Source of the DNA: Pedobacter sp. ASV12
GTDB taxonomy: Bacteria; Bacteroidota; Bacteroidia; Sphingobacteriales; Sphingobacteriaceae
DNA length: 64,000 nucleotides
Reading direction: 5' to 3'
Assembly (NCBI RefSeq): GCF_016429155.1
Contig: NZ_JAELUC010000004.1
Location: forward strand, 1 to 64,000
Shown: piece after piece, positions 1 through 64,000 of the stretch
How positions within the stretch are numbered: position 1 is the first letter of the stretch
How the letters are laid out: each line of letters starts with the position of its first letter
Position numbers and translations under genes: made by a program
Notes under the pieces: generated by a model
What the model was told of the DNA's origin: nothing
Database searches by the model: none
What the model saw: the letters and a program-made list of their open reading frames with translations, nothing else

Positions 1-75
<75 letters not shown>

Positions 76-1539
76 AACATAAACTGGACGCTATGGCTTA
101 GCATGCTGTACACCGCTGTTGTCGTCGCCCTTTTGGCCCTAACCTTATGGCGATTATTGCAATTGCTTAAGCATACCCATGTTTATAACCGTGTTGGGGG
201 CTTAAAACTGATCCGCAAAAACGATGGCTTTACCAATTGTTCTTTCTTCAATTATGTGTTTATCGGCGGCGAGCAATTAACAGCAGCAGAATTTGACCTG
301 CTGCTTAAGCATGAAGAAGTACATGCCAAACAATACCATTCGATTGATAAATTATTGTTGCTTGTTGCAAAAGCGGTGCTGTGGTTTAATCCAATCATCT
401 ATCTCTACAATAAAGAACTGGAGCAAATCCATGAATATGAGGCAGACGCTTCAGCCTCTTCCAACTTTGGAACACGGCCTTATGCCAACCTGCTTCTAAG
501 GCTGGCCATTCAGGAATACAGCGGCCCATTAGTGCACAACTTTGTAAAAAGTCCGATTAAGGAAAGAATAAAAATGTTATACCAATCAAAATCAAAAAAC
601 ATGAAAAAGTTAAGTTATGTATTGGCCTTGCCAATAGCAAGTGGGCTGGTTTGGGGCTTTGCCGTAAACGTAGTCTACGCACAGGAGAAAGTAATCGAAA
701 CCAAAAACGTACCTGCAAAAGAGGTCCGTGTAAACAGCGTTGATGAAGTAAAAGCGGAGAAAGTTGCTTCAAAAAACAATGTAACCCTCAAGGCTCGAAA
801 TAAGGCAGGTGTAGCTGGGACTGGTGTAGTGGCTGTAAACGATGTGGTGATCGTGGGCGGTGCAACAGGACGTGGTGGAGAACAAGTTTCAGCAGTTAGA
901 GATGTAGTAGTTAGAGGTACCGTAGACAGGGTAATAGATTCGAGAAACGATGTTGTTGTAGTTGCAAAAGCGGGTAACGTAAACGATGTAAGGCGGACCA
1001 ATGTAAAAAGAGTTGTAGATGATGTGGTAGTGGAAAACTTGCAGGCCGAAACAAGAACGGTGGGTGTAGGCAAGATAAATGATGTAGTGGTTGCCGGCCG
1101 TACAGACAATGTAATTGGATCCCAAGTCAGAACCACAGTTAGCCGAAATGGCACAGTAAGTGGCAATCTGAGCAGTAGGACAGCCGGCATTGGTGTAGGC
1201 AGGACCTACAACGGAAACGTTGCTGATTTTGATGAAAATGGCCCTTTTTATAAACGCTACACCCAAGCCGGAAACGATGGCAAAGAACATGACGTGGCGC
1301 TGCTCAGGACTGCAGCAGGCAGCTGGGCCTCGGCTGATATTCCGAAAGGAGGCAAAGTGATGATCTATGTAGATGGTATGCCCTATTCTGAAAGCCAAGC
1401 CGGCAACCTGACAAAGGCTATGGTACAAAAATACAATACCGTTGCTGCCTGCGAGAAGGATTCGGACGAGTTCGCTAAAAAATATCCAAATCTAGTAGGC
1501 AAGTATGACGCGGTACTCGAATTAAAAAACACCAAATAA
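76..1539 (+). CDS. M56 family (BlaR1-type) membrane metallopeptidase, 5' truncated
   Basis: Partial gene: the start is lost at the contig end and the frame continues upstream only into adaptor sequence. The remaining protein begins in a transmembrane segment and carries a zinc motif HEEVH (codons at 310-324), followed by a conserved stretch with LWFNP and HEYEAD, the usual M56 signature where the downstream Glu completes the zinc site. A second hydrophobic segment follows near 625-680, after which a long C-terminal region of about 290 residues should lie in the periplasm. That tail contains a run of NDVVV-like repeats (838-1095) and ends in a small non-repetitive domain. M56 proteins act in BlaR1/MecR1-style sensing, where ligand binding triggers proteolysis of a BlaI-type repressor. 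The tandem neighbour at 1555 is a paralogue. A BlaI-like regulator would be expected upstream, but the contig stops. The substrate or ligand is unknown. Confidence 0.85.
   Translation, partial: NINWTLWLSMLYTAVVVALLALTLWRLLQLLKHTHVYNRVGGLKLIRKNDGFTNCSFFNYVFIGGEQLTAAEFDLLLKHEEVHAKQYHSIDKLLLLVAKAVLWFNPIIYLYNKELEQIHEYEADASASSNFGTRPYANLLLRLAIQEYSGPLVHNFVKSPIKERIKMLYQSKSKNMKKLSYVLALPIASGLVWGFAVNVVYAQEKVIETKNVPAKEVRVNSVDEVKAEKVASKNNVTLKARNKAGVAGTGVVAVNDVVIVGGATGRGGEQVSAVRDVVVRGTVDRVIDSRNDVVVVAKAGNVNDVRRTNVKRVVDDVVVENLQAETRTVGVGKINDVVVAGRTDNVIGSQVRTTVSRNGTVSGNLSSRTAGIGVGRTYNGNVADFDENGPFYKRYTQAGNDGKEHDVALLRTAAGSWASADIPKGGKVMIYVDGMPYSESQAGNLTKAMVQKYNTVAACEKDSDEFAKKYPNLVGKYDAVLELKNTK
838..1095 (+). repeat. 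NDVVV-type degenerate coding repeat
   Basis: Within the M56 tail, at least five units share the core (N/R/D)DVV(V/I): NDVVIVGG, RDVVVRG, NDVVVVAK, DDVVVEN and NDVVVAG, spaced about 20-25 residues apart. The unit is rich in Val, Gly, Asn and Arg, suggesting stacked short beta strands. At DNA level each core reads close to AAYGATGTRGTRGT. The antisense frames here look open only because of this composition. Confidence 0.7.
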
Positions 1540-1554
1540 CCAAATTTAGCTCCG

Positions 1555-3129
1555 ATGATCTACCTGCTTAAAGTTTGCATTTGCTCGGCCGTATTTTTTG
1601 GGCTTTACGTATTGTTTCTCAAAAAACTGACTTTCTTTAAGGGAAACCGCTTTTACTTGCTGTTTACCTTGGCATTGAGTTTCATAATACCTGCACTGCA
1701 GCTGACGATTGAAAAGGAAGTAGATCAGATTGCCCTTGTAGACCAGGGCTTTATATTGAAAGATGCCCCGGATGGGGTATCAGGCACCCAGGCATTGCTG
1801 CCAATTGAAACCCAAAACCAATTGGATTGGAAAAGTCTGGTGCCTTTTCTTTACGGTACGGTAGTGGCCGGGCTCTTGTTGCTGCTATGTTGGCGTATCA
1901 TCAATCTTTTAAGGCATGTGGGCGGCGCAGCAGAACGGCTCAATGGCCTAAAACTGGTGCCCAAGCATACCGGCTTTACCAATTGCTCTTTTTTCAACTA
2001 TGTTTTTATCGACAAAAATAGCCTGAGCGATGAAGAAATGGCCATTTTGTTGCAACACGAGCAAGTACATGCGCAGCGGTTGCATTCTGTAGATAAACTT
2101 TTGCTGATGCTGGCCAAGGCTGTATTGTGGTTCAACCCCATTGTTTACCTCTACGATAAAGAACTGGAGCAGGTACACGAGTATGAGGCCGATGAGACTA
2201 TTTCCAGCAGTATCGGAACCCCGTCTTATGCCCACTTGTTGCTCAAGCTGGCCATGGTTAAAAGCAATGACCCCTTGATCCATCATTTTGTGAAAAGCCC
2301 GGTAAAAGAAAGAATTAAGATGTTGTTTAATGCCAAATCGAACCACATGAAAAAACTGCTGTACTTGCTAGCCTTGCCCGTTGTACTGACGCTGGTTTGG
2401 GGCTTTACGGTTGATGTGGTTAAGGTTTTTCCAAGGATTACGCCTTATGTAGGCGCAGCGGTTTGGCCACACCTGCCTGAAAAAGGCGTCGACAGTTCGA
2501 TAAGCAATCAAGAACACAAAACTGTCGTCCGATTAGTCCAGCCTTTAAAAACGATGGATACGGCAAAGCGAAGGCTGCCTAGGCTGATTTCATCTTCGTT
2601 AGCACGAGTTGACACCCATTTAAACATTACCTATATCAAAAAAGGGGTAATGGAAATATTTGGGAGCATTTTGGAGGCAGAGGATATTACTTGGGATGCT
2701 GAAAATAGCATCATAACTGCAGAACAAGCCAGTTTAAAATCAAAAGATGGTACTATGCTTATGGGCAAATCCATCGTGTTCGATTTGAATAAGGGAACGT
2801 ATTATGCTGGTGCTTCAGGAGCTATCAAGCCAGTAGCTGTCGAGAATTCCAAATTGATGGATAGATTTCAATATTTTGCTACAGATTCGATCAGAACGTC
2901 TAAAGCTACTGGCATAATTACGCTGTTTGGGAAAGCAAGAGTAGAAATAGATGGACGTACCATTGAGGCCGAGAAGATAGATATAGATAAAAAAAGCAAT
3001 GAAATCAAAGCTTACCAAGCGGTTTTAATGGGGCCAAAAGAAGGTGTAATCACCGCAAACGATATTACTTTTAACATACTGACTAAGCAGATGACCGTTG
3101 GTTTTAAAGTTGGGCGTAAAGAGGATTAG
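1555..3129 (+). CDS. M56 family metallopeptidase with OstA/LptA-like C-terminal region
   Basis: A 524-residue paralogue of the gene just upstream, 15 bases after its stop. The N-terminus has membrane segments at about residues 1-20, 35-50 and 98-115. HEQVH at residues 168-172 is the zinc motif, followed by LWFNP and HEYEADE. A further membrane helix lies near 268-285. Unlike the neighbour, the tail has no NDVVV repeats. From about residue 362 it shows repeating segments that look like OstA/LptA (LPS-transport) beta-taco repeats: a glycine-containing strand, then a strand ending in an A(D/E)-x-I pattern, for example LFGKARVEIDG followed by IEAEKIDID, and later ITANDITFNI. The family role is regulated intramembrane-type signalling or repressor cleavage; the OstA-like tail as a lipid or ligand sensor is inference. 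Start chosen at ATG 1555, which gives a full first membrane helix. Confidence 0.85.
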   Translation: MIYLLKVCICSAVFFGLYVLFLKKLTFFKGNRFYLLFTLALSFIIPALQLTIEKEVDQIALVDQGFILKDAPDGVSGTQALLPIETQNQLDWKSLVPFLYGTVVAGLLLLLCWRIINLLRHVGGAAERLNGLKLVPKHTGFTNCSFFNYVFIDKNSLSDEEMAILLQHEQVHAQRLHSVDKLLLMLAKAVLWFNPIVYLYDKELEQVHEYEADETISSSIGTPSYAHLLLKLAMVKSNDPLIHHFVKSPVKERIKMLFNAKSNHMKKLLYLLALPVVLTLVWGFTVDVVKVFPRITPYVGAAVWPHLPEKGVDSSISNQEHKTVVRLVQPLKTMDTAKRRLPRLISSSLARVDTHLNITYIKKGVMEIFGSILEAEDITWDAENSIITAEQASLKSKDGTMLMGKSIVFDLNKGTYYAGASGAIKPVAVENSKLMDRFQYFATDSIRTSKATGIITLFGKARVEIDGRTIEAEKIDIDKKSNEIKAYQAVLMGPKEGVITANDITFNILTKQMTVGFKVGRKED

Positions 3130-3211
3130 TCTATGGTGTTTTACCCAATAATGTTGGCCATTCTTTAAAGGGAATGTTGTCAATTAATTTTTAAGATTAA
3201 AGCCAATTGTG

Positions 3212-5389
3212 CTATTCGCCTGGTTTATAGGTACGCTCCGCATTTTTAACCACGTCTTCCTTGTAAAACAGCACGTCCTTAAATTGGCCTTTGCTGTATA
3301 GCAGCGCCTGGTCGCTAAAATGCTTCGAATGAGGGTCGCCGCTGTTGCCGCCAGCCAATACCGATTTGGCCCTGATTCTTTTTCCAAATTCTACCGCGCA
3401 AACAAAGCTGTTGCCGCTGTTGCCATAGCGCTTGTTGGTTTTGAACAAACTGCTCCGGTACGAAGGCAGCTGCCCCCACATGGCCGATCCGAAACCCACC
3501 GGCAGGCTCGGCGCGTTGTCGTCATATTTTTCGTTTATGGCCCCGGTTAGGCGTTGAAAGCGGTTAACTTCGCCCCATGCGATTTGCCACTTGCCAAAAC
3601 GCTTGTTCAAGTCGGCTAAGGTAGCTTTTAACGGATCCAGCAGGTCGTTCGGTCTGGCACTGGCGGCAAAAGCCTTGGTATTTTCTACCTGATCTCTTTC
3701 GCCGGGATTGATGTACACTTTTTGGATGTTCATATTCAGGCGGGGCGCCCATTCCATGGCCAAGGTGGTGGCTTCCGAAGTTTCGCCCGAACGGTAATCC
3801 CAGTTTTTGAGCAGGGCCATAGGGGCTTTGAGTTCTTCCAGCATCGGGTCGCTTTGCGGCAGCTGCGCATAAGCTTTGAGCAGGGCCGGAATCAAAATAT
3901 CAAAGGCAGGCATGTAGGTGTCGTAACCTGTGGCAATTACCTTTTCCAAGGAGTATTTTTGGGGCTGGCTTAACAGGCGAACGGCCGCTACGCCTCTAAA
4001 GTTTTCGCCATCTGGAGCCATGTAGCTCGGGTAATTGGCCTTAATCGGACTGTTTTGGCCGGCCACCGTAAAAGGCGTAGAATTGCAGTTTTGCAACCAG
4101 CCGTTGGGTGGATTGTATAGGTGCACGGTTTCGCTTACCGGATGCAGGCCCTTCCACGCTGTGGCAGAGGTAGAACCATCAACTACGCCAGCCCAATTGT
4201 AGCTCGGATTTCTAATCGGAATAAAATTGCCATGCCAATAGGCGATATTGCCCGCCGCATCGGCGTAAACGGTATTGTTAGAAGCATTGGCTTTTAAATC
4301 CATGGCTTTTTGGTAATCGGCAAAACTCTTTGACTTGGTGCGTACCCAGCTTTGTATCAGGCTTTGCGTATTCCTGTTTTTCGATTTCAGGCTAATCCAT
4401 TTGCCCGCTCTAATGGCCATTACCGGTCCGTTGTTGGTAAAGTAAGTGGTAAAGCTCCTGGTTTTCAATGCCTCGCCATCTTTATAGCGGATATCTATCT
4501 TTTTAATGCCTACCGGATATTTTTTATTGTCGTATTCGTAAAATAAACCCTTGTTGGTTTTGGTGATCTTTTCGGCATACATGTCGGCAATGTCAACGTT
4601 GTTCGAAGTATGCATCCAGCCACAATGCTCGTTAAAGCCTTGATAAACAAAAAACTGCCCCCAGGTTACTGCGCCATAGGCATTAAGCCCCTCTTCGCTT
4701 TGTACCTGCACCTCGGGCCTGAAATAAAAGGTAGTATGCGGATTGATATACAAAATGGCGTGGCCCGATTCGGTAATGGAAGGCGCAAAAGCAAAGCCGT
4801 TAGAGCCGCTCTGCTGATCTTTAATTACAGGGACATAGGCGGTAGGCGTAAAATCGTTGGTGTAGAATTTCCTGAGCTCGCCAAGGGTGAGGTCGGCGGT
4901 GTTGATGGCGCCGATGCTGCCGTCTGTCCAAAGCAGGGCATACCAAGGTTTAAAGCGGTGCAGCAAGGCCGGTTTCACCTGCGGATTTTTGTAAAGGTAG
5001 TAGTTGATGCCGGCCGCATACGCCTCTAAGAGCTTTTTGAGCCAGGGCTGTGCTTTTTGGTAATCGGCTATGGCTTCGGTACTGTCAATCAGCAGGCGGA
5101 TCTGCAAATCGTTAAAAATATCCTGCTCGCCGTTAACTTCAGCCAGTCTGCCCAGCTTCTCGATATAATTGAGTTCAACGCGTTTAAAGTCGTCTTCGCA
5201 TTGCGCGTAAAGCAGTCCAAAAACGGCATCGGCATCGGTTTTCCCGTAAACATGCGGTATGCCCCAATGGTCTCTGATGATTTGTACGCGGTTGGCTTGT
5301 GCCTGAAAGGCGCTAATTTCGGCAGGCGTAAATTTTTGGGCCAAGAGTTGCAAGGGCAACAACAACAAAAGAAACAACAGGTTACGCAT
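3212..5389 (-). CDS. Penicillin acylase family protein (peptidase S45)
   Basis: 725 residues with an N-terminal signal peptide ending near LLAQ (residue 18), so exported to the periplasm or beyond. The S45 family are N-terminal nucleophile hydrolases that cleave themselves into alpha and beta chains and hydrolyse amide bonds of penicillins, acyl-homoserine lactones or acyl peptides. The likely self-cleavage site is SGSNGFAFAPS, with Ser196 after Gly195 becoming the beta-chain nucleophile; SN followed by a FAxAPS block is the typical pattern. The alpha part has the expected RDxWGIPHVYG motif near residues 39-49 and the length is normal for the family. It stands alone on the minus strand, converging on the M56 pair. 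The substrate (antibiotic, quorum-sensing signal or other amide) cannot be told from sequence. Confidence 0.9.
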   Translation of the reverse strand: MRNLLFLLLLLPLQLLAQKFTPAEISAFQAQANRVQIIRDHWGIPHVYGKTDADAVFGLLYAQCEDDFKRVELNYIEKLGRLAEVNGEQDIFNDLQIRLLIDSTEAIADYQKAQPWLKKLLEAYAAGINYYLYKNPQVKPALLHRFKPWYALLWTDGSIGAINTADLTLGELRKFYTNDFTPTAYVPVIKDQQSGSNGFAFAPSITESGHAILYINPHTTFYFRPEVQVQSEEGLNAYGAVTWGQFFVYQGFNEHCGWMHTSNNVDIADMYAEKITKTNKGLFYEYDNKKYPVGIKKIDIRYKDGEALKTRSFTTYFTNNGPVMAIRAGKWISLKSKNRNTQSLIQSWVRTKSKSFADYQKAMDLKANASNNTVYADAAGNIAYWHGNFIPIRNPSYNWAGVVDGSTSATAWKGLHPVSETVHLYNPPNGWLQNCNSTPFTVAGQNSPIKANYPSYMAPDGENFRGVAAVRLLSQPQKYSLEKVIATGYDTYMPAFDILIPALLKAYAQLPQSDPMLEELKAPMALLKNWDYRSGETSEATTLAMEWAPRLNMNIQKVYINPGERDQVENTKAFAASARPNDLLDPLKATLADLNKRFGKWQIAWGEVNRFQRLTGAINEKYDDNAPSLPVGFGSAMWGQLPSYRSSLFKTNKRYGNSGNSFVCAVEFGKRIRAKSVLAGGNSGDPHSKHFSDQALLYSKGQFKDVLFYKEDVVKNAERTYKPGE

Positions 5390-5708
5390 CGTAGTTTGGT
5401 TAGTGAAGTTTAAAGTTAAAGGTTAAAAGTTTAAAGTAAATGCTTCGCAAGAAACAAATTTGATATAGCAGTTGACGGTCCGAAGTCGGAGGACCGAAGC
5501 ATGGTCTTCTACAGGCTAAGACAAACAACCCTTTTTAAACGTGGGATTTGGGAGTAAAGCCAGGAATGATGGAAACATAAAAGAGATTGCTTCATCATCC
5601 TTCCATGCAATTAACGCATCCCTTAACAATCAGCTAATGACGAATGAACTAAATAAGCAGGTGCTCAGCTGGCCGTTTTTAGTTTAACAAGCTAAAACTG
5701 AACGCTTC
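5390..5708. other. Intergenic region with small nested inverted repeat
   Basis: No gene is supported in these 319 bases. They lie upstream of the acylase start and downstream of the barrel gene's stop, both on the minus strand. At 5476-5496 there is a compact inverted repeat, CGGTCC...GGACCG, overlapping a second one, TCCGA-AG-TCGGA (5479-5490), which would compete for pairing. It has no T tract, so it is not a clear terminator; it could be a dispersed short repeat of this genome. Confidence 0.45.
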
Positions 5709-6839
5709 TTAGAAAGCCTCTGCTAAGCTGATATAGAAACCGCTTTGGCGTTTTTCGTTTGCTTTTTTCTCACCTACGCCGTAATCCAAGCGTACGCTGA
5801 GTCCCTTGGCCGTATCGAAAAAGTAACGACCGCCTACGCCATAGTTAGGTTTGAGGTCTTGCAACGAGAAGTTGCCGTTGGCAAACACCTTGCCACCACC
5901 AACAAAGGCCACAATGCCAAAACGGTTCATGAAACGGTAGCGCAGTTCGGCCTGTGCAGTCAAAAGGTTTTCGTCGCGGTAGCGGCCAGTGTAATAGCCG
6001 CGCATCATTTCGTCGTTGCCTAATTGTGGCAATAAATAGAATGGCGTTTTTGAACCCTGAACGGTATGGTAAAGGCCCTGTACGCCCAACACCAATTTAG
6101 GGGCCAGCGACCAGAAGTTACGTACGTTGACCTTGATCTGGCTGCCTGTAAAATCGCCATGGCCAAACAAATCGGGGGCGTATTGGTAGGTAACGCGCCC
6201 AAAAAAGCCCTTGGTAGGGTAGTTGTTAGAGTTGCGCGTGTCGTAGCTTTGCGAAACGCCTATCCACACTACCGATCCGCCATTCCGGTCGTATAGGTTT
6301 GGTGCGGTGCTGTAAATGCCACCCGTTTCCTTATCGGTAAAAGTATAGTTTTCGAAACCCAGCGAAACACCGGTATAGGCATTTTTGAAAAAGGTTTTTT
6401 CGGCATCCAGGTTAATCCTGATCTGTTGCTGCACCAATTTGTCTTCGTCGCTTTTTTGGGTATTGTTGCCGATCCCAAAAAAGTTGAAAGGCATTTTCTT
6501 GAAGCGCACATCGCCGATAAAATGGTATTGGTTGCCTTTGGTCCAGGCATCGCCTTTGAGGGTAAGGTTATAGGTTTTTTTGGTAGAATAGGATGCTGTT
6601 CCCGAAAAATTGGAGCTGCGGTTCGTGGTGTCTTTGCGGTCTACATAAAATGAATAAATAGCGCCTAAACCGAACTCAAAGCCCGTTTCCTGGGCGTATC
6701 CCAATACCGGTACCGGCATAAAGCTGGCTTTGCGGGTGGTGTCTTTCTCGTTAGACAACATTCTCTTGATCAATTTCATTTGTGCCGAAGCACCAGTTCC
6801 GATAGCGGCAAGCAGCAGGAGCAACAGAGTTTTTTTCAT
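5709..6839 (-). CDS. BamA/TamA (Omp85) family outer-membrane barrel protein
   Basis: About 376 residues with a clear signal peptide (Lys-Lys, poly-Leu, cleavage near GASAQ). Mature sequence is alternating beta-strand type with the features of the surface-antigen (bacterial D15/Bac_surface_Ag) barrel: a DTRNSNNYPTKG block, then MMRGYYTGRYRDEN like the conserved RGY region, and a C-terminal strand ending in Phe (SLAEAF), as outer-membrane barrels do. There is no room for POTRA domains, so this is a short barrel-only member rather than BamA itself. Start taken at ATG 6839; an in-frame TTG three codons upstream is less likely. Gene stands alone. Function is probably outer-membrane transport or structural; no substrate can be named. 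Confidence 0.82.
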   Translation of the reverse strand: MKKTLLLLLLAAIGTGASAQMKLIKRMLSNEKDTTRKASFMPVPVLGYAQETGFEFGLGAIYSFYVDRKDTTNRSSNFSGTASYSTKKTYNLTLKGDAWTKGNQYHFIGDVRFKKMPFNFFGIGNNTQKSDEDKLVQQQIRINLDAEKTFFKNAYTGVSLGFENYTFTDKETGGIYSTAPNLYDRNGGSVVWIGVSQSYDTRNSNNYPTKGFFGRVTYQYAPDLFGHGDFTGSQIKVNVRNFWSLAPKLVLGVQGLYHTVQGSKTPFYLLPQLGNDEMMRGYYTGRYRDENLLTAQAELRYRFMNRFGIVAFVGGGKVFANGNFSLQDLKPNYGVGGRYFFDTAKGLSVRLDYGVGEKKANEKRQSGFYISLAEAF

Positions 6840-6995
6840 CGGGGCCAAAGGTAAGGAAATCAGTCAATAGTCCATAGTCTGCAATCTGTAGCGCGTGAGG
6901 TTAATCTTGGATAAGATTCCAGCTGGGAGCTTGGACAATGATTTTACTGATGAACCTATGATCCAATAAACCAATGAACTTTCTTATAAAAACCG

Positions 6996-7003
6996 TACTT
7001 TTG
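6996..7003 (+). promoter_or_regulatory. Bacteroidota -7 promoter element before the DHS-like gene
   Basis: TACTTTTG matches the Bacteroidota -7 consensus TAnnTTTG exactly and ends 24 bases before the ATG at 7028. No good TTG is seen at the -33 spacing, so the call rests on one half-site. Confidence 0.4.
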
Positions 7004-7027
7004 CGGGCAAACAATTAAAACAAAAAA

Positions 7028-8008
7028 ATGAGTACGACTAGAGGACCGATATCAAAGTTCATGGAGACCAACTATCTCCATTTTAATTCGGCAGCGATGA
7101 TGGATGCCGCCAAAGGTTACGAAACCCACTTAGAAGAGGGCGGAAAAATGATGATTACCCTTGCCGGTGCCATGAGTACTGCCGAGTTGGGCATCTCTTT
7201 GGCCGAAATGATCAGACAAGACAAAGTGGCCATTATTTCTTGTACCGGAGCCAATTTAGAAGAAGATATCATGAACCTGGTGGCGCACTCGCACTACAAA
7301 CGCGTGCCCAACTACCGCGATTTGAGTCCGCAAGATGAGTGGGACCTGTTAGAAAACCACTACAACCGCGTAACCGATACCTGTATTCCGGAAGAAGAAG
7401 CTTTCCGCAGGTTACAAAAACATATCTACCAAATCTGGAAAGACGCAAACGATAAAGGCGAGCGTTATTTTCCGCACGAGTTCATGTACAAGATTTTGTT
7501 GAGCGGCGAATTGGAGCAGTATTACGAAATCGACCCTAAAAACTCATGGATGTTGGCCGCTGCCGAGAAAAACCTGCCGATTGTGGTGCCGGGATGGGAA
7601 GATTCGACCATGGGCAATATCTTCGCTTCTTATGTAATCAAAGGCGAATTTAACCCAACCACCATGAAGAGCGGTATCGAATATATGGCTTGGCTGGCCG
7701 ATTGGTACGTAAAAAACAGCGAAGGCAAAGGCGTAGGCTTTTTCCAAATTGGTGGCGGTATTGCCGGCGATTTCCCGATTTGCGTGGTGCCAATGCTTTA
7801 TCAGGATATGGAGATGGAAAACATTCCTTTCTGGAGCTATTTCTGCCAGATATCTGATTCGACCACCTCTTATGGCTCTTACTCTGGTGCCGTGCCGAAC
7901 GAGAAGATTACCTGGGGCAAATTAGATATCAATACGCCTAAATTCATTGTAGAATCGGATGCAACGATTGTAGCGCCATTGATTTTTGCATGGATATTAA
8001 AAATGTAA
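7028..8008 (+). CDS. Deoxyhypusine synthase-like protein
   Basis: 326 residues belonging to the deoxyhypusine synthase (DHS) family, NAD-dependent enzymes that move the aminobutyl group of spermidine. Visible family features are TLAGAMSTAE near the start (nucleotide-binding part), SCTGANLEED, a GGGIAGDFPI block, and NEKITWGKLD near the C-terminus: Lys298 in WGK matches the catalytic lysine that forms the enzyme-imine intermediate in eukaryotic DHS. Bacteria have no hypusinated eIF5A, and bacterial relatives are known to act on small polyamines (homospermidine synthase arose from DHS), so a polyamine aminobutyl or aminopropyl transfer role is more likely than protein modification. Single gene, with a good terminator after it at 8050-8082. 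The exact reaction is not known from sequence. Confidence 0.88.
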   Translation: MSTTRGPISKFMETNYLHFNSAAMMDAAKGYETHLEEGGKMMITLAGAMSTAELGISLAEMIRQDKVAIISCTGANLEEDIMNLVAHSHYKRVPNYRDLSPQDEWDLLENHYNRVTDTCIPEEEAFRRLQKHIYQIWKDANDKGERYFPHEFMYKILLSGELEQYYEIDPKNSWMLAAAEKNLPIVVPGWEDSTMGNIFASYVIKGEFNPTTMKSGIEYMAWLADWYVKNSEGKGVGFFQIGGGIAGDFPICVVPMLYQDMEMENIPFWSYFCQISDSTTSYGSYSGAVPNEKITWGKLDINTPKFIVESDATIVAPLIFAWILKM

Positions 8009-8049
8009 TCATAAAAGCAAAATTTTTTCAAAAAAGATAAGCTTTAAAG

Positions 8050-8082
8050 AATCAGCAGTTTTTCAAAAATTGCTGATTTTTT
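8050..8082 (+). terminator. Intrinsic terminator after the DHS-like gene
   Basis: AATCAGCA (8050-8057) pairs with TGCTGATT (8071-8078) and runs into a T tract. It lies 41 bases after the stop and separates this gene from the respiratory island. Confidence 0.8.
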
Positions 8083-8152
8083 CATTCCTAGGGCGGAAAA
8101 TACGATAATTTAGAATGATTATAAATTGTATTTCACTGTCATTAATATGTCA

Positions 8153-8179
8153 TTGGTATCTTAATAAGTTTTACTTTTG
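8153..8179 (+). promoter_or_regulatory. Promoter of the ACIII-oxidase cluster
   Basis: TTG at 8153-8155, 16 bases, then TACTTTTG at 8172-8179 fits the Bacteroidota housekeeping promoter (-33 TTG, -7 TAnnTTTG). Transcription would begin near 8186, giving a leader of about 75 bases before actA. The same spacing occurs at 41050-41076. Confidence 0.55.
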
Positions 8180-8261
8180 TCGAAATCTTTTTGATTGGCT
8201 AAGTGGCCAAAATCCAAAGGGATTTAAAATTTATTTCAATAAATAGCATAAAATACTCATT

Positions 8262-9551
8262 ATGAGGAATATCTCATTTGTTTTTAGGAAAGTTTGGAAG
8301 TCGGCACTTGTTGTGGCTGCCCTTTCTTTTTTAAATGTTGCGGTAACGCAAGCACAAGATGTGGTGGAGGGTAAGACATTATTTAATGCAAAATGTAAAT
8401 CTTGTCATGCTTTAGACCATGATCTTACCGGACCTGCTTTGACTCCTAAAGTTAACGAGCTAGACGAATCGTTCTTGATTCCTTGGATCAAAAACAACGT
8501 TGCGCTAATTGCTTCGGGCAACAAACAGGCCATCGAAGCCTCTAAGTTCTCTGCTTCGGAAATGAAAACTTTCCCTGAGCTGAGCGATGACCAAATTAAA
8601 AGCATCATTGCTTATGCCAAAGTAGGCGAGCCTAAGAAAACTGAGGTTGCTGGTCCCGTAGCTAAAGACGAAGGTGCTTCGGGCCTTTCAATTGCCGGTG
8701 TAATCGGTAGCATCATCTTGGCTATCGTTGTTTTGGTGGTATTGGGTCGCTCGGTAAAAGTATTGGAGCGCTTGATCTTAGAAAAACAAGGCATCGATAT
8801 CACAGAAGAAGAAACCGTTCCTTTGTCGGTTGGCGTACGCAAGCTGTTCAAAAACAAGAAATTTGTGTTCTTCTTTATCCTTTGCTTGGTGATTACCTTG
8901 GGTTCATTCGGTTGGATGGGTATGTGGGATACAGGTGTTCATACAGGCTATCAACCGGTTCAGCCGATTAAATTCTCTCACGAATTGCACGCGGGTATCA
9001 ACCAGATCGATTGCCAATACTGTCACACTGGTGCCTTCAAATCTAAAAACTCTACCATTCCTTCGCTCAACGTTTGTATGAACTGCCACAAGAACGTACA
9101 AGCCAGAACAGAAGATGGCCAGATTTCGCCAGAGATCCAAAAAATCTACAATGCTTTGGGCTACGATCCTGATAAGCAAACCTATGATAAAACCAAAGAG
9201 AAGCCAATTGAGTGGGTACGTGTACACAACTTGCCTGATTTCGCTTACTTCAACCACTCGCAACACGTAGTCGTTGGCGAAGCGGCCATCCGCAAAGAAA
9301 AAGGACTTAAACCTACAGATCCTGTATGTTTTGCCTGTCACGGTCCGGTTAATACCATGGAAGAAATCTACCAGTATTCGCCACTTACCATGAAATGGTG
9401 TATCAACTGCCACAAGGATGCTGATGTCTCAGGCAAGAAAAACGACGCCTTCTATGCCAACATCATTGCTGCGCACGAGAAAATCAAAAAAGGCGAGAAA
9501 ATTACCCCTGCTATGCTAGGTGGTTTAGAGTGTGGTAAGTGCCACTATTAA
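8262..9551 (+). CDS. actA: ACIII subunit ActA, multiheme cytochrome c with extra monoheme domain
   Basis: 429 residues. A signal peptide or N-terminal anchor ends near TQAQ (residue 32). An N-terminal monoheme cytochrome domain follows, with CKSCH at 45-49. A membrane helix lies at about 144-163 and another at about 205-224. The pentaheme part then has CQYCH (251), CMNCH (272), CFACH (356), CINCH (380) and CGKCH (424), with distal His residues between them. Alternative complex III oxidises menaquinol and passes electrons to a terminal oxidase, replacing the bc1 complex; ActA is its periplasmic electron wire. Five hemes is the ActA core, so the sixth, fused domain is the likely exit towards the aa3 oxidase encoded downstream, whose subunit II lacks a heme domain. 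First gene of the cluster. Confidence 0.93.
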   Translation: MRNISFVFRKVWKSALVVAALSFLNVAVTQAQDVVEGKTLFNAKCKSCHALDHDLTGPALTPKVNELDESFLIPWIKNNVALIASGNKQAIEASKFSASEMKTFPELSDDQIKSIIAYAKVGEPKKTEVAGPVAKDEGASGLSIAGVIGSIILAIVVLVVLGRSVKVLERLILEKQGIDITEEETVPLSVGVRKLFKNKKFVFFFILCLVITLGSFGWMGMWDTGVHTGYQPVQPIKFSHELHAGINQIDCQYCHTGAFKSKNSTIPSLNVCMNCHKNVQARTEDGQISPEIQKIYNALGYDPDKQTYDKTKEKPIEWVRVHNLPDFAYFNHSQHVVVGEAAIRKEKGLKPTDPVCFACHGPVNTMEEIYQYSPLTMKWCINCHKDADVSGKKNDAFYANIIAAHEKIKKGEKITPAMLGGLECGKCHY

Positions 9552-9598
9552 TAAATAGAGTTTAGTAAGAACGTTCGATAAACAGTAATATAGCTTAA

Positions 9599-12500
9599 AT
9601 GGAAAGCAATAAAAAATACTGGAAAGGCTTAGAGGAGTTGAAAAATACCCCCGATTTTGTTGAAAACAACAAAAACGAATTTGCAGAGCCACTTCCAATA
9701 GAAGATGTTTTAAGTGAAGCAGGTTTAAGTACAGTTACCCCGCGCCGCGACTTTTTAAAGGCCTTAGGCTTTGGTTTGGGTGCGGTAACCTTGGCGGCTT
9801 GTCAGAAAACGCCGGTACACAAATCAATTCCTTATCTAGTGAGACCGGAAGAGGTGGTGCCAGGTATCCCTAACTATTACGTATCTACCTTTAAAGGCAA
9901 CAGCGTATTGGTTAAAACGGTAGTAGGCCGTCCGATTAAAATCGAGGCTAATCCAAATGCCGGACAATTTAACAACGGTACCGATGCACAGGCGCAAGCT
10001 TCAGTATTAGACTTGTACGATGTTTCTAAATTAAAAACACCTTTGCTTAAAAAGCAGGAAACTACCTGGTCTGAGCTAGACGCTTTCGTAAAAGGCGAAC
10101 TGAACAAGGCCCAGGCTTCTGGCAAAAAAATCCGCATCGTTTCATCAAGCCTGAACAGCCCATCGGCTAAGGCGGTGATTGCAGATTTTACAGCCAAATA
10201 CCCAACTACTAAAAACGTACAATACGACGCGGTATCTTATACAGGTATCATCAAAGCCAACGAAAACAGCTTTGGTAAAGCCGTATTGCCAAAATACAAC
10301 TTCGATAAGGCTGATCTTATCGTAAGTTTTGCAGCCGACTTCCTGGGAACTTGGATCAGTGGCGAAGAGTTTACTGCTCAATACACCGCCAACAGAAACT
10401 ACAAGTCGCTTGAAAAAGGCAAAATGTCTCGCCACTTCCAGTTCGAAACTGGCATGAGCTTGACTGGTACCAACGCTGATACCCGTGTGCCGATTAAATT
10501 ATCGGAAGAAGGCCCGGCTTTGATTACCTTATACAATGCCATTACCGGCGGTAATTTAGCTGGTGGCGCATTGCCAAACAACGCCACTGCCGATAAAGCC
10601 CTGAAACTGGTAGCCAAAGAATTGCTGCAAAACAAAGGCAAAGCCGTTGTAGTTGCTGGTTCTAACGATGTATCAACGCAAATTTTGGTGAATGCCATCA
10701 ACGTTGCCATCGGCAGCTATGGTACGACCATCGATTTGGATAACCCTTGCAAACGTTATGAAGGTAACGATGCAGAATTTGCAGAATTGATCAACGAAAT
10801 GAACAGGGGCGAAGTAGCTGCTGTTTTCTTCTTGAATTCGAACCCTGCCTACGATGCCGTAAATCCAAAAGCATTTACCGATGCCTTGGCCAAAGTTCCT
10901 TTCAAAGTATCATTTGCCGATAGGGTAGACGAGACTTCTGACCTTTGTGAAGTGGTGGCCATTACACCAAACTACTTAGAGGCTTGGGGCGATGCCAACA
11001 GCTACGAAGGTTACTATTCCATTGTACAGCCAACGATCAATCCGGTATTCAACTCACGTCAGGCAGAGCAAAGCTTATTGATCTGGTCTGATGCAGCTGT
11101 TCAGGATTACTATCAATATGTACGCAACAACTGGGAGAAAAGCATTTTGCCTGCTGCAGGTAAAACTTGGAACGAATTGTTGCAAACAGGTGTGGTTACT
11201 ACCGCCCCTAAAACTGCAGGCGCTTATGGTTTCAGCTTAGCTTTAGATGCAGTTGTAGCCTCGATTATGGCCAGCAGCAAAGCTTTAGACAACAACGATA
11301 TCCAGTTGCACATTTACGAAAACATCCCAATGCGCGATGGTAAGAGTGCCAACAATGCTTTCTTGCAAGAGTTGCCTGATCCGGTTTCTAAAGTAACTTG
11401 GGACAACTTTATTGCGGTTGCACCTAAACAAGCAGAAAAATTAGGCTATAAAGAGTTTGATTTGGTAAGCGTAAAAGGCGCGAACGGTTACGAAGTAATC
11501 CTTCCATTGTTGATCCAACCAGGCCAGGCCATGGGTACGGCTTCAATTGCCTTAGGCTACGGACGTACCAAGGTTGGTAAAGCCGGCGACAACGTGGGTA
11601 AAAACGCTTTCCCTTTTGTAAGCTTCGCCAATGGTACTTTAAAATATGCAACTACAGCCAAATTATCGGCTGCAGGCGGCAGGGAAGAATTGGCACAAAC
11701 CCAAACCCACTATTCTTTCGAAGGCAGGAACATCATTCGCGAAACTACCTTGAAAGATTACTTGAAAGATCCGGCATCGGGTTCAGGTAACCACCATAAA
11801 CACAAAGTATACGATTTATGGACTACAGATAAATATGAGAAGCTTGGCAACGACTGGGTAATGGCAATCGATTTGAATGCTTGTACCGGTTGCGGTTCTT
11901 GTATCGTGGCTTGTAACGTAGAAAACAATATTCCGGTTGTAGGTAAAGACGAAGTACGCAGACGCAGAGAAATGCACTGGTTGCGTATTGACCGTTACTA
12001 CAGCTTTAACGACGAGAAAACCGGCGAAGATGTAACCGAAGAGAAAGAAATTGCCCACATGAGCAATTTAGATAATGTTTCGGTAGTACACCAGCCGATG
12101 CTTTGTCAGCACTGTGACCACGCGCCATGCGAAACGGTATGTCCGGTATTGGCCACGGTACACTCGTCAGACGGTTTGAACCACATGGCTTACAACCGTT
12201 GCGTAGGTACCCGTTATTGCGCCAACAACTGTCCGTACAAAGTACGTCGCTTCAACTGGTTCAACTACTGGAACGATTCGCGTTTCGACAACTACCTGAA
12301 CAACGAGTTTACGCAATTGGTATTGAACCCTGACGTAACGACCCGTTCGAGAGGTGTAATGGAGAAATGTTCAATGTGTATCCAACGTATCCAAGCTGGT
12401 AAATTAACCGCCAAAATGGAGAAACGTGCACTGAAAGATGGTGATATCAAAATGGCTTGTCAGCAAGCTTGTTCTGCCGGAGCGATTATTTTTGGCGACA

Positions 12501-12646
12501 AAAACGATCCGAATTCAGAAGTTTCGAAAGCATTGCGCAGCGAACGTATCTACTATGTATTAGAGGAGATCAATGTACAACCAGGTGTTGGTTACATGAC
12601 AAAAGTTAGAAATATAGATTCAGAAACTAAAAAAGCACACGCGTAA
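9599..12646 (+). CDS. actB: ACIII subunit ActB, molybdopterin-oxidoreductase-like iron-sulfur protein
   Basis: 1015 residues, in effect two family members joined: a large molybdopterin-oxidoreductase-like part (about 70-740) and a NrfC/PsrB-type ferredoxin part (about 755-1000). The ferredoxin part holds CTGCGSCIVAC (from residue 762), CQHCDHAPCETVC, a cluster with CANNC, and CSMCIQ, enough for four iron-sulfur clusters as in known ACIII. The N-terminus is unusual for an export signal: a twin-arginine RRDFLK at residues 49-54 sits well inside, followed by a hydrophobic stretch ending in LAAC (Cys68), a lipobox, so a Tat-exported lipoprotein is predicted. In characterised ACIII the large part carries no molybdenum cofactor. 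It passes quinol electrons to ActA. Confidence 0.94.
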   Translation: MESNKKYWKGLEELKNTPDFVENNKNEFAEPLPIEDVLSEAGLSTVTPRRDFLKALGFGLGAVTLAACQKTPVHKSIPYLVRPEEVVPGIPNYYVSTFKGNSVLVKTVVGRPIKIEANPNAGQFNNGTDAQAQASVLDLYDVSKLKTPLLKKQETTWSELDAFVKGELNKAQASGKKIRIVSSSLNSPSAKAVIADFTAKYPTTKNVQYDAVSYTGIIKANENSFGKAVLPKYNFDKADLIVSFAADFLGTWISGEEFTAQYTANRNYKSLEKGKMSRHFQFETGMSLTGTNADTRVPIKLSEEGPALITLYNAITGGNLAGGALPNNATADKALKLVAKELLQNKGKAVVVAGSNDVSTQILVNAINVAIGSYGTTIDLDNPCKRYEGNDAEFAELINEMNRGEVAAVFFLNSNPAYDAVNPKAFTDALAKVPFKVSFADRVDETSDLCEVVAITPNYLEAWGDANSYEGYYSIVQPTINPVFNSRQAEQSLLIWSDAAVQDYYQYVRNNWEKSILPAAGKTWNELLQTGVVTTAPKTAGAYGFSLALDAVVASIMASSKALDNNDIQLHIYENIPMRDGKSANNAFLQELPDPVSKVTWDNFIAVAPKQAEKLGYKEFDLVSVKGANGYEVILPLLIQPGQAMGTASIALGYGRTKVGKAGDNVGKNAFPFVSFANGTLKYATTAKLSAAGGREELAQTQTHYSFEGRNIIRETTLKDYLKDPASGSGNHHKHKVYDLWTTDKYEKLGNDWVMAIDLNACTGCGSCIVACNVENNIPVVGKDEVRRRREMHWLRIDRYYSFNDEKTGEDVTEEKEIAHMSNLDNVSVVHQPMLCQHCDHAPCETVCPVLATVHSSDGLNHMAYNRCVGTRYCANNCPYKVRRFNWFNYWNDSRFDNYLNNEFTQLVLNPDVTTRSRGVMEKCSMCIQRIQAGKLTAKMEKRALKDGDIKMACQQACSAGAIIFGDKNDPNSEVSKALRSERIYYVLEEINVQPGVGYMTKVRNIDSETKKAHA

Positions 12647-12670
12647 GCTGTACTTAGAGCAATATAAATT

Positions 12671-14143
12671 ATGTCAGGACATAACGAATCAATTTTAAGA
12701 GAGCCATTAATTACCGGAAAAGACATCACGTATGCCCAAATTACGGATGACATTCTACTTCCGGTAGAAAACAAGCCCAACAAAGCTTGGTGGATAGGGT
12801 TTATTCTTTCACTTTGTGGCGCCACGCTTTGGGTAGTTGCGGTAAGCTATACCTTCTGGTTCGGTATCGGATCATGGGGATTGAACAAAACCGTAGGTTG
12901 GGCATGGGACATCACCGGCTTCGTATGGTGGGTAGGTATCGGTCACGCAGGAACGCTGATTTCTGCGGTATTGCTACTCTTCCGTCAGAACTGGCGTAAC
13001 TCCATCAACCGCTCGGCAGAGGCGATGACGATTTTCGCTGTAATCTGTGCCGCTACCTATGTTGTATCCCACATGGGTAGGCCTTGGTTGGCTTATTGGG
13101 TATTGCCATTGCCGAACCAGTTCGGTTCGCTTTGGGTAAACTTTAACTCGCCGTTGGTATGGGATATGTTTGCGATCTCTACTTATTTCTCTGTATCCTT
13201 ATTATTCTGGTACACTGGTTTATTGCCAGATATCGCCACCATCAGAGACCGTGCGGTAGGCATGCGCAAAAAAGTATATACCATCCTTTCATTCGGTTGG
13301 ACTGGCAGCGTGAAAACCTGGCAGCGTTTTGAGGCCGTGTCATTGATTTTGGCGGGTATCTCAACTCCCCTGGTACTTTCGGTACACACCATCGTATCGA
13401 TGGACTTTGCAACCTCGGTAATTCCAGGATGGCACACCACAATTTTCCCTCCGTACTTCGTTGCGGGTGCGATTTTCTCGGGCTTCGCCATGGTATTAAC
13501 CTTGTTATTGGTAGCACGCAAGGTATTGGGCCTTGAAAACTATATCACCATGTTCCACATCGAATCGATGAACAAGATCATCATCTTGACCGGTTCTATC
13601 GTGGGTGTGGCTTACTTAACCGAGTTCTTCATTGCCTGGTATTCAGGTTCTGAGTATGAACAATATGCCTTCATCAACCGTTCAACCGGTCCTTACTGGT
13701 GGGCATACTGGATGATGATGACCTGTAACGTAATCTCGCCACAGTTGCTTTGGTTCAAAAAGATTCGTACCAGCATTGCCGCGACTTGGATTTTGTCTAT
13801 CGTGGTAAACATCGGGATGTGGTTCGAGCGTTTCGTAATTATCGTAACCTCTTTGCACCGCGATTTCTTGCCATCGAGTTGGGCCATGTTCTATCCAACC
13901 TGGGTTGACGTGAGCGTATTCGTAGGTTCGATAGGCTTGTTCTTTACCCTGTTCTTGCTGTTCTTGAGGGTGTTGCCTTCAATTGCTATCGCAGAGGTGA
14001 AACTATTGTTGAAGAGCGCCAGCGAGCAGGCTAAGTTAGAGTTGATTAAAGAAGGTCATTTAGATAAAGAGCAAGTACAAGAGTACATCGAGTCTTTAGA
14101 AAAATTTGATAGTGTTAAACAAGAAGAATACGCAAAAATATAA
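12671..14143 (+). CDS. actC: ACIII subunit ActC, NrfD/PsrC-like quinol-oxidising membrane subunit
   Basis: 490 residues with about ten transmembrane helices, the NrfD/PsrC fold. The family binds the quinol at the periplasmic face next to the ActB clusters. Visible landmarks are the Gly-His pair in [23 protein letters not shown], and a long charged C-terminal tail after about residue 435 that ends in the cytoplasm ([19 protein letters not shown]). It is paralogous to ActF further down. Starts 24 bases after actB and is followed by actD after 2 bases, so tightly operonic. Confidence 0.94.
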
Positions 14144-14145
14144 CA

Positions 14146-14682
14146 ATGAGTAATATCAAATATATTTTAGGCAGTTTCGGCGACCCTGATGAAATGATGC
14201 ACGGCATCGAGAAGTTGCAGGAAAACAACATCAAGATACATGATGTGTATACGCCAATGCCTATCCACGGCATCGAAGCCAAGTTGGGAGTTAAAAGATC
14301 TAGGTTAGATATCGCAGCGTTCTTTTTCGGGATTACCGGAACGTTGACCATGTTAACCGGCGTTTATTTGGCTACCGTGGTAGACTGGCCAATCAATATT
14401 GGCGGCAAGACCCACTTTGCGTTGCCGGATTTTATTCCGATTACTTTCGAGTTGACCATCCTTTTCTGTGCCTTTGGCCTGGTAGGATCATACTATGCCT
14501 CCACCCACCTTTTTCCGGGAAGAGCGCCTCGAGTAATGGATCTGCGCGCAACAAACGATCGTTTTATCATTGCCATTGATGCCAAGGCAAACGCCGAGCA
14601 CGAAAAAATAGACGAACTATTGAAAGGTGCGGGCGCATTGGAAGTAAAGTATAATGAAAGGAAGTATGTTAGCTATGAATAA
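14146..14682 (+). CDS. actD: ACIII subunit ActD (DUF3341)
   Basis: 178 residues, DUF3341. A soluble N-terminal part opens with YILGSFGDPDEMMHGIEKL, typical of the family, followed by two transmembrane helices at about 60-80 and 100-120 and a cytoplasmic C-terminal tail. ActD is a structural membrane subunit of alternative complex III with no cofactors of its own. The stop at 14680-14682 overlaps the actE start. Confidence 0.92.
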   Translation: MSNIKYILGSFGDPDEMMHGIEKLQENNIKIHDVYTPMPIHGIEAKLGVKRSRLDIAAFFFGITGTLTMLTGVYLATVVDWPINIGGKTHFALPDFIPITFELTILFCAFGLVGSYYASTHLFPGRAPRVMDLRATNDRFIIAIDAKANAEHEKIDELLKGAGALEVKYNERKYVSYE

Positions 14683-15262
14683 GAAGAATATAGTTTACGC
14701 CACGTTTATAGTGCTTGCTTCTGTGGCAATGCTTTCGGCCTGTAGAGACAAGAGAAGTACAGGTTTGGAGTATGCAAGAAATATGTACGATCCGATTGCC
14801 TACAACCAGGATCAGCCCAACAAGAATTTTGCCAACGGCGCTACGGCACAAACGCCTCCGCCAAATACAGATCCTATCGGTTTTGTAAAGTATGAATATC
14901 CGAATACCAAAGAAGGATATGAAGCTTCGGCAGCCTTGGTAAACCCATTGCCTGTAACCGAGAAAAACCTGTTGGAAGGCAAGCATTTCTTTACTGTGTT
15001 CTGCGCGCCATGCCATGGCGAAAAAGGAGATGGTCAGGGCCATATCGTAAAACTGGACAAAGGTATCTCTGGTGTTCCGGCTTACCACGGCAAAGATGCG
15101 GTATCGTCTCGTGGCGGCTTGATGAAGGATATGCCTGCTGGTAAAATCTACCACACCATTATGTATGGTTTAAATGCAATGGGATCTCATGCTTCACAAC
15201 TTAGCCCAACCGAAAGGTGGAAAGTGGTGATGTATGTTCAACAATTACAAAAAATACAATAA
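14675..15262 (+). CDS. actE: ACIII subunit ActE, monoheme cytochrome c lipoprotein
   Basis: About 195 residues. Start chosen at ATG 14675, which overlaps the actD stop by 8 bases (ATGAATAA) and puts the basic MNKK directly before the hydrophobic signal; the frame could open earlier at 14654, but that would add seven residues before the signal. The signal ends in LSAC, a lipobox, so the protein is lipid anchored in the periplasm. One heme site, CAPCH, with a run of Met residues later (MPAGKIYHTIMYGLNAMGSH) supplying the axial Met. It is the monoheme cytochrome of ACIII and an electron exit or storage site. Confidence 0.92.
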   Translation: MNKKNIVYATFIVLASVAMLSACRDKRSTGLEYARNMYDPIAYNQDQPNKNFANGATAQTPPPNTDPIGFVKYEYPNTKEGYEASAALVNPLPVTEKNLLEGKHFFTVFCAPCHGEKGDGQGHIVKLDKGISGVPAYHGKDAVSSRGGLMKDMPAGKIYHTIMYGLNAMGSHASQLSPTERWKVVMYVQQLQKIQ

Positions 15263-15276
15263 GAAAACAGATATAA

Positions 15277-16512
15277 ATGGGAACTCATCATTATAATTTA
15301 AGTGAACAATTTGAGTTTACAGGAAAAGTAAAAACCCTGAGCATTATTGGTATCGTCATTGGCTTGGCTACCATAGGCTACTACGGTTTTGTAAGCAGTG
15401 AACATTGGGCTCATGAGCGCATTTTTGCTAACCTGTTACTAATGGCATATTATTTTGCCTGTGTATGTATGTCTGGCGCTTTCTTTTTGGCCGTACAATA
15501 TGTAGCACAAGCAGGTTGGTCAGCATCGATTTTGCGCGTACCTCAGGCCATGGCCAAGGTTTTGCCTATCGCGGTAGTCATCTTGCTGGTTGTAATCGGT
15601 TTAGGTTTGTATACCCACAACCTTTACCACCACTGGCATGCCGATGGTTTAACCGATCCTAATTCAGACAATTTTGATAAGCTTATTGCCGGCAAATCGG
15701 CTTTCTTGAACGTGCCTTTCTTCATGTCGAGACAAGTGATTTTCTTGGGTACCTATAGCATCTTCGCTACCTTATTGGCCAAATGGTCGGCAAACGAAGA
15801 TTTGGAAGGTGGCTTGAACTCTTACCGCAAAAGCTTTAAATACTCTTGTATCTTCTTGGTTATTTATGGCTTTACCACTCCGGTATTCGCTTTCGATACC
15901 ATCATGTCGTTAGAAGCACACTGGTTCTCTACCATGTTCGGCTGGTACAACTTTGCCGCCATGTGGGTAAGCAGCTTGGCTACCATTGCGGTGATCATCA
16001 TCCTGTTGAGAAGAGCCGGCTACATGAGCTGGGTGAATAACAGCCACTTGCACAATTTGGGCCAATTTATCTTTGGTTTCTCTATCTTCTGGACTTACGT
16101 ATGGTTTGCGCAATTCTTATTGATCTACTATGCCAACATGTCTGAAGAGACCGTATATTTTTACAACCGTTTTAACAACTACGAAGCTTGGTTCTACATC
16201 AACCTGATCATGAACTTCTTAAGTCCGTTGTTGTTATTGATGGACCGCGACAACAAGCGTAGCGAAACTACCTTGCTTATTGTATCCATCATTGTGCTTT
16301 GCGGCCATTGGGTAGATTACTACCAAATGATTATGCCGGGCGTATTTACCAATGGCACTAAAGACGGCAGCGGTTTCGGCTTGCCTGAAATTGGAACGGC
16401 CTTGGGTTTCTTAGGTTTGTTTACCTTTACCGTAATGGGATCTTTAAGCAAAAAGCCTTTGATTGCCAAGAACCATCCGTTTTTACAAGAAAGTTTAAAT
16501 CACCACCTATAA
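15277..16512 (+). CDS. actF: ACIII subunit ActF, membrane subunit
   Basis: 411 residues with about ten transmembrane helices, distantly similar to ActC. Conserved-looking elements include SGAFFLAVQYVAQAGWS, HWHADG, and HNLGQFIFGFSIFWTYVWFAQF. In solved alternative complex III structures ActF is the second NrfD-like subunit, without a bound quinol, and is proposed to take part in proton movement. Starts 14 bases after actE. Short hydrophilic C-terminus with LSKKPLIAKNHPFLQESL. Confidence 0.92.
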   Translation: MGTHHYNLSEQFEFTGKVKTLSIIGIVIGLATIGYYGFVSSEHWAHERIFANLLLMAYYFACVCMSGAFFLAVQYVAQAGWSASILRVPQAMAKVLPIAVVILLVVIGLGLYTHNLYHHWHADGLTDPNSDNFDKLIAGKSAFLNVPFFMSRQVIFLGTYSIFATLLAKWSANEDLEGGLNSYRKSFKYSCIFLVIYGFTTPVFAFDTIMSLEAHWFSTMFGWYNFAAMWVSSLATIAVIIILLRRAGYMSWVNNSHLHNLGQFIFGFSIFWTYVWFAQFLLIYYANMSEETVYFYNRFNNYEAWFYINLIMNFLSPLLLLMDRDNKRSETTLLIVSIIVLCGHWVDYYQMIMPGVFTNGTKDGSGFGLPEIGTALGFLGLFTFTVMGSLSKKPLIAKNHPFLQESLNHHL

Positions 16513-16575
16513 CGGTAACGGTTTAAGAATATATAGATTAAAATAATAAAAGTACAGCGTACTACTTTTAAGAAA

Positions 16576-17814
16576 ATGAGTTTAAAAAAATTAATAAGTA
16601 ATAAAACAATGGCGGTGTTAGCAGCAATGCTTACTGTATTTGCAAATACCAGTGCGTTTGCCCAAGAAGCTGCCGCTGCCGCTACGGCCAAACCTGTAGA
16701 TATGGAACCGGTTTATAAATCGACACTGTTCTACGTATTGCTGTTCTTGCTATTGTGCTTATTCATTGCGATAGTAGGCAAGGCCCTAAGAGTATATGAA
16801 TTGACCCGCGAAACCCAAGGCAAGCCCGAAGGAATCAACTGGAACAAGATCAATGGTATTCTATTCGCCTTGTTCCTGATTGTTGGTTTGTATGGCGTTT
16901 ATTGGGAGTACACGGTGCATGGCAACATGATTTTGCCAGAGGCGGCTTCAGAGCACGGTAAAAAAATCGACCAGATGTTTAACATTACGTTGATCATTAC
17001 CACCATCGTGTTTATCCTCACGCACATTATCTTATTTACTTTTACTTATTTCTACAAAAGTACAGGCAAGAGAAAGGCTTACTACTATCCACACAACAAT
17101 GCTTTAGAGCGTATCTGGACAATCATTCCGGCTTTGGTGCTTACCGTGTTGGTATTGATGGGCTTCTTAACCTGGAGATCGATCTTCTACAAAATCGAAG
17201 ACCCTAAAAATAAGCCTTTGAGCATTGAAGTAACCTCGTCTCAGTTTCAATGGGATGTACGTTATCCGGGTGCCGATGGCGTGGTAGGCAAGAAAAGCTA
17301 CAAGCTGATTACAGCTATCAATGCCTTGGGTATCGATTTTACGGATAAAAACAGCTTGGATGATCAATTGGCTGACGAGATCGTATTGCCGGTTAACAAA
17401 CCAGTAAGGTTCATCCTAACCAGTAAAGACGTTATCCACAGTTTTTATATGCCACACTTCAGGGTTCAATTGAACACTGTACCGGGTATGACTTCTTATT
17501 TCGAGTTTACGCCTACGTTAACGACCGAGCAAATGAAGGCCAAAACCAACGATCCTACTTTTAAGTACTTATTGCTTTGTGCCAAGATCTGTGGTGCCAA
17601 CCACTTTAACATGCAGAAACCAGTTAGGGTTGTAACTCAGGAAGAATATGATGCATGGGTGGTGAAACAAAACCCTTATCTAACTAACGATTTGAGAAAA
17701 GCCTTTAAATTACCTGTAATTGCAGCGCCTACCAAAGAAGTGCCTGCAGCAGCAGATACTACTGCAAAAGATACTGCAGCGACCAAAACAAATCAATTAG
17801 CTATCAAAAAATAA
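16576..17814 (+). CDS. coxB: Cytochrome c oxidase subunit II
   Basis: 412 residues. Signal peptide (cleavage near SAFAQ), then an extra hydrophobic segment at about 45-65, and two further membrane hairpin helices before the periplasmic cupredoxin domain. The CuA site is visible: HSFYMPHFRVQ with the His ligand, then CAKICGANHFNM giving Cys, Cys, His and Met. The residue normally Glu in CSELC is Lys here. There is no CxxCH, so this is an aa3, not a caa3, oxidase; electrons probably arrive from the cytochrome domains of ActA or ActE. The C-terminus is a low-complexity Ala/Thr/Lys tail. Lies 63 bases after actF. Confidence 0.95.
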   Translation: MSLKKLISNKTMAVLAAMLTVFANTSAFAQEAAAAATAKPVDMEPVYKSTLFYVLLFLLLCLFIAIVGKALRVYELTRETQGKPEGINWNKINGILFALFLIVGLYGVYWEYTVHGNMILPEAASEHGKKIDQMFNITLIITTIVFILTHIILFTFTYFYKSTGKRKAYYYPHNNALERIWTIIPALVLTVLVLMGFLTWRSIFYKIEDPKNKPLSIEVTSSQFQWDVRYPGADGVVGKKSYKLITAINALGIDFTDKNSLDDQLADEIVLPVNKPVRFILTSKDVIHSFYMPHFRVQLNTVPGMTSYFEFTPTLTTEQMKAKTNDPTFKYLLLCAKICGANHFNMQKPVRVVTQEEYDAWVVKQNPYLTNDLRKAFKLPVIAAPTKEVPAAADTTAKDTAATKTNQLAIKK

Positions 17815-17836
17815 ATAATACTGGAGAACCCTTATT

Positions 17837-19732
17837 ATGTCAACTATATCACTACAAGATAAACACCACCACGATAGCCACGACGATCACGGTCATGGCC
17901 ATCACCAAGAAACCTTCCTGACTAAATACGTATTTAGCCAGGATCACAAAATGATTGCCAAGCAGTTCCTGATTACAGGTATCGTGATGGCAGTTATTGC
18001 TATGGGTTTATCTATCCTTTTCAGGATCCAATTGGCTTGGCCAGATAAATCATTCCCACTATTGGAAACATTTTTGGGCAAATGGGCTGCTGGTGGCAGG
18101 ATCAAACCAGATTTTTATTTGGCTTTGGTTACCATCCACGGTACCATCATGGTATTCTTTGTATTAACCGCTGGTTTGAGTGGTACTTTCAGTAACTTGT
18201 TAATTCCTTTGCAGGTAGGTGCAAGAGATATGGCTTCGCCGTTCTTGAACATGCTTTCGTACTGGTTCTTCTTTACGGCCTGCGTAATCATGATGGGCTC
18301 ATTCTTTATCCAAACAGGTCCTGCCAGTGCCGGATGGACGGTTTATCCGCCATTGTCGGCCGTGCCAAAGGCTATGCCGGGTTCTGCATTGGGTATGACC
18401 ATGTGGCTAATCAGTATGGTGCTTTTCGTAGCTTCGTCATTAATGGGCGGTATCAACTATGTAAGTACCGTATTAAATATGCGTACCAAAGGGATGGATC
18501 TTTGGAAAATGCCTTTAACCATTTGGGCATTCTTCTTAACCGCTATCTTGGGTATTCTTTCTTTCCCGGTATTGGTAGCCGGTGTTGTACTTTTGATTTT
18601 CGACCGTAGCTTCGGTACAAGTTTCTATTTATCGGATATCGTAATCGGTACCCAGATTTTGCCGAACGAAGGCGGTTCACCAATCTTGTGGCAACACTTG
18701 TTCTGGTTCTTGGGTCACCCGGAGGTATATATCGTAATTATGCCGGCATTGGGTATTTCTTCAGAGATTATTTCTGTAAACTCAAGAAAACCGATTTTCG
18801 GTTACCACGCCATGGTGTATTCATTGATCGGTATTACCACATTATCGTTCATCGTTTGGGGTCACCACATGTTCGTAACGGGTATGAACCCATTATTGGG
18901 CGGTGTGTTTATGATCACTACCTTGATCATTGCGGTGCCATCGGCAGTAAAAACCTTTAACTATTTAGCCACCCTGTGGAGAGGTAACATCAGGTTTACA
19001 CCTGCCATGTTGTTCGCCATCGGTTTGGTTTCATTCTTTATCTCTGGCGGTTTAACCGGTATTTTCTTGGGTAACGCCTCTTTGGATATCAACCTGCACG
19101 ATACTTACTTCGTAGTAGCCCACTTCCACTTGGTAATGGGTTCGGCAGCCATCTTTGGTATGTTGGCCGGTGTTTACCACTGGTTCCCTAGAATGTTCGG
19201 CAAAATGATGAATGCCAAATTGGGCTACCTGCACTTTTGGGTAACCTTTATCTGTGCCTACTTGGTCTTCTTCCCATTGCACTTCTTAGGCTTGGATGGT
19301 GTACCTCGTCGTTACTATGCATTTACCGAGTTTGAGTTTATGCAAAAATGGCTAACCGTAAACGTATTTGTAACTTGGGCAGCTATTATTGCCGCCTTGG
19401 CTCAGGTAGCTTTCTTATTCAATTTCTTCTACTCTATATTTAAAGGAAAAAAAGCACCTCAAAATCCTTGGGAAGCCAATACTTTAGAGTGGACAGCTCC
19501 AGTTGAACACCTGCATGGCAACTGGCCAGGAGAAATCCCAACCGTATACCGTTGGCCTTACGATTATAGTAAGCCAGGTGCAGAGCATGATTTCATTCCG
19601 CAAACCGTGCCTTTCTCTCAAACCATGAGCTCTAACTTGCCTCACGACTTTGAAGGAAACGCCGAGGCAGAGCGCATCCAGAAAGAATGGGAAGCCGCCA
19701 ACAAAAAAGAAGAAAAGACGGACTTAGACTAG
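17837..19732 (+). CDS. coxA: Cytochrome c oxidase subunit I
   Basis: 631 residues with about 12 transmembrane helices. It is the catalytic subunit that reduces oxygen to water and pumps protons. Ligands are visible: TIHGTIMVFF for low-spin heme a, WFLGHPEVYI with the His-Tyr pair and the proton-channel Glu, WGHHMF for CuB, and HDTYFVVAHFHLVMG for heme a3 and heme a. GARDMASPFLN fits the mouth of the D proton channel, so an A-type oxidase is likely. The N-terminus is His-rich (KHHHDSHDDHGHGHHQE), which may bind metal; this is an inference. Followed by a terminator at 19761-19808. Confidence 0.97.
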   Translation: MSTISLQDKHHHDSHDDHGHGHHQETFLTKYVFSQDHKMIAKQFLITGIVMAVIAMGLSILFRIQLAWPDKSFPLLETFLGKWAAGGRIKPDFYLALVTIHGTIMVFFVLTAGLSGTFSNLLIPLQVGARDMASPFLNMLSYWFFFTACVIMMGSFFIQTGPASAGWTVYPPLSAVPKAMPGSALGMTMWLISMVLFVASSLMGGINYVSTVLNMRTKGMDLWKMPLTIWAFFLTAILGILSFPVLVAGVVLLIFDRSFGTSFYLSDIVIGTQILPNEGGSPILWQHLFWFLGHPEVYIVIMPALGISSEIISVNSRKPIFGYHAMVYSLIGITTLSFIVWGHHMFVTGMNPLLGGVFMITTLIIAVPSAVKTFNYLATLWRGNIRFTPAMLFAIGLVSFFISGGLTGIFLGNASLDINLHDTYFVVAHFHLVMGSAAIFGMLAGVYHWFPRMFGKMMNAKLGYLHFWVTFICAYLVFFPLHFLGLDGVPRRYYAFTEFEFMQKWLTVNVFVTWAAIIAALAQVAFLFNFFYSIFKGKKAPQNPWEANTLEWTAPVEHLHGNWPGEIPTVYRWPYDYSKPGAEHDFIPQTVPFSQTMSSNLPHDFEGNAEAERIQKEWEAANKKEEKTDLD

Positions 19733-19760
19733 TGAGTTTACTTGTTTAAGCATTTGATAT

Positions 19761-19808
19761 AAGGTATCTGCTGGAGTAAACTAAATGCCACAGATACCTT
19801 ATTTTTTT
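19761..19808 (+). terminator. Intrinsic terminator after coxA
   Basis: AAGGTATCTG (19761-19770) pairs with CAGATACCTT (19791-19800) across a 20-base loop, followed by ATTTTTTT. It divides the cluster into act-coxBA and a heme A and subunit III part, so the two may be expressed at different levels. Confidence 0.7.
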
Positions 19809-19826
19809 ATAACCTAGCATTAACCC

Positions 19827-20888
19827 ATGGTGGCTAAATCTGAGCAAAGATTTATTCGATTAAATTTCATTACCATTATTGTAACGCTTCTGGTTGTTTT
19901 GGCCGGTGGTATCGTTCGCAGTACAGGATCTGGAATGGGGTGTCCTGATTGGCCCAAGTGTTTCGGACAGGTAGTGCCACCAACTTCGGCCAAGCAATTG
20001 CCTGCAGATTATAAAGAAAAATATGTAGCCCAGCGTTTGGCTAAAAACGAACGTTTTGCCAAGACTTTAGAGAAACTGGGCAAAGCCGATTTGGCCGACA
20101 GCATCAGAAACGATGCCTCTATTGCACAGCCCGAAGCTTTTAACGTAGCCAAAACCTGGACCGAATATGGCAACAGGCTGGTAGGTGTAGTGACGGGTTT
20201 CTTGATGATTTTCTTGGTGGTTTATGCTTTCGCCTTTAAGCAGTCGGCCAAACGTATTATCGTATTGAGCATCATTAATCTATTGGTAGTGGTCTTTCAG
20301 GCCTGGTTAGGCTCTATCGTGGTTTCCACCAATTTGCTGCAGTGGATTGTTACCCTGCACATGCTGTTGGCCCTCGTTATTTTGGCCATACAGATTTATA
20401 CTTACAACTATGCCAAGCAGCTGCACAAGGAGCGCAGTGTGATCATGTACCGCATTGCCTGGCTAAAGGGCTTTTTGTTCTTTACCATTTTGGTATCGAT
20501 TGTACAGGTTATTTTGGGCACCGAGGTGCGCGAAAGCATTGATTCGATATCGAAGTCTTTGCAGTTTAACGGGCGCAATACCTGGGTATCAAAAGTGGGT
20601 TCGCTTTTTAATTACCACAGAGACTTGGCCATTTTAGTGGCTATCTGTAATTTTGTAGTCTATAAAATGGTAACCGACCGTTTTAGCGGCAAGGCTTGGC
20701 CTTTGCAAACGGCCAACTACATTATGATTACGCTAGCGGTACAGGTAGCTTCGGGCTTCCTGCTGTCGTATTTGGCTTTGCCACCTTATGCGCAGGCCAT
20801 ACATGTTTTATTTGCCACCGTTTTATTTAGCTTGCAGTATTACCTGTATTTGTTGGTGTACCGTACAGCTACTTATAAACCCAATTAA
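19827..20888 (+). CDS. ctaA: Heme A synthase (COX15/CtaA)
   Basis: 353 residues, about eight transmembrane helices. It oxidises the methyl group of heme O to the formyl group of heme A, needed by the aa3 oxidase next to it. The conserved opening IVRSTGSGMGCPDWPKCFG contains the Cys pair of the first extracytoplasmic loop, and EYGNRLVGV carries the family's Glu and Asn-Arg motif. Later NYHRDLA provides a heme-ligand His. The first loop is long (about residues 45-110). Start ATG 19827 lies 19 bases after the terminator T tract. Confidence 0.93.
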   Translation: MVAKSEQRFIRLNFITIIVTLLVVLAGGIVRSTGSGMGCPDWPKCFGQVVPPTSAKQLPADYKEKYVAQRLAKNERFAKTLEKLGKADLADSIRNDASIAQPEAFNVAKTWTEYGNRLVGVVTGFLMIFLVVYAFAFKQSAKRIIVLSIINLLVVVFQAWLGSIVVSTNLLQWIVTLHMLLALVILAIQIYTYNYAKQLHKERSVIMYRIAWLKGFLFFTILVSIVQVILGTEVRESIDSISKSLQFNGRNTWVSKVGSLFNYHRDLAILVAICNFVVYKMVTDRFSGKAWPLQTANYIMITLAVQVASGFLLSYLALPPYAQAIHVLFATVLFSLQYYLYLLVYRTATYKPN

Positions 20889-20893
20889 CCGAT

Positions 20894-21799
20894 TTGAAAT
20901 TGAAACAGTTTTTTTCAGATTTTTCTAAATTGATCAAGTTCAGGCTCACCTTTTTGGTGGTGTTCTCGGCATCTGTTACTTTTTTGATCGGATCTAAAAT
21001 TCAGGTGGATAGGGCCATCTTGCCACAAATAGACTGGAATAACTGGCTAATCTTGATTGTAGGTGGATTTTTAGTAACCGGAGCCGCCAACTGCTTTAAC
21101 GAAATTATTGAGAAAGACCTTGATAAGCTGATGAGCCGTACCAAAGACAGGCCCATGCCAGCCGGCAGAATGACCACCGGACAGGGATTGGTGCTGGGCC
21201 TCATTATGGGCATGGCCGGTACCTGGCTGTTGGGCAAGCTCAATTTAGAAACGGGTCTCATTTCGGTATTCTCTATTTTATTGTATGCCTTTGCCTATAC
21301 ACCCCTGAAACGCAAATCGCCAATTGCAGTATTTGTGGGCGCTATACCGGGTGCATTGCCACCGCTGATCGGTTATTTGGCTGCCTTAGGCAAAACCACT
21401 GTTTTTTCTGTAGTCGATTACCAGATTGCAGGCATTTTATTCCTGGTACAGTTTGTATGGCAGTTTCCGCACTTTTGGTCTATTGCCTGGGTGTTGGATG
21501 ATGATTATAAAAAGGCAGGCTTCCGATTGCTGCCTACCAAAAAAAGAGATAAAACAAGTGCGATATTTACCTTTGTAAGTACTTTGGTACTGATACCGGT
21601 AAGCTTGTTGCCAACCTTCTATGGTTTCGGTGGCTACTATATTGCAGGGGTTTCGGTGCTTGCCGGATTGTTGTTCAGCTGGTATGGCTATCAGCTGGTG
21701 GTGAAGATGGATTTGCCAAGTGCCCGCAAGGTGATGTTCTGTTCTTTCTTTTACATCCCTTTGGTACAATTGGTTTTATTGTTTGATTTAATAGTTTAG
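20894..21799 (+). CDS. ctaB: Protoheme IX farnesyltransferase (heme O synthase), TTG start
   Basis: 301 residues, UbiA superfamily, about nine transmembrane helices. It adds a farnesyl group to heme B, the step before CtaA. The first Asp-rich motif reads NEIIEKDLDKLMSRTKDRPMPAG, and the second DDDYKKAGFRLLPTKK. An in-frame TAA lies at 20876-20878 and there is no ATG before the first conserved block, so the start must be TTG at 20894 (or a second TTG at 20900), 5 bases after ctaA. Inefficient TTG initiation could keep CtaB low relative to its neighbours. Confidence 0.92.
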   Translation: MKLKQFFSDFSKLIKFRLTFLVVFSASVTFLIGSKIQVDRAILPQIDWNNWLILIVGGFLVTGAANCFNEIIEKDLDKLMSRTKDRPMPAGRMTTGQGLVLGLIMGMAGTWLLGKLNLETGLISVFSILLYAFAYTPLKRKSPIAVFVGAIPGALPPLIGYLAALGKTTVFSVVDYQIAGILFLVQFVWQFPHFWSIAWVLDDDYKKAGFRLLPTKKRDKTSAIFTFVSTLVLIPVSLLPTFYGFGGYYIAGVSVLAGLLFSWYGYQLVVKMDLPSARKVMFCSFFYIPLVQLVLLFDLIV

Positions 21800-21807
21800 A
21801 ATTTTAA

Positions 21808-22386
21808 ATGGATTTAGCATTGCAACAGCAGGAGATAAAATTCGACGCCAAGCCCAAAAAGTTTGTGCTTTGGCTTTTTGTAGTCTCTTCTACCATTATG
21901 TTTGGCGGATGGACCAGTTATTACATTGTATTTTCGGCCTCTAAGGGAAAAGGCCATGGTTTGGTACTGCCTGATGCTTTTATATATAGCACTGCCGTAT
22001 TGGTAGCCAGCAGCGTATTCCTTTTCTTGGCTTCTAGAGCTTTGAGGAATGGAGAGCGGGGTTTCCAACAATTGTTTTTGTGGATCACTTTGGCTTTGGG
22101 CCTTGTATTCGGCGTATTGCAGTTTCAGGCCTGGTCTGGTTTGTACCACAGCGGCGCGGTGCTGATCAACAACAATGCGGCCATTTCGATGATTTATATC
22201 GTATCTGGATTTCACTTGCTGCATATTTTTGCCGGCCTTTGCCTGATCGTAAACAGTCTGGTAGGCTCTTATAGGGAAATACCACACGAAAGGGCAGTTT
22301 ATAAGCAGGAGATTGCGGCTATTTTTTGGCATTTTATAGATATATTATGGATATATCTGTATGTTTTTTTACTTTTGAACAGTTAG
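21808..22386 (+). CDS. Cytochrome c oxidase subunit III-like protein (first copy)
   Basis: 192 residues with five hydrophobic helices, the heme-copper oxidase subunit III fold. The motif SGFHLLHIFAGL matches the conserved GFHxxHV region of subunit III, and the end HFIDILWIYLYVFL matches the HFVDxVWxFLF motif. It is shorter and more divergent than the following gene. Many Bacteroidota carry two subunit III genes in this order. Subunit III has no redox centre but supports proton uptake and stability. Confidence 0.88.
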   Translation: MDLALQQQEIKFDAKPKKFVLWLFVVSSTIMFGGWTSYYIVFSASKGKGHGLVLPDAFIYSTAVLVASSVFLFLASRALRNGERGFQQLFLWITLALGLVFGVLQFQAWSGLYHSGAVLINNNAAISMIYIVSGFHLLHIFAGLCLIVNSLVGSYREIPHERAVYKQEIAAIFWHFIDILWIYLYVFLLLNS

Positions 22387-22417
22387 ATTTTTTAACAAAC
22401 TATTATACGATTACTCA

Positions 22418-23125
22418 ATGGATTCATTATCAAAATTAGACCAAGTTAAAACCACTCCATGGGCCGGCGGACGTTCGCCATGGTCTGTAGAATATGGTAA
22501 AATAATGATGTGGTTTTTCTTATTATCAGATGCCTTCACTTTTTCGTCATTATTGATATACTATGGAGCGCAACGCTTTTCAAAGTTCACTTGGCCAGAT
22601 CCAGACCACGTTTTTCAATCTATTCCAGGTATTGCCGATAGCGGTTATCCATTGGTGTTTGTAGGTATCATGACCTTTATCTTGATTGCGAGTTCGGTAA
22701 CGATGGTGTTAGCGGTAGAAGCAGGACACAGAAGGTCTAAAAAAGAAGTAATCTGGTGGATGGTCGCAACCATTATTGGTGGCTTCATGTTCTTGGGCTG
22801 TCAAGCCATTGAGTGGACCCACTTGCACCACGAAGGTTTCTGGTGGGGAGCTATTCCTGGTCCGGAAGAACTGACGCATTTCTTTAACGGTCCGGTATCA
22901 ACCGTAGCGGCACAGCAGTTTGCCAACCTGTTCTTTACCATTACCGGTTTCCATGGTTTCCACGTATTCAGTGGTGTAGTGATCAATATCATCATCTTAT
23001 GCATGACCATTAACGGCACTTTCGAAAGACGTGGCCATTACCTGATGGTAGAAAAAGTAGGCCTTTACTGGCACTTTGTAGACTTGGTTTGGGTATTCGT
23101 ATTTACTTTCTTCTATCTAGTTTAA
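22418..23125 (+). CDS. coxC: Cytochrome c oxidase subunit III (second copy)
   Basis: 235 residues with about five to seven membrane helices. The conserved TGFHGFHVFSGVV and HFVDLVWVFVFTFFYL motifs are intact, as is the Glu-rich EWTHLHHEG helix. It opens with a soluble stretch of about 25 residues (TTPWAGGRSPWSVEYGK). It follows the first subunit III copy by 31 bases and is the better match to canonical subunit III. Confidence 0.93.
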   Translation: MDSLSKLDQVKTTPWAGGRSPWSVEYGKIMMWFFLLSDAFTFSSLLIYYGAQRFSKFTWPDPDHVFQSIPGIADSGYPLVFVGIMTFILIASSVTMVLAVEAGHRRSKKEVIWWMVATIIGGFMFLGCQAIEWTHLHHEGFWWGAIPGPEELTHFFNGPVSTVAAQQFANLFFTITGFHGFHVFSGVVINIIILCMTINGTFERRGHYLMVEKVGLYWHFVDLVWVFVFTFFYLV

Positions 23126-23147
23126 TTATCTTTTAAAATAAAATATT

Positions 23148-23501
23148 ATGTCAGAGCACAACATACATACAGAAGAACACGCACACGACGAACATGCAGG
23201 AATGACCAAAGGAAAAATCCTGAGAGTTCTTGGTATTCTTGTATTGATTACCGTTATCGAGTTCATCATCGCCTTATGGGCCATACCTGGCGGACACATG
23301 TCGCAACACGTAGGTAACTTTGTGTATATCGCTTTAACCTTGCTTAAAGCCTTTTACATTGTTGCTTATTTTATGCACTTGAAATTCGAAAAACTAGGTT
23401 TGCAGCTGTGTTTAACCGTATCGTTCATTTTTATCATCTACTTTATTGTTTTGATGCTGATTGAAGGCGGTTATTTGCATAACCACATGCCACAGCTTTA
23501 A
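23148..23501 (+). CDS. Cytochrome c oxidase subunit IV family protein
   Basis: 117 residues with three membrane helices, matching the small prokaryotic subunit IV (COX4_pro/caa3 subunit IV) family. The N-terminus is His and acid rich (HNIHTEEHAHDEHAG), followed by helices at about 25-45, 58-78 and 85-107. YIVAYFMHLKFE is the most conserved-looking part. It stabilises the oxidase; no cofactors. Directly follows coxC. Confidence 0.88.
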   Translation: MSEHNIHTEEHAHDEHAGMTKGKILRVLGILVLITVIEFIIALWAIPGGHMSQHVGNFVYIALTLLKAFYIVAYFMHLKFEKLGLQLCLTVSFIFIIYFIVLMLIEGGYLHNHMPQL

Positions 23502-23565
23502 GGGCAGCGGTAAGGCACCAAGCACCATTCGGCTTTCTTAGGGCTGAAAAGCAAACTTTAAAAGG

Positions 23566-24270
23566 ATGAAATACAATCCAATAAAAAAAATATTAATCCT
23601 GGTCACCATTTTAGCGGTACCGGGATTTTTATATTATTTGCTACAGGAAAAGGGCAAGAACCGCTACAAGCCATTGGCCATTTATGGGCCTAAAAAAGTA
23701 GCCAGCACCTTCCATTCGGTAAGAGGCAAACAAATACCCGATACCATTTACCACGTTATCCCAGATTTTAACCTGCTTAACCAGGATGGCCAAACCGTAA
23801 CCTGGAAAAACTACCAGGGCAAAGTGGTATTGCTGAACCTGTTTTATACCCGGGGAACCAATGGAATAGATTTTGCCAACAGAGCTGTAGCAGCCTTTGA
23901 TAAAACCTACGAAAAAAACACCATGGTGCACTTCGTGAGCTTGAGTATGGACAGCGAGTACGACAAACCGGCGATACTTGCGGCTTATGCAACAAAAATG
24001 GGCGCCAAAGGGGGCAAGTGGGATCTGCTGACAGGCGATGGCAGCCAGGTAGAGCAACTGATCAAAGACGGCCTTAAGCTCGATGCCTTGAAGACGGTGG
24101 AGAACGGCGTGCCCAAGTTTACCTTTGGTAACATGTTCGTGCTGATCGATTCGCAGCATCGCATCAGGGGCTATTACGAAGCAACCAACCAGGAAGCACT
24201 CTCTAAACTAGACGACGAAATTAAAGTATTGATTGCCGAAGAACTCAGAAACATAAAAGACGGGCGTTAA
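23566..24270 (+). CDS. SCO1/SenC-like protein lacking the copper ligands
   Basis: 234 residues: one N-terminal membrane anchor (about residues 9-26), then a thioredoxin fold. SCO proteins deliver copper to the CuA site of subunit II using a CxxxC pair and a distant His. Here the core is recognisable (DFNLLNQDGQTVTWKNYQGK, VVLLNLFYTR, later FVLIDSQHRIRGYYEATN), but the CxxxC position reads G97-T-N-G-I101, and the HS/HT position before FVLID is Phe187. All three ligands are therefore gone while the fold is kept. It sits in the oxidase cluster, so an assembly or chaperone role without copper is the likely reading; a proper SCO may be elsewhere in the genome. Confidence 0.87.
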   Translation: MKYNPIKKILILVTILAVPGFLYYLLQEKGKNRYKPLAIYGPKKVASTFHSVRGKQIPDTIYHVIPDFNLLNQDGQTVTWKNYQGKVVLLNLFYTRGTNGIDFANRAVAAFDKTYEKNTMVHFVSLSMDSEYDKPAILAAYATKMGAKGGKWDLLTGDGSQVEQLIKDGLKLDALKTVENGVPKFTFGNMFVLIDSQHRIRGYYEATNQEALSKLDDEIKVLIAEELRNIKDGR

Positions 24271-24303
24271 AATCGCGATGGCGAAAAAGATTGAAATTGA
24301 ATA

Positions 24304-24846
24304 ATGGAAAATAATCAAGTAGAACAAAAATATAACAAATGGATCATCCTGCTGTCGGTGGCCATACCTGTAGTGGTGGCCCTGCTGTTTGGCGTTAACC
24401 TCCGAAAACTAGGCTACGATGTAAAGCCTTTGTCATTTTTGCCCCCAATTTATGCAACGATCAACGGCATTACAGCCGTGGTGTTGATCAGTGCGGTATG
24501 GGCCATTAAAAACGGCAAGCGGAAGCTACACGAAAACCTGATGAAGTTCGCCATTTTCCTGTCGGTATTGTTTTTGGCCATGTATGTAGCCTATCACATG
24601 ACTTCCGATTCGACCAAATTTGGTGGCGAGGGTGCCATCAGGTACATTTATTTCTTCATCCTGATTACCCACATCTGTCTGTCGGTTATTATTATTCCGT
24701 TCGTGCTGGTTACCTATGTGAGGGCCTTGGCACAACGGTTTGATGCCCATAGGAAGCTCGCCAGGATTACTTTTCCGCTTTGGCTATACGTAGCTATAAC
24801 AGGCGTAATCGTATACCTGATGATATCGCCATACTACATAAATTAA
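24304..24846 (+). CDS. DUF420 membrane protein (CtaM-like)
   Basis: 180 residues with about five hydrophobic helices. DUF420 proteins (YozB/CtaM type) are needed in other bacteria to make active heme-copper oxidases, and this gene closes the oxidase cluster. The pattern of His residues, YHMTSDSTKFGGEG, HICLSVIIIPFVL and RFDAHRKLARITFPLWLYV, is typical of the family. Starts 33 bases after the SCO-like gene. Confidence 0.88.
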   Translation: MENNQVEQKYNKWIILLSVAIPVVVALLFGVNLRKLGYDVKPLSFLPPIYATINGITAVVLISAVWAIKNGKRKLHENLMKFAIFLSVLFLAMYVAYHMTSDSTKFGGEGAIRYIYFFILITHICLSVIIIPFVLVTYVRALAQRFDAHRKLARITFPLWLYVAITGVIVYLMISPYYIN

Positions 24847-24918
24847 CTTTATGTAAAAATAGCGTTGCAGTTTATTAACCAGATGTTTATCTTAGAAACT
24901 GAGAATAAGCATAGTTAA

Positions 24919-25515
24919 GTGGTTAATATAATTACGGGGCAGGATTTAATTGATATCATACAGGAAAGCCAGGTCAAGGCCTTTACCCATTTTTATACGC
25001 TTTTTTTTCAGAAACTGCTCCTCGAAAGCGACAAGTACGTCAAGGATGTTTCGGTAGCAGAGGAGCTGGTGCAAGACGTTTTTTTGAAGGTATGGGAAAA
25101 TCCTGAAAGCCTGGAAGACGTAAGGTCAGTTAAATCGTACCTGTACCGATCGGTGATCAATGCCTCGATCAACTACATCAATCGGCAAAAAAACATTGAA
25201 CAGCACCATCAGAAAATCGCAGCCGATTATAGCGAAGAATACCTGATGGAGCTTGACGAAGAGAACAGGTTGGTGGTACTGCTGCGCATCGAGATCGAAA
25301 AACTGCCTCCGCAATGCAAAAAGGTTTTCAAGTTGAACCGGTTTGAAAAACTCAAATACCGGGAAATAGCCGATTTGTTGGGTATTTCGGAGCGTACCGT
25401 CGAAAACCACATCGCTAATGCCTTAAAAATACTGAGGGAAGCCCTGCTCGACAAGAAGAACGTCGATAAGGAATCGAAGCCCTTTCAAAAAATCATTACG
25501 CTATATCTTTATTAG
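24919..25515 (+). CDS. ECF RNA polymerase sigma factor (FecI-like), GTG start
   Basis: 198 residues with region 2 (AEELVQDVFLKVWENPE) and region 4 (LPPQCKKVFKLNRFEKLKYREIADLLGISERTVENHIANALKILRE). It belongs to the Bacteroidota sigma-70 family controlling TonB-dependent receptor loci. A TAA lies directly before the GTG at 24919, and no ATG exists before region 2, so GTG is the start. Paired with the FecR anti-sigma gene 90 bases downstream and the STN-domain SusC; signalling would run from the outer-membrane receptor through FecR to this factor. Confidence 0.92.
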   Translation: MVNIITGQDLIDIIQESQVKAFTHFYTLFFQKLLLESDKYVKDVSVAEELVQDVFLKVWENPESLEDVRSVKSYLYRSVINASINYINRQKNIEQHHQKIAADYSEEYLMELDEENRLVVLLRIEIEKLPPQCKKVFKLNRFEKLKYREIADLLGISERTVENHIANALKILREALLDKKNVDKESKPFQKIITLYLY

Positions 25516-25605
25516 AAAGTTTTTTAGAAAAAATAAAAAAATCTAAAAAGACTAGGGGTTTTTTGTCAATCGTTTGTCATAGCTTAAACCTACTAGACAA
25601 ACTGT

Positions 25606-26565
25606 ATGCCTAATCATCCTGAATCTCTGGTGCTAATTACCAGATATTTAAATAATCCTATGGACCCTGCATTGCAGCAGGAAGTGGAACAATTCCGCGC
25701 TCAATCGCCAGAAAACGAAATTTATTTTCTCGAAACGCAAAAACTTTGGGAACTTTCTTCTAAAGCAGCCAGGCTGGCCAATGTTGATGAAAAGAAAGCC
25801 GTCGGCGAGTTGAGGGATTACCTGAAAAGCAGCAGGCCTAGCCGCAACCTCAAGCTGGTTTGGTTCAGGAACATTGCCGCCGCCGTTTTGGTGCTGTCTA
25901 TGGGTTATTGGATCTATCGGCAAAACACCAAAATTGTTTACTTAACCAAGCTTACCGGAAACAGCCAGGTTGATACGGTAAAACTAGCCGATGGTTCTGT
26001 GATTGTCATGGCCGAGAACAGCGAGCTGAAATATCCGGAGAAATTTGACGGAGAAAGGGAAATTGCCTTTGCCAGGGGGCAGGCTTTTTTCAAGATTGCA
26101 CCAAACCCTGCGCATCCATTTAAAGTAGTGATGAACAAGTCTGATGTCACCGTACTCGGTACTTCCTTTAACATCAAGGTGTCGTCCGTACAGATCGATT
26201 TGAGCGTAAAAACGGGAAGGGTAATGTTTTCGCCTTTTCAAAATGGTTCCAAATCAATCCTCAGCGAAGGCCAAGCCATTACCTACGATTCGGAAAAGGG
26301 AGAAATCGTGGCCAAAACCGCACAGAATGCAGATGCTTGGCTAACCAAGGAACTCACTTTCGTAGATACACCATTAGAAGAAGTTTGCAAGCAGCTGAGC
26401 GCATATTACCATGCCGATATCAAGCTGCAGAACAACAAGCGCAACAAAAAACTCAACGCCACCTTCAAGAACCAAACATTGGCGCAGGTTTTAGAAGTGC
26501 TGAATGAGACCTACAATATCAAAATCAAAAAAGAAAAAGATCAAATCACGCTCATAACTCCTTAA
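25606..26565 (+). CDS. FecR-family anti-sigma factor
   Basis: 319 residues. A cytoplasmic N-terminal part (residues 1-85) binds the sigma factor, one membrane helix lies at about 87-104 (FRNIAAAVLVLSMGYW), and the periplasmic FecR domain (about 115-220; DGSVIVMAENSELKYPE, VLGTSFNIKV) is followed by the DUF4974 C-terminal domain (LTFVDTPLEEVCKQLSAYY), the part expected to touch the STN domain of the SusC receptor. It holds the sigma factor until the receptor signals. Confidence 0.93.
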   Translation: MPNHPESLVLITRYLNNPMDPALQQEVEQFRAQSPENEIYFLETQKLWELSSKAARLANVDEKKAVGELRDYLKSSRPSRNLKLVWFRNIAAAVLVLSMGYWIYRQNTKIVYLTKLTGNSQVDTVKLADGSVIVMAENSELKYPEKFDGEREIAFARGQAFFKIAPNPAHPFKVVMNKSDVTVLGTSFNIKVSSVQIDLSVKTGRVMFSPFQNGSKSILSEGQAITYDSEKGEIVAKTAQNADAWLTKELTFVDTPLEEVCKQLSAYYHADIKLQNNKRNKKLNATFKNQTLAQVLEVLNETYNIKIKKEKDQITLITP

Positions 26566-26610
26566 ACAACCTTTAACCCCTAAACAACCAATTTATTTAA
26601 CTAACAAACT

Positions 26611-29600
26611 ATGAAGAGAAATTTTTACAAAAGAAAAGTTGGAATGAGTTTCTGCCACATGGCATTGCTTGTTTGCGCAATCTTTTGGACTTCATTGGCC
26701 AAGGCCGATGCGCAACAAGGCAAGTGGAAGCCCGAAAGATTAGACAGCTACCTGAAAAAGGTAGAGCAGGCCTACAAAGTAAGCTTTGTATACGATGCGG
26801 CAGAAATCAGCAAATCGTTGGTACTTGATGTACCTGAAAAAACCTACACCATTCAAGAATCGCTAGAGCCATTAAAACAAAAAAACATTGGCTATAGGCT
26901 GGTGGGCACACAAGTGATTTTAAAAGTGCAAGAGCCCATCGTGGCACAGCGAAAAGACGTTACGGTAAAAGGCGTTGTCAAGGACAAAAAAGACAACAAG
27001 CCTATTCCTGGTGTAAGCGTATTCGTAAAGGGCACTGGCCAAGTGGTGTCTACCAACGAGCAGGGCGAATACCAGATGACGATAAAGGACGAAAAAGCGA
27101 TTCTCGTATTCAGGTACCTGGGCTACAAAACGGTTGAAATGGCCATTAACGGCAAAACCAAGATCGATGTAGAGCTTGAAGAAGACGCCGGCCAGCTGAA
27201 AGAAGTGAACATCGTATCTACCGGTTACCAAACGCTTGAGAAAAAAACATTTACTGGAGCCGCCACCTTGGTAAAGGCAAGCGATGCCGAAAGGGCAGGT
27301 GTAACCGATGTGAGCAGGATGCTTGAAGGACAGGTTGCCGGGGTAACTATTCAAAACGTGTCTGGTACCTTTGGTGCAGCACCTAAAATACGCGTGCGTG
27401 GCGCCACCTCATTTTCTGGAGATAACAAACCATTGTGGGTTGTTGATGGGATTATCTTAGAAGATGTGGTTAACATTTCGAACGAAGCCCTTACTTCTGG
27501 CGATGCCAGTACGCTGATTGGTTCTTCGGTAGCAGGTTTAAACCCCGACGATATCGAGAGCTTTAACATCTTGAAAGATGCGGCCGCAACCGGTATGTAC
27601 GGTGCCCGTGCCATGAATGGGGTAATTGTAGTTACGACCAAAAAAGGAAAGCTTACCGAAGGAGCCGCTCGAATCAGTTACCGTGGCAACTTCACTACTT
27701 ATGCCAAACCTAGCTATTCGGATTTCGACATCCTGAACTCGGCCGACCAGATGGCGGTGCTGATCGAGATGCAGAACAAAGGCTATGTGCAGATTCCTGG
27801 CGAATCAAGAGGTGTAAGTGGCGGACCTTTCTATAAAATGTACAACATGCTGTACAACTACGATCCGGTAACCAAAACCTATGCCTTAAAAAATACCAGC
27901 GCCGATAAAATTGCTTTCCTTTCGAGGTATGCCAATGCCAATACCGATTGGTTCGACGTGCTGTTTAAAAATTCATTGCAACAAGAGCATTCATTGAGCA
28001 TCAATTCGGGTACGGAGAAATTTAAAAGCTATGCATCAACTTCGTTTACCAAAGACAATGGTGTTACCATTGGAAACAGCGTAAGCAGGTTTACCGGTAA
28101 CTACCGAGCTAATTTTAATTTGACCGATAAGTTGAGTGCCGAATTATTGAGTACAGGATCGGTGCGTAACCAACAGGCTCCTGGAGCTACGGCGCTTCAA
28201 TCCGATCCGGTTTATGGCAACTACTTCCGTAATTTCGACATCAATCCTTATTCTTACGCCGTAAATACCAGCCGTATGCTTACCGCCTACGATGAAAATG
28301 GCAACTATGAGTACTTTAGACAGAACAGTGCGCCTTTTAGCATCTTGAACGAGCTAAACTCCAACTATCTTAAGCTGGGCGTATTGGATTTCAAGGTTCA
28401 GGGAAACATCAGCTACAAAATCATTCCAAGCTTAAGCTATTCAGTAGATGGAGCTTACAGGTTCGTGAAGTCTGAAACCCAGATCTCTATTTTGGAAAGC
28501 TCTAACATGGCTACATCATTCAGAACAGTTGATGATGCGACTTCTTCGCAAAGCAACAATAATTTGTATACCGACCCAGATATTCCGGGAAGTTTGCCAA
28601 TTAGCGTATTGCCTAGTGGTGGTTTTTATAAAACATCAACAGATAACCTGAAGAGCTATTACTTCAGACAAAACTTGGCTTTCAATAAAACTTTTAACAC
28701 CAAGCATAACATTACCGCTTTTGGCGCGATGGAAGTGCGTTACATCGACCGTCAAAGAGAGTCTTTCGATGGCGTGGGCTATCAGTTTGACAATGGCGGC
28801 TTGGTTACTCCATATTACAAGTATTTTAAAGAAGCCTCTGAAGAGGGCAAGCCTTATTTTAGCATGGGCAACAATTACGAAAGATATACCGCCTTCTTCG
28901 CCAATGCCTCTTACACCTATAATGAAAAATATACCTTGAGGTTGTCAGGCCGTTATGACGGCTCTAACTTGTTAGGTAAAACGGCTACTGCCAGGTGGCT
29001 GCCAACCTGGAACGTAGCGGCCAGCTGGAACATCAGCGATGAAGATTTCTGGCCAAAAAGCGATATCTTAACTGGAGCCAAATTACGTGGTTCTTATGGA
29101 TTGGTAGCCAGTATTGGCAATGCCACCAACTCGGCTGCCGTGTTCTACAATCAAGTGTCGAGAAGACCTAACTTAGGCGATCAAGAAGCACAGATTTTTA
29201 TTTCGAACCTCGAGAACTCTGAGCTGACTTGGGAAAAAACCAAGGATTTAAATATCGGCTTGGATTTGTCCTTGATCAAAAACAGGATCAACTTTACCGT
29301 TGATTTGTACAAAAGGAACATTTTTGATTTGATTGGTGCCATCCAAACTTCTGGTATTGGTGGCGAGTATACCAAGATTGCCAATTATGGCGCCATGTCT
29401 GGCAAAGGTATTGAGCTGGCTATTACAGGCAAGGCCATAGACAATCCTAACTTTAAATGGACTACCAATTTCAACTTTGGCTACAATACCAATAAAGTAA
29501 AAGATTTGCAGGTTGATCCGAATATCTTCAGGTCTACTTCAAACAATGGCTCGGCAGTACTTAATTATCCGCAACGCAGCTTGTTCTCGGTGCAGTTTGC

Positions 29601-30255
29601 TGGCTTGAACCACGATTATGGCTATCCGATGTTTGTAGGCGTAGATGGCAGAACAACTACCTACATCAATTTGCAAGACGACAACCTGCTTCGTTTGAAA
29701 TACGAAGGACCAATAGACCCTACATTTGCCGGTGGTTTTTATAACCAGTTTAGCTATAAAAACTTTACGCTTTCTGCATTGCTTGGTTTCTCTGCCGGTA
29801 ACATGATCAGGCTTAATCCAAATATCAGCAGCAACTTTAACGACATCAGTTCAATGAGCCGCGACTTGTTAAACAGGTGGGTAATGCCTGGCGACGAGAA
29901 GTTTACTACAGTACCAGCTATCCTCGATCCGCTTTCGGCATCGAAAATTGTTGATGCCAACGGTTCGGCAGTAGATATCAGGTATGCCTATAACTTGTAT
30001 AACTTTTCTACCGAAAGGGTAGCAAAAGGCGATTACATCAAGTTGAGGCAAGTAGCGTTGAGCTACAACCTGCCTAAGAGCTTCTACAGCAAATTGGGTA
30101 TGTCTGGAGCTTCAATATCTTTGGTAGGCAACAACCTGTTGCTGCTGTATTCTGATAAGAGGTTAAATGGCCAGGACCCAGAGTTCTACAATTCTGGTGG
30201 TGTGGCCTTGCCGGTATCTAGACAGTATACCTTATCGTTAAAAATTGGATTTTAA
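26611..30255 (+). CDS. SusC/RagA-family TonB-dependent receptor with STN signalling domain
   Basis: 1214 residues. Signal region to about residue 33, then a STN domain (about 40-110), the transducer domain that contacts FecR. A carboxypeptidase-regulatory-like beta-sandwich (about 119-195; VKGVVKDKKDNKPIPGVSV) follows, then the plug (LEGQVAGVTIQNVSG, IRVRGATS, PLWVVDGIILED) and a 22-strand-type barrel ending in LSLKIGF with the C-terminal Phe. It imports a substrate across the outer membrane using TonB energy, with the SusD lipoprotein as lid. The plug region carries the usual DAAATGMYGARAMNGVI motif. Substrate unknown; the neighbouring metallohydrolase points to peptides. Confidence 0.95.
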   Translation: MKRNFYKRKVGMSFCHMALLVCAIFWTSLAKADAQQGKWKPERLDSYLKKVEQAYKVSFVYDAAEISKSLVLDVPEKTYTIQESLEPLKQKNIGYRLVGTQVILKVQEPIVAQRKDVTVKGVVKDKKDNKPIPGVSVFVKGTGQVVSTNEQGEYQMTIKDEKAILVFRYLGYKTVEMAINGKTKIDVELEEDAGQLKEVNIVSTGYQTLEKKTFTGAATLVKASDAERAGVTDVSRMLEGQVAGVTIQNVSGTFGAAPKIRVRGATSFSGDNKPLWVVDGIILEDVVNISNEALTSGDASTLIGSSVAGLNPDDIESFNILKDAAATGMYGARAMNGVIVVTTKKGKLTEGAARISYRGNFTTYAKPSYSDFDILNSADQMAVLIEMQNKGYVQIPGESRGVSGGPFYKMYNMLYNYDPVTKTYALKNTSADKIAFLSRYANANTDWFDVLFKNSLQQEHSLSINSGTEKFKSYASTSFTKDNGVTIGNSVSRFTGNYRANFNLTDKLSAELLSTGSVRNQQAPGATALQSDPVYGNYFRNFDINPYSYAVNTSRMLTAYDENGNYEYFRQNSAPFSILNELNSNYLKLGVLDFKVQGNISYKIIPSLSYSVDGAYRFVKSETQISILESSNMATSFRTVDDATSSQSNNNLYTDPDIPGSLPISVLPSGGFYKTSTDNLKSYYFRQNLAFNKTFNTKHNITAFGAMEVRYIDRQRESFDGVGYQFDNGGLVTPYYKYFKEASEEGKPYFSMGNNYERYTAFFANASYTYNEKYTLRLSGRYDGSNLLGKTATARWLPTWNVAASWNISDEDFWPKSDILTGAKLRGSYGLVASIGNATNSAAVFYNQVSRRPNLGDQEAQIFISNLENSELTWEKTKDLNIGLDLSLIKNRINFTVDLYKRNIFDLIGAIQTSGIGGEYTKIANYGAMSGKGIELAITGKAIDNPNFKWTTNFNFGYNTNKVKDLQVDPNIFRSTSNNGSAVLNYPQRSLFSVQFAGLNHDYGYPMFVGVDGRTTTYINLQDDNLLRLKYEGPIDPTFAGGFYNQFSYKNFTLSALLGFSAGNMIRLNPNISSNFNDISSMSRDLLNRWVMPGDEKFTTVPAILDPLSASKIVDANGSAVDIRYAYNLYNFSTERVAKGDYIKLRQVALSYNLPKSFYSKLGMSGASISLVGNNLLLLYSDKRLNGQDPEFYNSGGVALPVSRQYTLSLKIGF

Positions 30256-30267
30256 TTGAAAGAAATT

Positions 30268-31749
30268 ATGAAATTGAATAAAATATTATGGACCACTCTT
30301 GGCGTGACGTTGCTGTTTTCAATGCCATCGTGCAAGAAGTTTTTAGAACAATCGCCAGATAACCGTGCGGAGATCAATACGGTTGAGAAGCTGTCGCAAT
30401 TGGTGTCAACAGCCTATCCTTCCCGCGATTATTTAACCTTTACCGAAGCCTCCTCAGATAATGCCGAAGACAAAGGCGTGGGTGTTGGTTCTTTGTTTGA
30501 TGTAATCGACCTGCCTTACAACTGGCAAGACAGGATTGGCGATGGTACGAACACCGCTACCGCCTACTGGAACGCCTGTTATGAAGCCATTGCGGCCGCC
30601 AACCAAGCTTTGGAATCGATAGAAACCAATAATCTGGGTAGCGGAGCCCTTCCATACAAAGGAGAAGCATTGGTGTGTAGGGCTTATGCGCATTTTATGT
30701 TGGCTACTTTATTTGCCACGCCTTATAAAATAGGTGGGGCCAATACTGCACCTGGCGTACCTTATGTAGATAAGCCAGAAACCAAAGTGATCCAGCCTTA
30801 CAGCAGAGGTACAGTGGCCAGCACTTACGAAAGGATCAGGAAAGACCTGGAAGATGGTTTGCCTTTGTTGCAGGCATCAGCCTATAAAATTCCAAAATAT
30901 CATTTTACGCCAGCTGCAGCACATGCATTTGCTTCGCGTTTTTACCTATTTACAGGCGAGTGGCAGAAAGTAGTAGACCATGCTACGCTAGCCGTGCCTG
31001 GCAATGATTTTGTGAACAACATGCGTCCGATTTCAACCACGTTGAGGTTAATGACTTTCCCTGATTTCTTGACCAATTTCATGAGCAGCGGACAAAAGTA
31101 TAACCTGTTGTTGTTGGGTACTTATTCTACCTACGCCCGTTTCATCAGTACAGGTACTACGCCTCGCCATGGCTACGGTTCTAAAATGGCCAAAATGTTT
31201 TCGGCGGGACAAAACGTTACCGGAAAAGCCTTGGCCAACAACGTGCTTTCGTACGGCGTACCAAACTATACCACCTACAAATTCAAGGAGAACTTTTTTA
31301 ACATCTCCCCAGATATAGGGTATCCTTACCTTACTTTCGCGGGTTTAACGGTTGATGAAACCTTGATGAACAGGGCAGAAGCCTATGCAGAGTTAGGTAT
31401 GAACGATTTGGCGCTGAAGGATATCAATGATTTTTACAGCGTAAGAATAGTAAATTATAATCCTAATAACGATGCGGTTACTTTGGCAAAGATCGCTAAT
31501 TTTTATCCGGCAATTACCGACGTCAAGCAAGGCCTGATCAGAACCATATTGGATGCCAAAAAAGCAGAGTTCCTACAAGAAGGCCTCAGGTGGTTCGATA
31601 TCATCCGTCGTGATCTAACGGTTGTCCATAACGACTTGGCCGCCGATGGAGCCGAAACCTTCAGGGAGCTAAAACCAGGAGATCCGCGTCGACTTTTCCA
31701 ATTGCCAGTAGAAGTTAAAACCTCAGGTGTTGAACTAAATCCTAGATAA
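30268..31749 (+). CDS. RagB/SusD-family nutrient-binding lipoprotein
   Basis: About 493 residues. Start taken at ATG 30268, which gives a compact lipoprotein signal ending in MPSCKKFLEQSP; the frame also opens at a TTG four codons earlier. The SusD fold is seen from an N-terminal NTVEKLSQLVSTAY block, a TPR-like TPAAAHAFASRFYLFTGEWQKVVDHA stretch, and the C-terminal FLQEGLRWFDIIRRD, a near-universal SusD signature. It caps the SusC barrel from outside and binds the substrate. Nearly abuts the receptor and the metallohydrolase gene. Confidence 0.94.
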   Translation: MKLNKILWTTLGVTLLFSMPSCKKFLEQSPDNRAEINTVEKLSQLVSTAYPSRDYLTFTEASSDNAEDKGVGVGSLFDVIDLPYNWQDRIGDGTNTATAYWNACYEAIAAANQALESIETNNLGSGALPYKGEALVCRAYAHFMLATLFATPYKIGGANTAPGVPYVDKPETKVIQPYSRGTVASTYERIRKDLEDGLPLLQASAYKIPKYHFTPAAAHAFASRFYLFTGEWQKVVDHATLAVPGNDFVNNMRPISTTLRLMTFPDFLTNFMSSGQKYNLLLLGTYSTYARFISTGTTPRHGYGSKMAKMFSAGQNVTGKALANNVLSYGVPNYTTYKFKENFFNISPDIGYPYLTFAGLTVDETLMNRAEAYAELGMNDLALKDINDFYSVRIVNYNPNNDAVTLAKIANFYPAITDVKQGLIRTILDAKKAEFLQEGLRWFDIIRRDLTVVHNDLAADGAETFRELKPGDPRRLFQLPVEVKTSGVELNPR

Positions 31750-31755
31750 GCAGAG

Positions 31756-33186
31756 ATGAAAAATATAATTAAAACAACAGCAGTTTTTTTGCTAGCCGTA
31801 GGGTTGTTTGCCTGTCGCAAAACAGAAAAGCTAAACGTGGATTACAGTACCTTTAATCCAGACGACCCTCGCACAAACACGCCATTAGACCAATGGCTGA
31901 AAACCAATTTCCTTGACGAATACAATATCGACGTCATTTACAGGTACAATAGGTATTACCATGGCAATACGGCCAACGTGGTACCTAGCAAGCTGGAGAA
32001 CATACAGCCCACCATGCAAATGGTGCTCGATGGTTTCATTACGCCCTACCGTAAAATTGCCGGCGAAACCTTTACCAAAACCTATATGCCTAAAGAATGG
32101 GTGTTGTTCGGTTCGTATGCCTATGCAAATACCTCCGATCCTGGCGTAGCCGGTACGGCCGCCGCCGGAAGACGGATTACCTTGTATGGTGTAAACGATT
32201 ACCAGCCATTGCCTGCAGGCCAGTTCTATGCCTGGGATAGGCAACGCATCATGCACCACGAGTTTGGCCACATCCTGAACCAGATCATCCCTATCCCGAC
32301 CGATTGGGAGGCTATTTCGAAAGGGTTTTACAAGCAGCCATACAACGATACGCCAACAGATACTGCCCGCAGAAATGGTTTTGTAACCAGCTATGCCAGT
32401 GGCGTATCAACCGAAGATTATGCCGAAACCATCAGCTGGCTATTGATTAACGGACAGGTTTGGTATGACGATTGGGCCAGTTTTGCCAATACCGCAGGTA
32501 AGGCCAGGTTTGTCCAAAAAGAAAACAACGTCATCAACTACTACAACAACTTGGGCATCAACTTTAAAAAGTTGCAAATGGAAGTGCAGCAGTACATGAT
32601 TGGTATTGGTCTCAAAGAAAGCAAATTCGCCTATTGGCTTGGCAAAAACCGTACGCCATTGGTTACACCTTTGCCGAGCCCGGCACCTGCACCAATCCCT
32701 ACTTTTAAATCATTGATGTTAAATCCTAGCGCCGATTATTATGTAAAGTATGGTGGCTCTACAGAATTTAAGCAACTTTATGACCAAGTGGTGGCCAATG
32801 TGTTCGCAATTGCTCCAGGTGGTCGCAAAGTCAATTTTATAAGGTTTGATTTCCCTTCTACCACTTCGGTAACGATGAACATCAACTATACCAACTCTGC
32901 TGGTACAGTGTTCGATGCCAAGTATGCCTTCAACATGGCGATTACTTTAGCAACCAGCCAAGTGAAGTTTACAACAGGAACGCCTGGCGGAACCGATGCA
33001 CCATGGGTAGCAAATGCAAATACCCTTGCTGCAGCCGTAAAACCATTGAGCGATTACCTAGTTAACAACACATTTGTAGCAAACTGGTTACCGGTGAACG
33101 TAGTACCCGAAGACTACATGAAACTGGCCGGTTTTAGCGTGTTGAATGCGCCAACCAATTATTTTTACGGACCATTGGCTTATTAA
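31756..33186 (+). CDS. Substrate import-associated zinc metallohydrolase lipoprotein
   Basis: 476 residues, lipoprotein signal ending in LFACRK. The zinc motif HEFGH is at residues 168-172, followed by a Glu-containing segment (STEDYAETISWLL) that could supply the third ligand in gluzincin manner. The family (HExxH lipoproteins encoded beside SusC/SusD pairs) is known mainly from genome context. It probably trims a peptide or protein at the cell surface before import. A Pro-rich linker (PLPSPAPAPIP, about residues 305-315) separates the peptidase half from a C-terminal domain that resembles the DUF4302 neighbour in style. Starts 6 bases after susD. Confidence 0.88.
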   Translation: MKNIIKTTAVFLLAVGLFACRKTEKLNVDYSTFNPDDPRTNTPLDQWLKTNFLDEYNIDVIYRYNRYYHGNTANVVPSKLENIQPTMQMVLDGFITPYRKIAGETFTKTYMPKEWVLFGSYAYANTSDPGVAGTAAAGRRITLYGVNDYQPLPAGQFYAWDRQRIMHHEFGHILNQIIPIPTDWEAISKGFYKQPYNDTPTDTARRNGFVTSYASGVSTEDYAETISWLLINGQVWYDDWASFANTAGKARFVQKENNVINYYNNLGINFKKLQMEVQQYMIGIGLKESKFAYWLGKNRTPLVTPLPSPAPAPIPTFKSLMLNPSADYYVKYGGSTEFKQLYDQVVANVFAIAPGGRKVNFIRFDFPSTTSVTMNINYTNSAGTVFDAKYAFNMAITLATSQVKFTTGTPGGTDAPWVANANTLAAAVKPLSDYLVNNTFVANWLPVNVVPEDYMKLAGFSVLNAPTNYFYGPLAY

Positions 33187-33190
33187 ATTG

Positions 33191-34540
33191 ATGAAAATGA
33201 AAAAAATATTATATGCATTTGTATTCCTGTCGGTGATGATGGGGTGCAAAAAGACATCATACGTGCCTAAGTTTGACAAAACGCCGCAAGAACGTGCGGC
33301 CGATCAAATCAAGCTGGTTTCTACCACACTTACAAGCGCCACCAATGGATGGATTGCGACCATGCCAACCCAAGCGGGTGGCGGTTATGGGTTTTTTATC
33401 ACTTTTGATACTGAACAAGGCGTAACCATGCTTGGAGATATGACCAACGAATCGGCCACAACATTGGGCAAGTCATACTACAGGGTGAAACAGGATATGG
33501 GCACAGAACTGGTGTTCGATACCTATAATTACATCTCGATGCTTGACGATCCCAACGGGGCTGTTTTGGGCGGTGCATCGAAAGTAGGCTATAGCAGCGA
33601 CATCGAGTTTACTTACGACAGAATGAATGGCGACAGTATTTTCTTTGTAGGCAAAAAATATAGACAACCACTTAAAATGGTAAAAGCCACGGCGGCTCAA
33701 AAAACTGCCTATACGAATGGAGATTACCTCACGGCTATTAATAAGCTGAAGAATTTTTTCACTACAGTTAAGTATCCGTATGTAGAAGTGGTAAGCGGTT
33801 CGGCTACTTTAAAAGCTGGAATCAGCATGAATGCCACCAATAATTTAGCAGCTGGTAAAAGAGTAACTTTTACAGGTGTTTTAGCTGATGGAATGACCGT
33901 AGGTAGTGCTTCAGCTAAATTTGCCTTCACTTTAGATGGGGCCGATATTCTAGGTGGCGGTTTAGTTTATCAGGGTGTTAAGTTTGTCAGGTTTTTCTGG
34001 AAAGATGCTGCAACTTTGGTCATGTACGATTCAACAGGCAAAGAATATGTAGTGAAAAGCAATCCAACACCTATTACGCCACTATGGCTACTGATTGGAA
34101 CTGGTTATACATCTGTTACCGTAGCCAATGCCACCACTGCACCAGGCTGGGGCGCCGATTACGTAACAAGAAGAGCAGACGCCGCCAACAAAATGTTAAC
34201 GGGTGGTTATGCCTTACGCTTAGAGCAAATGTCTTACGCCTTTAATAATGCATCAAAAAAGATGACCTTAAAGGTTAACATGCCACAAAACACTACACCA
34301 TATGTGGGTACGATCAATTATACCTATAACCGATCAGACAATGGGGTGTTTAAGTTCACCTATGTGGATGCCGATGGAAACGGCGGTATTATTGTGCCAT
34401 TTATGGCGTCGCTTTTGGCCCAGCGCCTCAATGTAGATACCTTTAATATCGATTATTTTAGTGATCCATCTGGTACTATACTTGCCCAGTTCAAGAGTAT
34501 AGAAAACCCAACCTTTACTTTTACAGGTACCCTGCAATAG
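33191..34540 (+). CDS. DUF4302 lipoprotein
   Basis: About 449 residues, with start at ATG 33191 (or 33197), 4 bases after the preceding stop; the longer frame from 33146 would overlap that gene. Lipoprotein signal ends in MMGCKKTS. The body matches the DUF4302 pattern: an N-terminal TPQERAADQIKLVSTTLTSATNGWIATMPTQ, then beta-rich sequence with GGYGFFITFD and ITFTG-like strands. DUF4302 genes recur in this type of SusCD-metallohydrolase locus and likely encode an extra surface substrate binder. Last gene of the locus, followed by a terminator. Confidence 0.85.
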   Translation: MKMKKILYAFVFLSVMMGCKKTSYVPKFDKTPQERAADQIKLVSTTLTSATNGWIATMPTQAGGGYGFFITFDTEQGVTMLGDMTNESATTLGKSYYRVKQDMGTELVFDTYNYISMLDDPNGAVLGGASKVGYSSDIEFTYDRMNGDSIFFVGKKYRQPLKMVKATAAQKTAYTNGDYLTAINKLKNFFTTVKYPYVEVVSGSATLKAGISMNATNNLAAGKRVTFTGVLADGMTVGSASAKFAFTLDGADILGGGLVYQGVKFVRFFWKDAATLVMYDSTGKEYVVKSNPTPITPLWLLIGTGYTSVTVANATTAPGWGADYVTRRADAANKMLTGGYALRLEQMSYAFNNASKKMTLKVNMPQNTTPYVGTINYTYNRSDNGVFKFTYVDADGNGGIIVPFMASLLAQRLNVDTFNIDYFSDPSGTILAQFKSIENPTFTFTGTLQ

Positions 34541-34563
34541 TTAATAGTTAAATTAATACTTAA

Positions 34564-34591
34564 GCCTCCTGAGGATTCAGGAGGCTTTTTT
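34564..34591 (+). terminator. Intrinsic terminator closing the SusCD locus
   Basis: GCCTCCTGA (34564-34572), loop GGAT, TCAGGAGGC (34577-34585), then six T. A perfect 9-bp stem. Its outer stem and tail closely resemble the terminator at 35659-35686. Confidence 0.9.
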
Positions 34592-34697
34592 ATTAAATGT
34601 CCTAAAGTACTTAGGGGTGCTCTTTTTTTTTACATTTTTGCCTTATTGGTTGCCATAATTTACATTTATGGATAACTCTAACATTTAAACCCGTATC

Positions 34698-35648
34698 ATG
34701 AAGAAACAACCAATCGATTTTTTTCGTTCTATTAAGCGAATTGCTTATTTGACGATACTACTGTGTTTAACTTTCGTAACAAGCTGTAAAAAGGAAACTG
34801 GCTTAAAGTCAAATGATCAAGAAAGTAAAAGATTGATTTTGGCGAAGAAAGCTAATATACCTTCAAGTGCAGGCCAAGGACTTTCATCTCCTGATTTTGA
34901 CGCTTTTGAAGTGCTAACCCCGTTTGATTTACAAAACTTGACAGAACTCCAAGCCATCAGTCTAACAGATCCTTTCGTTAGTTCAGGTACATCATTATAC
35001 AATAGCCTGATTCTCCAAATCTCAGGTACTCCAGAATGGGCAGCCTTAAGTGCAGAAGAACAGAATTATATTCTTAATTTTACCCCTCAACAAAAAGCAA
35101 TGCTTGAAGTTATTTATCGAGCTGCGAATATTGAAGCATCTGCTAGTGGCGAAACGCCTAGATGGGTACATTGCGCAGTATCAGCGCTTGGATTTCAGCA
35201 AGCTTATAGTTTGATTGCAAAAGCCTTTACCGTAGGTATGTCAGCCTCAACTGCAGTACAGGCGCTAAGATTTATCGGCCTAAAATACTTAGGCTATGTT
35301 GCGCTCGCTTACGCGATATACGAGTTTGTACAATGTGTTTCAGATAGTGGGCCAGGAGAAAATCCTGAATTGATTGAAATAGATATTTCATCGAAATTAT
35401 TAGATGGTCCATTGCCATCTTCAACAACATATCTTACGACGGCCAAAGAAGTAGTAGACGCGAGTAGTCGTGTTCTTAGATTTACATCGATATTTTTTAA
35501 TTCTCTAGACAATAAGTATTATTCTGATAGTGCTTTTACAACATTCGTTCCAGACGGATACTATCCAAATGTAATTCCAATGACAGTTCCTCAATGCCAT
35601 TATATTGTGGGAGGGGTGGCTTTGGCGGTATATCATCGAGCACCTTAA
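34698..35648 (+). CDS. Orphan lipoprotein with Cys-flanked hydrophobic segment, unknown function
   Basis: 316 residues, not recognised. The signal ends in FVTSC (Cys30), so a lipoprotein. Residues 33-150 are soluble and acidic, with APEWAALS-type and NFTPQQKAMLEV segments. Residues 159-213 form a long Gly/Ala-rich hydrophobic stretch bracketed by two Cys (C159 and C213), including VGMSASTAVQALRFIGLKYLGYVALAYAIYEF, enough for one or two helices. The C-terminus has NKYYSDSAFTTFVPDGYYPN, similar to short repeats seen at the ends of some Bacteroidota surface proteins. Codon choice is visibly richer in A and T than the neighbours, and the gene is enclosed by two look-alike terminators. Could be acquired; a membrane-active or toxin-like role is only a guess. 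Confidence 0.75.
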   Translation: MKKQPIDFFRSIKRIAYLTILLCLTFVTSCKKETGLKSNDQESKRLILAKKANIPSSAGQGLSSPDFDAFEVLTPFDLQNLTELQAISLTDPFVSSGTSLYNSLILQISGTPEWAALSAEEQNYILNFTPQQKAMLEVIYRAANIEASASGETPRWVHCAVSALGFQQAYSLIAKAFTVGMSASTAVQALRFIGLKYLGYVALAYAIYEFVQCVSDSGPGENPELIEIDISSKLLDGPLPSSTTYLTTAKEVVDASSRVLRFTSIFFNSLDNKYYSDSAFTTFVPDGYYPNVIPMTVPQCHYIVGGVALAVYHRAP

Positions 35649-35658
35649 AACTCTTCAA

Positions 35659-35686
35659 GCCTCCCGCGAAATCGGGAGGCTTTTTT
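35659..35686 (+). terminator. Intrinsic terminator after the orphan lipoprotein
   Basis: GCCTCCCG (35659-35666), loop CGAAAT, CGGGAGGC (35673-35680), then six T. Shares AGCCTCC and GGAGGCTTTTTTAT with the terminator at 34564-34591. Confidence 0.9.
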
Positions 35687-35724
35687 ATGACATTATTTTT
35701 ATCCCCCTCAACCACAATAATGCC

Positions 35725-35732
35725 TATATTTG
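35725..35732 (+). promoter_or_regulatory. -7 promoter element, near-leaderless
   Basis: TATATTTG is an exact TAnnTTTG match ending 7 bases before the ATG at 35740, so the transcript would have almost no leader. No TTG is seen at -33. Confidence 0.4.
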
Positions 35733-35739
35733 CATCATC

Positions 35740-35997
35740 ATGAAAAAAGCGGTTGTTTTCTTGTTTCTTTTTGCGCTTAGCTTTGCTTTTACGCCTAGTG
35801 TCAAGGCACAGTGTTCGATGTGTACCATCAACGCAGAGCAGGGCACGAAGAATGGCAACAACCAAACCAAAGGCATTAACGATGGTGTAGTTTACCTGCT
35901 TTCTATCCCATATTTGCTCATTGTTGGAGTGGGATTGATCTGGTATAAAAACTACCGTAAAAAGGCTGCTTCGCCTTCTTTAAATACCGAAAACTAA
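35740..35997 (+). CDS. Small membrane protein with exported CxxC motif, unknown function
   Basis: 85 residues. Signal peptide ends near SVKAQ, and the mature protein begins with CSMC, a CxxC-type pair exposed outside the inner membrane, followed by TINAEQGTKNGNNQTKGIND and one membrane helix (about residues 52-69), then a basic tail (YKNYRKK). Similar short proteins (QCAMC or QCSMC then a LNxGILYL-like helix) are common in Bacteroidota and have no assigned role. Start is ATG 35740: the longer frame upstream runs through a terminator. It sits 23 bases before DUF983, probably co-transcribed. Confidence 0.75.
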   Translation: MKKAVVFLFLFALSFAFTPSVKAQCSMCTINAEQGTKNGNNQTKGINDGVVYLLSIPYLLIVGVGLIWYKNYRKKAASPSLNTEN

Positions 35998-36020
35998 CTT
36001 CCGTTTGAAACATTGCCGCC

Positions 36021-36416
36021 ATGAAGAAAACCGCTAAGCTATATGCCGTTTTCAAGGCTAGGTGCCCGCAGTGCAGGCGCGGACCGATATTTGCCGGAAG
36101 CCTATATGGCTTCAATATCCAAAAAACTTTGCACCATTGCCCCGTTTGCGAACTTCGCTATGAAGTTGAGCCCGGCTATTTCTATGCCGCCATGTACGTA
36201 AGCTATGCCATGAACATGGCCGAAATGATTGTCATGGGACTGGCTACCTATCATTTTTCTGGCGGTCGATTGGATTTCGATTCGCTGTGGCTGTATGTGG
36301 GTGTCATATTTTTGGGATCGCTTTTGTTATCGCCTTTCAATTACCGATATTCAAGGGTGTTTTTGTTACATTATTTATCGCCCAAGATCAGGTATAAGCC
36401 TGAATATGATAAGTAA
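36021..36416 (+). CDS. DUF983 membrane protein
   Basis: 131 residues. A zinc-ribbon-like pair, CPQCRRGPIF near residue 14 and CPVCELRYE near 40, precedes two membrane helices (about 50-75 and 85-105). This is the DUF983 layout. In alpha-proteobacteria DUF983 genes lie beside cytochrome oxidase genes; here it follows a CxxC membrane protein. Function not established. Confidence 0.87.
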   Translation: MKKTAKLYAVFKARCPQCRRGPIFAGSLYGFNIQKTLHHCPVCELRYEVEPGYFYAAMYVSYAMNMAEMIVMGLATYHFSGGRLDFDSLWLYVGVIFLGSLLLSPFNYRYSRVFLLHYLSPKIRYKPEYDK

Positions 36417-36427
36417 TTGCCGGTTAT

Positions 36428-36480
36428 CAGTTACCAGTTGTCAGTTGACAGGTTTCAGTTAACGGTTTCCAGTTGGCAGT
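36428..36480 (+). repeat. Degenerate CAGTT short tandem repeat
   Basis: CAGTT occurs at 36428, 36435, 36442, 36456 and 36470, with a partial CAGT at 36477. Early units are 7 bases apart, later ones 14. Such CAGTT-rich tracts are common between genes in this group. No hairpin or promoter is evident. Confidence 0.6.
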
Positions 36481-36556
36481 AAACAATTTAACAATATGAC
36501 AATTAACTATTCAACCATCGAATAATCACCAATAGGACCACAAAAGTTATCCACCA

Positions 36557-37219
36557 ATGTTAGATCAAAAAACCTTCGATTTTATCAAAGACCTGGCCCA
36601 AAACAACAACCGCGAGTGGTTTGCGGCCAACAAGCACCGCTACGAAGAGGCCAAGGCAGTTCTTTTTCCTTTTATTGCCACATTGATCAAAGAACTGGCC
36701 ACTATCGATCCCGAGTTTTCGGGTGCTACAGAACCGAAAAAAGCCTTATTGCGCATTTACCGCGATATCCGGTTCAGCCCCAACAAAGACCCATATAAAA
36801 AACATTATGGCATTGCCTTCGACATTAAAGGCTACAACGAAACCACACAGAGCTATTACCTGCACATCGAACCTGGAAACTGCTTCTTTGGAGCCGGGTT
36901 TTGGCAACCCGAACCCCACATCTTGAAAATGGTGCGGGAAGAAATCGATTACAATGGCGCTGAGTTTTTGGAAATAATCAATCATCCCGACTTTAAAGCC
37001 ATGTTTCGCCTCAGCGAGGAGGGCAAATTGAAAAAAGCGCCCAAGGGTTACGAGCCCAGCCACCCACAGATCGAATGGCTTAAGCTCAAGAGCTTTGCGG
37101 CCATGTGTCCAATTGCCGATTCGGAGTTTTTAAAGCCTGCTATCGTTGATAAGTTGATAACTGCTTTTGCGACTATCCAGCCATTTATGCTATTTTTGAG
37201 AAAAGCCACAGCCTCGTAG
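36557..37219 (+). CDS. DUF2461 (TIGR02453) family protein
   Basis: 220 residues, soluble. The family signature is clear: NNREWFAANKHRYEEAKA at residues 16-33, then KALLRIYRDIRFSPNKDPYKKHYGIAF, YYLHIEPGNCFFGAGFWQPEPHILKMVREEID. Widespread in bacteria and fungi; no biochemical function is assigned. Stands alone after the CAGTT repeat. Confidence 0.9.
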   Translation: MLDQKTFDFIKDLAQNNNREWFAANKHRYEEAKAVLFPFIATLIKELATIDPEFSGATEPKKALLRIYRDIRFSPNKDPYKKHYGIAFDIKGYNETTQSYYLHIEPGNCFFGAGFWQPEPHILKMVREEIDYNGAEFLEIINHPDFKAMFRLSEEGKLKKAPKGYEPSHPQIEWLKLKSFAAMCPIADSEFLKPAIVDKLITAFATIQPFMLFLRKATAS

Positions 37220-37262
37220 TTGTAGCGCACACACAATTGTTAACCTAAACTTTTAAATTCTG

Positions 37263-38105
37263 ATGAAGAAAATCGGCCTTTTGGCAGCATTTGCCTTATT
37301 TATTACCGCTTTCAGTTCCTGTGTTATCCTGTCGCCGAAAAAATACAAGGCTCTATTGGCCAAACAAGATTCGCTCAATACCGGGTGGACCGAATCGCAG
37401 CTTAAAAACGAAAGCCTCGAACAAAGAATAGCGCGCTTAAAGGCAGATACCGCTTCTTTAAATGGTCAACTGGCCGATTTAAGATCCAAATACACCGAAA
37501 TGGACGGCAACTATGCCAAGCTGAGAAGCAACAGCTCATCCGAAATCAATAAATTATCGGCCGACTTAAAAAAACGCGAACAGCGTTTAAAAGAGGTGGA
37601 AGAAATTCTGCGCAAACGCGACGAAGCGACCAACCAATTGAAGGCCAAGCTACAGGAAGCATTGTTAGGCTTTACCAAAAATGGCCTTACCGTCGAAATC
37701 AAGAACGGCAAGGTTTATGTTTCGCTAACCGATAAATTGCTGTTCCCTTCGGGCAGTATTATTATTGACGAGAAGGGCAAACAGGCCTTAACGCAACTGG
37801 CAACCGTATTAAAGCAACAGCCGGAAATCAATATCGCTGTTGAGGGCCATACCGACTCGCAAAAAATCAACAATTTGGGCCAGATCAAAGACAACTGGGA
37901 TTTGAGCGTACTGCGTGCCACTTCGGTAGTTCGTTTCTTAACAGAAGAGCAAAAGGTAGAAAGCGTAAGGATGACCGCAACCGGAAAGGGAGAGTATCAG
38001 CCTTTGGCACCCAATACCTCGGCCGAAAACCGCAGCAAGAACCGCAGGATAGAAATTGTGCTTTCGCCTAAACTAGACGAGCTGTACGATTTGATCAAGC
38101 AATAA
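37263..38105 (+). CDS. OmpA-family lipoprotein with coiled coil
   Basis: 280 residues. Lipoprotein signal ends near FSSCVILS. Residues 25-135 are heptad-rich, Lys/Glu/Leu coiled coil (LKKREQRLKEVEEILRKRDE). The C-terminal OmpA domain (about 160-275) has LLFPSGSIIIDEKG, VEGHTDSQ and NRRIEIVLSP, including the Asp and Arg that bind the peptidoglycan diaminopimelate. It should bridge the outer membrane and cell wall. A strong hairpin follows. Confidence 0.92.
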   Translation: MKKIGLLAAFALFITAFSSCVILSPKKYKALLAKQDSLNTGWTESQLKNESLEQRIARLKADTASLNGQLADLRSKYTEMDGNYAKLRSNSSSEINKLSADLKKREQRLKEVEEILRKRDEATNQLKAKLQEALLGFTKNGLTVEIKNGKVYVSLTDKLLFPSGSIIIDEKGKQALTQLATVLKQQPEINIAVEGHTDSQKINNLGQIKDNWDLSVLRATSVVRFLTEEQKVESVRMTATGKGEYQPLAPNTSAENRSKNRRIEIVLSPKLDELYDLIKQ

Positions 38106-38138
38106 ATCATGACTTATTGGGTCCTCGCCCAATAAACG

Positions 38139-38175
38139 GAACAGCCCTATCTGCAAATCGTAGATAGGGCTGTTC
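38139..38175. terminator. Bidirectional terminator between convergent genes
   Basis: GAACAGCCCTATCT (38139-38152) pairs perfectly with AGATAGGGCTGTTC (38162-38175), a 14-bp stem with a 9-base loop, between the OmpA-like gene (+) and rfbC (-). T-rich sequence flanks it (TTCATTTA). Confidence 0.8.
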
Positions 38176-38177
38176 AT

Positions 38178-38729
38178 TTAAAACGGACTTTCCAGCGACT
38201 TAAAATCGCTAAGGAGCAAGTCTTTGTCTGAAAGAAGTATTTCGCTGCGCTCAATATTGCCCCAATTAACGTTGAGGGTGGGATCATTCCACATGATGCC
38301 GATCTCTGAATGCTTGTCGTAGTAATTGGTTACCTTATAAGTGAAAATCGTATTGTTTTCGAGCGTTAAAAAGCCATGCAGAAAACCAGGGGGCATCCAA
38401 AGCTGCTTACGGTTTTCGCCAGAAAGTTCAATACTGAAATGCTGGCCATAAGTAGCCGAATCTTTCCTGATGTCTACGGCCACATCGAGTACGCTTCCTT
38501 GGATTACCCTTACCAGCTTGCCTTGTGCAAATGGAGGCGCTTGTGCATGCAGGCCGCGCAGGGTTCCCTTTTGAGAAAAAGATTGGTTGTCTTGTACAAA
38601 AACGGCATGAATGCCAGCCGCTTCAAAGGCCTTGGCATTATAGCTTTCGTAAAAATAGCCTCTGGCATCTTTCCATACTTTTGGCTCGATCACCAAAAGG
38701 TCCTTAATAGGTGTTTGTATAATGTTCAT
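38178..38729 (-). CDS. rfbC: dTDP-4-dehydrorhamnose 3,5-epimerase
   Basis: 183 residues of the RmlC cupin family. It epimerises carbons 3 and 5 of dTDP-4-keto-6-deoxyglucose on the way to dTDP-rhamnose for surface polysaccharide. Family elements are DARGYFYESYN, QDNQSFSQKGTLRGLHAQ (with the catalytic His), GSVLDVAVDIRKDS, WMPPGFLHGF and the Tyr-containing TYKVTNYY. The rest of the rfb pathway (A, B, D) is not in this window, so the gene is isolated here. Followed by the DUF4286 gene head to tail with no spacer. Confidence 0.94.
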   Translation of the reverse strand: MNIIQTPIKDLLVIEPKVWKDARGYFYESYNAKAFEAAGIHAVFVQDNQSFSQKGTLRGLHAQAPPFAQGKLVRVIQGSVLDVAVDIRKDSATYGQHFSIELSGENRKQLWMPPGFLHGFLTLENNTIFTYKVTNYYDKHSEIGIMWNDPTLNVNWGNIERSEILLSDKDLLLSDFKSLESPF

Positions 38730-39032
38730 CTAGTCTACGTATTGCATGAGGGTGCGAAAGGCTACAAACCGGTTTTCAAACCTGGCTTGCATTGCGGCCT
38801 GTAGGGCGGGCGAATGCATGGTTCTATAGGCCTCATAGCTTTCGAGGTCTTCAACCACATATTGTGCGCAAAAAGTTTGCCCCTCATTGGGCGAATCCAA
38901 TACCTTGAGCAGGCGGTTAGACACAAATTTGCCGGTAGCCATTACCTCGGGTATATGGGTTTCCTGCATCCACTGCATCCATTCGTCGGCGGCAGAATCT
39001 TCAAGAATTACAGTTACATTGTATAAAAGCAT
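38730..39032 (-). CDS. DUF4286 family protein
   Basis: About 100 residues, small soluble protein of the DUF4286 family (ferredoxin-like alpha/beta fold similar to stress-responsive dimeric barrels). Recognisable segments are YNVTVILEDSAADEWMQWMQETHIPEVM and SNRLLKVL, FCAQYVVEDLESYEAY. Start set at ATG 39032; a TTG two codons upstream is less likely. Its stop abuts the rfbC start, so the two are probably co-transcribed. Function unknown. Confidence 0.85.
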   Translation of the reverse strand: MLLYNVTVILEDSAADEWMQWMQETHIPEVMATGKFVSNRLLKVLDSPNEGQTFCAQYVVEDLESYEAYRTMHSPALQAAMQARFENRFVAFRTLMQYVD

Positions 39033-39046
39033 GCGCAAAGATAGGA

Positions 39047-40855
39047 TTATGTGCCTACATTATCACCTCGTATGTTTCTAAAGCGTTTTCTGGCTTCGGC
39101 ATTGAACATACTTCCGGGGTAGTCGTTCATCAATTGCTGATACAATTTTTTGGCTTCGTCGGGCTTGTCCAGTTTTTTGTCGTACAGATCGGCCAGGGTA
39201 AAAAGTGCATCATCAATCCAAATGCTGTCGTGGTGAGCATCAATCAGTTCTTTCAGCATGTTCACCGCTTTCTCCAGGTCGTTGGTTTTGATGTAGATTT
39301 TGGCTTTGGCCATTAAAATATCATCGGTAAGGCTGTTGTTCGGAAAAGCAACATCGATGCTGTCCAATTTCACCAACGCTTCGCTGCTGCGGTTCATAAA
39401 CTGCAGCATATCGGCATCGGCATACATCTTAAGCGCCAAGCTGTCGTTTTTGCTTTGCAGGTTGTCTGAAATCAACAGGCTAAGGTTAAGGGCGTCGTTG
39501 GCAATCAGTTGCGAAGTAGAGGCCTTCAGTACATCGGCCTGCGATTTGGCATATTGGAAATCGCCCACGTAGAAAAACAATTTGGCCGATCGGTATTTGG
39601 CTTCGCTGCCCATGGGCTGATTTTCGAACTGCTTGGCCACCTGCTCATAAACCAAAATGGCTTCCCAGGGCTGTTTAGTCAGGATGTAGATATCGCCCAA
39701 ATCCATTTTAAGCTGGGCCATGTCAGTCGGCTGTATGCGTTGTATCTTGAGACCTTCTTCGAGGGTAGCCTCTGCCTTTTTCAGGTCGTTGAGGTAATAG
39801 GCCTGCAGGTAGGCTAATCTTTGCAAGGCGTAAAGGCTCTGCGGCGTTTTGCCATACTGGGCCAAAATGGCTTCGTATTCATTGGCCAAGGCCTGGATGG
39901 CAGGTTTTTCGAATTTGCCACTAATGGCCAACTGGTATTTGGCATTAACCAGTTCAATTTTGGCGGGCAGGTAAAAATCGCTTTCCGTACCCTTGGCCAA
40001 TAGGTATTCGTAGGCCTTAATGGCTGTGGTATAGGCTTTATTGGCCACAAAGGTGTTGGCTGTATTGTAGAGCAGCGTGCCATCGCCCTTGGTGCGCTTG
40101 TCTTGTGCAATAAGCTGGCGCAGGGCCATTTCGTATTCCTGTTGCTGTATGTATTGCCAGATCAGCATTTCGGTATAAACCTCTGCCTGCGGGTCTTTTT
40201 GTATTTTTTTGAGCAGGGCTGCCTGCAACAGCTGGTAATCTGCATTGCTTTCGAAAACAGAGGCCAGTACATTTTGCGCCTGCAGCTGCAGCTGCGGGGT
40301 GAGTGCCAGGGCGTTAACATACTCTTGGATAAGGGCCAATTTGTCTTTTTTGAAACGATAGATACTCAGCAGTTCATATAAAAAGAGCTGGTCGTCGGCC
40401 AAGAGCTTGCGGCCCTGCAAAAATGTGGCGGCCGCCATATCGTAGGCCTCAAAACGGTAAAAGCTGTTAGCCAGGTCCCTAAATTTATTTTCGTCTTTGG
40501 GCGTGTTGGCTATGGCTTCCTGAAAAATCTTGTTGGCTTCGGCAGTTCGTCCGTTTTCCTGATAAACGCGGCCAAGCGCTACAGCATATTGGCTTTTTTG
40601 GGGATATTGCTTAATCAATCCTTTCAGCAGGCTTTCGGCTTCGCTGTATTTCTTGATTTTGATTAGCGCATTGAAATAGAGTTCAAAATAGCCGTCGTTC
40701 TTGGTTTTATTAAACAGTTTTTCCAGCAGCACCGCGGCTTTTTCGTAGTCGGCCTGTTGGTAATACTGATAGGCCAAAGCCTCGTCTATGTCATTTTGCG
40801 CCAGTAGCGTAAAAAACGAACAGGAAAGAAAAATGAGCAAAATGAATCTTTTCAT
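39047..40855 (-). CDS. Long TPR-repeat protein, exported
   Basis: 602 residues. Signal peptide (RFILLIFLSCSFFTLLAQ). The mature part is a chain of tetratricopeptide-type helical repeats from about residue 25 to 595 (for example YYQQADYEKAAVLLEKLF, YAVALGRVYQENGRTAEANKIF, MDLGDIYILTKQPWEAILVYEQVA, FTLADLYDKKLDKPDEAKKLYQQ). TPR proteins scaffold complexes; being periplasmic it may hold envelope machinery. The last repeats resemble the outer-membrane BamD/YbgF type. Upstream of DUF4286 with 14 bases spacing, so likely one operon with rfbC. Confidence 0.9.
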   Translation of the reverse strand: MKRFILLIFLSCSFFTLLAQNDIDEALAYQYYQQADYEKAAVLLEKLFNKTKNDGYFELYFNALIKIKKYSEAESLLKGLIKQYPQKSQYAVALGRVYQENGRTAEANKIFQEAIANTPKDENKFRDLANSFYRFEAYDMAAATFLQGRKLLADDQLFLYELLSIYRFKKDKLALIQEYVNALALTPQLQLQAQNVLASVFESNADYQLLQAALLKKIQKDPQAEVYTEMLIWQYIQQQEYEMALRQLIAQDKRTKGDGTLLYNTANTFVANKAYTTAIKAYEYLLAKGTESDFYLPAKIELVNAKYQLAISGKFEKPAIQALANEYEAILAQYGKTPQSLYALQRLAYLQAYYLNDLKKAEATLEEGLKIQRIQPTDMAQLKMDLGDIYILTKQPWEAILVYEQVAKQFENQPMGSEAKYRSAKLFFYVGDFQYAKSQADVLKASTSQLIANDALNLSLLISDNLQSKNDSLALKMYADADMLQFMNRSSEALVKLDSIDVAFPNNSLTDDILMAKAKIYIKTNDLEKAVNMLKELIDAHHDSIWIDDALFTLADLYDKKLDKPDEAKKLYQQLMNDYPGSMFNAEARKRFRNIRGDNVGT

Positions 40856-41049
40856 CGAAGACGTTTTGGCGTTGGTACCTAAAATTAATTATTTTGAACG
40901 CAATTTAAGCCTGTTTGTTCAAATAACGAAAATTGTGCGCGCGTATTCTAAATGTTACTCGCAATTTATTTGAATAAATTTCAATGTTGGCTACATTGAA
41001 ATCCTAAATACGGCTGCGGAGTAAGTAACAATATTAACGGCAAATGCCC

Positions 41050-41076
41050 TTGCCTGCAAGGTGTTCCGTATTTTTG
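41050..41076 (+). promoter_or_regulatory. Promoter of the S9-like gene and two-component system
   Basis: TTG at 41050-41052, 16 bases, then TATTTTTG at 41069-41076, an exact -7 match. It lies 15 bases before ATG 41092 and inside the longer open frame that starts at 41044, which supports 41092 as the true start. Confidence 0.55.
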
Positions 41077-41091
41077 TGTGATTTTTTAAGT

Positions 41092-42984
41092 ATGACGTTA
41101 GCGAAAAGATATATTTTATTGGTACTCGGAACATTGCTGTTGGCCTGTAGCAGGGGCAATAAGGTGCCCGAAATTCCGGTCAACGATTTTTTCAAATCGC
41201 AAGACAGGGCCACGTACCGTATATCTCCGGATGGCAAAAGTCTTTCGTACCTGAAGTTGCAAGACAAAAAGCAAAATCTCTTTGTCGAAGATATCGCCAC
41301 GGGCAAAGTGGTGCAGCTAACCCGCCTGCGCGAAAAAAACATCAGCTTTTATTCCTGGGTTAGCAACAACGAACTGATCTATTACAAGGAAAAACATGGC
41401 GATCGGTTTCAGTCTGATTTGTTCATCATCAACAAAGGGGGCAAAGACGAACGCCAGCTGAGTAGCAACGAAAAAACGAGAATGCGTGTGCTCGACGACC
41501 AGTTGATGGACGATAAATACCTGCTCATTCTGTCTAACCAACGCGATTCGACGGTTTCTGACGTATATCGGCTCAACGTACGCGACGGCAAGATGGAAAT
41601 GGCGGCACAGAACCCCGGCAACATTACCAAATGGATAACCGATTCGAAAGGACGGCTCCGCATGGCGACTTCGAGCGACGGGGTAAATGAAAAATTGCTG
41701 TACCGCGAAAACGAAGGGCAGGAATTTAAAACCATACTCACCAATAATTTTAAAACTACTTTGTTTCCGGTGGCTTTTGCCGAAGAGAAACCCAATACGG
41801 TGTACGCCATTTCTGACGTGAACCGGAACAACAGCGCTTTGGTTGAGCTCGACTGCCTAACGGGAAAAGAAAAAAGCGTACTGTTTTCTAACGATACCCT
41901 GAACGTGGTAGATGCCCAATACTCGAAAAGGAAGGGCAAAATGGCTTATGTGGTTTGCGAAACTTGGAAAAAAGAAAAGCATTACCTCGACAACGATGCC
42001 AAAGTGCTTTACCAAAAGCTGGATAAATTATTGGCGAAGGCAGAAGTAAGGGTCATCGATCGCGATAAGAGCGAAGATGTATTTGTGTTGCGCACATTTA
42101 CCGACCGTAACCCAGGTTCGTACTATCTGTACATTGCCAGCAACGGTACGCTGAAGAAGCTCAGCGATATCAATTCTTCGATCAAGGAAGAAGAAATGTG
42201 TGAAATGAAGCCCATCAGTTTTACCTCGCGTGATGGACTGAAACTGAACGGTTACCTCACCCTGCCTTTAAATTCGACAGCTAAAAACCTACCTGTTGTG
42301 GTGGTCCCGCATAACGGACCAGGCCAACGCAATACCTGGGGCTTTAATGCCGAAGTCCAGTTTTTTGCCAACAGAGGCTATGCCGTGCTGCAAATCAATT
42401 ACCGGGGCTCGTCGGGCTATGGCAAGAATTTTTATGCCGCCGGTTTTAAGCAATGGGGTGGCAAGATCCAAGACGATATTGATGATGGCGTACAGTGGCT
42501 CGTACAGAAGAAAATTGCCAATCCGCAGCGCATTGGCATTTACGGTAGCGGATTTGGAGGCTACATCGCCCTCAATGCGGCTATTAAAAGTCCTAAGCTC
42601 TACAAATGTGCAGCCTCTAATACGGGTGTATTAAACCTGTTCAGCTACTTGAGCACGATTCCGCCTTTCTTTAGGTCGAATCTGCAGATGTATTACGAAA
42701 TTATAGGCAACCCCGATACCGACGTAGACTACATGCGCCAGGCATCGCCTATTTTTCACGCCGAGAAAGTAAATATCCCTATCTTTATTACACAAAACAC
42801 CAAAGATCCGCGCATCAGCGCCAGCGATGCCATCCGCTTTGTTAAAGAACTTAAAAAGCGCAACGTGCCGGTAACTTATTTTGAAAGGGAAGACCTGCCT
42901 TTCGGAATGGGACGCGAAGAAAGCCGACAAAAGACCTACGCCGCGCTCGAAAGTTTTTTGGAGAACAATTTGAAAAAGAAATAG
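41092..42984 (+). CDS. S9 (prolyl oligopeptidase)-like lipoprotein with lost catalytic residues
   Basis: About 630 residues. Lipoprotein signal ends LLLACSRG. The N-terminal half is a beta-propeller (WD/DPP4-like; RATYRISPDGKSLSYLKLQ), the C-terminal half an alpha/beta hydrolase fold typical of S9: PVVVVPHNGPG, QFFANRGYAVLQINYRGSSGYGKNF, DDIDDGVQWL. The GxSxGG nucleophile motif reads YGSGFGGY, so position 487 is Gly where Ser is expected; the adjacent Ser486 is out of register. The acid Asp572 is present (NTKDPRI). The His of the usual EGHGF motif is Phe604 (EDLPFGMG). With Ser and His missing, normal peptidase activity is unlikely: it looks like a binding or sensing pseudoenzyme. Six bases before the kinase gene. 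Confidence 0.88.
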   Translation: MTLAKRYILLVLGTLLLACSRGNKVPEIPVNDFFKSQDRATYRISPDGKSLSYLKLQDKKQNLFVEDIATGKVVQLTRLREKNISFYSWVSNNELIYYKEKHGDRFQSDLFIINKGGKDERQLSSNEKTRMRVLDDQLMDDKYLLILSNQRDSTVSDVYRLNVRDGKMEMAAQNPGNITKWITDSKGRLRMATSSDGVNEKLLYRENEGQEFKTILTNNFKTTLFPVAFAEEKPNTVYAISDVNRNNSALVELDCLTGKEKSVLFSNDTLNVVDAQYSKRKGKMAYVVCETWKKEKHYLDNDAKVLYQKLDKLLAKAEVRVIDRDKSEDVFVLRTFTDRNPGSYYLYIASNGTLKKLSDINSSIKEEEMCEMKPISFTSRDGLKLNGYLTLPLNSTAKNLPVVVVPHNGPGQRNTWGFNAEVQFFANRGYAVLQINYRGSSGYGKNFYAAGFKQWGGKIQDDIDDGVQWLVQKKIANPQRIGIYGSGFGGYIALNAAIKSPKLYKCAASNTGVLNLFSYLSTIPPFFRSNLQMYYEIIGNPDTDVDYMRQASPIFHAEKVNIPIFITQNTKDPRISASDAIRFVKELKKRNVPVTYFEREDLPFGMGREESRQKTYAALESFLENNLKKK

Positions 42985-42990
42985 ACTGAA

Positions 42991-44664
42991 ATGATTTCAG
43001 AAAAAGATACTGGATATCGCAAGAATTTTTCGCTGATCGTCACTTTTATTGTCCTGATTTCGGTTGTATTCGTCCTTTCCCTGTTTTTGGCCTTCAATTA
43101 CAGCAAAAAGAACATCGAAAACGAATTTGTTTCGGCCAAGGCCAATGTGCTGGAAGAAAGCATCAAGCCTTATAACGATTTCTTTTTTAATAAGCTGCCG
43201 GAAATTTCTTACTACAACGGCTTTCTCGATTCAGCAACGGCTTCCAAGTTTGTCGATACCATCCTGCTTCAATACCCCTTTGTATCGAAGGTAGTTTTTT
43301 ACGATACGGAGGTAAAAAACATCAAATACGAGGAGAATGGCCTTAACCAGGGCCATTTCGCCATCGGGATGAAGAGTGTTTACCAGTTTGGCAGCTTGGT
43401 GCCTAAAGATTCGATCAAATTGTTTAGTGCTAGCGAAGGCAGGAATTATGCCGAAACGGAAGACTTTAATGCTTCGGCGCTAAAAATCATCAATTTTTTG
43501 CAGAAGCTCGATACGGCTAAGGTGCCCAACCAGGATAAGTTGTTCAGCAGCTTTGCCACGATTCGCTCCAATAAAATCGATTATTTTAATATTCCGAGCC
43601 CCGAACTGCTCAAAACCTATAAAAGGATGGTGTCAGAAAAGCTCGATTCGGATCCTATTTACCAGCAAGACCTGCTTTCTTTTGAGCTCGACCCCAGCAA
43701 GATCAAGATTAAGAACACCCGGCCACTTTTATATCAGCATATCAAAATAGAACCGATTACCTACGACCCTTTGGATGCTTCTGAATATATAACCGGCGAG
43801 ATTTCCCTGCCTGGGGCATTTTCGGAGTTTAAGCTTTATTTCATCTCGTCGAGGTCTTTCGTCAAGAAGGAAATATTCAGCTACTTTTTGCCTATAGCCG
43901 CGCTTTTGCTGCTGTTTTATGGCGTATTGGTGCTGGTGGCCTTTCTCATTTACCGTAACCTGAACATCAACCATAAAATGTTCAAGCTGCAGTACGATTT
44001 CCTGACCAACCTGACGCACGAGTTCAAGACCCCGGTAAGCGTTATCAAGATTGCGGGCAACAACATCAAGAGCGCACCAAGCATCAGTGAGCGCGAACAA
44101 AAGCTGTACGGAAAAATATTAGACGAAGAAGCCGATAAGCTTAATGGACTGATGAACAAATTGCTGGCTTTTACCCAAATCGAAAACAAGGCCATTACCC
44201 TTAACCGCGACGAAATTAACGTGGCCGAGTTTATCGAAAGTACCATCGATGTACATTGCCTCAAGCATCCCGATTTCGATTTTACCTACGAACTGGATGG
44301 CTTTAAAACCCTTGTAACCGATCCGGTACTGCTGGGCAGCCTTTTCGACAACCTGGCCGAAAATGCCTATAAATATTCGCCGGTTAACCACAAAAAGCTG
44401 CATATTTCGGCCCGCTTGGTTAAAGATCGTGTGGTATTCAGGTTCAAAGATGCAGGCATCGGTATTCCATCGTCGGAAATAAATAATATCTTTAAAAAGT
44501 TTTACCGCATTCAGAACCGCTACAACCAGAATGGAAGCGTAGGACTGGGCTTGGCTTTTTGCAAAGAACTGGTTAACTTTATGGGTGGCGAAATCACCGT
44601 AAAAAGCGTGGTAGACAAAGGAACCGAATTTAAAATTGTATTACCCTATAATAACGAGTTGTAG
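42991..44664 (+). CDS. Sensor histidine kinase
   Basis: 557 residues. Two membrane helices (about 13-32 and 297-325) enclose a periplasmic sensor region of about 265 residues that I do not recognise. The kinase core follows: H box LTHEFKTPVSV with His343, N box (LFDNLAENAYKYSP), G1 (DAGIGIPSSE), F box (FKKFYR) and G2 (GSVGLGLAF). There is no visible HAMP domain. It should phosphorylate the response regulator 74 bases downstream. The S9-like pseudopeptidase lipoprotein immediately upstream is a plausible co-sensor. Confidence 0.93.
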   Translation: MISEKDTGYRKNFSLIVTFIVLISVVFVLSLFLAFNYSKKNIENEFVSAKANVLEESIKPYNDFFFNKLPEISYYNGFLDSATASKFVDTILLQYPFVSKVVFYDTEVKNIKYEENGLNQGHFAIGMKSVYQFGSLVPKDSIKLFSASEGRNYAETEDFNASALKIINFLQKLDTAKVPNQDKLFSSFATIRSNKIDYFNIPSPELLKTYKRMVSEKLDSDPIYQQDLLSFELDPSKIKIKNTRPLLYQHIKIEPITYDPLDASEYITGEISLPGAFSEFKLYFISSRSFVKKEIFSYFLPIAALLLLFYGVLVLVAFLIYRNLNINHKMFKLQYDFLTNLTHEFKTPVSVIKIAGNNIKSAPSISEREQKLYGKILDEEADKLNGLMNKLLAFTQIENKAITLNRDEINVAEFIESTIDVHCLKHPDFDFTYELDGFKTLVTDPVLLGSLFDNLAENAYKYSPVNHKKLHISARLVKDRVVFRFKDAGIGIPSSEINNIFKKFYRIQNRYNQNGSVGLGLAFCKELVNFMGGEITVKSVVDKGTEFKIVLPYNNEL

Positions 44665-44738
44665 TGCTGGGTTTGGCCTGTAGCATGCTGTAGGCAGTAA
44701 CGTTCCAATTTAAGCACTGCACTTTAAAACTAAAAAAA

Positions 44739-45428
44739 ATGTCTAAAGGAATTAAAATACTGATTGTTGAAGACGACGAAAATCTTCGTTTCTTGGTGGT
44801 ACACCGTTTACAGGCAGAAGGATACGAGGTGTTGGAGAACAGTGATGGACTAATAGCCGTGGAGACCATTGTAAACGAAAAGCCCGATATTGTGCTGCTC
44901 GATTGGATGCTGCCTGGCAAAGAGGGCTCTGAAGTATGCGAAGAAGTACGTAAGCAGGGCTATGAAGGCCTGGTGATTATGATGACAGCCAAAGCGCAGG
45001 ATGTAGATAAGATCGATGCCTATAATTTTGGAGCTTCTGATTATGTAACCAAGCCCTTTAACATGGACGTACTGGTAGCCATGCTCGATAGCAAGGTGAA
45101 GTTCCTGCTTAACAACGACCGTTCAGAAATACATCGTTTTGGCAACATGGAGCACCACCCGAATATCCATACCCTGTTTCGCGATGGCAAGAAAATAGAA
45201 CTGACCATTTTAGAAAACAGGATTTTGCTGTATTTCTTGCGCAATCCGAACAAGGTAATCAACCGCGACGAGCTGATGCTGGTGGTTTGGGGCTACAATT
45301 CGGATGTAAATACCCGTACCCTCGACATGCACATTGTAAGGCTACGCAAAAAGATTGAACTCAATCCCGATAATCCGCAATTGCTGCAAACCGTTCGCGG
45401 TATCGGCTACCGCTTTAATGCCGGATAA
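44739..45428 (+). CDS. OmpR/PhoB-family response regulator
   Basis: 229 residues. Receiver domain with acidic pair EDD (residues 11-13), phosphoacceptor Asp55 in VLLDWMLPG and Lys in DYVTKPF; C-terminal winged helix (about 130-229) with DELMLVVWGYNSDVNTRTLDMHIVRLRKKI and GIGYRFN. Paired with the upstream kinase. Ends in a candidate hairpin terminator facing the next, convergent gene. Confidence 0.94.
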   Translation: MSKGIKILIVEDDENLRFLVVHRLQAEGYEVLENSDGLIAVETIVNEKPDIVLLDWMLPGKEGSEVCEEVRKQGYEGLVIMMTAKAQDVDKIDAYNFGASDYVTKPFNMDVLVAMLDSKVKFLLNNDRSEIHRFGNMEHHPNIHTLFRDGKKIELTILENRILLYFLRNPNKVINRDELMLVVWGYNSDVNTRTLDMHIVRLRKKIELNPDNPQLLQTVRGIGYRFNAG

Positions 45429-45443
45429 AATATCCTGAAAACG

Positions 45444-45477
45444 CTTGCGGAGCTTTAACAACTTCGCAAGTCTTTCT
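45444..45477. terminator. Candidate terminator between convergent genes
   Basis: CTTGCG (45444-45449) pairs with CGCAAG (45465-45470) over a 15-base loop, followed by TCTTTCT. Short stem and imperfect T tract, so only moderate support. Confidence 0.4.
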
Positions 45478-45497
45478 AACAAAAAACTACCTCCGGT

Positions 45498-46388
45498 TTA
45501 AAAAAGCTTGTCCAGCAGATTGGTGGCAAACAACATGGCGCACTGTAGGATCATCATGCCGTCGAGCCACAAGAAATAATAGTATTCGCTTCTTTTCGGG
45601 CTCGATTTAAAAATGAGCCAGCCTGTTAAAAAAATGGTTAGGGCTAAAGCGGCCACATCAAGGTTGATGGTTTTGGTAAACAGCACCAGCAAGATCAGGT
45701 ACAACCCTAATATTACCAAACAAAAAAACCAGGCCTTTTTCTCCCACGAAGTTACCGTAATGGTTTTAAGCTCGTAGATTTTGTCTTGGAAAAGGTCCCT
45801 GCTATCGAAAGGAATGGTTAAGGCGCAGATGAACAGCAAACGCTGGGCAAGCAAAAGAATTGTTTCGCCTAGCGGAATGACAATGCCATAATTGTTTTCA
45901 AGCTCTACAATAGGCAGCAATACGCAGCTAACCGACCATATAAAGGCAATCAGAAACAATTTGATAACCGGCAGGTTGCGCAGGATTATCTTTTTTTGGT
46001 CTAGCGTAAGAAAAGGGAAATTATAAGCCACGGCAATAATACCTACAAAACCCATCAGCAATTTGGCCTGCATGCTTAAGTACAGCAAAGCTAGTGGTAT
46101 GATGCACAGGATGGCAATCATCGTTATCGATATCATTAAGCGATGATGCGCAAAGAACCAGTCTATTCTCTTGAACTGCGATTTTTGCAGGTCGGCCGGC
46201 TTGGTTAAGAGTACGCTGAGGTTATAGCTAATGAGTGTGGCAAAGAACAAAAACGCCAATACATATCGATCTGCCGGAAGCCCCAGTAAATAATAGGTAA
46301 CCAAGCCTTGTGCAACGGCACAAACAGCAATAAAAATATTGCTGAAAAGCAGAAAGTCCAGAACAGAAAAAAGTATTTTTTTAAACAT
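45498..46388 (-). CDS. UbiA-like membrane protein, first Asp motif missing
   Basis: 296 residues with about eight to nine membrane helices. The layout follows UbiA prenyltransferases: a second-motif-like DSRDLFQDKIYELKTITV in a cytoplasmic loop at about residues 196-213 resembles DxxDxxxDxxxxxxT. The first motif that should bind prenyl diphosphate (NxxxDxxxD) is replaced by NLSVLLTKPADLQKSQFKRIDW, with no proper Asp pair. It is a distant paralogue of the next gene, transcribed away from it. UbiA-type prenyl transfer is doubtful; function unknown. Confidence 0.7.
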   Translation of the reverse strand: MFKKILFSVLDFLLFSNIFIAVCAVAQGLVTYYLLGLPADRYVLAFLFFATLISYNLSVLLTKPADLQKSQFKRIDWFFAHHRLMISITMIAILCIIPLALLYLSMQAKLLMGFVGIIAVAYNFPFLTLDQKKIILRNLPVIKLFLIAFIWSVSCVLLPIVELENNYGIVIPLGETILLLAQRLLFICALTIPFDSRDLFQDKIYELKTITVTSWEKKAWFFCLVILGLYLILLVLFTKTINLDVAALALTIFLTGWLIFKSSPKRSEYYYFLWLDGMMILQCAMLFATNLLDKLF

Positions 46389-46538
46389 TTCTCGTTAATT
46401 GGCTCATTTGGTCTATTGGCCAATAATTAGCTCGGCATGAATGTAAATATCGCAATTTCCGGCAAAATATCAACCCCGTTGCTTCAGCCTCAAAAATCAT
46501 AGCTACAAGCTGCTTGATAATTGTTTATTTTTGAATGA

Positions 46539-47450
46539 ATGGTAGGCAAGCTCATCAGGTCGATTTTTTTTGGCAACTATTTCGTTGGTATGCTGGCCGT
46601 TGCCCTTACCATAGAAGCTTGTTTGCAATTGGGGCTGCCTTTCCCTTCGGCCACTTATTTTGTACTGCTTTTCATATCGCCTACGGTTTATTACACCTAT
46701 GCATACAGAGGTGCCATGAAGCTGCAAAAACCAGCCAATTTGCGGGCAAAATGGTATGCCGAGAACAGGACCTTCGTGAAGTATAGCCAATGGATCTTAT
46801 TTGCCGTTTCGATGTTGCTGGCTACTTATTTGTTGGTGAAGAATATAGCCGGCGTTTTAAGCCTGCCCAGGGATTATTGGGCCAGTATAGTGGTAATTCT
46901 GTGTGCCGGCGCATTTTATTACGGTTTGTTGCCCCGCTCTTTTTTAAGCCTCAACCTACGCAACAAGGGCTGGCTCAAAGCTTTTGTAATTGGATTTGTA
47001 TGGGCCTGTTGCGCGAATGTGCTGTTGCTGATCATCTTAAAAATAGAGCTCGATATCAACGATAAGGATTGGCCTTTATGGATTTGGCTTTTTGTTAAAA
47101 ATTGGATGTTCTGCACCGTAAACGCCATCATGTTCGACATTAAGGATTATCCCACCGATGCCAATAAGGATTTGCGGACTTTTGTGGTCCGTTATGGCTT
47201 GCGCGCTACCATTTTCTATATTTTAATCCCCTTGCTGGTTATTGGGCTGGCTTCGCTGTTGATTTTTGCACATTACCGGCATTTTCATGCGTTGCAACTG
47301 TTGTTCAATACCTTGCCCTTTATGGCTACCATTGTTGTTGCCTATTCCATGCGCAAGCGCCATAAAATCCTCTACTATTTAATGGTGATAGATGGGCTGA
47401 TTTTATTTAAATCGATTTGTGGGATTTTAGGTGTGCTTACTTATGGCTAA
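46539..47450 (+). CDS. UbiA-like membrane protein, paralogue
   Basis: 303 residues, about eight to nine membrane helices, paralogous to the divergent neighbour. The second motif is well kept: FDIKDYPTDANKDLRTFVVRYG, as in UbiA enzymes (DIxDxxxDxxxxxRTxxVRxG). The first motif region reads AYRGAMKLQKPANLRAKW, without Asp. A TATTTTTG -7 element at 46526-46533 would give an almost leaderless transcript. The stop overlaps the methyltransferase start by 8 bases (ATGGCTAA), so the two are translationally coupled. Could be a prenyltransferase with an altered donor site, but this is uncertain. Confidence 0.72.
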   Translation: MVGKLIRSIFFGNYFVGMLAVALTIEACLQLGLPFPSATYFVLLFISPTVYYTYAYRGAMKLQKPANLRAKWYAENRTFVKYSQWILFAVSMLLATYLLVKNIAGVLSLPRDYWASIVVILCAGAFYYGLLPRSFLSLNLRNKGWLKAFVIGFVWACCANVLLLIILKIELDINDKDWPLWIWLFVKNWMFCTVNAIMFDIKDYPTDANKDLRTFVVRYGLRATIFYILIPLLVIGLASLLIFAHYRHFHALQLLFNTLPFMATIVVAYSMRKRHKILYYLMVIDGLILFKSICGILGVLTYG

Positions 47451-48075
47451 GCGAGAACCCTCTTATGATAAAATAGCTCAGCACTACGATTTTTTAAGCC
47501 GACTGGTGTTTTTTAAATCGCAGGTAAAGGCGCAAACCGAACAGTTGGGCTATATCAAACACTGCAAAAAGCTGCTTATTGTTGGTGGGGGCACAGGGTG
47601 GATTTTGAAAGACCTGAATGCCATAACCCAGCCCATTGCCATCGTTTTTGTAGAAGCGTCCATTGAGATGATTGCATTGGCCAAAAAAGTCGATACACAT
47701 CACGCCGTCGAATTTGTTCATCAGGATATTGAAACCTACCAAACCGACCAGTTTTTTGATGCCGTACTCACGCCCTTCTTGTTCGATAATTTTGATTGGG
47801 CAAAGGCCGAAAAAGTATTCGCCCATATTGATGCTTTATTGGCCACAAAAGGGATTTGGATTGATGTTGATTTCTACCTGAACAGACAATCGGCGCTATG
47901 GAAAAGAACAATACTCAAGACTATGCATTTGTTTTTCAGGTTCATCAATGTTGTTCGCGTAAACGATCTGATAGACACTTCTCCGTTTTTTAAACCTCAA
48001 TACATCCCAATAACCGAAAAGCATTATTACGGCAATTTCATTAAAGCGGTGGTTTATCAAAAACGGTTGCCTTAA
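47443..48075 (+). CDS. Class I SAM-dependent methyltransferase
   Basis: About 210 residues. Start ATG 47443 overlaps the upstream stop; the GTG-initiated frame at 47431 is less likely. Motif I is LLIVGGGTGWIL, followed by FVEASIEMIALAKK, a VEFVHQDIE segment and FDAVLTPFLFDNF. The family methylates small molecules, lipids or quinones. Coupling with a UbiA-like membrane protein suggests a lipid or quinone-type substrate, by context only. N-terminal PSYDKIAQHYDFLSRLVF is like UbiE/COQ5-type methyltransferases. Confidence 0.85.
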   Translation: MAKREPSYDKIAQHYDFLSRLVFFKSQVKAQTEQLGYIKHCKKLLIVGGGTGWILKDLNAITQPIAIVFVEASIEMIALAKKVDTHHAVEFVHQDIETYQTDQFFDAVLTPFLFDNFDWAKAEKVFAHIDALLATKGIWIDVDFYLNRQSALWKRTILKTMHLFFRFINVVRVNDLIDTSPFFKPQYIPITEKHYYGNFIKAVVYQKRLP

Positions 48076-48101
48076 AGCGATGGGCTATCTCTGTACTGGA
48101 T

Positions 48102-49349
48102 TTATGCCCTTTGCAAGGTGAAAATCGTGATTTCGGGCAAAATCCCTACGCGGCCAGGATAGCCCAAAAAACCATAGCCCACGTTTACATAAAGCTGTTG
48201 TTGCTTTTCGCGGTAAAGTCCGGCCCACTCCTTGTAAATGTACTGCACCGGGCTCCATTGAAACTCTTTAAGCCTTACGCCAAACTGCATGCCATGTGTG
48301 TGGCCACTAAACATGGCATCGATTTGCGGGTATTTTTCCAATACCTCGCCACGCCAATGCGAAGGATCGTGCGAAAGCAGCAGCTTAACCGGCAAATCGT
48401 CGGTGTTTTGCGTAGCCAGTTCCATTTTGCCGTATTTCGGAAAACGGCCCATGCCCCAATTCTCGATGCCCAAAATGCCGATTTCTTCGCCACCAACTTT
48501 GAGCCGGCGATGTTCATTCATCAGTAAGTCGTAACCCATAATCTTATGGGTAGCAATCATATCCTGCAGGTTTTTGACCTTGGCTGGCGAAGTTCCCCTG
48601 CCAAAATAATAATCGCCGTAATCGTGGTTGCCCAAGGTAGAATAAACACCCAATGGGGCTTTGACCTTGGCAAAAATATCCTGATAATCTTTGACCTCGC
48701 TGGTGAGGTTGTTCACCAAATCGCCGGTGAAGAACACAAAATCGGGTTTTTCGGCCATCAGCATTTCTACGCCACCTTTTACCGCTGTTTTATTGTAAAA
48801 GCTGCCCGAATGGATATCTGAAATCTGCGCCATGGTAATGCCATCAAACGCTTTGGGCAGGTTGGGCAATACCAAACGCACCCTTCTGATTTGGTAATCG
48901 TAGGCGCCCGAAATAATGCCCCAGCTCAACGAACTAAGCGGAACGGCGGCCGCCACCAATCCGGCTTTAACCAAAAATGCCGAACGGCTAATGGGTTCGC
49001 CGGCTATGGGCTCGGTTGCTTTAGCAGGTTCTCGTTTGTGCTTAAAAAGCTTGATGGCCAACCGCCTCAAATCGTCGATGAGCAAGAAAGGCAGCATAAA
49101 CACTTTGGCGGTTGAAAGCAGGAAGAAGGCCACCAGTATAATGGCTCTGATGGTCAGGAACAAGTTGAGGTAAATGGCACAAAATACCCCAACAATCAGT
49201 ACCAGGCTAAGGGCCCACCAAATGTAGGCGAAAATGCGCCTGGTTTTGGCCGACCATTTTTTAAAAACGTTTAGGATGGCGTAATAACAATAGAAATCAA
49301 GTGCCAAAACAACCAGACACAGGATAGAAAGAAAGAGGCTACGACCCAT
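48102..49349 (-). CDS. Membrane-anchored metallophosphoesterase
   Basis: 415 residues. Three or four N-terminal membrane helices (residues 1-95), a linker, then a calcineurin-like phosphoesterase from about residue 150: DIHSG, GDLVNN, GNHDYGDYYFGRG, LLSHDPSHW, GHTHGMQFG, all metal-binding motifs present. This is the YkuE/UDP-diacylglucosamine-type branch with membrane helices. A Ser/Ala-rich TAT-like stretch (SRSAFLVKAGLVAAAVPLSS) lies just before the catalytic domain. Phosphoester substrate unknown; probably a membrane lipid or nucleotide. Converges on the methyltransferase. Confidence 0.9.
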   Translation of the reverse strand: MGRSLFLSILCLVVLALDFYCYYAILNVFKKWSAKTRRIFAYIWWALSLVLIVGVFCAIYLNLFLTIRAIILVAFFLLSTAKVFMLPFLLIDDLRRLAIKLFKHKREPAKATEPIAGEPISRSAFLVKAGLVAAAVPLSSLSWGIISGAYDYQIRRVRLVLPNLPKAFDGITMAQISDIHSGSFYNKTAVKGGVEMLMAEKPDFVFFTGDLVNNLTSEVKDYQDIFAKVKAPLGVYSTLGNHDYGDYYFGRGTSPAKVKNLQDMIATHKIMGYDLLMNEHRRLKVGGEEIGILGIENWGMGRFPKYGKMELATQNTDDLPVKLLLSHDPSHWRGEVLEKYPQIDAMFSGHTHGMQFGVRLKEFQWSPVQYIYKEWAGLYREKQQQLYVNVGYGFLGYPGRVGILPEITIFTLQRA

Positions 49350-49372
49350 ATATAAAGCTTGAAGTGCTAAAA

Positions 49373-50857
49373 TTACCTAAAATCTTCTTCATCTTCATCG
49401 CTGAGGTCGGCATTGAACAAACTATCGAACATATCGGCAAAGCCAAAACCACTATTCAGGTAGTTTTTGTTCAGCTGAGAAAATGCAGCCAGGCCATGCA
49501 ACACAAATTCCATGAGCAGCAAGGTTTGGGTTTCGCTCAGTTTGGGATGGAACTGTTGCACCAGTTCGTGCAGTCCATCTACCTCCATCAAGGTTTTTTG
49601 ATATTGTGCAAACGTAAGGTCGTCGGCTATATCAATGGTGTTGCCTTCGGTAAACCATTCGGTAATTTTGGTATAAGGATTGGCTGTTCTGCTCTTTTTG
49701 GCTCTTTCGGGATCAGGGAAATAACGTGCAAACAAGTGCTTAATGGCTTTGCCGATCAGGGTATGGGCTACCTTGGCAGGGCCTTCGAGCTCGCCCTCGT
49801 AAACCAGTTCTATTTTTCCGGTTATTGCCGGAATGATACCACTTAAATCAGACAGTCGGACAAAAGTGCTTGGTTCGCGGTTGATGAGCATCCTGCGTTC
49901 GGCATTGCTGATCAGGTTCTCGTAGGCCGATATGGTTAAACGCGCCGATACGCCCGATTTTTGGTCAATATATTCGCTTTTGCGCGCTTCGAAAGCAATT
50001 TGCTCTACCAGGTCTTTCACCAATCCATCAGCTTCGATCAGGTTGCGTTGCTCGTCGGTAAGCCTGGCTTCCTGGAAGGTAATCTTTCTCGAAATCTCGA
50101 TACTTTTTGGATAATGGGTCAGAATTTGGCTTTCGATTCGGTCTTTTAACGGGGTAACAATACTGCCACGGTTGGTATAATCCTCCGGATTGGCTGTAAA
50201 CACAAACTGTACATCTAAAGGTAAACGGAGTTTAAAACCCCTGATCTGGATGTCTTTTTCCTGTAGCATGTTAAACAGCGCCACTTGGATCCTGGCCTGG
50301 AGGTCGGGCAGTTCGTTGATGACGAAAATGCTTCGGTGCGCCCTTGGAATTAGGCCAAAGTGGATTACCCTTTCGTCGTTGTAGGTTAATTTAAGTGTGG
50401 CGGCTTTGATGGGGTCAACATCGCCAATCAGATCGGCAACGGTTACATCGGGTGTGGCTAGCTTTTCGGTATAGCGCTCACTGCGGTGCTGCCATAAAAT
50501 AGGGGTATCGTCGCCTTTTAGGGCAATTTCGTTTTTGGCATGCCAGGAAATAGGATTCAATGGATCGTCGAAAATCTCGCTTCCGGCTACATAGGGAATA
50601 TACTCGTCGAGCAGGTTCACCATCAAACGCGCAATACGGGTTTTGGCCTGGCCGCGCAAACCCAGCAGCAAAATGTTGTGCCTAGAAAGAATGGCGGTCT
50701 GCAGTTCTGGAATTACGGTTTCGTCATAGCCCAAAATGCCTTCAAATCCAGCTTCTTTAAGCTGTAATTGTTTAATGAGGTTTTTCCTGAGCTCGTCTTT
50801 AACGCTGAGCGATTTATAGTTGGAGGCTTTGAGTTCGCCTAGGGTTTTTGCTTGCAT
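49373..50857 (-). CDS. ChlI/MoxR-like AAA+ ATPase
   Basis: About 494 residues. Start ATG 50857 (the frame opens a little earlier). Walker A GLRGQAKT at 66-73, Walker B SIFVINELPDL, sensor segment FVFTANPEDYTNRG and a C-terminal AAA lid, closest to the magnesium-chelatase I/MoxR group. The gene product is ATP-powered and works with a VWA protein, here the next gene on the same strand. Non-photosynthetic bacteria use such pairs as chaperones that load metal or cofactors, but no target gene is next to this pair. The C-terminus is Asp/Glu-rich. Confidence 0.87.
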   Translation of the reverse strand: MQAKTLGELKASNYKSLSVKDELRKNLIKQLQLKEAGFEGILGYDETVIPELQTAILSRHNILLLGLRGQAKTRIARLMVNLLDEYIPYVAGSEIFDDPLNPISWHAKNEIALKGDDTPILWQHRSERYTEKLATPDVTVADLIGDVDPIKAATLKLTYNDERVIHFGLIPRAHRSIFVINELPDLQARIQVALFNMLQEKDIQIRGFKLRLPLDVQFVFTANPEDYTNRGSIVTPLKDRIESQILTHYPKSIEISRKITFQEARLTDEQRNLIEADGLVKDLVEQIAFEARKSEYIDQKSGVSARLTISAYENLISNAERRMLINREPSTFVRLSDLSGIIPAITGKIELVYEGELEGPAKVAHTLIGKAIKHLFARYFPDPERAKKSRTANPYTKITEWFTEGNTIDIADDLTFAQYQKTLMEVDGLHELVQQFHPKLSETQTLLLMEFVLHGLAAFSQLNKNYLNSGFGFADMFDSLFNADLSDEDEEDFR

Positions 50858-50929
50858 GTTTAAGTGGGGTGCCCGAAGCCGCAAGTTGGAAGTCTGGTTT
50901 ATCTCCGGACTTCCAGCTCAAACTTCTGA

Positions 50930-52021
50930 CTATTTTACGGTTTTTCTTCTGTTCTTTATGTAGTCTTCAAAAATGTATTCGCCAAGGCCCGTTAACGAGC
51001 TGTAAAAAGCCCGGCCACCGTTAATTTGCGTAAACTGCCTTACAAACTGTTGGAGGTAAGGGTCTTGGGCAATCATGAAGGTGGTAATCGGGATGTTGAG
51101 CCGTTTGCATTGCGCGGCCATGTTCAGTGTTTTGCCGATTACTTTCCGGTCAAGGCCCATGCTGTTCTTGTAATAGCGGCCATTTTCCTTGAGGCAGGTT
51201 GGTTTGCCATCGGTAATCATAAATATCTGCTTGTTGTGCGTTTTACGTCTGCGCAACAGGTCTGTAGCCAATTCGAGGCCAGCCAGGGTATTGGTGTGGT
51301 AGGGCCCAACTTGCAGGTAAGGCAGGTCTTTGATGGTGATAGGCCAGGCATCGTTGCCAAAAACCACAATATCGAGCGTATCTTTTGGGTATTTGGTTTT
51401 GATGAGCTCGGCCAGGGCCATGGCGGTTTTTTTGGCTGGCGTAATGCGGTCTTCGCCATACAAAATCATCGAGTGCGAAATATCGATCATGAGTACGGTA
51501 GAGGTGAGGGTTTTGTAGTCTTTTTCCTCTACTTCCAAGTCGCGCTCGGTTAAGGTAAAGTTGCCAATGCCGTGGTTAACCTGTGCATTTTGGATAGAAG
51601 CGGTCATGTCTATCTGGTCGAGGCTGTCGCCGAAGGCATATTCTCGCCTGTCGGCATTTTTCTCTTCGCCAACCCCCGAAATGTTGCTGTTATGATTTCC
51701 TTTGCCCGCTTTTTTCAGTTTGCCAAAAATTTCTTCCAAGGCCGATTTACGGATGGTCTGCTCGGTTTTGGCAGTAATCTTTACTTCGCCGTTTTCTTCC
51801 TTCAGGTAGCCCTTTTCCTTCAAGTCGTCAATAAAATCGCCCATGGCGTAATCGTTATTGGTAAACTTGTATTTCTTGTCGAGCTCGTTCATCCAAGCCA
51901 ATGCTTCGCCCGCATCGCCAGCCGTATAATTGAGCAATTCGGTAAAAAGCTTTAGCATTTCATCGAAACCGCCTTTGGGCAGGTCGTTAGGCCTGAATTT
52001 GGAAAACTGAAAACCTCTCAT
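50930..52021 (-). CDS. VWA domain protein, partner of the AAA+ ATPase
   Basis: 363 residues. N-terminal helical part (about 1-140), then a von Willebrand A domain (about 170-345) with an intact MIDAS: Asp180-x-Ser182-x-Ser184 in MIDISHSM, Thr in THNK/TNTLAG and Asp in MITDGKPT. ChlD/BchD and CoxE-type proteins have the same layout. Same strand as the ATPase, with 72 bases between. The likely model is ATPase ring plus VWA adaptor that binds a client; the client is unknown. Confidence 0.88.
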   Translation of the reverse strand: MRGFQFSKFRPNDLPKGGFDEMLKLFTELLNYTAGDAGEALAWMNELDKKYKFTNNDYAMGDFIDDLKEKGYLKEENGEVKITAKTEQTIRKSALEEIFGKLKKAGKGNHNSNISGVGEEKNADRREYAFGDSLDQIDMTASIQNAQVNHGIGNFTLTERDLEVEEKDYKTLTSTVLMIDISHSMILYGEDRITPAKKTAMALAELIKTKYPKDTLDIVVFGNDAWPITIKDLPYLQVGPYHTNTLAGLELATDLLRRRKTHNKQIFMITDGKPTCLKENGRYYKNSMGLDRKVIGKTLNMAAQCKRLNIPITTFMIAQDPYLQQFVRQFTQINGGRAFYSSLTGLGEYIFEDYIKNRRKTVK

Positions 52022-52112
52022 TCGAATTATATTAACGAAATATCGAAGTTAAAGGTTTGAACCAAGATTATTTTAAGCCTGATGTCATTTTTAGGGTCGC
52101 GCGGCAACCTAC

Positions 52113-52493
52113 TTACGTACTTCTTTTAAATGTAGGTTCTTTTTCGAAAAGCAGCACGAGCACAATGCCAATGGTGTAGGCCATCAGGTCGGTCCACGCA
52201 AAAGAATTGCCCATCACTACGTTGGCCAGATGCGAATTTTGTAGGCCCAGCCATTTTACGTATTGAAAATACTGCAGTATCTCGATCAGGTAGGCGAAAA
52301 TCAATACGGCTATGGCCGTTGGAAGTACAGGAACGGGGAGAAAGCTTTTGACCGCATAGTACAGCAAAATAACGACGAGTACATCGCCAATGTAGGGCCT
52401 GATGATGGCATCGTGGATGTAAAGTGCAATGAATACTTCGATCAAAAAGATTAAAATGGCCAGTAGAAAGTACTTGAGGTTAAAGCGGAACAT
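52113..52493 (-). CDS. DUF2809 membrane protein
   Basis: 126 residues with about four membrane helices. The DUF2809 signature is visible: FNLKYFLLAILIFLIEVFIALY, IRPYIGDVLVVILLYYAVKSF, AYLIEILQYFQYVKWLGL, and ending LMAYTIGIVLVLLFEK. Widely distributed; function not assigned. Confidence 0.88.
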   Translation of the reverse strand: MFRFNLKYFLLAILIFLIEVFIALYIHDAIIRPYIGDVLVVILLYYAVKSFLPVPVLPTAIAVLIFAYLIEILQYFQYVKWLGLQNSHLANVVMGNSFAWTDLMAYTIGIVLVLLFEKEPTFKRST

Positions 52494-52625
52494 CAGAGTT
52501 GAGATTGATAATTTAGCAGTCCGGCGATGTTTGTCACGTTAGACTTCAAAATGATGCACAAATGTTGAACCAGTTTTTGGCCAAGCGAAAATAATCTTAT
52601 CTTCAAAACAAATTAGACCTGAAAA

Positions 52626-53057
52626 ATGATGAAGAAAATAGCTATGTTTTGCTTAGGGTGTATGTTGGCCACGGGCGTGTTTGCCCAAAGCAAAGCTGAT
52701 AGGCAAGCCATTTTGGATGTGCTCGAAAAACAGCGCGGTGCCTGGAACAAAGGCGATGTGGAAGCCTACATGCAGGGCTATTGGAAAAACGACAGCCTGC
52801 TTTTTGTAGGCAAAAGCGGACCAACTTATGGCTGGCAACAAACGTTGGACAATTATAAAAGGGGCTATCCCGATAAATCGGCCATGGGCTTTTTGACTTT
52901 CGGTATCAAAAAAGTAGATTTTTTGGCGAAGGATAGGGCTTTTGTACTGGGAAGCTGGAACCTAAAGCGCGAAAAGGACGAACCCAAAGGTTATTTTACG
53001 CTGTTGCTACGTAAAATAAACGGCCAGTGGAAAGTGGTAGTTGATCATAGCAGCTAA
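52626..53057 (+). CDS. Exported SnoaL/NTF2-like protein
   Basis: 143 residues (start ATG 52626 or 52629, undecided). Signal peptide ends near GVFAQ. The mature part is a DUF4440/SnoaL-like cone: ADRQAILDVLEKQRGAWNKGDVEAYMQGYWKNDSLLFV, later FVLGSWNLKREKDEPKGYFTLLLRKINGQWKVVVDHSS. Such folds serve as small-molecule binding or ketosteroid-isomerase-like pockets; no active residues can be assigned. Confidence 0.85.
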   Translation: MMKKIAMFCLGCMLATGVFAQSKADRQAILDVLEKQRGAWNKGDVEAYMQGYWKNDSLLFVGKSGPTYGWQQTLDNYKRGYPDKSAMGFLTFGIKKVDFLAKDRAFVLGSWNLKREKDEPKGYFTLLLRKINGQWKVVVDHSS

Positions 53058-53080
53058 TCGAAAACATAGCGGAAGTTGAG

Positions 53081-53119
53081 CTACAAAAAGTGCAAGATTC
53101 TGCACGGAACAGTTTGTAG
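53081..53119. repeat. Nested inverted repeat between convergent genes
   Basis: Outer arms CTACAAA (53081-53087) and TTTGTAG (53113-53119) enclose inner arms GTGCA (53090-53094) and TGCAC (53101-53105). Lies between the SnoaL-like gene (+) and the acetyltransferase (-). No T tract beside it, so terminator status is weak; it could be a two-way terminator or RNA stabiliser. Confidence 0.4.
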
Positions 53120-53153
53120 TTTGCAATAGGCCATTGTGCTAAATTTTTAAAAT

Positions 53154-53768
53154 TTACTCGTCAAGTTTAAACTGTTTGTAATAATAGTCCTTGTCGGCGT
53201 CGGTGATTTGGCGGATAACTTTGCAGGGATTGCCGGCGGCCAATACATTGTCAGGAATATCCTTGGTAACTACACTGCCCGAACCAATTACGGTATTGCT
53301 GCCAATTTTTACCCCGGCATTGATCACTACATTGCCTCCAATCCAAACGCTGTCGCCTATGCTAATTGGCTGAGCCCATTCAAACTCCTGGTTGCGCAAA
53401 TGTGGATGGATGGGATGGCCAGCGGTATACATGGCAACGTTGGGTGCAATAAAAACATTATTGCCGATGCTTACCTTGGCGCAATCGAGGATAACGAGAT
53501 TGAAATTGGCATAAAAGTTATCGCCTATTTCGATGTTGTAGCCATAGTCGCACCTGAATGGCGGTTCTACATAAAACATTTTTTCTGTTTTGCCAAAAAG
53601 TCTTCGTAACAGCTCCTTGCGTTGCTTGATGAATTTTGGGGCTAGGTTATTGAATTCAAAAACGATTTCGCGGGCCTTTAATCTTTCTTTGGCTAGGGTA
53701 GCATCCCCGGCTTGGTAGGCTTTGCCTGCTAGCATTTTTTCTTTTTCGCTTAATGGAGTTTGTTGCAT
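53154..53768 (-). CDS. maa: Sugar O-acetyltransferase (maltose/galactoside acetyltransferase family)
   Basis: 204 residues, LacA/Maa family left-handed parallel beta helix. It moves acetyl from acetyl-CoA to sugars. N-terminal LSEKEKMLAGKAYQAGD and EFNNLAPKFIKQRKELLRRLF, then FRCDYGYNIEIGDNFYANFNLVILDCAKVSIGNN, GHPIHPHLRNQEFEWAQPISIGDSVWIGGNVVINAGVKIG, and VVTKDIPDNVLAAGNPCKVIR. The catalytic His is in YTAGHPIHP. Alone on the minus strand. Confidence 0.92.
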   Translation of the reverse strand: MQQTPLSEKEKMLAGKAYQAGDATLAKERLKAREIVFEFNNLAPKFIKQRKELLRRLFGKTEKMFYVEPPFRCDYGYNIEIGDNFYANFNLVILDCAKVSIGNNVFIAPNVAMYTAGHPIHPHLRNQEFEWAQPISIGDSVWIGGNVVINAGVKIGSNTVIGSGSVVTKDIPDNVLAAGNPCKVIRQITDADKDYYYKQFKLDE

Positions 53769-53796
53769 GTTTTGTTTGGTTTAACTACCTGAGGCT

Positions 53797-53945
53797 TTCT
53801 AAGGTTTTTAATGAACTGTTTTTACAGCCTCAGGCACCTAAGGTAGCCTAAGTGCTTTGGTGATGTTGCTAGGGTTGTCTAAGGTTTCTAAGGCGGTATA
53901 AATTAACTGTTTTTGTCGTGTGAGGCACCTAAGAAAGGCTAAGTA
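53797..53945. repeat. Imperfect direct repeat in intergenic space
   Basis: Two copies, about 53797-53854 and 53877-53945, each of the order TCTAAGGTTT...AACTGTTTTT...GAGGCACCTAAG...GCCTAAG. The second copy has an extra segment (CTAAGGCGGTATAAATT). Short CTAAGG words recur. Part of the 320-base space 53769-54088, which otherwise holds only a terminator (53999-54029) and no gene. Confidence 0.55.
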
Positions 53946-53998
53946 AGAAAGTTAGGTTTTGCTGCCATTATTGCCAAGGCTAAAAATAGTTTCATAAA

Positions 53999-54029
53999 AA
54001 ACGGGACTTCATTGCTGAGAGTCCCGTTT
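53999..54029 (-). terminator. Intrinsic terminator of the cupin-like gene
   Basis: AAACGGGACT (53999-54008) pairs with AGTCCCGTTT (54020-54029); the A run on its left is a U tract when read from the minus strand, so it ends transcription from the gene starting at 54967. Confidence 0.8.
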
Positions 54030-54088
54030 GGTATTTTTGAGAAGCCACAGGTTAGCGCTTTTTAAGCTCTTTCTGTTGGCACAATTCA

Positions 54089-54967
54089 TTAAGGCCTGTT
54101 TTTGGCCAAAGCTCTTTCGGCTACTTTAACGGCTCTTTTTTCTCTCCAGTTGGCGTACTTTTCTTTAAATGCCATCTTTATCAGGCTGTCTACTGCGCCA
54201 TGTCTGAACAAGCTCCAAACGCTGGCTACTTTTCTGCTGATCGATTGATCCCATGCCCTTAAGCTTAAGGAGAATGAACCGTCAACATATTTCATCCAAT
54301 GCCACATGCCGGTAGGCATAAACAAGGTATCGCCGTGCTCTAAAAATACTTCGTAGCCTTCAACGCCATTCAGCGCAGGGAATTTTTCGAAATCAGGGTT
54401 GTCTACCTTGTAGTCTTCTAAGGCATAGGTTGCATTAGGCAGGCAATACAAGCGGTCTTTCCATTTGTAATCAAATAAAATAATGTGCTTGCGACCTCCA
54501 AAGTGCGTATGGAAAATATGAGGCAAATCGATATCGTAATGCAGGAAGGTTACCGAGTTAGAGCCACCAAAAAACATGGCTGGCATGCTTTCGATAAATC
54601 CGCCCATCAGCTCTTTCGGAATTTTTACATCGTTGATCAGGCTGGGCACTTTTTTAAAGAGGTTGAAAAAGAAAATCCTCAGCTCTGTAGGCTCGCGCTT
54701 GATCAGGTCTAGGTAGTCGCCAAATTTCATGTGCGCCGTTGCGGCATTGATCGGTTTTGCCGGGTCTGCCTTCGAGTTGTCGTAAAGAGGCACCTCTAGG
54801 TCTCCAGCAATTTCCTTTAAATATTCTGTTGTCCACTTTTCGCGGGCAGGCCAGTCTTTGGTTAATCCTTTGATGACCAATGGGCGTTTGGCATCAAGGT
54901 AGTTTTTCTTGAAGTCTTCTCTGCTGATGGTTTCAACGGTATCAACCGGTTTTAAGATAAAGCTCAT
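54089..54967 (-). CDS. Cupin_8/JmjC-like domain protein, probable Fe(II)/2-oxoglutarate oxygenase
   Basis: 292 residues. Jumonji-like cupin fold with HxD metal motif His143-Tyr-Asp145 (LHYDID) and distal His223 in GMWHWMKY. Lys160 in GGRKHIILFD is placed like the 2-oxoglutarate-binding Lys. N-terminal VETISREDFKKNYLDAKRPLVIKGL is the usual entrance of this family (JMJD5/HSPBAP1-like bacterial proteins). The C-terminal 50 residues are helical and basic. Hydroxylates proteins or small molecules; target unknown. A TAATTTTG -7 element is on the minus strand at 54975-54982. Confidence 0.88.
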   Translation of the reverse strand: MSFILKPVDTVETISREDFKKNYLDAKRPLVIKGLTKDWPAREKWTTEYLKEIAGDLEVPLYDNSKADPAKPINAATAHMKFGDYLDLIKREPTELRIFFFNLFKKVPSLINDVKIPKELMGGFIESMPAMFFGGSNSVTFLHYDIDLPHIFHTHFGGRKHIILFDYKWKDRLYCLPNATYALEDYKVDNPDFEKFPALNGVEGYEVFLEHGDTLFMPTGMWHWMKYVDGSFSLSLRAWDQSISRKVASVWSLFRHGAVDSLIKMAFKEKYANWREKRAVKVAERALAKNRP

Positions 54968-55106
54968 AATGTGGCAAAATTAGTGCAGAAGAGGGCGTTG
55001 CCACTCTTCCAAACACAAAAATGTGAATTAAAATCGAAAAGTATATGCTTTGTACATAAAATGTTAACACTATGATAATATAATGATTTTTGCTCAAGCC
55101 TGTGCC

Positions 55107-55140
55107 ACAAAAAAAGCGCTACGAATTTTCGTAGCGCTTT
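55107..55140 (-). terminator. Intrinsic terminator of the fasciclin gene
   Basis: AAAGCGCTACGAA (55113-55125) pairs with TTCGTAGCGCTTT (55128-55140). An A run on its left makes a U tract for minus-strand transcription. Confidence 0.85.
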
Positions 55141-55162
55141 GGTTTTTGCATTAAGATTTTAC

Positions 55163-55714
55163 CTATTTAGGCATTAAAACGGTATCGATTACATGGATTA
55201 CCCCATTTTTCTGAAATACATCCTTGATCGTTACTTTGGCCATGCCGCCTTTTTCGTCTTTAAGCATCAGATTTTTGCCTTCCATCCATGCCCATAGTTT
55301 GCCACCCTCTACGGTAGTAAGTTCGGCTTTGCCTCCGCCTGCTTTAATGGCTGCCGCAATTTCTTTGCTACCCATTTTTCCGGCAACTACGTGGTAGGTT
55401 AGGATTTTGGTTAAAGTGGCTTTGTTTTCTGGTTTTACCAAGTTGCCTACGGTGCCTTTAGGCAATTTGTCAAAGGCCTCGTTGGTTGGTGCAAATACGG
55501 TAAACGGACCAGCGCTTTTTAGGGTTTCTACCAAGCCGGCTGCTTTAACGGCTGCCACCAAGGTAGTATGGTCTTTAGAGTTCACTGCGTTATCTACAAT
55601 GTCTTTGGTTGGATACATGGCCGCACCGCCAACCATCGGATTTTTTTGGGCCTGAGCCTGAGTAGAGAATGCCATAGCTACTACGACAACTGCAAATAGG
55701 AATATTCTTTTCAT
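55163..55714 (-). CDS. Fasciclin-domain (FAS1) exported protein
   Basis: 183 residues, start ATG 55714 (basic MKR and a good signal peptide ending near TQAQAQ). A single FAS1 domain follows with AAVKAAGLVETLKSAGPFTVFAPTNEAFDKLP, LTYHVVAGKM and GVIHVIDTVLMP, the two conserved H1 and H2 regions. FAS1 proteins mediate adhesion or matrix contacts outside the cell. A short linker after the signal (NPMVGGAAMYPTKDIVDNAVNS). Confidence 0.92.
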   Translation of the reverse strand: MKRIFLFAVVVVAMAFSTQAQAQKNPMVGGAAMYPTKDIVDNAVNSKDHTTLVAAVKAAGLVETLKSAGPFTVFAPTNEAFDKLPKGTVGNLVKPENKATLTKILTYHVVAGKMGSKEIAAAIKAGGGKAELTTVEGGKLWAWMEGKNLMLKDEKGGMAKVTIKDVFQKNGVIHVIDTVLMPK

Positions 55715-55825
55715 GTTTTTATGTTGATTTTGAAAAGAGATACGCAACACGGGAATGCCTGGATTTTTACGAGTTGAAAATAATTTTCAAATAACTGTAA
55801 ATCAGTTGATTGAATTTTAAATCTG

Positions 55826-56611
55826 TCAAGTAACTTTGGTTTTGCGAATGATTTTGGAGAAGAGCCTTGGCAAAAAACGTTTAAGCAGCACCCCTTTCGT
55901 TTCCTTGCCACCTATATAAACTTCTTCCTTTTTTTGCGCGATGGCCTTAATGATGGCTTGGGCACAAACCTCGGGCGCCATGCCGTTTTCTTGCGCACTG
56001 TCCATGGTGCCTTGGGCTGAGCCGTTGGCTGTAAGCGCGTTGATGGTTACTCGGGTTCTGATAAATCCGGGACAGGCCAAAAGCACCTGAATATTCGGGT
56101 TGTCTATTTCAATGCGCAAGGAATCGAAATAGCCGTGCAAGGCGTGCTTTGAAGCCGAATAGGCCGATCGGAAACGGGTGCCGAACTTGCCCACCAAGCT
56201 GCTCACGCATACAAGGCTGCCGCTGCCATGGGCCAGCATTTGTGGCAATACGGCCTTGCTTAAAATTACGGTTCCCCAAAAATTAACGTTCATGAGGCGC
56301 TGTTCGGTGGCCAGGTCTGTTTCGAGCGCTAATGCCCGCTGACTAATGCCTCCGCTGTTGATGAGGATGTCTATTTTTCCGAAAACGCGTAAGGCTTCGG
56401 TCGCTTTTTGAGGTAACGAGGCAATATCTTCGAGGTCGAGGGGCAAAACATGTACATCTATCGGGCTCTTGCAGTTCGATTTTACCCGGTACAGCTCATC
56501 CCGGTTTCTCGATGAAATGATGAGCTTGGCGCCCAAAGCGTTAAAGGCGTAAACCAACGCTTCGCCAATGCCTGATGAAGCGCCCGTAATCCAGACTATT
56601 TTATTTTTCAT
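55826..56611 (-). CDS. Short-chain dehydrogenase/reductase (SDR)
   Basis: 261 residues, classical SDR. NAD(P) motif TGASSGIGEAL at 9-19, then a variant NSGG at the NNAG position, catalytic Ser (VSSL), Tyr151 and Lys155 in AYSASKHALHG. The C-terminal tail is basic and hydrophobic (LKRFLPRLFSKIIRKTKVT), unusual and possibly membrane-associating. The start overlaps the sterol-desaturase-family gene by 11 bases, so they act together, likely on a lipid. Confidence 0.92.
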   Translation of the reverse strand: MKNKIVWITGASSGIGEALVYAFNALGAKLIISSRNRDELYRVKSNCKSPIDVHVLPLDLEDIASLPQKATEALRVFGKIDILINSGGISQRALALETDLATEQRLMNVNFWGTVILSKAVLPQMLAHGSGSLVCVSSLVGKFGTRFRSAYSASKHALHGYFDSLRIEIDNPNIQVLLACPGFIRTRVTINALTANGSAQGTMDSAQENGMAPEVCAQAIIKAIAQKKEEVYIGGKETKGVLLKRFLPRLFSKIIRKTKVT

Positions 56612-57398
56612 TTAATGCTTGTACTGTTTTTGCCGCCTTATCGGCTTTAGAGGCTGTGACTTTTTCATATTTCTCGTCGTATTCTGGCCTTAATGTACCC
56701 ATCCACCTATCCCAAAATAAGAAATATAAACCATAGTTGCCCTTAAAATATTGGTGGTGCATGTTGTGCGCCACAGAGGTGCTCACCCACCTGCCGATCC
56801 AGGTTTTATGGAAGCGTTTCGGAAAAAGCTCATAGCCCAGGTGTCCGTATACGTTGTACACGAACATGATGAAAAAGAAAACTGCCAGGTGCAGTTCGTG
56901 AACCGGCATGACGAAAATGATGAGCACGAAGATCCCGGTTTCAACAACCGCTTCCAAAGGATGGAAAGAGTAGGCCGTCCATGGCGTCGGGCTGGTTGAT
57001 TTATGGTGCACCAAATGGAAGAGCTTAAACAGTTTGGGATGGTGCATCATCCGGTGCGTCCAGTAAAAATAAGTATCATGGATGATGAACATCAGCGGAA
57101 AGGCCAAGAAGAAATAGACCCAACCATAATCGCTGATATTTTGATAGAGACGCGTGTAAGGCCTAACTGCATCGTTGGTGAGGAAAATAACCGGCAATGC
57201 GCCAAAAATCAAAATGGTAATGACCGAATAGAAAATATCGCGCCGATGGTCGGCCATTTTCGGCATCTTGGTTTGGATGCGCCTGCCGCTGAACCGCTCC
57301 TTAAATAGAATGTAGAAGATCAGGAAAGCAAGTCCGGCAATAAAAAAATAACGAGTACCTACCTGAAAAGAAAATTTGAAAAGATTTTCCCAAGTCAT
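56601..57398 (-). CDS. Sterol desaturase/fatty acid hydroxylase family protein
   Basis: About 265 residues, start ATG 57398 (the frame extends 10 codons upstream). Four or so membrane helices and the di-iron histidine clusters of the family: HDTYFYWTHRMMHH, HLVHHKS and HNMHHQYFKGN. It puts a hydroxyl or double bond into a lipid or carotenoid-type substrate using oxygen. The SDR downstream overlaps it, so the two probably catalyse successive oxidation steps. A -7 element TATTTTTG on the minus strand at 57426-57433 fits its start. Confidence 0.92.
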   Translation of the reverse strand: MTWENLFKFSFQVGTRYFFIAGLAFLIFYILFKERFSGRRIQTKMPKMADHRRDIFYSVITILIFGALPVIFLTNDAVRPYTRLYQNISDYGWVYFFLAFPLMFIIHDTYFYWTHRMMHHPKLFKLFHLVHHKSTSPTPWTAYSFHPLEAVVETGIFVLIIFVMPVHELHLAVFFFIMFVYNVYGHLGYELFPKRFHKTWIGRWVSTSVAHNMHHQYFKGNYGLYFLFWDRWMGTLRPEYDEKYEKVTASKADKAAKTVQALNEK

Positions 57399-57425
57399 AA
57401 TTGTAAAAAATAATAGAGATGATTG

Positions 57426-57433
57426 CAAAAATA
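57426..57433 (-). promoter_or_regulatory. -7 promoter element for the desaturase-SDR pair
   Basis: CAAAAATA on the plus strand reads TATTTTTG on the minus, an exact TAnnTTTG match 27 bases before ATG 57398. No matching -33 TTG at the right spacing. Confidence 0.35.
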
Positions 57434-57449
57434 CGCAAAATGCATCAAA

Positions 57450-58586
57450 CTATTCGTCTTCGTCGCCAGCAAACAGCGAGGCGGCAATGCCGTCGGCAAA
57501 TAATTTGCCTTGGGTGGTCAGTTTTGCTTTTTCGCCGTCGAGCAGCACCTGTCCGTTTGTTATAAAGGGCTGCAGCTGCCGATGGGTTTCGCGGGCTAGG
57601 GATGCGCCAAACTCCTGTGCTATTTTTTGCAGGTCTGTGCCCCACATGGTGCGTAGCGAGGTCATGATGTATTCGTTAAACCGATCGGTCAGCGTAAGCT
57701 CTTCGCGGGTTTCGGCCAGTCGCCCTACACCAAGTTGCGCCAGGTATTTGGCATTGTTGGCTATGTTGAGCTGGCGCGTATGGCCGTCAAATCCATGCGC
57801 CGAGGGGCCGATGCCAAAATAAGGTACGCCCCGCCAGTAATTGGTATTGTGCACCGCATATTGGCCAGGCAGGGCATAGTTGGAAATCTCATAATGCTCA
57901 AAACCAGCCTTTTGCAGCTCTTCAGTCAGCCTTAAAAACTGCTGCGCGCTTTGCTCGTCGCTCAAGCCTTTTTGCTGGCCTTTTTGGATAGCGTTGGCCA
58001 AGGCGGTGCGTTCTTCTACTGTAAGTGAATAGGCCGAAATATGAGGTGTTTGCAGTTCGATGGCCTTGTTGATGTTGGCCTGCCATTTGGAATCGCTGAG
58101 CAGGGGATAGCCATAAATGAGGTCGATGCTGAGGTTTTCAAAACCAGCATCCTGGCTTCTTTTGATGCAACTTTCGGCTTCCTCGGCATGATGGGCACGG
58201 TTCATCCAAAGCAAATCCTCCTCAAAAAACGATTGGATGCCGATGCTGAAACGGTTGATGGGTAATTGCCTCAATTCCTTGAGCTTTGGTGCATTCAGGT
58301 CGTCAGGGTTGGCCTCTAGGGTAATTTCAGCATGGCTGGCTATGGCAAAATTGCGGGTCAGTTTTTCGAAGATCTGTTGTAGCGAAGCGATGGGTAAAAC
58401 CGAAGGCGTGCCCCCGCCAAAGTAAATGCTGTGCACCTGTTCGGTCATCCGGTCTTTCTTCAGGTCGAGTTCCGTACAAATGGCATTGGTCATTTCGTCT
58501 ACCTGTTTCAAGGATGTGGTAAAATGAAAATCGCAATAGGTGCATGCCTTTTTGCAAAAAGGGATATGGATATAAATGCCGGCCAT
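57450..58586 (-). CDS. hemW: HemW, radical SAM heme chaperone
   Basis: About 378 residues, start ATG 58586. The radical SAM cluster CKKACTYC (Cys11, 15, 18) lies at the very N-terminus in HIPFCKKACTYCDFHF, as in HemW (formerly called oxygen-independent coproporphyrinogen oxidase-like). Then YFGGGTPSVLP, HAEITLEANPD, NRFSIGIQSF, and the C-terminal HemW domain with YWRGVPYFGIGPSAHGFDG. HemW hands heme to respiratory enzymes, in keeping with this genome's many cytochromes. Divergent from the DUF4271 gene. Confidence 0.93.
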   Translation of the reverse strand: MAGIYIHIPFCKKACTYCDFHFTTSLKQVDEMTNAICTELDLKKDRMTEQVHSIYFGGGTPSVLPIASLQQIFEKLTRNFAIASHAEITLEANPDDLNAPKLKELRQLPINRFSIGIQSFFEEDLLWMNRAHHAEEAESCIKRSQDAGFENLSIDLIYGYPLLSDSKWQANINKAIELQTPHISAYSLTVEERTALANAIQKGQQKGLSDEQSAQQFLRLTEELQKAGFEHYEISNYALPGQYAVHNTNYWRGVPYFGIGPSAHGFDGHTRQLNIANNAKYLAQLGVGRLAETREELTLTDRFNEYIMTSLRTMWGTDLQKIAQEFGASLARETHRQLQPFITNGQVLLDGEKAKLTTQGKLFADGIAASLFAGDEDE

Positions 58587-58689
58587 GGTGCAAAGATAGC
58601 TTAAATTAAACATGGTACTTCAATTAGGAAAACAAAGGAATAAAGCCGTAATTTGCAGCCAGAAAGACCTTGTTAGCTTGGAGTTTAGC

Positions 58690-59655
58690 ATGTACGGAAA
58701 GATTTTAGGAATAATTGGCCTGGTGTGCCTTTGCGCTTTGCGGCCTGTTAAGGCCCAGCAGGTTCCTGTGCCTGCCGATAGCCTGCAGCAAATATTCCAA
58801 ACCGACATTCTCGATACGGCTGCGGTACAGGCCCTGGCGCCCGATACCATTACGCCCAAAAGGCTCATGCCACTCGATTCGCTGACCAAAGCATTGCTGG
58901 CCGACAGTCTGAGTAAGGGTTTTGGCTACCCGACCCTCGATTTCGAAGTGTTGAAAAGAGATTTTTTATTGAAATCGGCAAGCAGCGATCCGCGCCAGCA
59001 GGGAGAATTGCTTCAAAAAGGAGAAGTATGGATTTTGGGGGTCATTGCATTGTTGGTGGCGCTTTTTGCCGGGTTAAAATACAGCTTCTCCAAGCAGCTG
59101 GCTACCATTGTACAGTCGTTTTTTAGCAACCGGGTGTTGGGCAACCTCAACAAGGAAGACAATCTTTTTACATCTTGGCCGTTCTTGCTGCTTTTTGTAC
59201 AATTTGGTTTTACCATTGGCATGTTCTTTTATTTGGCGGCCCAATACCAGCAGCTCAACTATGTGGCCAATGGCTTCCAGTTCTTCGTGACCATTTCTGT
59301 TGTGGTTATTGTACTGTACGTGCTCAAAATTTTATTGCTGCGCTTGTTGGGCTATGTATTCAATATCCAGAAACCGGTTAACGAGTACGTATCGATATTA
59401 TATTTAAGTTATTTTAATGCTTCTTTATTGTTTATCCCGCTGGTGATCGCTTTTGCACTTTCGCCCTTAAAATATGGCGCTTACTATATTGCGATAGCCA
59501 TAATTTTGCTGGTGGTTGTGTTTGTATTTCAGTTTATAAGAGCAGGCATAAACATTTTATCTCACTATAGGTTTTCTAAAATGTATTTATTTTTGTACTT
59601 TTGCACCCTCGAAATTTGCCCTATACTAATATTAATCAAGGCAATAGGATTTTAA
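58690..59655 (+). CDS. DUF4271 membrane protein
   Basis: About 321 residues, start ATG 58690: the 26 residues coded before it lack conservation-like features, whereas MYGKILGIIGLVCLCALRPVKAQQ is a clean signal peptide. A soluble segment with QIFQTDILDTAAVQ then about six or seven membrane helices from residue 115 onward. DUF4271 genes sit directly before hemD in many Bacteroidota; the association with heme or T9SS is context only. Ends 16 bases before hemD. Confidence 0.88.
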   Translation: MYGKILGIIGLVCLCALRPVKAQQVPVPADSLQQIFQTDILDTAAVQALAPDTITPKRLMPLDSLTKALLADSLSKGFGYPTLDFEVLKRDFLLKSASSDPRQQGELLQKGEVWILGVIALLVALFAGLKYSFSKQLATIVQSFFSNRVLGNLNKEDNLFTSWPFLLLFVQFGFTIGMFFYLAAQYQQLNYVANGFQFFVTISVVVIVLYVLKILLLRLLGYVFNIQKPVNEYVSILYLSYFNASLLFIPLVIAFALSPLKYGAYYIAIAIILLVVVFVFQFIRAGINILSHYRFSKMYLFLYFCTLEICPILILIKAIGF

Positions 59656-59671
59656 GAGGTAAAAAGTTAAA

Positions 59672-60442
59672 ATGCAGGAAAAGAAAGACGAAAGATTACG
59701 CAAGGTAAAAAGTATTCTGATCACTTTGCCGAAGCCCGAAACAGAAAAATCACCCTATTTTGATCTGGCCAAGAAATACAACCTGAAAATCGATTTCAGG
59801 TCGTTCATCCATGTAGAAGGCGTTCCGGCAAGGGATTTTAGGAAAGACAAAATCAACCTGGCCGATTTTACAGCTGTGGTATTTACCAGTCGCAATGCGG
59901 TTGACCATTTCTTCAGGATTTGCGAAGAGATGAGGTACGAAGTGCCAGCAGATCTCAAGTATTTCTGTATTTCAGAATCGACGGCATTATATCTTCAAAA
60001 GTATATCCAGTATAGGAAACGCAAGATTTTCTTTGGCAAGCAAACCGCTGCCGATTTGGCCGAGGTGCTGAAAAAACATGCCGGAGAGCAATTCCTTTAC
60101 CCTTGCTCAGACGTAGCTACCGAAGACACCATGAACTTTTTGCAAAAGAACGGCTACAATTTCACGCCTGCGGTTCTGTTTAAGACCGTGGTTAGCGACT
60201 TGTCTGACCTGGCTGATGTTTTTTATGATGTAATTGCCTTTTTTAGTCCATCTAGCATCCAATCGCTCTACATTAATTTCCCAGATTTTAAGCAGAACAA
60301 TACCCGTATTGCGGCCTTTGGCTCGAACACCAACAAGGCGGCTACCGAAGCGGGGCAGATTGTAGATATTGCAGCGCCTTCTCCAGAAGCGCCGTCAATG
60401 ATTATGGCTATCGAAAACTACATCAAAAAATCTAACAAGTAA
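59672..60442 (+). CDS. hemD: Uroporphyrinogen-III synthase
   Basis: 256 residues. HemD cyclises hydroxymethylbilane to uroporphyrinogen III in tetrapyrrole synthesis. The family is weakly conserved; recognisable parts are KSILITLPKPETEKSPYFDLAKKYNL, DFTAVVFTSRNAVDHFF, AVLFKTVV, YDVIAFFSPSSIQSLY and RIAAFGSNTNKAATEAG. Typical two-domain length. Tied to DUF4271 upstream. Confidence 0.9.
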   Translation: MQEKKDERLRKVKSILITLPKPETEKSPYFDLAKKYNLKIDFRSFIHVEGVPARDFRKDKINLADFTAVVFTSRNAVDHFFRICEEMRYEVPADLKYFCISESTALYLQKYIQYRKRKIFFGKQTAADLAEVLKKHAGEQFLYPCSDVATEDTMNFLQKNGYNFTPAVLFKTVVSDLSDLADVFYDVIAFFSPSSIQSLYINFPDFKQNNTRIAAFGSNTNKAATEAGQIVDIAAPSPEAPSMIMAIENYIKKSNK

Positions 60443-60718
60443 TAAAACGGTTTTTTTGTCGTTAAGTACTCTGAATTAAGATTTTTTGCGGTTTAAAGCA
60501 CCTGTTTGCAGAATCAAGTAAACAATTTGCTTTCAATAACTTAATGTTAAAAATTTTACTTGGACGAAACTGTTTTGAGTTGCTGGCTGATGTCAAGCAA
60601 TGGTTTGATGCGGATTTAATTTTAAATTATTCCTGATTTATTTGCGTTAAATATTGTTTATATCAAGGATATTCGATAAAATTGCTATTAAAATTATTAC
60701 AATCGCTTAACTGATTTT

Positions 60719-62050
60719 ATGAGGAAAATATACCTTTTTAGTTTTTTCATCATTTGTGCCTTTCTGGCCAGTTGCTCAGGTGGCAACAAGGGAGAGCTGG
60801 TAGGTGCATACAATAAAAAGTTCAGCAATAGAACTATTCCGCTCGGAATGGTATTTATTCCGCCCGGAAGGACTTTAATAGGTATGACTGATGAGGACAT
60901 GAGTTTTTATCAGGGAACCCCAAGCCGAATGACCTCATTTACGGCTTTTTATATGGACCAAACCGAGATCACCAATGCCGAATACAGACAGTTTGTAAAC
61001 TGGGTGCGCGATTCGGTGGCGATTGCTTCTATGGGCGATTCGGGTGCGCCAAACCTTTACAGGCCGGCTCCAGCCAATGCGGCGGGCGGTACGGTAGTAG
61101 GGCCAAGAAACATCGACTGGAACAGGGTAGGTAACGGAAGCGTGCTTTGGGGCAGAAATAGCCAGTATAAATCTAGATTGCAGAACATGTACTATGCCGG
61201 CAACGACGCTTTGCCAGGCAAAAACGAAATAGATGTCAGGAAATTGAAGTACGCCTACAGCTACCTGGATCACGATCTGGAAGCTGCCGGAAGAAACGAC
61301 CCTACCAAGAGCAGAAGAGACTTTATCCAAACCTATACCGATAACCCAACGCCAGGCAAGGCCAACGAGCATCCTTCGGTAAGCGTTTATCCTGATACCT
61401 TGGTTTGGAAGTTGGATTTTTCTTATTCGCAGAACGACCCTATGGTTGAGGCCTATTTCAGCCACCCTTCTTATGACCGCTATCCGGTAGTAGGTGTAAC
61501 CTGGGAACAGGCCAATGCCTTCTGTAATTGGAGAACTGTGTTGTACTCTAATGTGGCTTCGGCCCGAAAACTGCCAGCCAACGGCAGGTTGAGGTATAGG
61601 CTGCCAACAGACCAGGAGTTTGAATATGCGGCAAGAGGCGGCAGAACACAAACCAAATATCCTTGGGGCGGACCTTACATCAAAAATACCAAAGGTTGCT
61701 TGCAAGCCAACTTTAAAGTGGGCCGAGGCAACTATACCGACGATGGTGGTTTGTACACCGTTGACGCCAGGGCTTACTTGCCAAACGATTATGGCTTGTA
61801 CAACATGGCTGGTAACGTAGCCGAGTGGACCATCACAGCCTACAACAGGTCGGCTACCAGTTTATTGCTAGATTTTAATCCTAATTATACCAATACCGCT
61901 AAAGGCGCCAAAGTGGTAAGGGGCGGTTCATGGAAAGACATGGGCTTCTTCTTGCAGAATTCGGTAGGTACCTATGAGTACCAAGACAAGGCGAGGTCTT
62001 ATATCGGCTTCCGCTGCGTATCTGATTTCCCTGGAAACGCATTAAACTAA
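60719..62050 (+). CDS. gldK: Gliding motility/T9SS lipoprotein GldK
   Basis: 443 residues. Lipoprotein signal ends LASCSGGN. Formylglycine-generating-enzyme (SUMF1) fold: IPPGRTLIGMTDEDMSFYQ, FYMDQTEITNAEYRQF, GVTWEQANAFCNWR, LPTDQEFEYAARGG and GNVAEWT, RGGSWKDMGFF, GFRCVSD. GldK forms, with GldN, the periplasmic ring of the gliding and type IX secretion machine. Starts the gldKLM run; the 276 bases before it (60443-60718) show no gene. Confidence 0.95.
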   Translation: MRKIYLFSFFIICAFLASCSGGNKGELVGAYNKKFSNRTIPLGMVFIPPGRTLIGMTDEDMSFYQGTPSRMTSFTAFYMDQTEITNAEYRQFVNWVRDSVAIASMGDSGAPNLYRPAPANAAGGTVVGPRNIDWNRVGNGSVLWGRNSQYKSRLQNMYYAGNDALPGKNEIDVRKLKYAYSYLDHDLEAAGRNDPTKSRRDFIQTYTDNPTPGKANEHPSVSVYPDTLVWKLDFSYSQNDPMVEAYFSHPSYDRYPVVGVTWEQANAFCNWRTVLYSNVASARKLPANGRLRYRLPTDQEFEYAARGGRTQTKYPWGGPYIKNTKGCLQANFKVGRGNYTDDGGLYTVDARAYLPNDYGLYNMAGNVAEWTITAYNRSATSLLLDFNPNYTNTAKGAKVVRGGSWKDMGFFLQNSVGTYEYQDKARSYIGFRCVSDFPGNALN

Positions 62051-62089
62051 TTTATCTCTAAAAACTAAAACGAAACTTATTTAAAGATT

Positions 62090-62896
62090 ATGGCAGCTAA
62101 GAAACAACCAGGTTGGTTACACATTGCAATTTCCTGGGGCGCGAGTATAGTAATCCTTGGTGCATTGGCTAAAATCCTTCACATTGGAGGGGTATGGGCA
62201 AATTATTTAATTGGAGCTGGATTGGGAGTTGAGGCCCTATTGTTTTTCTTAACCGGATTTTTTCCACCAGAACCAGAATTGCCTTGGGAGCGTGTATACC
62301 CAGAATTGGCGCCTAACTATAACGGCGAATTGCCAAAAGCAACCATTAGGCCAGCCGCAAGTTCAGACGTTTCTTCAAGCGCTGCTTTAGACAAAATGTT
62401 GGAAGATGCCAAGGTTGGCCCTGAATTGATTGAAAGCCTGGGCAATGGCCTACGCACTTTTGGCGACAAGGTATCAACCATTTCAAATATGGCCGATACC
62501 GTAGTGGCCACCAACGAATTTACAGGTAAAGTAAAAACGGCTTCAGCCAGTTTCGATAACCTGAGCAACGCTTTTGACAGGGCTACCGAGCAATTGGTAG
62601 AAATGGGCAACAGCAATGCCGATACCAAAGCCTACCACGAGCAGGTAAACAATCTGGCTAAAAACCTTTCGGCCCTCAATGCCGTTTACGAATTGGAATT
62701 GCAAGGCTCGAGCGCGCACCTGAAATCGATGAACAAGTTTTACGAAAACCTTTCGCTGACGATGGGCAACTTTAACGATTCGATGGAAGATTCGAAACAG
62801 TTCAAGGATGAGGTAGGAAAATTGGCTAAAAACTTGGCTTCACTGAATGCGATTTACGGTAACATGCTTACCGCAATGAACCAACCACGTGTTTAA
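62090..62896 (+). CDS. gldL: Gliding motility/T9SS motor protein GldL
   Basis: 268 residues. Two membrane helices at about 8-30 and 35-58, with buried charges Lys28, His31 and Glu48, matching the region known to be essential for the proton-driven motor. The cytoplasmic C-terminal part (about 95-268) is a long heptad coiled coil with repeated NLxKNLSALN segments. GldL and GldM form the rotary motor in the inner membrane. 39 bases after gldK. Confidence 0.95.
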   Translation: MAAKKQPGWLHIAISWGASIVILGALAKILHIGGVWANYLIGAGLGVEALLFFLTGFFPPEPELPWERVYPELAPNYNGELPKATIRPAASSDVSSSAALDKMLEDAKVGPELIESLGNGLRTFGDKVSTISNMADTVVATNEFTGKVKTASASFDNLSNAFDRATEQLVEMGNSNADTKAYHEQVNNLAKNLSALNAVYELELQGSSAHLKSMNKFYENLSLTMGNFNDSMEDSKQFKDEVGKLAKNLASLNAIYGNMLTAMNQPRV

Positions 62897-62936
62897 TCAT
62901 TCATTCATTTTAATCGATCACTAAATCTAATTAAAC

Positions 62937-64000
62937 ATGGCTGGAGGAAAAGAAACGACAAGGCAGAAGATGATCAATATCATGTATTTGGTATTGTTGG
63001 CTATGCTGGCCTTAAACGTTTCAGACACAATCTTAAATGCTTTTAAGAATATCAATGATAGTTTGGACGCCTCTAAAACCAATGTAAGCACCAGCTTAGA
63101 TCAGCTTTTTACGGCATTTGAAAATTTTGAACTTAAAAATAAGCCAGAGCGTGCAAAACCGCTTTGGGAGGATGCCAACAAGGCAAAAGCCCTGGCAGAC
63201 GACCTGAATAAGGATCTGCAAAGGCTCAAGGACGAATTTAAAACCAAAGGAGAGGGTATTAACCCCGAAACCGGCGACTTAACCCTGCGTGATAACTTGG
63301 ACATTGCCCAAGGGATCATGATCAACAAAAAAGAAGGCGAAAAGCTGAAAGCCAAGATCAACGATACCAGGGCCAAACTGATTGCCTTATTGCCTCAAGG
63401 TTCTACCATTGCCGCTACTTTAGAAGCAAAAGATGCGGCTAAGCCCATTAACGGCAAAACCAAGTGGGAAGACATCAACTTTGGCGAGGGTACTCCTTTA
63501 ACTGCAGCCAATACCATTTTAACCAAAATTCAGGCCGATTTAAAAAACGCTGAAATTGAAGTGGTGAAGAAGATCTTTGGCAAAATGAGTGAAACCCAAA
63601 TGACTTTCGACAACTTTAAGGCAGTAGCCGTGCCATCAAGCAGCTACGTAATCCAAGGACAGCCTTACAAAGCCGAGGTATTCTTAACCGCCAGCGATTC
63701 GAAGTCTAACCCTGAAATTACGGTAAACGGAAGTCCGTTAGCGATAAAAGATGGAGTAGGAACTTATACCGGTGGTACAGGCAGCGTGGGTGTGTTTAAA
63801 TGGAAAGGTACCATTAGGGTTAAACAATCAGATGGTAATTACCTAACCAAGGAAACTCCTGAAATGACTTACCAAGTGGCCAAGCCATCGGCTACGGTTT
63901 CTTCTACCAACCTGAATGTAATTTATGCTGGTATTCCGAATCCGTTTTCAATTTCGGCACCTGGTTTCCCGCTAGAAAGCGTAAAGGCCAGTATTTCGGA
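62937..64000 (+). CDS. gldM: Gliding motility/T9SS motor protein GldM, 3' partial
   Basis: The first 354 codons; the frame runs off the window end. ATG 62937 opens MAGGKETTRQKM, the GldM N-terminal signature, then the single membrane helix (about 14-36; YLVLLAMLALNVSDTI) that sits inside the GldL ring. Then a periplasmic coiled-coil and beta domains (D1 and on) with YVIQGQPYKAEVFL and VNGSPLAIKDGVG. 40 bases after gldL. gldN should follow beyond the window. Confidence 0.95.
   Translation, partial: MAGGKETTRQKMINIMYLVLLAMLALNVSDTILNAFKNINDSLDASKTNVSTSLDQLFTAFENFELKNKPERAKPLWEDANKAKALADDLNKDLQRLKDEFKTKGEGINPETGDLTLRDNLDIAQGIMINKKEGEKLKAKINDTRAKLIALLPQGSTIAATLEAKDAAKPINGKTKWEDINFGEGTPLTAANTILTKIQADLKNAEIEVVKKIFGKMSETQMTFDNFKAVAVPSSSYVIQGQPYKAEVFLTASDSKSNPEITVNGSPLAIKDGVGTYTGGTGSVGVFKWKGTIRVKQSDGNYLTKETPEMTYQVAKPSATVSSTNLNVIYAGIPNPFSISAPGFPLESVKASIS

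Follow-up and report, generated by a model that had tools for sequence, protein, structure and literature searches.

A lipoprotein of the S9 peptidase fold with repeatedly lost catalytic residues, encoded with a two-component system in Sphingobacteriaceae: a putative accessory subunit of a sensor kinase

DPP6 and DPP10, ancillary subunits of Kv4 channels, are pseudo-S9 proteins in which the catalytic Ser is replaced, by Gly in DPP10, and their partner is a membrane signalling protein (PMC4350108, in the part of that source available). Fly DPP10 is described as an ancillary subunit and an active peptidase at once (PMC4873792, available in part). In the QseG-QseE-QseF system a lipoprotein is encoded together with a kinase and a regulator, whose proposed role is to control kinase activity on the periplasmic side (partial texts of PMC12691602 and PMC6075780), and CpxP is a periplasmic accessory protein that modulates the sensor kinase CpxA (PMC4160245, in the accessible portion).

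The locus described here lies in a window of 64,000 nucleotides (the whole stretch of DNA that was analysed) from Pedobacter sp. ASV12 and encodes an S9-like lipoprotein, a histidine kinase and an OmpR/PhoB-type response regulator. The S9-like protein resembles DPP6 and DPP10 in having an S9 fold with the Ser replaced; however, these are animal S9B membrane proteins with a channel as partner, and DPP10 keeps His and Asp (PMC4350108, same portion), whereas the present protein is a bacterial lipoprotein whose closest kin are acylaminoacyl peptidases and whose presumed partner is a histidine kinase. The doubly employed fly DPP10 offers a parallel to the intact copies of this operon described below (PMC4873792, as above). 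QseG shares with the S9-like protein its place beside kinase and regulator genes; for QseG kinase activation has been shown, whereas for the S9-like protein an effect on the kinase is proposed; the two are likened by description, and the available part of that account does not describe QseG as a former enzyme (PMC12691602). The role proposed for the S9-like protein is that of CpxP towards CpxA (PMC4160245, as above). In this operon, by comparison, the gene of the former enzyme stands first. CpxP also belongs to another protein family and has another gene arrangement. No description of such a system was met among the matches listed in the open-access literature, outside which most subscription papers lie.

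The sequences offer evolutionary hints of an association between the S9-like protein and its kinase. Many separate losses of the cutting residue, with the rest of the protein kept, suggest that the dead-peptidase lipoprotein serves now as a binding partner of the kinase. We consider it probable, with considerable room for doubt, that the locus encodes an accessory-lipoprotein two-component system in which a non-catalytic pseudo-S9 subunit tunes the kinase. The lipoprotein would be exported and lipid-anchored at Cys19; its retained propeller and hydrolase body, perhaps with the emptied active-site pocket, would bind a ligand in the periplasm, the kinase or both, and cut neither; the lipoprotein would touch the kinase's extracytoplasmic sensor, probably a dCache domain, where Tyr75 is a candidate contact, and set kinase activity; and the kinase would phosphorylate the OmpR-type regulator. 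This regulator probably acts in turn on boxes upstream of its own operon and, in Pedobacter, of the gene for an outer-membrane beta-barrel protein. The operon, the repeated loss of the triad, purifying selection, the S9-less exceptions, the Tyr75 pattern and the boxes can be read from the sequences; we infer the S9-kinase contact, the direction of control, the ligand and the binding of the regulator to the boxes, and peptide binding by the S9-like protein, raised in an earlier note on this DNA together with a hand-over of the signal to the kinase, is a guess. If this reading is true, the locus would be a bacterial counterpart of DPP6/DPP10, in which one protein of one operon occurs in nature intact, half-decayed and dead across about 20 genera, together with lineages that do without it. 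Soil bacteria would then allow tests of how an enzyme turns into a signalling subunit, and for what reason, and of whether the kinase is set by cutting or by binding alone.

The operon and its distribution

Features of the locus, in window coordinates
Feature	Position	Strand	Remark
Conserved upstream box GTATTCTAAATGTTAC, candidate regulator site	40943..40958	+	
Second conserved box TTAATATTGTTACTT	41023..41037	-	inverted relative to the first
Promoter-like TTG ... TATTTTTG	41050..41076	+	kept in the 14-row upstream alignment
S9-like lipoprotein, pseudo-peptidase	41092..42984	+	630 aa
Signal peptide to lipobox Cys19	41092..41148	+	from sequence
Gly487 codon GGA at the place of the catalytic Ser	42550..42552	+	
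Asp572, kept	42805..42807	+	
Phe604 at the place of the catalytic His	42901..42903	+	
Histidine kinase (HisKA, HATPase_c)	42991..44664	+	557 aa
Kinase extracytoplasmic sensor, about residues 37-298, probable dCache fold	43099..43884	+	predicted model
Kinase Tyr75, candidate S9 contact	43213..43215	+	
OmpR/PhoB-type response regulator	44739..45428	+	229 aa

The earlier note had the coordinates and reading frames of all three genes right, as well as the spacing of 6 bases between the S9 and kinase genes and the position of the regulator gene after the kinase. By Pfam, a HisKA and HATPase_c kinase stands beside a receiver and Trans_reg_C regulator, the make-up of an OmpR/PhoB-type pair, and a lipoprotein encoded with the kinase is a feature that the locus shares with the functional class of accessory-lipoprotein two-component systems, in which the lipoprotein binds the sensor and changes kinase activity, as it may do here. 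Cys19 is near-invariant, and a lipobox-like motif (lenient pattern) is present in 146 of 149 S9 rows. The promoter-like element before the S9 gene presumably corresponds to the Bacteroidota-type -33/-7 pattern.

Within the window's genus 118 of 119 genomes, its own counted, have the S9 protein (E 1e-60), as do 288 of 301 Sphingobacteriaceae genomes from 22 of 25 genera (E 1e-80), the family being named after the NCBI lineage that the named Pedobacter loci carry; the protein's nearest named relatives are Pedobacter, with identity up to 81% over the S9 protein. Kinase and regulator follow it in 68 of 70 named loci (L007-L035, many evidently the same records as named loci, were left out of the counts). 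The exceptions are L097, from an uncultured Bacteroidetes bacterium, and L100, from Oceanirhabdus; both are distant relatives with an intact triad, and neither this kinase nor this regulator was matched in their loci. The three-gene order, which the earlier note had made a condition of its reading, holds across the family: the kinase follows in all 68 Pedobacter-type loci and, on the same strand, in 39/40 and 40/40 of the loci fetched from other genera (80, in two batches), with the regulator seen in 38 of each batch, some stretches being too short. The S9-kinase gap is at most 34 nt in 145 of 147 loci, the smallest being -4, and exceeds this in L108 (189) and L143, where the S9 frame is interrupted. 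The sensor profile matched 150 of 151 genomes of the order, one copy each; across the class it matched 10 of 295 genomes, all in this family, and none of the remaining 285 (E 1e-8; the 20 listed belong to other families).

Such linkage bears on the possibility that the S9-like lipoprotein has an unrelated, non-enzymatic envelope job, as scaffold, chaperone or scavenging binder, and merely shares transcription with the kinase-regulator pair or is under its control, an explanation that we regard as rather unlikely while giving it real weight. The neighbourhood is syntenic anyway, and adjacency is weaker than it looks because gene order is conserved more widely too (TPR, RmlC and others). Against this, the S9 and kinase genes are linked in 147 of 148 loci, the exception stopping at a contig edge, and S9, kinase and regulator remain side by side in loci that showed none of eight other neighbours from the window (four of five g16 loci and one of two g4 loci).

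The syntenic block spans window positions 37263-40855 upstream and 45498-49349 downstream in much of the family; we take its upstream part to consist of OmpA-like, RmlC-like, small and TPR genes and its downstream part of UbiA-like and phosphoesterase-like genes. Kinase and regulator genes (gap at window 44665-44738) are about 48-298 nt apart in many Pedobacter-type loci and 3-5 nt in others, and the regulator may have a promoter of its own in this gap. In L161 (G231) the S9-like protein is cut to 503 residues, apparently without part of the propeller, and still precedes kinase and regulator; in L139 (G223) and L143 (G247), single genomes, the S9 frame is interrupted, by either sequencing error or decay, with kinase and regulator open. 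Elsewhere, in L281 (G077) and L282 (G006), S9 paralogues with intact triads lie in divergent orientation beside another, distantly related kinase-regulator pair (25-30% identity), so that S9 genes may have paired with two-component systems more than once.

Fold and catalytic residues of the S9-like protein

Homology to peptidase family S9 is evident from the Pfam Peptidase_S9 match (PF00326, E 5.6e-40, residues 416-629), from a nearly full-length alignment with the solved acylaminoacyl peptidase 5l8s, which is also the best Foldseek match of the model by E-value (TM 0.70/0.72), and from the AlphaFold2 model itself (pLDDT 88), in which a beta-propeller and an alpha/beta-hydrolase domain are predicted; the retained fold was thus rightly described in the earlier note. 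Its assignment of the active site also stands after re-alignment to 5l8s and to intact relatives, by which no active Ser or His was recovered: the nucleophile of GxSxGG is absent, with Gly487 in its place, the catalytic His is absent, with Phe604 in its place, and Asp572 is kept. Active S9 acylaminoacyl peptidases such as 5l8s and the NCBIfam Dpp5 family share fold and domain order with the S9-like protein, which differs in lacking the catalytic Ser and His and which scores 98 bits against the Dpp5 model, far under the 900-bit cut-off. Two trivial causes were rejected. Misalignment was considered since Ser486 adjoins Gly487; the alignments are gap-free there and residue 486 is variable. Sequencing error or chance does not account for Gly487, which is the same in 69 of 69 Pedobacter-type orthologues. 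The loss is accordingly conserved, with Asp572 in all 69 and His604 in none; two outgroup rows aligned with them are intact and have both Ser and His.

In the wider catalytic-state alignment of 149 rows (68 Pedobacter-type, 79 from 21 other genera and two outgroups; the fragments or broken frames L104, L143, L145 and L163 are excluded), the nucleophile site of the 79 rows is Ser in 32, Gly in 42, Arg in three and Asn in two, a loss of Ser in 47; eight of these genera are all intact, ten all lost and three mixed, many being represented by one to three rows. All 34 Ser-bearing rows, outgroups counted, keep His and Asp, and Ser without His occurs in none; His without Ser occurs in ten. Both are gone in 104 rows (68 Pedobacter-type and 36 others), as well as in L185, the one row in which Asp (Asn there) is not kept, against 148 with Asp. 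The pattern indicates an order of decay in which Ser goes first. The Ser codon of the 32 intact family copies is AGT (22) or AGC (10), one base away from codons of Gly, Asn and Arg.

The complete triad of every Ser-bearing row implies that it is under selection where Ser is present. This suits the idea that the system is still enzymatic, intact copies cleaving a substrate in the periplasm, with the kinase sensing what is released, and dead copies using another mechanism or nucleophile, for which Ser486, next to Gly487, might be proposed in the window protein. However, residue 486 is variable and is Ser in only seven of 71 rows, no replacement residue is seen in the rows that have lost both Ser and His, and we hold this explanation to be improbable.

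The minimum number of changes is 13 on the S9 tree built without the catalytic columns, on the same tree without two long rows and on the kinase tree, and counting losses only gives 16; the counts themselves do not separate loss from regain, loss being favoured by the full triad of the outgroups and of every intact row. An early loss passed down to all is ruled out by both trees: a single origin of the dead state is rejected on the S9 and kinase trees (p-AU 1.1e-53 and 7.4e-5), and on the kinase tree so is one origin inside genus g21 (4.6e-8), for groups named after the first tree had been seen and on trees made by a quick method (LG+G4) with 15 of the 68 Pedobacter-type rows. Outside the operon the triad is kept in eight of eight cases (six Pedobacter S9 paralogues, L097 and L100). 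As read from these alignments, the operon is older than the loss of Ser. The earlier claim of a unit built around a dead peptidase therefore falls, since many relatives have the same operon with an intact Ser-Asp-His triad. Loss of Ser may instead have made a cutting enzyme into a pure binder, repeatedly. That a peptidase became a non-cutting co-sensor of one kinase family at least 13 independent times, Ser going first, His later and Asp staying, with dead and intact forms doing the same signalling job and Tyr75 marking the contact, is a tentative generalization, which we would not yet back over its negation.

A further alternative is that the gene is decaying towards loss and has no function in the dead lineages. 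The two broken frames (L139, L143), the shortened L161 and six S9-less genomes fit such decay. On the other hand, the S9 frame is open in the rest of the 149 rows, 118 of the 119 genus genomes have the gene, 66 positions are near-invariant in dead and intact sets alike, the elbow glycines 485, 489 and 490 included, and dN/dS is low in dead pairs, so that pseudogene decay was set aside as very improbable. The median pairwise dN/dS of S9 is 0.028 (range 0.009-0.149) in 24 dead pairs, 22 of them Pedobacter and 15 of these from six loci, and 0.049 in eight intact pairs; for the kinase it is 0.020 with dead and 0.060 with intact pairs (simple Nei-Gojobori counts on within-genus pairs sharing 12-mers, dS 0.02-1.5, omitting L161, L139 and L089). 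Judged by these counts, dead S9 copies are under strong purifying selection. Positions 477, 544, 547, 569 and 604 are fixed in intact and freer in dead copies.

The kinase sensor and lineages without S9

The sensor of the kinase had been called unrecognised. This stands in so far as no Pfam model matches before residue 336 (E 0.1) and Foldseek finds nothing for the sensor model (pLDDT 79) at E 0.001, the best being 0.024; it fails in so far as the domain is probably a divergent dCache domain. In VIA-align the top rows reach Z 8-9.4 over about 173-214 residues with rmsd mostly 3.6-4.9, against a common background of Z 7-8. We take the rows at Z 8-9.4 to be mostly chemoreceptor and kinase ligand-binding domains of the dCache type.

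Five small g11 genomes and, as a second lineage, G108, which carries the genus code of the window, have kinase and regulator without an S9 match alongside, and in the five of these loci that reach far enough a TPR gene adjoins the kinase. Whole-genome searches found no S9 in G128 and G150 (E 1e-30), in G165, G175 and G185 (1e-80) or in G108 (1e-60); in G182 neither S9 nor kinase was found at the thresholds used. Since six genomes keep kinase and regulator without S9, the S9-like protein looks like an accessory rather than an obligatory receptor. Loss of S9 where kinase and regulator stay would also suit a passenger or output gene; the state of the kinase in these lineages argues otherwise, Tyr75 being altered in both. 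Of the 146 S9-bearing rows, among them L161, L139 and L143, 145 have Tyr at residue 75 and one has Phe, and in the S9-less rows it is His in six of six; the site of L156, which is empty in the kinase alignment, was read by eye, and the pattern amounts to two events only. Seven further kinase positions of at least 90% conservation are altered in both lineages as well, and the G108 kinase is divergent overall, with eight of 33 near-invariant positions changed against 0-4 in S9-bearing genera. In the predicted sensor model Tyr75 comes after the long first helix (residues 4-74), which would put it probably far from the membrane.

Upstream boxes and a candidate target gene

Both upstream boxes are kept before S9 in 14 aligned Pedobacter-type loci. 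In the 400 bases that precede S9 the core TGTTAC occurs in 62 of 68 Pedobacter-type and 55 of 81 other-genera loci, a 6-base core being sometimes expected by chance (L097 has one); it is absent from 26 of the 81, with none in g2, g3, g4, g14 and g16. Conserved boxes before S9 are what an output or feedback gene would show; in the accessory-subunit reading that we prefer, the regulator is the natural candidate to bind them.

In its own genome the full box occurs exactly once, and the sole site with one mismatch lies about 85 bases before the gene of a 930-aa outer-membrane protein (OMP_b-brl_3 and CarboxypepD_reg domains). Such a boxed gene is present in ten of ten Pedobacter genomes examined, the own genome and nine of nine others that were hand-chosen and mostly close relatives, so that their conserved promoter regions are not independent. 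Over 12 genomes, 19 of 28 box matches lie at S9 (9) or at the outer-membrane gene (10); as the reversed-pattern control gives 35 matches, the number of boxes is not enriched and only their positions are telling. At one mismatch no box was found before the S9 genes of G072, G143 and G121. A large box regulon was rejected, 12 matches with up to two mismatches in the own genome comparing with 23 for the reversed control. No convincing box was seen before 28 outer-membrane homologues of other genera, or before the copy in the S9-less G108; the best sites over these 29 have 3-6 mismatches, at estimated start positions and with L270 left out, and 400 shuffles of one 260-base stretch reached a best of 3 four times. 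At the boxed locus G192:C1:1023048 (L247) the translations show no such outer-membrane gene, and G143:C21:546648 (L248) is another boxed locus.

In Pedobacter the box GTATTTAAAWTGTTAC at G000:C77:15940-15955 (L206, L245) stands about 85 bases before the outer-membrane OMP_b-brl_3 gene, and boxes of the same type likewise precede OMP_b-brl_3 genes in L227, L229, L230, L232, L235-L237, L240, L241 and L244. G072 has two tandem copies of the outer-membrane gene, each with its own box. The boxed OMP_b-brl_3 genes mostly adjoin VanZ-like and GcvH genes.
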